Positions 1 to 15,996 of a stretch of 15,996 bases of DNA are shown one piece after another. Position 1 is the first letter of the stretch; each line of letters begins with the position of its first letter. The notes under the pieces are model-generated. The model saw only the letters and a list, made by a program, of their open reading frames with translations, made no database searches and was not told the origin of the DNA. Position numbers and translations under genes: made by a program. This DNA comes from Gemmatimonadaceae bacterium (GTDB taxonomy: Bacteria; Latescibacterota; UBA2968; UBA8231): positions 1-15,996 of the forward strand of contig PBSR01000189.1 of assembly GCA_002726335.1 (NCBI GenBank). Direction: 5' to 3'.

Positions 1-1
1 C

Positions 2-49
2 GGCGACTGGAACTACACGATCCATCCGGCTAAAGCCGGACAGAACTGA
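2..49 (+). CDS. C-terminal fragment of a gene entering from the left, possibly a transposase
   Basis: The second reading frame is open from the window edge and ends in TGA at 47-49. It reads GDWNYTIHPAKAGQN. The WNYTI-x-P ending resembles, from memory, the C-termini of ISAzo13-type DDE transposases, where a phrase like this closes the protein. Only 15 residues are visible, so neither the family nor even the coding status is secure. Bases 50-92 carry no gene and could hold the end of an insertion element, but no terminal repeat can be confirmed without the other end. A small hairpin (TCCGGC at 25-30, GCCGGA at 35-40) lies inside the fragment. Confidence 0.35.
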   Translation, partial: GDWNYTIHPAKAGQN

Positions 50-92
50 CCACTTGTTTCCTTGCGAACCCTAAGGCTGAGTAGGGTAGTCC

Positions 93-764
93 TCAACCAT
101 TGTCCCGTGCCTGCCACCTGGCGAAGGTGAAATCGTCCGACTGAACGAAGCCGTGAATCTCGGCTTCCATCTGCCGCACTTCTGCCGCTGCAGCGGCGAC
201 GTCGGCCGCCCGATCGGCGGGGATGCGCACACAGCCGTCCGCATCGGCGAACATCAGGTCTCCGGTGTGCACACGCAGCTGGCCCACCGTCGTCGACTCG
301 CCGAAGCGCTGCAGGTGGAACACACCGTGACCCGGCACGGCACCCCATGCCCACATGGGCAGGCCGACGCCCTCGATTCCCGGGACATCCCGTACCGTGC
401 CATCGACGACGGCACCCACCACACCGAGACGTTTGTGCAGACCGGCCATGCCATCACCGAAGCTGGCGCCCCTGCCCGGGCGGGAGTCGATGTCTTTCAT
501 CACCGTCAGCAGCGGTCCTTCGGTGTCGTTCAACAGCTCGTAGTAGCTGTCCCACGGCACCGATGGCGAATCGGGGTCGTTGGTCGTGATCTCGGCGGTG
601 ACCACATACCCCAGTGCCGGCCCCAGTCCCGGCAGCAGGCAGCGGATCGTGTGGTCCGTGTACTCCTCATTCGGCAGGCCGCCGAGTTTGACCAGGGCGT
701 TGAACAGCGTGGGCGAATCGAACCGGGCAAGCTCATCGAGCACGGTGGTGTCCACACGGATCAT
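93..764 (-). CDS. RraA-like / 4-hydroxy-4-methyl-2-oxoglutarate aldolase-family protein
   Basis: This 223-residue protein belongs to the RraA-like family, which includes divalent-metal class II pyruvate aldolases (HMG/CHA aldolase, oxaloacetate decarboxylation) and the RNase E inhibitor RraA. The family core is visible: a G-D-G-M-A segment near residues 103-107, then VVGAVVDGTVRD with the Arg125-Asp126 pair that in aldolases binds the carboxylate and the metal, and a late GDLMFADADG-VRIP strand (about 168-182). Length matches the family. The ATG at 764 lies 22 bp after the DUF1854 stop, preceded by a weak GAG-type ribosome site, so it is probably the last gene of the ABC/DUF1854 operon. The family covers several activities, and sequence alone does not choose between a cytosolic aldolase or decarboxylase and a regulatory role. 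Confidence 0.85.
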   Translation of the reverse strand: MIRVDTTVLDELARFDSPTLFNALVKLGGLPNEEYTDHTIRCLLPGLGPALGYVVTAEITTNDPDSPSVPWDSYYELLNDTEGPLLTVMKDIDSRPGRGASFGDGMAGLHKRLGVVGAVVDGTVRDVPGIEGVGLPMWAWGAVPGHGVFHLQRFGESTTVGQLRVHTGDLMFADADGCVRIPADRAADVAAAAAEVRQMEAEIHGFVQSDDFTFARWQARDNG

Positions 765-786
765 CAGAACTCATGTCCCATGGGGC

Positions 787-1353
787 TCACAGGACCATCT
801 CCACGAGACCCAGACTCTTCTTGTCCAGGTCCCCGAGATTGGGAATCTCGAAGCGGTTGCCATCCACATCGACTAGCAGCAGGCGGTGGTCGCCCAGCCA
901 CTGGGCATTCTCGGCGACATTCTGCACGACGAACTCCCGCGGCCCTCGATTCGTCGCCACATCCCAGTAGGACGTGCCGAACTCGTTGCGGATCGAGATC
1001 ACCGACTCGATCGTCGATGTCAGGTAGCGACGGTCGAGTTCCTCCTGTACGATCTGCCGCATGTCCTCGTCCATGCGCTTCATGTCGGGAATCATGCAGA
1101 CTTCCTCGTCCTTGGCGTCGAGCAGGGAGATATAGCGCGTCGGATGTGACAGGGGCGCTGCCCGTACCACCTTGATACGGGTGTACGAGCGGTCCCCATC
1201 GATCGTCAGACGCAGCTTCCAGGCCGGCTCGCGGTACAGCCGCACCTTGCTGACATCCACATTCTCTGGGTGGGTCACCGTGATCGGCGTCGGTGTGTGC
1301 TTCTTCACCTTGCCGTTACCGGCGATCTTCTTCTCTTGGTCCACGTCTGTCAC
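787..1353 (-). CDS. DUF1854 family protein, partner of the ABC transporters
   Basis: The predicted 188-residue protein carries a DUF1854-type domain over roughly residues 40-185. Visible hallmarks are R-A-A-P-L-S-x-P followed by ISLLDAKDEEV, the charged helix ending EELDRRYLTSTI, the W-D-V-x-T-x-R-G strand and the closing F-x-I-P-N-L-x-x-L-D. The open frame extends to 1962, but everything before 1353 lies inside the upstream ABC gene. The GTG at 1353-1351 overlaps that gene's TGA (GTGA), implying translational coupling. There is no signal peptide or membrane segment, so it is probably cytosolic. The function of the domain is unknown. From memory, proteobacterial relatives are annotated as cyanophycin-metabolism-associated and sit beside an ABC transporter of the type found here. 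It may be an accessory subunit of that transporter, which is inference. Confidence 0.85.
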   Translation of the reverse strand: MTDVDQEKKIAGNGKVKKHTPTPITVTHPENVDVSKVRLYREPAWKLRLTIDGDRSYTRIKVVRAAPLSHPTRYISLLDAKDEEVCMIPDMKRMDEDMRQIVQEELDRRYLTSTIESVISIRNEFGTSYWDVATNRGPREFVVQNVAENAQWLGDHRLLLVDVDGNRFEIPNLGDLDKKSLGLVEMVL

Positions 1354-3632
1354 GATTCCAGTTCCTTGCTCACGGTCATCGCCGATGATTCCTGTTGTGT
1401 CTTCACAAGCTTGTAGAAGAAGCCCTGCTGCGCCATCAGCTCCTCGTGCGTGCCCACCTCGACGATCCGCCCGGCGTCGAGCACCACCAGTCGATCCGCC
1501 GAACGCAAGGTCGATAGCCGGTGGGCGATGGCAAAGGTAGTGCGTCCCTCCACCAGACGCGCAATGGCCTGCTGGATCTTGGCCTCCGTCGGCGTATCGA
1601 GAGAGGATGTGGCCTCGTCGAGGATGAGAATTCTGGGATCGTGGAGGATCGCCCTGGCGATGGCGATACGCTGCTTCTCGCCGCCTGACAGCTTGTTGCC
1701 CTGCTCTCCGACCTGCATGTCGTAGCCATCCGCCTTGGCGATGACGAACTCGTGGGCGTTGGCGGCGTAGGAGGCGCGCAGCACATCGTCGAACTTCACC
1801 CCCGGCTTGCCGTAGGCGATGTTCTCCGCAATGGTGCCGTCGAACAGAAACGACTGCTGGGCCACCAGCCCGATCTGCGAGCGCAGGTCCTCCAGCCGGA
1901 TGTTGCGGATGTCGACACCATCGATCTGCAGGCTCCCCCGGGTCACGTCGTAGAACCGACACAGCAGATGGATGAGGGTCGACTTGCCCGCTCCCGACTT
2001 GCCGACGAGACCGATCATCTCCCCGGGCCGCACCGACAGACTGGCGCCACGCAGCACGGGCTTGCCGGGATCGTAGCCGAAGAAGGCGTCCTCAAACTCG
2101 ACCTGACCGCGCAGCTGGGGCATGGGCGTGGCAGCAGGATCCTGGAAGGGTTCGGACCTGGCGTCCATGACCTCGAAGATCCGCTCGGCGCCGGCATAGG
2201 CGCGCATCATGAAGCCGTAGAAGTCGCCGAACCACTTCAGCGGCTGGTAGAGCATCCACACGTACGTGATGAAGGCCATCAAGGCTCCGGGGGTCAGGCT
2301 CTCGCCCAGCACCTTGCGGCCACCGAAATACCAGACGAAGAACACGCCGGAGCTCATGAAGAAGTTGGTCACCATCCAGAACACGATCCAGTGACGCTCC
2401 GCCGACACGCTGACGTCCCGCAGGTCGATGTTGCGTCGATCGAAGCGCTGCCCCTCACGCTGCTCCTGGGCGAAGGCCTTGACCACCCGGATCCCGCGGA
2501 TGGACTCGTTCAGGTGAGAAGTAAGGCGTGACCACTTCGCCGACCAGCGCACCCAGTAGGCTTCCATGCGGTTCCAGATCAGCGTCGATGCCACGACGAT
2601 GGGGGGCACGGGCAGCAACACCCACAGGGTCAGCTCCCAGCTCATGTAGCCGAGAACTCCCAGGATACCGACGACCATCAGACCGTTGCTGATGATGTAG
2701 GGGATATCGAAGATCAGGTAGATCTCGACCAGGTCCGAGTCGTTCGACATACGTGAGATGAGAGCCCCCACCTTGCGCTTGTCGTAGAACCGCAGGGGCA
2801 GGTACATCAGCGCCCGGTAGAGATCGGCGCGCATCTTCTCGATGGCACGGAAGCCGACCCAGGCGCCCACCCAGCGGCGCCCTACCGCAGTTCCCCACGC
2901 CAGTACACGCAGGCCGAAGAGGCCGGCCACCAGCCATACGAGCAGAGGGAAATTCGCCGTGGGTATGAGCACGTCGTCGATGATATGCTTGGTGATCAGC
3001 GGCGGCAGCAGGTCGAGACCGGTCTCGGCCACAAGGATGGCCAGCAGCAGGACCACCCGCGCTCTGTACGGCGCCATGTAGGCCAGCAGGCGCTTGAGCG
3101 TATCCAGCTTGTGCACGCAGGCAGGACAGACGCCGTCCTTCTCCGGCAAGACTCGATGGCAGCGGTCGCACCGACTCCGCTCGACGGTCGTTGCCAGCGT
3201 CGGTTCCTCGCCGACCGACACCTGTTGCAGAGTCTCTGCCACTTCGGAGAACTTGGGCGCCAGGCTGTTGGAGTAGTAGACCTGGGCCGGTTCCCCGGTA
3301 TGCCGTTCCACCTCCAGGCGGCCGCCGCCTACCAGAGGCTCAACCCTCGCCGCGCGTACATCGCTCAGCGGGAACTGCTGCACGGCGGCCAGGGCAGCCC
3401 CATTTGTCGCCTGTGTGCCATTGGCATGCATGATGAGCAGCCGACGGTCGGTGATCACCAGCCAACGCTCGGCAAACACGTCACGGTCGGCCATGTCGGT
3501 GGCGACACGGATCCACACCCGTTCGTCATCTTCGGTGGCCGCTGCCACTCCGGCCGACACGACGTCCGGCGAATCCTCCCGGAAGGGAGACGCCCCCTCC
3601 GCGGAGACCTTGATCTGAGTCTGAGTTGTCAC
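1350..3632 (-). CDS. ABC exporter half-transporter with PH-like and zinc-ribbon N-terminus (second copy)
   Basis: This 760-residue protein fuses an ABC type-I exporter to an unusual cytosolic N-terminus. Residues about 35-140 look like a bacterial PH-like beta domain (WLVITDRRLLIM, then [12 protein letters not shown]). A CX2CX10CX2C zinc ribbon follows at C155/C158/C169/C172. The membrane domain spans about 185-470. The ATPase has Walker A GKSGAGKST (544-552), Q592, signature LSGGEKQ (648-654), Walker B ILILDEATSS with Glu673, and His704, so it looks catalytically complete. The start is GTG at 3632, with AGGA just upstream and 10 bp from the preceding stop. It is homologous along its whole length to the neighbour ending at 3643, which supports a heterodimer encoded by tandem genes. 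Homology to lipid, peptide and drug exporters does not identify the substrate. Confidence 0.9.
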   Translation of the reverse strand: MTTQTQIKVSAEGASPFREDSPDVVSAGVAAATEDDERVWIRVATDMADRDVFAERWLVITDRRLLIMHANGTQATNGAALAAVQQFPLSDVRAARVEPLVGGGRLEVERHTGEPAQVYYSNSLAPKFSEVAETLQQVSVGEEPTLATTVERSRCDRCHRVLPEKDGVCPACVHKLDTLKRLLAYMAPYRARVVLLLAILVAETGLDLLPPLITKHIIDDVLIPTANFPLLVWLVAGLFGLRVLAWGTAVGRRWVGAWVGFRAIEKMRADLYRALMYLPLRFYDKRKVGALISRMSNDSDLVEIYLIFDIPYIISNGLMVVGILGVLGYMSWELTLWVLLPVPPIVVASTLIWNRMEAYWVRWSAKWSRLTSHLNESIRGIRVVKAFAQEQREGQRFDRRNIDLRDVSVSAERHWIVFWMVTNFFMSSGVFFVWYFGGRKVLGESLTPGALMAFITYVWMLYQPLKWFGDFYGFMMRAYAGAERIFEVMDARSEPFQDPAATPMPQLRGQVEFEDAFFGYDPGKPVLRGASLSVRPGEMIGLVGKSGAGKSTLIHLLCRFYDVTRGSLQIDGVDIRNIRLEDLRSQIGLVAQQSFLFDGTIAENIAYGKPGVKFDDVLRASYAANAHEFVIAKADGYDMQVGEQGNKLSGGEKQRIAIARAILHDPRILILDEATSSLDTPTEAKIQQAIARLVEGRTTFAIAHRLSTLRSADRLVVLDAGRIVEVGTHEELMAQQGFFYKLVKTQQESSAMTVSKELES

Positions 3633-3642
3633 GTCCTGATCC

Positions 3643-5895
3643 CTATTCCGCGATGGCGATGATCTTCGAGGCTTCCTGCTGCATTTTGACCAGGTCGTGG
3701 AACACGCCCTGGCGCTGCATCAGCTCCGCGTGTGTACCCTGCTCGACGATGCGGCCCTCATCCATGACGACAAGCCTCCCGGCATCCCTGAGCGTCGACA
3801 GCCGATGGGCGATGGCGAAGGTCGTGCGCCCCTCCACCATGCGATCCATGGCCTGCTGAATCTGCCTCTCCGTCTCCACGTCCACCGAGCTCGTCGCCTC
3901 ATCGAGGACAAGGATTCGCGGGTTGTGCAGCATGGCCCGGGCGATGGCCACACGCTGGCGCTCACCCCCTGACAGACGGTTGCCCTGTTCACCGACCTGC
4001 GTCTCGTAGCCGTCCGGCTTGGCCAGGACGAAGTTGTGGGCGTTGGCCAGCCGCGCCGCCGCCATCACCTCGTCCAGTCTTGCCCCTGGTTTTCCGTAGC
4101 CGATGTTCTCGGCGATCGTACCGGAGAACAGCACCGGGTCCTGCAGCACGATGCCGATCTGCCGGCGCAGATCGCGCAGCCGGATCCGACGGATATCGAT
4201 GCCGTCGAGCTCGATGGATCCGTGATCGGCGTCGTAGAAGCGTGCAATGAGATTGATCAGTGTCGTCTTGCCCACGCCGGAACGACCGACGAGACCGATC
4301 ATCTCACCGGGCTGGATATCGAGGTCGATCCCCTTGAGGACCGGTTTGCTCTTGTCGTAGCCGAAGGTGACATCGCGGAAGGTGATCCGTCCCTCCATGT
4401 CCTGCATACGCAGGGCCTTGTCGTCGTCGAAAGACTCGGGAACGGTATCGATCACCTCGAACACACGCTCGGCGCCGGCGAAGGCGCGCGACATCCACGA
4501 GTTGACCTCGCCGAACCACTCCAGCGGTCCATAGACCATGAACATGTAGGAGTAGAACGCGATCAGCGTTCCCAGGGACATCTTGCCATCGATTACCTCC
4601 TGGCCACCGAAGAACCAGACGGCGATGACTCCCAGACCTGTGAGGAACGTCACGGTGGAGAAGAAGATCGTGCGATTGACACTGGTCTGCACGCCGATGT
4701 CGGTGATCCTGCGGTTGAGCCGGTCGAACGTGCCGATCTCCCTGCCCTCCTGAGCAAAGGCCTTGACCACGCGGATCCCTGTGAGAGCCTCAGCCGTCCG
4801 GTCTGTCAGGTTCGACCAGGTCTCTCCCCAGCGCCGGAAGAAGCGTCGCATGCGCTTCCAGAAGACAACCCCCCACACCATGATGATGGGTACGGGGGCC
4901 AGGGTGATCAGGGTCAGCTCCCAACTCATCCACAACAGCAGCCCGACGATCCCGACGATGAGCAAGCCATTGATGACGAGATAGGGCAGTCCGTCGACCA
5001 GAAAGTCCTGCAGACGACCGGTGTCGCGCGTCACCCGGGACATCAGCGCGCCGACCTTACGTTTGTCGTAGAACTGCAGGGACAGGATCTCGAGGCGCTG
5101 GTACAGCTGGCTGCGAATGTCCGCCGTCGCCCTGGCCCCGAGCCAGACCGCCACCCAGCCGTGCACCCACTCGGCCCCCCAGCTGACGAGGCGGATGCTG
5201 ATGAGGGTCAGAACCAAAAAACCCAGCAGCTGGAAGCGGGTTTCCAGATCTGCCGGGAGGCTCGGGTCCTGCGAAGGGACGAGGACGTTGTCGAAGAGAT
5301 GTTTTATGACCAGCGGGGGCGCCAGTTCGGCCCCGGTAGTGATCACCGAGGCCAGCGCCATGACCACCGCCTTCCATCGATAGGGTGCCAGGAAGGCGGA
5401 GATCCGCTTCAGGGTTGACCACTTATGGATACAGGCTGGGCAGATGCCGTCTCTCTCGGGCAGCAGGCGGTTGCATCGGGTACAGCGCATGGCCTCGAGG
5501 GCAGAATCGACGCGAAAAGGCCGGCCGACACGCAGCTGCTCAAGCCCGCGAGCGACCTCGGAAAACTTGTCGCTCAGGGATTGTGTGTACGGAACATGGA
5601 CAGTCGGCGCATCGCGGCGTTCCACCTCGAGTCGGCCGCCTCCGACGAGAGGCTCGGTGTGGACGCGGAGAATCTCGTCCACCGGTACGCTCAGCGGCTC
5701 CTCGTCCGCGGTCAGAATGACCAACCGCTTTGCCGTCATCGCCAGCCAGCGGTCGCCAAAGCGCGCAGCATCCGGAGCCATATCCGCTGACACGCGAACG
5801 AGGACCTCCTCGTCCTCAGCGATCACGGCGTCGAGACGTGCCTCAATGTGGTCTGGTGTCGGCTCCAGAAGCCTCGCTGTCTGCTCGGTGTCCAT
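3643..5895 (-). CDS. ABC exporter half-transporter with PH-like and zinc-ribbon N-terminus (first copy)
   Basis: This 750-residue protein has the same order of parts as its downstream neighbour: a PH-like segment at about 28-122 ([24 protein letters not shown]), a CX2CX10CX2C ribbon at C138/C141/C152/C155, an ABC type-I transmembrane domain at about 165-460 that includes [13 protein letters not shown], and an ATPase domain. The ATPase shows Walker [10 protein letters not shown] (537-545), Q585, signature LSGGERQ (641-647), Walker [11 protein letters not shown] with Glu666, and His697. Both copies keep the catalytic glutamate and histidine, so neither is a degenerate partner of the kind seen in many heterodimeric exporters. 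The ATG at 5895 follows AAAGAGA. It is the first transporter gene after the small HTH-like gene, 106 bp away, and likely shares its transcript. The substrate is unknown. Confidence 0.9.
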
Positions 5896-6001
5896 GGTTC
5901 TCTTTCAGGTGCCGGACCGGGGGCCGGTGGCGATGATCGCACCGCCCCCCGGATCCGCGACTGCGTTTCGCCTGGCGCTTGCCCTGCGGATAGCGCTGGC
6001 G

Positions 6002-6184
6002 CTACGACGCCCTGCGTGCCCGGGTACGGGCGGTCCGCTGGCGGGCGAAGGGTGTTTCGATGCCGTACTGGCGACACAGACGGCCGAAGGTGCCTCCTGC
6101 GATTCCCAGAGCCCTGCAGGCGTCGGCATTGCTGTTGTAGACACGAGCGGCGCGCTCGATCCACTCGACGGGGACTTTCTGCAT
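6002..6184 (-). CDS. Small helix-turn-helix-like protein (60 aa) heading the ABC operon
   Basis: A 60-residue basic protein reads MQKVPVEWIERAARVYNSN, then DACRALGIAGGTFGRLCRQYGI, then an Arg-rich tail. The pattern helix (WIERAARVY), short turn, helix (ADACRALGI), glycine turn and recognition-like helix (GTFGRLCRQYGI) suggests a compact helix-turn-helix DNA-binding domain. The start is set by a strong ribosome site: AAGGAAGG on the coding strand (6198-6191), six bases before ATG 6184. The same frame is open back to 6454, but that part has no comparable start signal and is low-complexity Gly/Arg/Pro. A 14-bp near-palindrome (TAGCGC at 5991-5996, GCGCTA at 5999-6004) overlaps the stop. It lies 106 bp ahead of the first ABC gene in the same direction and could be its local regulator; that role is inferred. 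Confidence 0.65.
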   Translation of the reverse strand: MQKVPVEWIERAARVYNSNADACRALGIAGGTFGRLCRQYGIETPFARQRTARTRARRAS

Positions 6185-6190
6185 CGTGTG

Positions 6191-6198
6191 CCTTCCTT
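6191..6198 (-). promoter_or_regulatory. Strong Shine-Dalgarno that fixes the HTH-like gene start
   Basis: The minus strand reads AAGGAAGG here, with six bases before ATG 6184. This is the clearest ribosome site among the minus-strand genes and is the main reason the 60-residue start is preferred over upstream in-frame codons. Confidence 0.7.
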
Positions 6199-6210
6199 CG
6201 ATGCATCGGG

Positions 6211-6235
6211 GGCCGTCCTCAGTGTACGGCCTCCC
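6211..6235 (-). promoter_or_regulatory. Inverted repeat in the leader of the HTH-like gene
   Basis: GGCCGT (6211-6216) and ACGGCC (6226-6231) form a six-base stem with a nine-base loop, extendable by GGG/CCC past one bulged base. The loop holds TACACT on the minus strand (6226-6221), a modest match to a -10 hexamer. It lies 13 bp upstream of the Shine-Dalgarno. It could be an operator or a leader hairpin for the ABC operon; neither is proven. The rest of the leader, 6236-6452, shows only another GC stem (GGCGGC 6254-6259, GCCGCC 6268-6273) and no convincing gene. Confidence 0.3.
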
Positions 6236-6452
6236 TGGTTCGGGCGGAACTTGGGCGGCCTCCTCATGCCGCCGGTCATCCGCCGGGTCGGTGAGTGGAA
6301 GATCGATGGGCTGGCCTGGGCGCCCTGCCTGGCGGCCAGCGTCATCATCTCCCTGGGACCCCGCCCCTGCAAAGCCTGTCCTTATGGCTCTTCGGGCGTC
6401 TCGCACGGCGTCTCCCGTACCGTATTCAGCGGGAGCGTCTGCGCTGGCCAAC

Positions 6453-6502
6453 AAAAAAGGCCGGCTGCAAATCTCTGATGCTTCCAGAGCCTGCAGCCGG
6501 CC
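6453..6502 (-). terminator. Intrinsic terminator, minus strand (distal of a tandem pair)
   Basis: Perfect 11-base arms, GGCCGGCTGCA (6459-6469) and TGCAGCCGGCC (6492-6502), enclose a second stem, CTCTG (6473-6477) with CAGAG (6485-6489). On the minus strand the GC-rich stem is followed by six T residues (6458-6453), the classic Rho-independent form. On the + strand no T-run follows, so the direction is clear. Confidence 0.8.
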
Positions 6503-6536
6503 AAAAAAAAGACCGTAGGGATCCGATCCCTACGGT
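6503..6536 (-). terminator. Intrinsic terminator, minus strand (proximal of a tandem pair)
   Basis: ACCGTAGGGATC (6512-6523) and GATCCCTACGGT (6525-6536) are perfect 12-base arms around one base. On the minus strand the hairpin is followed by C and then eight T residues (6510-6503). It ends a minus-strand transcript that must start upstream, between 6537 and about 7100, where no credible gene is seen. Confidence 0.85.
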
Positions 6537-6900
6537 TGGTGTCGCTGGTGGTTCAGCGATGTTCAACCTCCGGGATCATATTCCCCTGCTGCAGGCCCCG
6601 TATGGGGCTTCATGGCCGCCGCATCTGACTGGATGCTGGCCATCGGGGTATGTTCTTTAACTCGTCCTGCTACCTCCTCACAACCGAACCGCAGAACCGG
6701 TGTCTGCCAGACCCCGGAAGCACCAAACGATGCCGCTCCGAAGTCGCCGGTATTAGCACGCGTGTTCCGCTCTCTGAGCGTGATCCCTCCTGTTTCGGAG
6801 TGACCCGTACCAGAGAGGAGGCTGCTCCCCGCGATCCTCATGACGGCGACTCGGACAGCAGTACCATCATATCTGATGGTAGTGCCATCATATTGTCTGG
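6537..6900 (-). ncRNA. Candidate structured RNA ending at the tandem terminators
   Basis: This stretch has no convincing gene but a run of stem-loops before the minus-strand terminators: TCGCTG/CAGCGA (6542-6547, 6554-6559), GGGA/TCCC (6572-6575, 6582-6585), GCCCC/GGGGC (6595-6599, 6604-6608), a two-part stem ATGGCC/GGCCAT (6612-6617, 6638-6643) enclosing GCATC/GATGC, and CTCTCTG/CAGAGAG (6770-6776, 6811-6817) enclosing CTCC/GGAG. A minus-strand frame is open from a TTG at 7054 to 6563, but it has no ribosome site and a lower third-position GC than the real genes, so I favour non-coding RNA. It matches no tmRNA, RNase P, SRP or tRNA signature I could look for by eye. The 5' end is not determined; 6900 is an arbitrary limit. 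Confidence 0.35.
6862..6893. repeat. 21-bp-spaced direct repeats that also form alternative hairpins
   Basis: CCATCATAT occurs at 6864-6872 and again at 6885-6893, exactly 21 bp apart, about two helical turns. Between them lies GATGG, so TACCATCA (6862-6869) pairs with TGATGGTA (6874-6881), or TGATGG (6874-6879) pairs with CCATCA (6885-6890). On the minus strand each copy contains TATGAT, a good -10-like hexamer, without a clear -35. It may be a tandem operator, or a promoter for the terminated minus-strand transcript. Confidence 0.4.
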
Positions 6901-7029
6901 CGGCTTGCGGCATCGTCAGCAGGTGGCTGTGAGTAGAATCAGCATGAGTTTTCGTTCGGGGTCCGAAGGTGAATTCCCCCGGACAGAGAAAAAGTATCCG
7001 GGGCGCTTGTACATTGTCAAGGAAAAAGT

Positions 7030-7048
7030 GCGAAATGGTCCATTTCGC
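7030..7048. promoter_or_regulatory. Perfect 19-bp palindrome, candidate operator for cysH
   Basis: GCGAAATGGTCCATTTCGC has nine-base arms (7030-7038, 7040-7048) around a single T. It lies just upstream of the AT-rich TATATTATAA at 7071-7080, the best -10-like stretch before cysH, so a dimeric regulator bound here would cover the -35 region. The one-base centre disfavours an RNA hairpin and favours a protein site. No regulator can be named. Confidence 0.55.
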
Positions 7049-7049
7049 T

Positions 7050-7080
7050 TTCAATCGGGGGTTCTGCCTCTATATTATAA
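7050..7080 (+). promoter_or_regulatory. Candidate promoter of cysH
   Basis: TATATTATAA at 7071-7080 offers a TATTAT -10 hexamer (7073-7078). The matching -35 position, 7050-7055, reads TTCAAT, a weak match, so activation by a bound factor is plausible. The resulting transcript would have a leader of about 30 bases containing GAGAGC/GCTCTC (7091-7096, 7099-7104) next to the ribosome site. Confidence 0.4.
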
Positions 7081-7116
7081 GGCTCCCCTGGAGAGCCAGC
7101 TCTCTTGGAAGAGCCG

Positions 7117-7935
7117 ATGACACAGACACAGACCACATCCGATGCCGCCGCCGTTGACCCCGTCCACGCCTGGGACGTGCACAATGAGCGGATCCTCGGC
7201 CATCTCGAGAGTCAGGACTTCGAATCGATGGACGCCCTGCCGGTGCTGAAGTGGGCTGCCGGCACCTTCGACGCCGATCGACTCGTCCTCAGTACCAGCT
7301 TCCAGTACTCTGGTGTGGCCATGATTCACATGGCCGTCGAAGCCGGACTGCAGCTGCGCTACGCTACCATCGACACGCTGCGCCTGCACCCCGAGACCTA
7401 TGCCTTTCTACGCGAAGTCGAGGCGCGTTACGACATCGACATCGAGGTGCAGCGGCCTGAATCAGACCAGGTGCAGAGCATGGTCCGTCGCTTTGGCGAG
7501 TATCTGTTCTTCGATACCAAGACGCTACAGGAGTACTGCTGCCAGATCCGCAAGGTGAAGCCGAACGAGCAGCTGTTGATGACGGTGGACTGCTGGATCT
7601 CGGGCATGCGGCGGGATCAGTCCAACCTGCGCCGCGACACCCCGAAAGCGATGACCGTCGGTGAGTATGGCTCGCGGCGGCAGATCCTCAAGCTCAATCC
7701 GATGGCGGACTGGGGTGAGGACCGCCTGTTGTCCTACATAGAAGACAACGACATCCCCCGTCATCCGCTGTACGATCAGGGCTACAAGAGCATCGGCTGC
7801 TTCATCTGCTCGACGCCCGTCGGTGACAACGAGGACCAGCGGGCCGGCCGCTGGCGCTGGTTCAACTCCGACGACCGGATCGATCCTCAGGAGGCCAAAG
7901 AGTGCGGCCTTCACGTTCCGATGTACAACATCTGA
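7117..7935 (+). CDS. cysH: Assimilatory APS reductase, iron-sulfur type
   Basis: This 272-residue protein is a phosphoadenylyl/adenylyl-sulfate reductase. It reduces adenylyl sulfate to sulfite and AMP in cytosolic sulfate assimilation. Visible features are the nucleotide-binding STSFQYSGV segment (59-67), DTLRLHPETY (86-95), Cys141-Cys142 in YCCQIRKV, Cys228-x-x-Cys231 in GCFICSTP, and the C-terminal KECGLH with nucleophile Cys263. The CC...CxxC set binds a [4Fe-4S] cluster and marks the APS-using class rather than the E. coli PAPS enzyme. The usual DTG before RLHPETY reads DTL here. ATG 7117 is preceded by GGAAGAG; an in-frame TTG at 7105 would add four residues and is less likely. No other sulfate-assimilation gene is in the window. 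The upstream palindrome suggests dedicated control. Confidence 0.93.
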   Translation: MTQTQTTSDAAAVDPVHAWDVHNERILGHLESQDFESMDALPVLKWAAGTFDADRLVLSTSFQYSGVAMIHMAVEAGLQLRYATIDTLRLHPETYAFLREVEARYDIDIEVQRPESDQVQSMVRRFGEYLFFDTKTLQEYCCQIRKVKPNEQLLMTVDCWISGMRRDQSNLRRDTPKAMTVGEYGSRRQILKLNPMADWGEDRLLSYIEDNDIPRHPLYDQGYKSIGCFICSTPVGDNEDQRAGRWRWFNSDDRIDPQEAKECGLHVPMYNI

Positions 7936-7940
7936 GCGAC

Positions 7941-9731
7941 ATGCAGTTGAGGCCCATTCCAGGCCACCCTCAACGAAAGCGGCTCCGGTGGCTGGTCCCC
8001 GCCTTTTTCATCCTCCTCGGCGCCTACGGCTGCGGCGATACACCGGATTCGAACGGCACCTCACAGACCCTGCGTAGCGTCCCGCGGAACCGCACCCTGA
8101 TCCTCGACTGTGCCGAGATCAACATTTGCGGTGGCCAGTTCCAGGACCACAACTCGTTCAATCCCTTTCTCGCCGGAACCACCTCGCGCACCGGTTTCAA
8201 CTTCCTCTACGAACCGCTCTACTTCTACAACGCCTTCCGGGATGAGATGATTCCCTGGATCGCCACCGGGCACCAGTTCAACAGTGACTACACCGAGGTC
8301 GTCATCCACATCCGCGACGGCGTCAGGTGGAGCGATGGGGCGCCGTGGACCGCACACGACCTGGTCTTCACCATAGAGATGCTCCAGGCACACGCACCCG
8401 AGCTGGTCTACAGTGTCGACATGCAGACCTGGGTCACACAGGCCGTTGCCGTCGACAGCCTCACGGCCCGGATCACCCTGACTGCGCCCAACCCGCGCTT
8501 CGTGTTCTCCTATTTCACCAGCAACTTCGGCATCGGCGTGCCGATCGTTCCACGGCACATCTGGCAGGGTCAGGACGCCAACGCCTTTCTCAACTTCGAT
8601 CGGGCTCTGGGTCTGCCTGTCTTCAGCGGCCCCTATCAGCTGGCGTTGTCCTCATCGCAGCAGCGTATCTGGGATCTGCGTCGCGACTGGTGGGGCAAGG
8701 AGACGGGATTCTCCGAACTGCCCGAGGTGGAACGCCTCATCTATCTCACGTATCGGGAGGAGTCCAAGCGCGTGCAGGACCTGATCGCCAATACTCTTGA
8801 TACCAGTCTCGACCTGCGGCCGCCCAACATCAGGACCGTGCTGGACCGCAACCCGCGGGTCACGACGTGGACGGGACGGGAGCCACCCTATGGCTACGTC
8901 GACTTCTGGCCGATCTCGCTGGGATTCAACAATCTCGAGGAGCCCTTCTCGGACCGCGATGTGCGTCGCGCCATCAACTATGCCGTCGATCGCGAGCAGC
9001 TGGTGGAGGTGGGCTGGCAGAAGTCCGGAACGCCGACCCTGCTGCCCTTTCCCGACTACCCTGCGTTGCGCCCCTTCTTCCTCGCGGTGGAGGATCTTCT
9101 CGTCGAACACGAAGTCGGTATCCATAGCCTGGAAAAGAGTGCGGCCATCATGCGCCAGAAGGGTTGGACACGATCGGGTGACGGATTCTGGACCCGCGAC
9201 GGACGTCCCATCAAGATCAACATCGACATCTTCCCGATCTTCAATGACCTGACCCCCGTGCTGGTGGCGCAGTTGGAACGGGCCGGCTTCGATGCCAACT
9301 TTCGCATGACGTCGGATGTGTATTCTCGCATGGCGCAGGGCGAAGCCATGGCCTTCATCAGCGGTCACGGCGGCTCCGTGCGCGACCCGTACTTCACCCT
9401 GCGCCTCTATCACAGTCGCTTCGTTCGCCCCACTGGGACCTCGGCCGAGCATTTCTGGCGCTGGGGGAACGAGTCCTTTGATCAGATCGTCGACCGCATG
9501 GCCGGTGTGGCTCAGGACGATCCGGAACTGATCCGGCTGTATCGTCAGGCCATGACGATCTGGCTGGCCGAGCTGCCGTCGATCCCCCTGGTCCAGTGGT
9601 ATCACCGGATTCCGCACAACGAGACGTACTGGACCAACTGGCCGTCAGCCGCAGACCCGTACATCAACAGCGCCTACTGGCATCGCGTCTGGCTGCTGGT
9701 GCTGTTGGAACTGAAGCCGACGCAGGCGTAG
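7941..9731 (+). CDS. ABC transporter substrate-binding lipoprotein, family 5 (peptide/nickel type)
   Basis: This 596-residue extracytoplasmic protein belongs to solute-binding family 5 (DppA/OppA/NikA-like). The N-terminus is basic (RKRLR) with a hydrophobic stretch ending GAYGC, so Cys31 is the probable lipidated residue. Family landmarks follow: IRDGVRWSDGAPWTAHDLVFT (about residues 115-135), and later EEPFSDRDVRRAINYAVDRE. Ligands in this family include peptides, nickel chelates, opines and sugars; none can be chosen here. ATG 7941 is preferred because it starts 5 bp after the cysH stop and leaves a normal lipoprotein signal; the same frame is open to 7902 inside cysH. No permease or ATPase of this transporter class lies nearby, so it either works with a distant system or has another role. 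Confidence 0.9.
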   Translation: MQLRPIPGHPQRKRLRWLVPAFFILLGAYGCGDTPDSNGTSQTLRSVPRNRTLILDCAEINICGGQFQDHNSFNPFLAGTTSRTGFNFLYEPLYFYNAFRDEMIPWIATGHQFNSDYTEVVIHIRDGVRWSDGAPWTAHDLVFTIEMLQAHAPELVYSVDMQTWVTQAVAVDSLTARITLTAPNPRFVFSYFTSNFGIGVPIVPRHIWQGQDANAFLNFDRALGLPVFSGPYQLALSSSQQRIWDLRRDWWGKETGFSELPEVERLIYLTYREESKRVQDLIANTLDTSLDLRPPNIRTVLDRNPRVTTWTGREPPYGYVDFWPISLGFNNLEEPFSDRDVRRAINYAVDREQLVEVGWQKSGTPTLLPFPDYPALRPFFLAVEDLLVEHEVGIHSLEKSAAIMRQKGWTRSGDGFWTRDGRPIKINIDIFPIFNDLTPVLVAQLERAGFDANFRMTSDVYSRMAQGEAMAFISGHGGSVRDPYFTLRLYHSRFVRPTGTSAEHFWRWGNESFDQIVDRMAGVAQDDPELIRLYRQAMTIWLAELPSIPLVQWYHRIPHNETYWTNWPSAADPYINSAYWHRVWLLVLLELKPTQA

Positions 9732-9774
9732 ATGCCATGCGCAACTCCCGGACACTCGCACAAAGGCTCATGAC

Positions 9775-10791
9775 ATGGCAGAAAGACTGAAACTCGCCTT
9801 CATCGGTTGCGGCGCCATCGCCCGCTACCATCTGGATGGTATCAAGGAGCACGCGCCACGCATCGAGGTGACGGCCGCCGTCGACCTCGACGCCGACAAG
9901 GCGCAGGCCTACGCTGACGAAACCGGAGGCCGGGCATTCACATCATTGGCCGAAGCCCTCGAGAAGGGCGACTTCGACGCGGTGGACCTCATGCTGCCCC
10001 ACGACCTGCACGAAGAGGCAGCAACCCAGTGCTTCGAAGCCGGCAAACACGTGCTGCTCGAGAAGCCGATGTCGTTGGACCTCGACTCCTGCGAGCGCAT
10101 TCTCGCCGCAGCCCGTGCTGCCGGCACGGTCTTCATGATGGCCGAGAACGCCCAGTACTGGCCCGAGATCGTCAAAGCCGCCGAGGTCATCGAGTCGGGC
10201 GCCATCGGCGACATCATCACGGCCCGAGCCGCCTTTACCTACGAGTTCGATCCGGTCTGGTTCAAGGACGACGAGCCCTGGCGCTACGACAGGCGCCGGA
10301 CAGGCGGTGGTATCACGATCGACGGCGGCTCCCACTGGATCCGGCCGCTGCGCATGTGGATGGGAGAGATCGAGGACGTGATCGGCACCATCGGCTATCC
10401 CCTGCAGCAGATGGAGGGAGAGTCCCTGACCCGTGCCCTGCTGCGCTTCCAGTCGGGCAAGACGGCGGTATTCGACGCCATGATGATCGACACCGTGTTC
10501 GCTCCCGATCCGTGGTGGCGGATCACCGGGACCAAAGGGGAACTGACCATCGACACCGGGTTCGTGGGGGCTCTGCGTCTGTTCGACCGTGATCACCGTG
10601 AGGGTCAGCTGCTGATGGAGCCACGTGGCTACCCACAGTCCTTCGGACCGGAGCTGGCTGACTTCGCCGCTGCCGTGATCGACGGCAAGAATCCGGAAGC
10701 GGGGCCCGAGCACTCTCTTGGCGAACTGCGGACAGCGCTGGCCGTTTACCGATCCGCCGAATCTGGCGTCTGGGAAAAGGTGTGGACCTGA
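9775..10791 (+). CDS. Gfo/Idh/MocA family NAD(P)-dependent oxidoreductase
   Basis: This 338-residue protein has the N-terminal Rossmann fold of sugar and inositol dehydrogenases: LAFIGCGAIARYH (8-19), a beta-2 end AAVDLD (acidic Asp37/Asp39, suggesting NAD preference), and the family signature EKP (96-98). The C-terminal half contains GGGITIDGGSHWI, with Asp183 and His187 in the usual catalytic positions of the D-x-x-x-H pattern. The typical substrates are sugars or polyols, but the family is too broad to name one. ATG 9775 follows AAAGG by a short spacer. The gene begins 43 bp after the solute-binding protein and may be co-transcribed with it, which would fit uptake followed by oxidation of a carbohydrate. 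The stop lies 2 bp from the stop of the convergent glycosyltransferase gene. Confidence 0.92.
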   Translation: MAERLKLAFIGCGAIARYHLDGIKEHAPRIEVTAAVDLDADKAQAYADETGGRAFTSLAEALEKGDFDAVDLMLPHDLHEEAATQCFEAGKHVLLEKPMSLDLDSCERILAAARAAGTVFMMAENAQYWPEIVKAAEVIESGAIGDIITARAAFTYEFDPVWFKDDEPWRYDRRRTGGGITIDGGSHWIRPLRMWMGEIEDVIGTIGYPLQQMEGESLTRALLRFQSGKTAVFDAMMIDTVFAPDPWWRITGTKGELTIDTGFVGALRLFDRDHREGQLLMEPRGYPQSFGPELADFAAAVIDGKNPEAGPEHSLGELRTALAVYRSAESGVWEKVWT

Positions 10792-10793
10792 CC

Positions 10794-12844
10794 TCAGGGT
10801 ATGAGCTGGCCGTCACTCAGCCGTACTCTGTATCTACCGCCCTCCTCCACCACGTGCAGTTTCCAGTCTCCCTCCTCCTCGAAGTACGCCTCCGGCCGCC
10901 CCAGAGTTTCTGCCATGTGTGCGTGGCTCAACAGCTCGTTGACCCGCCGCGCCAGGACCTCCCGGTCGGTTCGCTGACGCAGTGATCGGGGTAGGCAGTG
11001 CTCGAAGAAGAGGAACTCCTCGGCCAGCACGGCTCGCTGGATGACCTGCATGGCATCCTCCCGACGCCGCAGGAAGTAGATGTCGGCCCCGGGATATTGT
11101 GTCAGGAAACGCAGTCTGCTGATTCGCCGGAACACGTAGATGGTGGGATGGTCGAAGTGTCGCCACGACAGGTCGGCCTCGCCATCGTCCCACGACAGGC
11201 CGAAGAGTTGGGGCGAACGCGTAATCTTGCGCTCCAGCTCAAAGCCGAGATCTCCCGCGAAGAGGGCGTCATAGTACTGTGCGGCCAGCGGACTGTGATC
11301 CCGGGCCACCAGCTGATCTTCGGAGAAGACGAGATACTCGGAGGCCGCCAGCGGACCGGTGACAGAGAAGCCGAGGTAGTCGCCGTCTGTCAGGATCTGT
11401 GCGGGAACCGGCCGGCCGAAGAAGTGTGCCACATCGATGGGAGTGTTCGGCAGCCCCGCAGCCGAAATCAGCGTCGACATGCCGTTGTGACCCCGCTCAA
11501 AGGTCACCGTGGCTCCAGGCCGGGCATGACGGGCAATCCACTGGATGGCTTCCACGCGGGGATCCGGTCGGCCGTAGATGGTGGTGAAGGCGACGCCGTA
11601 CGAGACGGTCCAGCCGATTGCGGCCACGACTGCCAGCCTGCCAAGTCGCCCCGGGTATGTGCCTTCCCGCCAGTGCCAGATCTCAGCCAGCCATCGCGCC
11701 GCCATGATCGCCACGAGGGGCATCAGGACGACGAAGTAGCGGATGTACTTGGCCTCCAGCTGGCCGACGATGACGACGTAGGCGAGCACGAATCCGGCCA
11801 GCAGCAGGTCGGCCAGCGTGCGTCTTGTCAGGGCGTAGGAGCCGCCGAGAATCGCGGCGATTGCAAAGCCGACACCCATGCCTGCAGGGAACAGGTGCAG
11901 TGCCTGGTACAGATAAGGAATAGTGCCCGGATAGTGCAGGGCGCCTCGCATCGTCACGGCGCCTTCGTTCAGCCTGGCGCTGTAGAAGACATTCCCGTGG
12001 TACTCCGGGCCGAAATAGTCTGCCGGTCGCAGCCAGGACGAGGGCACGAGCAGGGCGAAGGCCAGCACGAATGCGGCCAGTCCGAACAACGCCGGTAGGT
12101 GGGTTCTCGGATCCGCCAGCTTCAGACCTGCGCTCCTGATGCGCGCCAGGTGGGCGAGCAGGTAAGGCAGCAGGATGACGAGGGCATTCAGCTTGGTTGC
12201 CGCCGCCAGGGCCATCAGAACGGCGGCGGCCAGGTAATCCCTTTGGCGGCCAGTCGTGGCCAGCCGCATCATGGCAGCAGCGACCAGGTCGTCCACAGGG
12301 TCATGAGTACGTCGACGGTGCTGAAGTGAGACGACTGGATATGCAGAGCGGTCGCGCCGAGCAGCCCCATCGCCAGCACGCCGACTCTCCTGTGGTAGGC
12401 CAGCGCGCCCAGGCGGTAGGTCAGCCACAGGGTGATACTCCCGGCCAGGGCGGATACGGTGCGACCTGCGATCCGGGTCCAGTCCGCACTCTCGGGCGGC
12501 GTCAGGGCGAAGGCCGAGTAGTCGACGGCAAGGCAGAGCAGCCAGGCCACGCCGTGGAACAGATACATGAAGACGGGCCCGTAGACCGAGTAGAGGAGGG
12601 GCGTGCCGAAGACGAGCAGATGCGGATGGATCGACTCACGAAGGCTGGCCGTGACCTGCTGGAGCGTGCCGGCGTCGGGATGAAACGAAGCCTCCTGAAG
12701 GGAGATTCGCCGGCCTGTCTCCCCCAGCTCGCGGAGCGACTCGATGCCCCAGTCCAGGCCGTAGAACCGCGCCGCCACACCCGAGCCCAGTACGGCAGTC
12801 AGAATGATGAGGCGCCAGCCATCGGCGCCGTGCGACCGGGTCAC
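10794..12844 (-). pseudogene. PMT/ArnT-like membrane glycosyltransferase, interrupted by a frameshift
   Basis: Two overlapping frames together make one GT39/ArnT-type integral membrane protein of about 683 residues. The first (GTG 12844 to stop 12269, 191 residues) has an N-terminal helix, the FHPDAG segment typical of the first periplasmic loop, and ends in SSHFSTVDVLMTLWTTWSLL. The second frame continues naturally from about 12280 as MMRLATTGRQRDYLAAA and ATKLNALVILLPYLLAH, followed by many hydrophobic helices and a soluble C-terminus. One extra G near 12272-12276 (GCTGCC to GCTGGCC on the coding strand) would give W-S-L-L-A-M-M-R-L and restore a single frame. No classic slippery heptamer is present, so this is a real one-base deletion or a sequencing error. 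The start overlaps the murD stop (GTGA), implying coupling. Such enzymes transfer polyprenyl-phosphate-linked sugars to lipids or proteins in the envelope. Confidence 0.8.
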
Positions 12845-14196
12845 CCCTTCACGGCGCGGCGGAAGGCCTCGCCCCGGTCAGCATAGCTGGAAAACATGCC
12901 GAAGCTGGCACATGCCGGTGACAGCAGTACGACATCACCAGTAGCGGCCCGCCGCGCAGCAGCCCCCACCGCCTCAGCCATCGTGGCGCAGTCCTCGTCG
13001 ACCGGACCGGAGAACCCCGCGGCGCGCGCCGCCTGCACGATTCGTGCTCCCTCCTGACCGATCGTCACCAGAGCCACGACATCGGCGGCGATGGCACCTC
13101 CCAGGTCCGTGAAGTCCACGCCTTTGGGAGAGCCTCCCGCGATCAGGACCACACGTCGATCGGGCCACGCCCACAGACCGGCCACGGCCGCGGCCGGCGT
13201 CGTCGCCAGGGAGTCGTTGACGTAGAGAACCCCGTCTCGTTCAGTCACCTCTTCGAGTCGGTGTGGGAGCCCCGTAAATGTCACCAGCCCCTTCGCTGCC
13301 GCCTGGTCTGAGGCGCCGGCCAACAGGGAGGCCGCCACGGCGGCGCAGGCGTTGCCCAGGTTGTGTTTCCCGCGGATGCAGACATCCGACGTGCTGGCGA
13401 TGGCCCTGGCGTTCGCTCCGTTCTGACGCCACCAGATCTGTCCGGCGTCGACCCAGCAGCCGTCTCCCTCGATCGCTGACGTCGCGCTGAAGGCCAACCG
13501 GCGTCCGGCGGTGGTGGCGGCCAGATCCAACGCCGTAGGGCAATCGGCGGCGGCCAGCACCCAGCCCTCAGGAGTCTGGTGGCGGCAGATCTCACCTTTG
13601 GCTTCGACATACTCGGCGCGGGTTTCGTGATAGTCGAGGTGGTCGGTGGTGACCGGCAGCAGGATGGCCCCCGGCGGGCTCTGGCCCAGATCCTGCAGCT
13701 GAAAGCTGGACAGCTCCAGCACGACGAGATCGTCGGCTTGCAGCCGGTCGAGGAAGCTCACAGGCGGCGTGCCGATATTGCCGCCCACATGCGCCGCAAT
13801 CCCGTCGGCCTCCAGGATCGCCAGCAGCAGCGACGCGGTGGTGCCCTTGCCCTTGGTACCGGTCACGCCGAGAATCCGGGCCGGGCAGTGGCGCAGGAAC
13901 AGGTCGATTCCACTCGACAACCGGATGCCCTGCTGCCGCGCGGCCACCAGCTCCGGGCTGCGCACCGGAATCCCGGGAGAGCGGAAGAGCAGATCGAAAT
14001 CGCCAAGACCGGCCATGGCCGCCTTGCCGAGTCGCCAGTCCTCCACGGCTCCATCCCATGGCGGGTCGTCGACACGGACCTCCGGATCGCAGTCGCACAC
14101 CGTGAAGGTCAGCCCGCGCGTCGCCAGCCAGTGGCCGAGAGCCCGGTTCTCGACGCCGAATCCGAGCAGGGCCAGACGAAGTCCTTCGAGATCCAT
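12841..14196 (-). CDS. murD: UDP-N-acetylmuramoyl-L-alanine--D-glutamate ligase
   Basis: This 451-residue Mur ligase adds D-glutamate to UDP-MurNAc-L-Ala in cytoplasmic peptidoglycan precursor synthesis. The domain order is clear: an N-terminal UDP-binding fold (LALLGFGVENRALG), ATP P-loop GTKGKGTT (113-120), GNIGTP, ELSSFQL (161-167), DHLDYH then Y-V-E-A-K with the carbamylated-lysine equivalent K200, GKHNLGN, GLPHRLE, NDSLATTP, GGSPKGVDF and the closing SPACASFGMF. The P-loop (GTK rather than GTN) and NDSLATTP rather than NDSKATN differ from E. coli MurD; I recall similar variants in Chloroflexi-like MurDs. ATG 14196 is chosen because the fold begins at once; upstream codons to 14421 run into the divergent modA region. 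It lies outside any dcw cluster and is coupled to a glycosyltransferase instead. Confidence 0.9.
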   Translation of the reverse strand: MDLEGLRLALLGFGVENRALGHWLATRGLTFTVCDCDPEVRVDDPPWDGAVEDWRLGKAAMAGLGDFDLLFRSPGIPVRSPELVAARQQGIRLSSGIDLFLRHCPARILGVTGTKGKGTTASLLLAILEADGIAAHVGGNIGTPPVSFLDRLQADDLVVLELSSFQLQDLGQSPPGAILLPVTTDHLDYHETRAEYVEAKGEICRHQTPEGWVLAAADCPTALDLAATTAGRRLAFSATSAIEGDGCWVDAGQIWWRQNGANARAIASTSDVCIRGKHNLGNACAAVAASLLAGASDQAAAKGLVTFTGLPHRLEEVTERDGVLYVNDSLATTPAAAVAGLWAWPDRRVVLIAGGSPKGVDFTDLGGAIAADVVALVTIGQEGARIVQAARAAGFSGPVDEDCATMAEAVGAAARRAATGDVVLLSPACASFGMFSSYADRGEAFRRAVKG

Positions 14197-14268
14197 GACT
14201 CGAAAGTAGGATGAGCCGCAGGCCGCGGCTATTTGACGCTGCGCCGCCTCCCCCCCAATCTCTCGCTC

Positions 14269-15048
14269 ATGACCCGTGCTGTGATCCGACCCCGGAGCGC
14301 TGCCTGGTGGATCCCGCTGTTCCTCTTTGCCGGAATCTCGGCCAGGGCGGAGCCAGTCACCGTGTTCGCTGCCGCCAGCCTCTCCGGCGCCCTCAACGAG
14401 TTGTGGCCGCGCGAGCGCCACACCGACATCAGTCTGTCCTTTGCCGGCTCGTCGCTGCTGGCGCGACAGATCGAAGCCGGAGCGCCCGCCGATCTCTATC
14501 TGTCAGCCAGCCAGGACTGGATGGACTACCTGCAGGTGCGGGGACACATCGACAGCACAACCCGGGTGGACCTGTTCGGCAACCGCCTCGTTCTCATCGC
14601 CCCGACAGACGAGGGGTTCGCACTGGTGGCCTCCCCGCGGGCCGATATCGGGGGTGCCTTCAAAGGTCGGCTTGCCCTGGCGGATCCGGACCACGTACCG
14701 GCCGGCATCTATGCCCGTCAGGCCCTGCAGACACTGGGCTGGTGGCCGACGCTGGTACACCGGCTGGCTCCCGCCAGCGACGTGCGCGGGGCTCTGGCCT
14801 GGGTCGAGCGCGGCGAGTGTGACGCTGGCATCGTCTATGCCACCGACGCCGCCTCCAGCCGACGCGTGCAGGTCGTCGTCTCGATTGCGGACAGCCTGCA
14901 TACACCGATCCGCTACCCGGCCGCCCTCGTGGCGGGCAGAGCCACAGCCGCCACCCGTCGCCGGCTGGACACCCTGCAATCGGCAGCGGCGCTGGCCGTA
15001 TTCCGCCGCCATGGCTTCAGCATACTGATGGGAACCAACGGAGAATAG
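14269..15048 (+). CDS. modA: Molybdate ABC transporter substrate-binding protein
   Basis: This 259-residue periplasmic protein captures molybdate or tungstate for the ModBC transporter. It has a signal peptide with a hydrophobic core (WWIPLFLFAGI) and a likely cut after ARA-27. The ModA landmarks are VTVFAAASLSGAL (30-42), AGSSLLARQIEAGAPADLYLSAS (59-81), LADPDHVPAGIYARQAL (137-153) and GIVYATDA (187-194). ATG 14269 leaves a normal signal peptide; a TTG at 14233 in the same frame would add 12 residues and is less likely. No clear Shine-Dalgarno precedes either. The gene is divergent from murD across 72 bp, and no ModE-type operator is evident there. The stop is 8 bp before modB. Confidence 0.9.
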   Translation: MTRAVIRPRSAAWWIPLFLFAGISARAEPVTVFAAASLSGALNELWPRERHTDISLSFAGSSLLARQIEAGAPADLYLSASQDWMDYLQVRGHIDSTTRVDLFGNRLVLIAPTDEGFALVASPRADIGGAFKGRLALADPDHVPAGIYARQALQTLGWWPTLVHRLAPASDVRGALAWVERGECDAGIVYATDAASSRRVQVVVSIADSLHTPIRYPAALVAGRATAATRRRLDTLQSAAALAVFRRHGFSILMGTNGE

Positions 15049-15056
15049 CTAAGCCG

Positions 15057-15749
15057 ATGGCCGTTCTCACACCAGATGAATGGGAAGTCCTTTTCCTCTC
15101 CCTCCGTGTGGCCCTGGCCAGCGTGGCCCTGAGCCTGCCGACGGCAGTCGCCATGGGCTGGCTGCTGGCGCGACACGAGTTTCGTGGCAAGCTCCTCGTC
15201 GACGGTCTCTGCCACCTGCCTCTCGTGCTGCCCCCCGTCGTCACCGGCTATGTGCTGTTGCTGATCTTCGGCCGGCATGGCTGGCTCGGACCCCTGCTCG
15301 ATGCTCTCGGCCTGCGTCTCGCCTTCGACTGGAAGGGCGCCGTCCTCGCCTCCGCCGTGGTGGCCTTCCCGCTGTCGCTGCGCGCCGTGCGCCTCGCCAT
15401 CGAGGAAATCGATCCGCGTCTGGAGGGTGTTGCCCGCACTCTGGGGGCCGGCCCCTGGCGTGTGTTCTTCACCATCACTCTCCGGCTTGCCGCCCCGGGC
15501 CTATGGGTGGGAGCCATGCTCGCCTTCGCTCGCAGCCTCGGTGAGTTCGGCGCCACCATCACCTTCGTCGGCAACATCAGCGGGCAGACGCGGACGATTC
15601 CCGCCGCGGTTTATACGTTCCTGAACCAGCCTGGTGGTGAGGCGGCCGCCCTGCGTCTGGTGTGGGTCTCCATCGCGGTGTCGCTGGCCGCGTTGCTGGG
15701 CAGCGAGTGGGCGGCACGGCGGTCCCGTCACCGCGCCAGGACTACGTGA
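15057..15749 (+). CDS. modB: Molybdate ABC transporter permease
   Basis: This 230-residue inner-membrane protein forms the channel of the molybdate importer. It has about five membrane segments, the usual number for ModB, and the cytoplasmic EAA loop that docks on the ATPase (EGVARTLGAGPWRVFFTITL, about residues 123-142). It ends with ARSLGEFGATITFVGNISGQ and TIPAAVYT, both strongly typical of ModB. ATG 15057 is 8 bp after the modA stop, and its TGA shares one base with the ATG of modC, so the three genes form one translationally linked operon. The C-terminal arginine-rich tail is cytosolic. Confidence 0.92.
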   Translation: MAVLTPDEWEVLFLSLRVALASVALSLPTAVAMGWLLARHEFRGKLLVDGLCHLPLVLPPVVTGYVLLLIFGRHGWLGPLLDALGLRLAFDWKGAVLASAVVAFPLSLRAVRLAIEEIDPRLEGVARTLGAGPWRVFFTITLRLAAPGLWVGAMLAFARSLGEFGATITFVGNISGQTRTIPAAVYTFLNQPGGEAAALRLVWVSIAVSLAALLGSEWAARRSRHRARTT

Positions 15750-15996
15750 TGCTCAGTCTTCGTCTGCAGCGGCAGCTCGCCGATTTCCGCCTTGACGTCG
15801 ATGTGGTCTGCCACAAGGCGGTGACGGCGATCCTCGGGCCCTCCGGCGCCGGCAAGACAACGCTGCTGAATCTTGTCGCCGGCCTCCGCCGGCCTGACGC
15901 CGGGCATGTGGAGTTGGACGGTCACGTGCTGTTCTGCGCCGAACACGGCATCGACCGGCCGCCGGAGCGGCGCCGCCTGGGATTCGTCTTCCAGGA
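15749..15996 (+). CDS. modC: Molybdate ABC transporter ATP-binding protein (5' part)
   Basis: The gene starts at ATG 15749, overlapping the modB stop by one base (TGATG), and runs off the window after 82 complete codons. The visible part has the ModC-type beta strand ending AILGPSGAGKTTLLNLVAGL with Walker A at 30-38 (Lys36), then RRPDAGHVELDG, PPERRRLGFVFQ with the Q-loop Gln82 at the edge. PPERR-x-LGFVFQ is typical of ModC and related molybdate/sulfate ATPases. The signature, Walker B and any C-terminal TOBE (molybdate-sensing) domain lie outside. It energises ModB for molybdate import. Confidence 0.9.
   Translation, partial: MLSLRLQRQLADFRLDVDVVCHKAVTAILGPSGAGKTTLLNLVAGLRRPDAGHVELDGHVLFCAEHGIDRPPERRRLGFVFQ

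What the first reader, a model, noticed from the sequence alone, without database searches (positions are those of the whole stretch)
93..5895. Two tandem PH/zinc-ribbon ABC exporters with DUF1854 and an RraA-like protein
Two full-length, mutually homologous ABC half-transporters are followed by an overlapping DUF1854 gene and then an RraA/aldolase-like gene, all on one strand with gaps of 22 bp or less. From memory, ABC/DUF1854 pairs in proteobacteria are annotated as cyanophycin-associated, yet no cyanophycin synthetase or cyanophycinase is visible. A heterodimer dedicated to an unknown substrate, with a DUF1854 accessory subunit and possibly an aldolase-type enzyme acting on the same compound, would be a distinct version of the system.
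Basis: partly seen in the sequence, partly recalled or inferred. Interest (0 to 1): 0.7.

Follow-up and report, generated by a model that had tools for sequence, protein, structure and literature searches.

The report
Paired ABC exporter with DUF1854 partner
These genes encode an old, co-inherited pair of membrane export pumps with a small partner protein of unknown function; relatives show that the "cyanophycin" label databases give the family does not fit here, and the neighbouring aldolase-like gene is probably a passenger.

Summary
In detail: two ABC half-exporters (750 and 760 aa, 50% identical), a DUF1854 gene overlapping the second by 4 bp, and an RraA-like gene, all on the minus strand. 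The ABC_A N-terminus models as a PH fold before a CxxC..CxxC ribbon. Two ABCs precede DUF1854 in 37 of 80 related loci; in 27 selected pairs A and B fall in separate clades. Cyanophycin synthetase passes its cut-off in 1 of the 80 genomes, against 15 of 15 genomes whose DUF1854 passes NCBI's cyanophycin model, where a single ABC stands beside it. Single-chain ABC-DUF1854 fusions exist. The RraA-like gene was found beside 3 of 80 loci and is missing from an otherwise shared gene order in relatives. Best reading: a heterodimeric exporter with DUF1854 as cytosolic subunit. The substrate is unknown; RND pumps beside 17 of 20 paralogous ABC-DUF1854 loci hint at amphipathic efflux. New variant of a known kind.

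The parts
3643..5895 (-). ABC_A, type IV ABC half-exporter, 750 aa, ATG start
   Evidence: ORF; PF00664 175.4 bits and PF00005 122.5 bits; falls in the A clade of the tree
5530..5805 (-). PH-fold domain of ABC_A (residues 31-122)
   Evidence: AlphaFold2 model, mean pLDDT 93.4; PH domains among Foldseek matches
5431..5484 (-). zinc-ribbon CxxC..CxxC of ABC_A (residues 138-155)
   Evidence: sequence pattern; Cys 138 and 141 invariant, Cys 152 and 155 nearly invariant among 57 sequences; metal binding inferred
4522..5361 (-). transmembrane domain of ABC_A (residues 179-458)
   Evidence: PF00664
3889..4338 (-). ATPase domain of ABC_A (residues 520-669)
   Evidence: PF00005; canonical motifs
1350..3632 (-). 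ABC_B, type IV ABC half-exporter, 760 aa, GTG start
   Evidence: ORF; PF00664 153.5 and PF00005 116.4 bits; falls in the B clade
3171..3632 (-). N-terminal region of ABC_B homologous to the PH region of ABC_A (residues 1-154)
   Evidence: BLASTP with ABC_A; aligned in A3
3117..3170 (-). zinc-ribbon CxxC..CxxC of ABC_B (residues 155-172)
   Evidence: sequence pattern
2238..3050 (-). transmembrane domain of ABC_B (residues 195-465)
   Evidence: PF00664
1605..2054 (-). ATPase domain of ABC_B (residues 527-676)
   Evidence: PF00005; canonical motifs
787..1353 (-). DUF1854 protein, 188 aa, GTG start overlapping the ABC_B stop by 4 bp
   Evidence: PF08909 139.7 bits; 447 homologues at E 0.001 or better
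93..764 (-). RraA/aldolase-like protein, 223 aa; adjacent, probably not part of the conserved unit
   Evidence: PF03737 64 bits; adjacent in 3 of 80 loci; D-X20-R-D pattern at residue 104

Best explanation
ABC_A and ABC_B form a heterodimeric type IV ABC exporter with two working ATP sites. Each half carries a cytosolic PH-like domain and a zinc ribbon ahead of the membrane domain. DUF1854 is a cytosolic subunit bound to the ATPase side, acting as a gating or substrate-presenting partner. The pump moves an amphipathic compound or lipid out of the inner leaflet; this substrate class is the weakest step. The system does not serve cyanophycin. The RraA-like gene is a local neighbour in the window's close relatives. 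Shown by computation: gene order, domain content, co-inheritance of A and B, intact key ATP-site residues, natural ABC-DUF1854 fusions, rarity of cyanophycin synthetase in relatives. Inferred: heterodimer formation, the site and role of DUF1854, direction of transport, substrate class.
For: Two or more ABCs upstream of DUF1854, gaps under 1.6 kb, in 37 of 80 loci (the 80 are the best of 157 confirmed). In a quick tree of 108 ABCs, A and B orthologues form separate clades spanning MAGs titled Latescibacterota, Gemmatimonadota, Poribacteria, Zixiibacteriota, Handelsmanbacteria and Gammaproteobacteria, with branching that looks alike by eye. In 27 pairs that I selected from those clades (26 loci and the window), orthologues average 64% (A) and 61% (B) identity, A versus B in one locus 51%; A and B distances correlate at r 0.93, reached by 0 of 2000 permutations. 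Walker A Lys, Walker B Glu and H-loop His are present in 27 of 27 of both kinds. Four Poribacteria genomes with only ABC_B beside DUF1854 have A-type ABCs elsewhere. Cyanophycin synthetase over cut-off: 0 of 40 and 1 of 40 genomes, against 15 of 15 for the cyanophycin-type DUF1854. Efflux hint: 17 of 20 second-type ABC-DUF1854 loci in the same phylum lie within about 2 kb of an RND pump. Among solved structures the best totals are ABCB4 and P-glycoprotein (604.7 bits for ABCB4, two stretches), the best single stretches multidrug exporters (411 and 398 bits).
Confidence: 0.6

Rival explanations
1. ABC_A and ABC_B are separate homodimeric exporters that merely share an operon and DUF1854.
For: Both have complete ATP-site motif sets. 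Single-ABC DUF1854 loci exist in Armatimonadota and Pseudomonadota, so a homodimer can work.
Against: A and B stay paired across phyla as distinct clades. Seven columns are fixed differently in A and B (90% or more each), including the Walker A T/S position and two positions at the D-loop.
Confidence: 0.2
2. The RraA-like protein is a working part that makes or breaks down the transported compound.
For: 22 bp downstream on the same strand. Also adjacent in L001, L002 and L005. Carries the D-X20-R-D pattern, recalled as the aldolase motif; PMC5065237 (passages seen) says that most homologues carry one of two catalytic motifs.
Against: 3 of 80 loci only, at a threshold of 60 bits to the window protein. 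L003, L004 and L060 keep the flanking genes beside DUF1854 with no RraA.
Confidence: 0.1
3. The pump is an importer or does a non-export job despite its exporter fold.
For: A few type IV folds import (recalled, no call). Direction is not tested here.
Against: Nearest solved structures by sequence are exporters or lipid translocators. The window's own family-5 binding protein (7902-9731) gave no match among the ORFs of the 80 loci; other binding proteins were not searched for.
Confidence: 0.07
4. It is a cyanophycin-linked transporter, as the NCBI family names suggest.
For: Best NCBIfam matches are NF052233 and NF052234.
Against: Scores are below both cut-offs (648.7 and 611.7 against 880; 95.7 against 150). 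Cyanophycin synthetase over cut-off in 1 of 80 related genomes, not seen in that genome's DUF1854 locus.
Confidence: 0.04
5. It replaces MsbA as the lipid A flippase.
For: In G005, G009, G010, G011 and G014 the four best MsbA-model matches are all DUF1854-linked ABCs and none passes the cut-off (positions; 40 candidates scored per genome).
Against: No LpxC match in 9 of 9 genomes of that phylum searched, while 7 of the other 11 have it over cut-off and 4 below. Gammaproteobacterial MAGs G035 and G038 carry a separate over-cut-off MsbA.
Confidence: 0.03

Closest known systems
NCBIfam NF052233/NF052234, cyanophycin metabolism-associated ABC transporter and DUF1854 protein
   Same: Near full-length match including the N-terminal region; ABC followed at once by DUF1854.
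   Different: Scores below cut-off; two ABCs not one; no over-cut-off cyanophycin synthetase in 79 of 80 related genomes.
Activated-sludge 'Group 1' cphA cluster with an ABC transporter (PMC10687191, passages of section 3.3 seen)
   Same: Two cphA copies and an ABC transporter, resembling the arrangement in L117-L131.
   Different: No cyanophycin synthetase over cut-off in the genomes of the 37 two-ABC loci; the passages seen do not mention DUF1854.
Heterodimeric multidrug ABC exporters (TmrAB, TM287/288 kind; names recalled)
   Same: Two distinct half-transporters; sequence relatives (411 and 387 bits).
   Different: Both ATP sites keep their key residues here; the matches begin at residue 153 or later, so the PH region has no counterpart in them.
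MsbA lipid A flippase
   Same: Membrane and ATPase domains score 501.9 and 469.9 bits with the MsbA model.
   Different: Below the 602-bit cut-off; no LpxC match in the window-phylum genomes searched.
RraA-like / HMG-CHA aldolase family
   Same: PF03737 match and D-X20-R-D pattern.
   Different: Far below the cut-offs of the named aldolase models.

Membership tests
Type IV ABC exporter half-transporter | ABC_membrane domain fused to ABC_tran | tested here: met
   Both proteins over Pfam cut-offs
Type IV ABC exporter half-transporter | Walker A, signature, Walker B Glu, H-loop His | tested here: met
   Canonical in both window proteins; across 27 selected pairs Lys, Glu and His in all, signature LSGGE in 47 of 54
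Pfam PF08909 DUF1854 | Score over gathering cut-off 26.8 | tested here: met
   139.7 bits
NF052233 cyanophycin-associated ABC (equivalog) | Score over 880 | tested here: not met
   648.7 and 611.7
NF052234 cyanophycin-associated DUF1854 protein (equivalog) | Score over 150 | tested here: not met
   95.7
Cyanophycin-associated ABC cluster | Cyanophycin synthetase in the genome or beside the locus | tested here: inconclusive
   Relatives: 1 of 80 genomes over cut-off, not in its DUF1854 locus. The window's own genome is not held
MsbA lipid A flippase | Score over 602 with TIGR02203 | tested here: not met
   501.9 and 469.9
MsbA lipid A flippase | Lipid A pathway present (LpxC) | tested here: inconclusive
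   Relatives: no match in 9 of 9 genomes of the phylum of G011; own genome not held
Classic heterodimeric ABC exporter with one degenerate ATP site | One non-consensus ATP site | tested here: not met
   Both window proteins canonical; key residues intact in 27 of 27 pairs
Heterodimeric ABC exporter | A and B associate physically | not testable with these tools
   The structure tool predicts single chains
PH domain | Seven-stranded barrel capped by a C-terminal helix | tested here: met
   Model of the ABC_A N-terminus; PH domains among the matches
RraA-like superfamily | PF03737 over cut-off | tested here: met
   64 bits against 24.5
Named LigK / HMG-CHA aldolase (TIGR02798, NF006731) | Score over model cut-off | tested here: not met
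   38.7 against 304.5; 44.4 against 179

The most novel reading that the evidence does not exclude
DUF1854 defines an unrecognised superfamily of ABC exporters that need a dedicated cytosolic gating subunit, with PH domains and zinc ribbons on the half-transporters. The two-ABC form is an obligate heterodimer with two active ATP sites, and cyanophycin association is one lineage's use of a much broader machine.
Probability: 0.45. Interest if true: 0.65.

Novelty: new variant of a known kind. Interest (0 to 1): 0.48.

Why it matters
A database name ties this transporter family to cyanophycin, yet in the genomes sampled here only the proteobacterial branch goes with cyanophycin synthetase as a rule. 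DUF1854 is found in 54 of 64 genomes of the window's likely phylum, with two to four matches in 47 of them, and in 100 of 121 genomes of the Armatimonadota sample, but no paper in the held library uses its name. A conserved cytosolic partner for ABC exporters would be a clear target for a mechanistic study.

Tried and rejected

Limits of the counts: the 80 loci are the best 80 of 157, mostly MAG contigs; 13 have under 4.6 kb upstream of DUF1854 and a few (L021, L032, L045) end soon after it. In L012 and L043 the second ABC is a fragment at the contig end, and in L039 ABC_A is split. In L053, L072, L075 and L079, counted as none, an ABC lies further upstream. The 27 pairs were picked by hand from the tree clades; the L042-type loci, L078, L012, L037 and L039 were left out. 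For the RND count I chose regions by hand from the list. Of the 26 loci shown, six were left out of the 20: L190 is a two-ABC locus, L191 and L192 show DUF1854 with neither ABC nor RND, and L133, L135, L143 are third-type without RND. The three misses are L142, L187 (contig ends inside the ABC) and L200. L186 is cut at the contig end yet shows an RND. The loci come from related genomes and are not independent. The tree used the quick method, and its root is a midpoint for drawing only.
Full report
WHAT IS THERE. On the minus strand: ABC_A (5895-3643), ABC_B (3632-1350), DUF1854 (1353-787, overlapping by 4 bp) and an RraA-like gene (764-93, after 22 bp). The two ABCs are 50% identical. Pfam supports all four families over their cut-offs. 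The N-terminal 172 residues of ABC_A model as a PH fold followed by a cysteine ribbon (mean pLDDT 93.4). PH domains are among the Foldseek matches, including Sin1 PH (E 8.9e-4) and a bacterial PH protein (3dcx, TM-score 0.65 by target length); the top rows are GRK2, a kinase recalled to contain a PH domain. The ribbon pattern is present in 108 of 109 related ABCs.

HOW WIDESPREAD. A scan of one genome per species with a DUF1854 alignment confirmed 157 relatives and kept 80 loci. By tblastn, 37 of 80 have two or more ABCs upstream with gaps under 1.6 kb, 25 have one and 18 none, several of these at contig ends. The two-ABC loci come from MAGs titled Latescibacterota, Gemmatimonadetes or Gemmatimonadota, Poribacteria, Zixiibacteriota, Handelsmanbacteria, Gammaproteobacteria and Myxococcales. 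Of the nine such loci with a Gemmatimonad title, seven lie in genomes that the genome tool puts in the phylum of G011, titled Latescibacteria. DUF1854 itself is found in 54 of 64 genomes of that phylum, with two to four matches in 47, and in 100 of 121 of the Armatimonadota sample.

A PAIR, NOT A RECENT DUPLICATE. In a quick tree of 108 ABCs, A and B orthologues form separate clades whose inner branching looks alike. The single ABCs of Armatimonadota fall on the A side, and the 15 cyanophycin-linked ABCs of the Pseudomonadota sample form one group (support 100; midpoint root, so no direction is claimed). The tree tool warned that long branches meet: the second ABC of the L042-type loci and the ABC of L078 have unsure places. 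Over 27 selected pairs, orthologues share 64% (A) and 61% (B) identity on average, A and B of one locus 51%; A and B distances correlate at r 0.93, which shared species history alone could also produce. Where Poribacteria have only B beside DUF1854 (four genomes), A-type genes lie elsewhere in the genome. Walker A Lys, Walker B Glu and H-loop His are intact in both in 27 of 27 pairs, the signature motif in 47 of 54 proteins. So this is unlike the exporters with one degenerate site.

DUF1854 BELONGS TO THE PUMP. Four ORFs from the Armatimonadota sample join ABC and DUF1854 in one chain; Pfam confirms ABC_membrane, ABC_tran and DUF1854 in the two scanned. A protein search aimed at that C-terminal region returned 6 clusters, all six with the three domains. 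DUF1854 comes last, after the ATPase domain, which places it in the cytosol (inference). Its own model is confident (mean pLDDT 87.2, pTM 0.64) but matches no solved fold clearly.

NOT CYANOPHYCIN. Cyanophycin synthetase passes its cut-off in 0 of 40 and 1 of 40 of the genomes behind the 80 loci; in the one case the DUF1854 locus shows no such gene. Genome completeness is not told for these. In a sample of 299 genomes of the phylum of G037 (titled Gammaproteobacteria), 15 have a DUF1854 over NCBI's cyanophycin model cut-off. All 15 have cyanophycin synthetase over cut-off, and in all 15 fetched regions a single ABC with DUF1854 stands divergently beside two such genes, or one where the contig ends (L131). 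This resembles the cluster of two cphA genes and an ABC transporter described in PMC10687191 (passages seen). The gammaproteobacterial MAG G037, with the two-ABC form, has none. The window proteins fall below both NCBI cut-offs.

THE RRAA GENE IS A NEIGHBOUR. It was found beside DUF1854 in L001, L002 and L005 and in no other of the 80 loci at a 60-bit threshold. L001 and L002 carry DUF1854, RraA, then two downstream genes; L003, L004 and L060 carry DUF1854 and then relatives of those two genes without RraA; no relatives of those two genes were matched in L005, which has RraA. So it was gained, or lost in sisters, late. It keeps the D-X20-R-D pattern, recalled as an aldolase motif, so it may well be an active enzyme.

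WHAT IT MIGHT MOVE. Lipid A is unlikely: LpxC gave no match in 9 of 9 genomes of the phylum searched, although in five of them the four best MsbA-model matches are the DUF1854-linked ABCs. A second type of ABC-DUF1854 locus in the same phylum lies by an RND pump in 17 of 20 loci, in two arrangements (three of the pumps confirmed as ACR_tran by Pfam, the rest by similarity). No RND match was found at L001-L080. The hint at efflux of amphipathic compounds is therefore for paralogues rather than for this locus. A divergent CysH gene accompanies 13 of 80 loci, as in the window, and is probably inherited gene order.

VERDICT. A real, conserved exporter type, with no paper in the held library using the DUF1854 name: heterodimer likely, DUF1854 partnership well supported, substrate open.

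Noticed in passing
window 7105-7935: CysH-like reductase (NF002537 205.8 bits, cut-off 154) divergent from ABC_A; a CysH homologue lies upstream on the opposite strand in 13 of 80 DUF1854 loci.
   Followed up: partly
L144:5068-7902, L145:8256-11060, L146:5656-8448, L147:4688-7753: Natural single-chain fusions of ABC exporter and DUF1854 in the Armatimonadota sample.
   Followed up: yes
L132, L134, L139, L182-L186, L188, L189, L193-L199: Paralogous single ABC plus DUF1854 next to RND pumps in two different arrangements.
   Followed up: partly
L137:8849-10807, L141:8558-10342: DUF1854 beside ABCs whose match to ABC_A begins only at residue 164, that is without the PH/zinc-ribbon region.
   Followed up: no
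L001:8820-9983: The ABC pair is collapsed into fragments beside an intact DUF1854 and RraA gene: decay or misassembly.
   Followed up: no
L007, L060: CysH and DUF1854 kept but no ABC found between them; possible assembly collapse.
   Followed up: no
The genome search control set: Sulfolobus acidocaldarius has a match over the DUF1854 cut-off, so the family may reach archaea.
   Followed up: no
genomes G001, G004, G005, G009, G010, G011, G014, G028, G406: No LpxC match in 9 of 9, although published Latescibacteria single-cell genomes were reported to have lipopolysaccharide genes (PMC4454575, passages seen).
   Followed up: partly
window 14233-15994: ORFs that look like a molybdate ABC importer (ModA, ModB, ModC); label recalled, not searched.
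   Followed up: no
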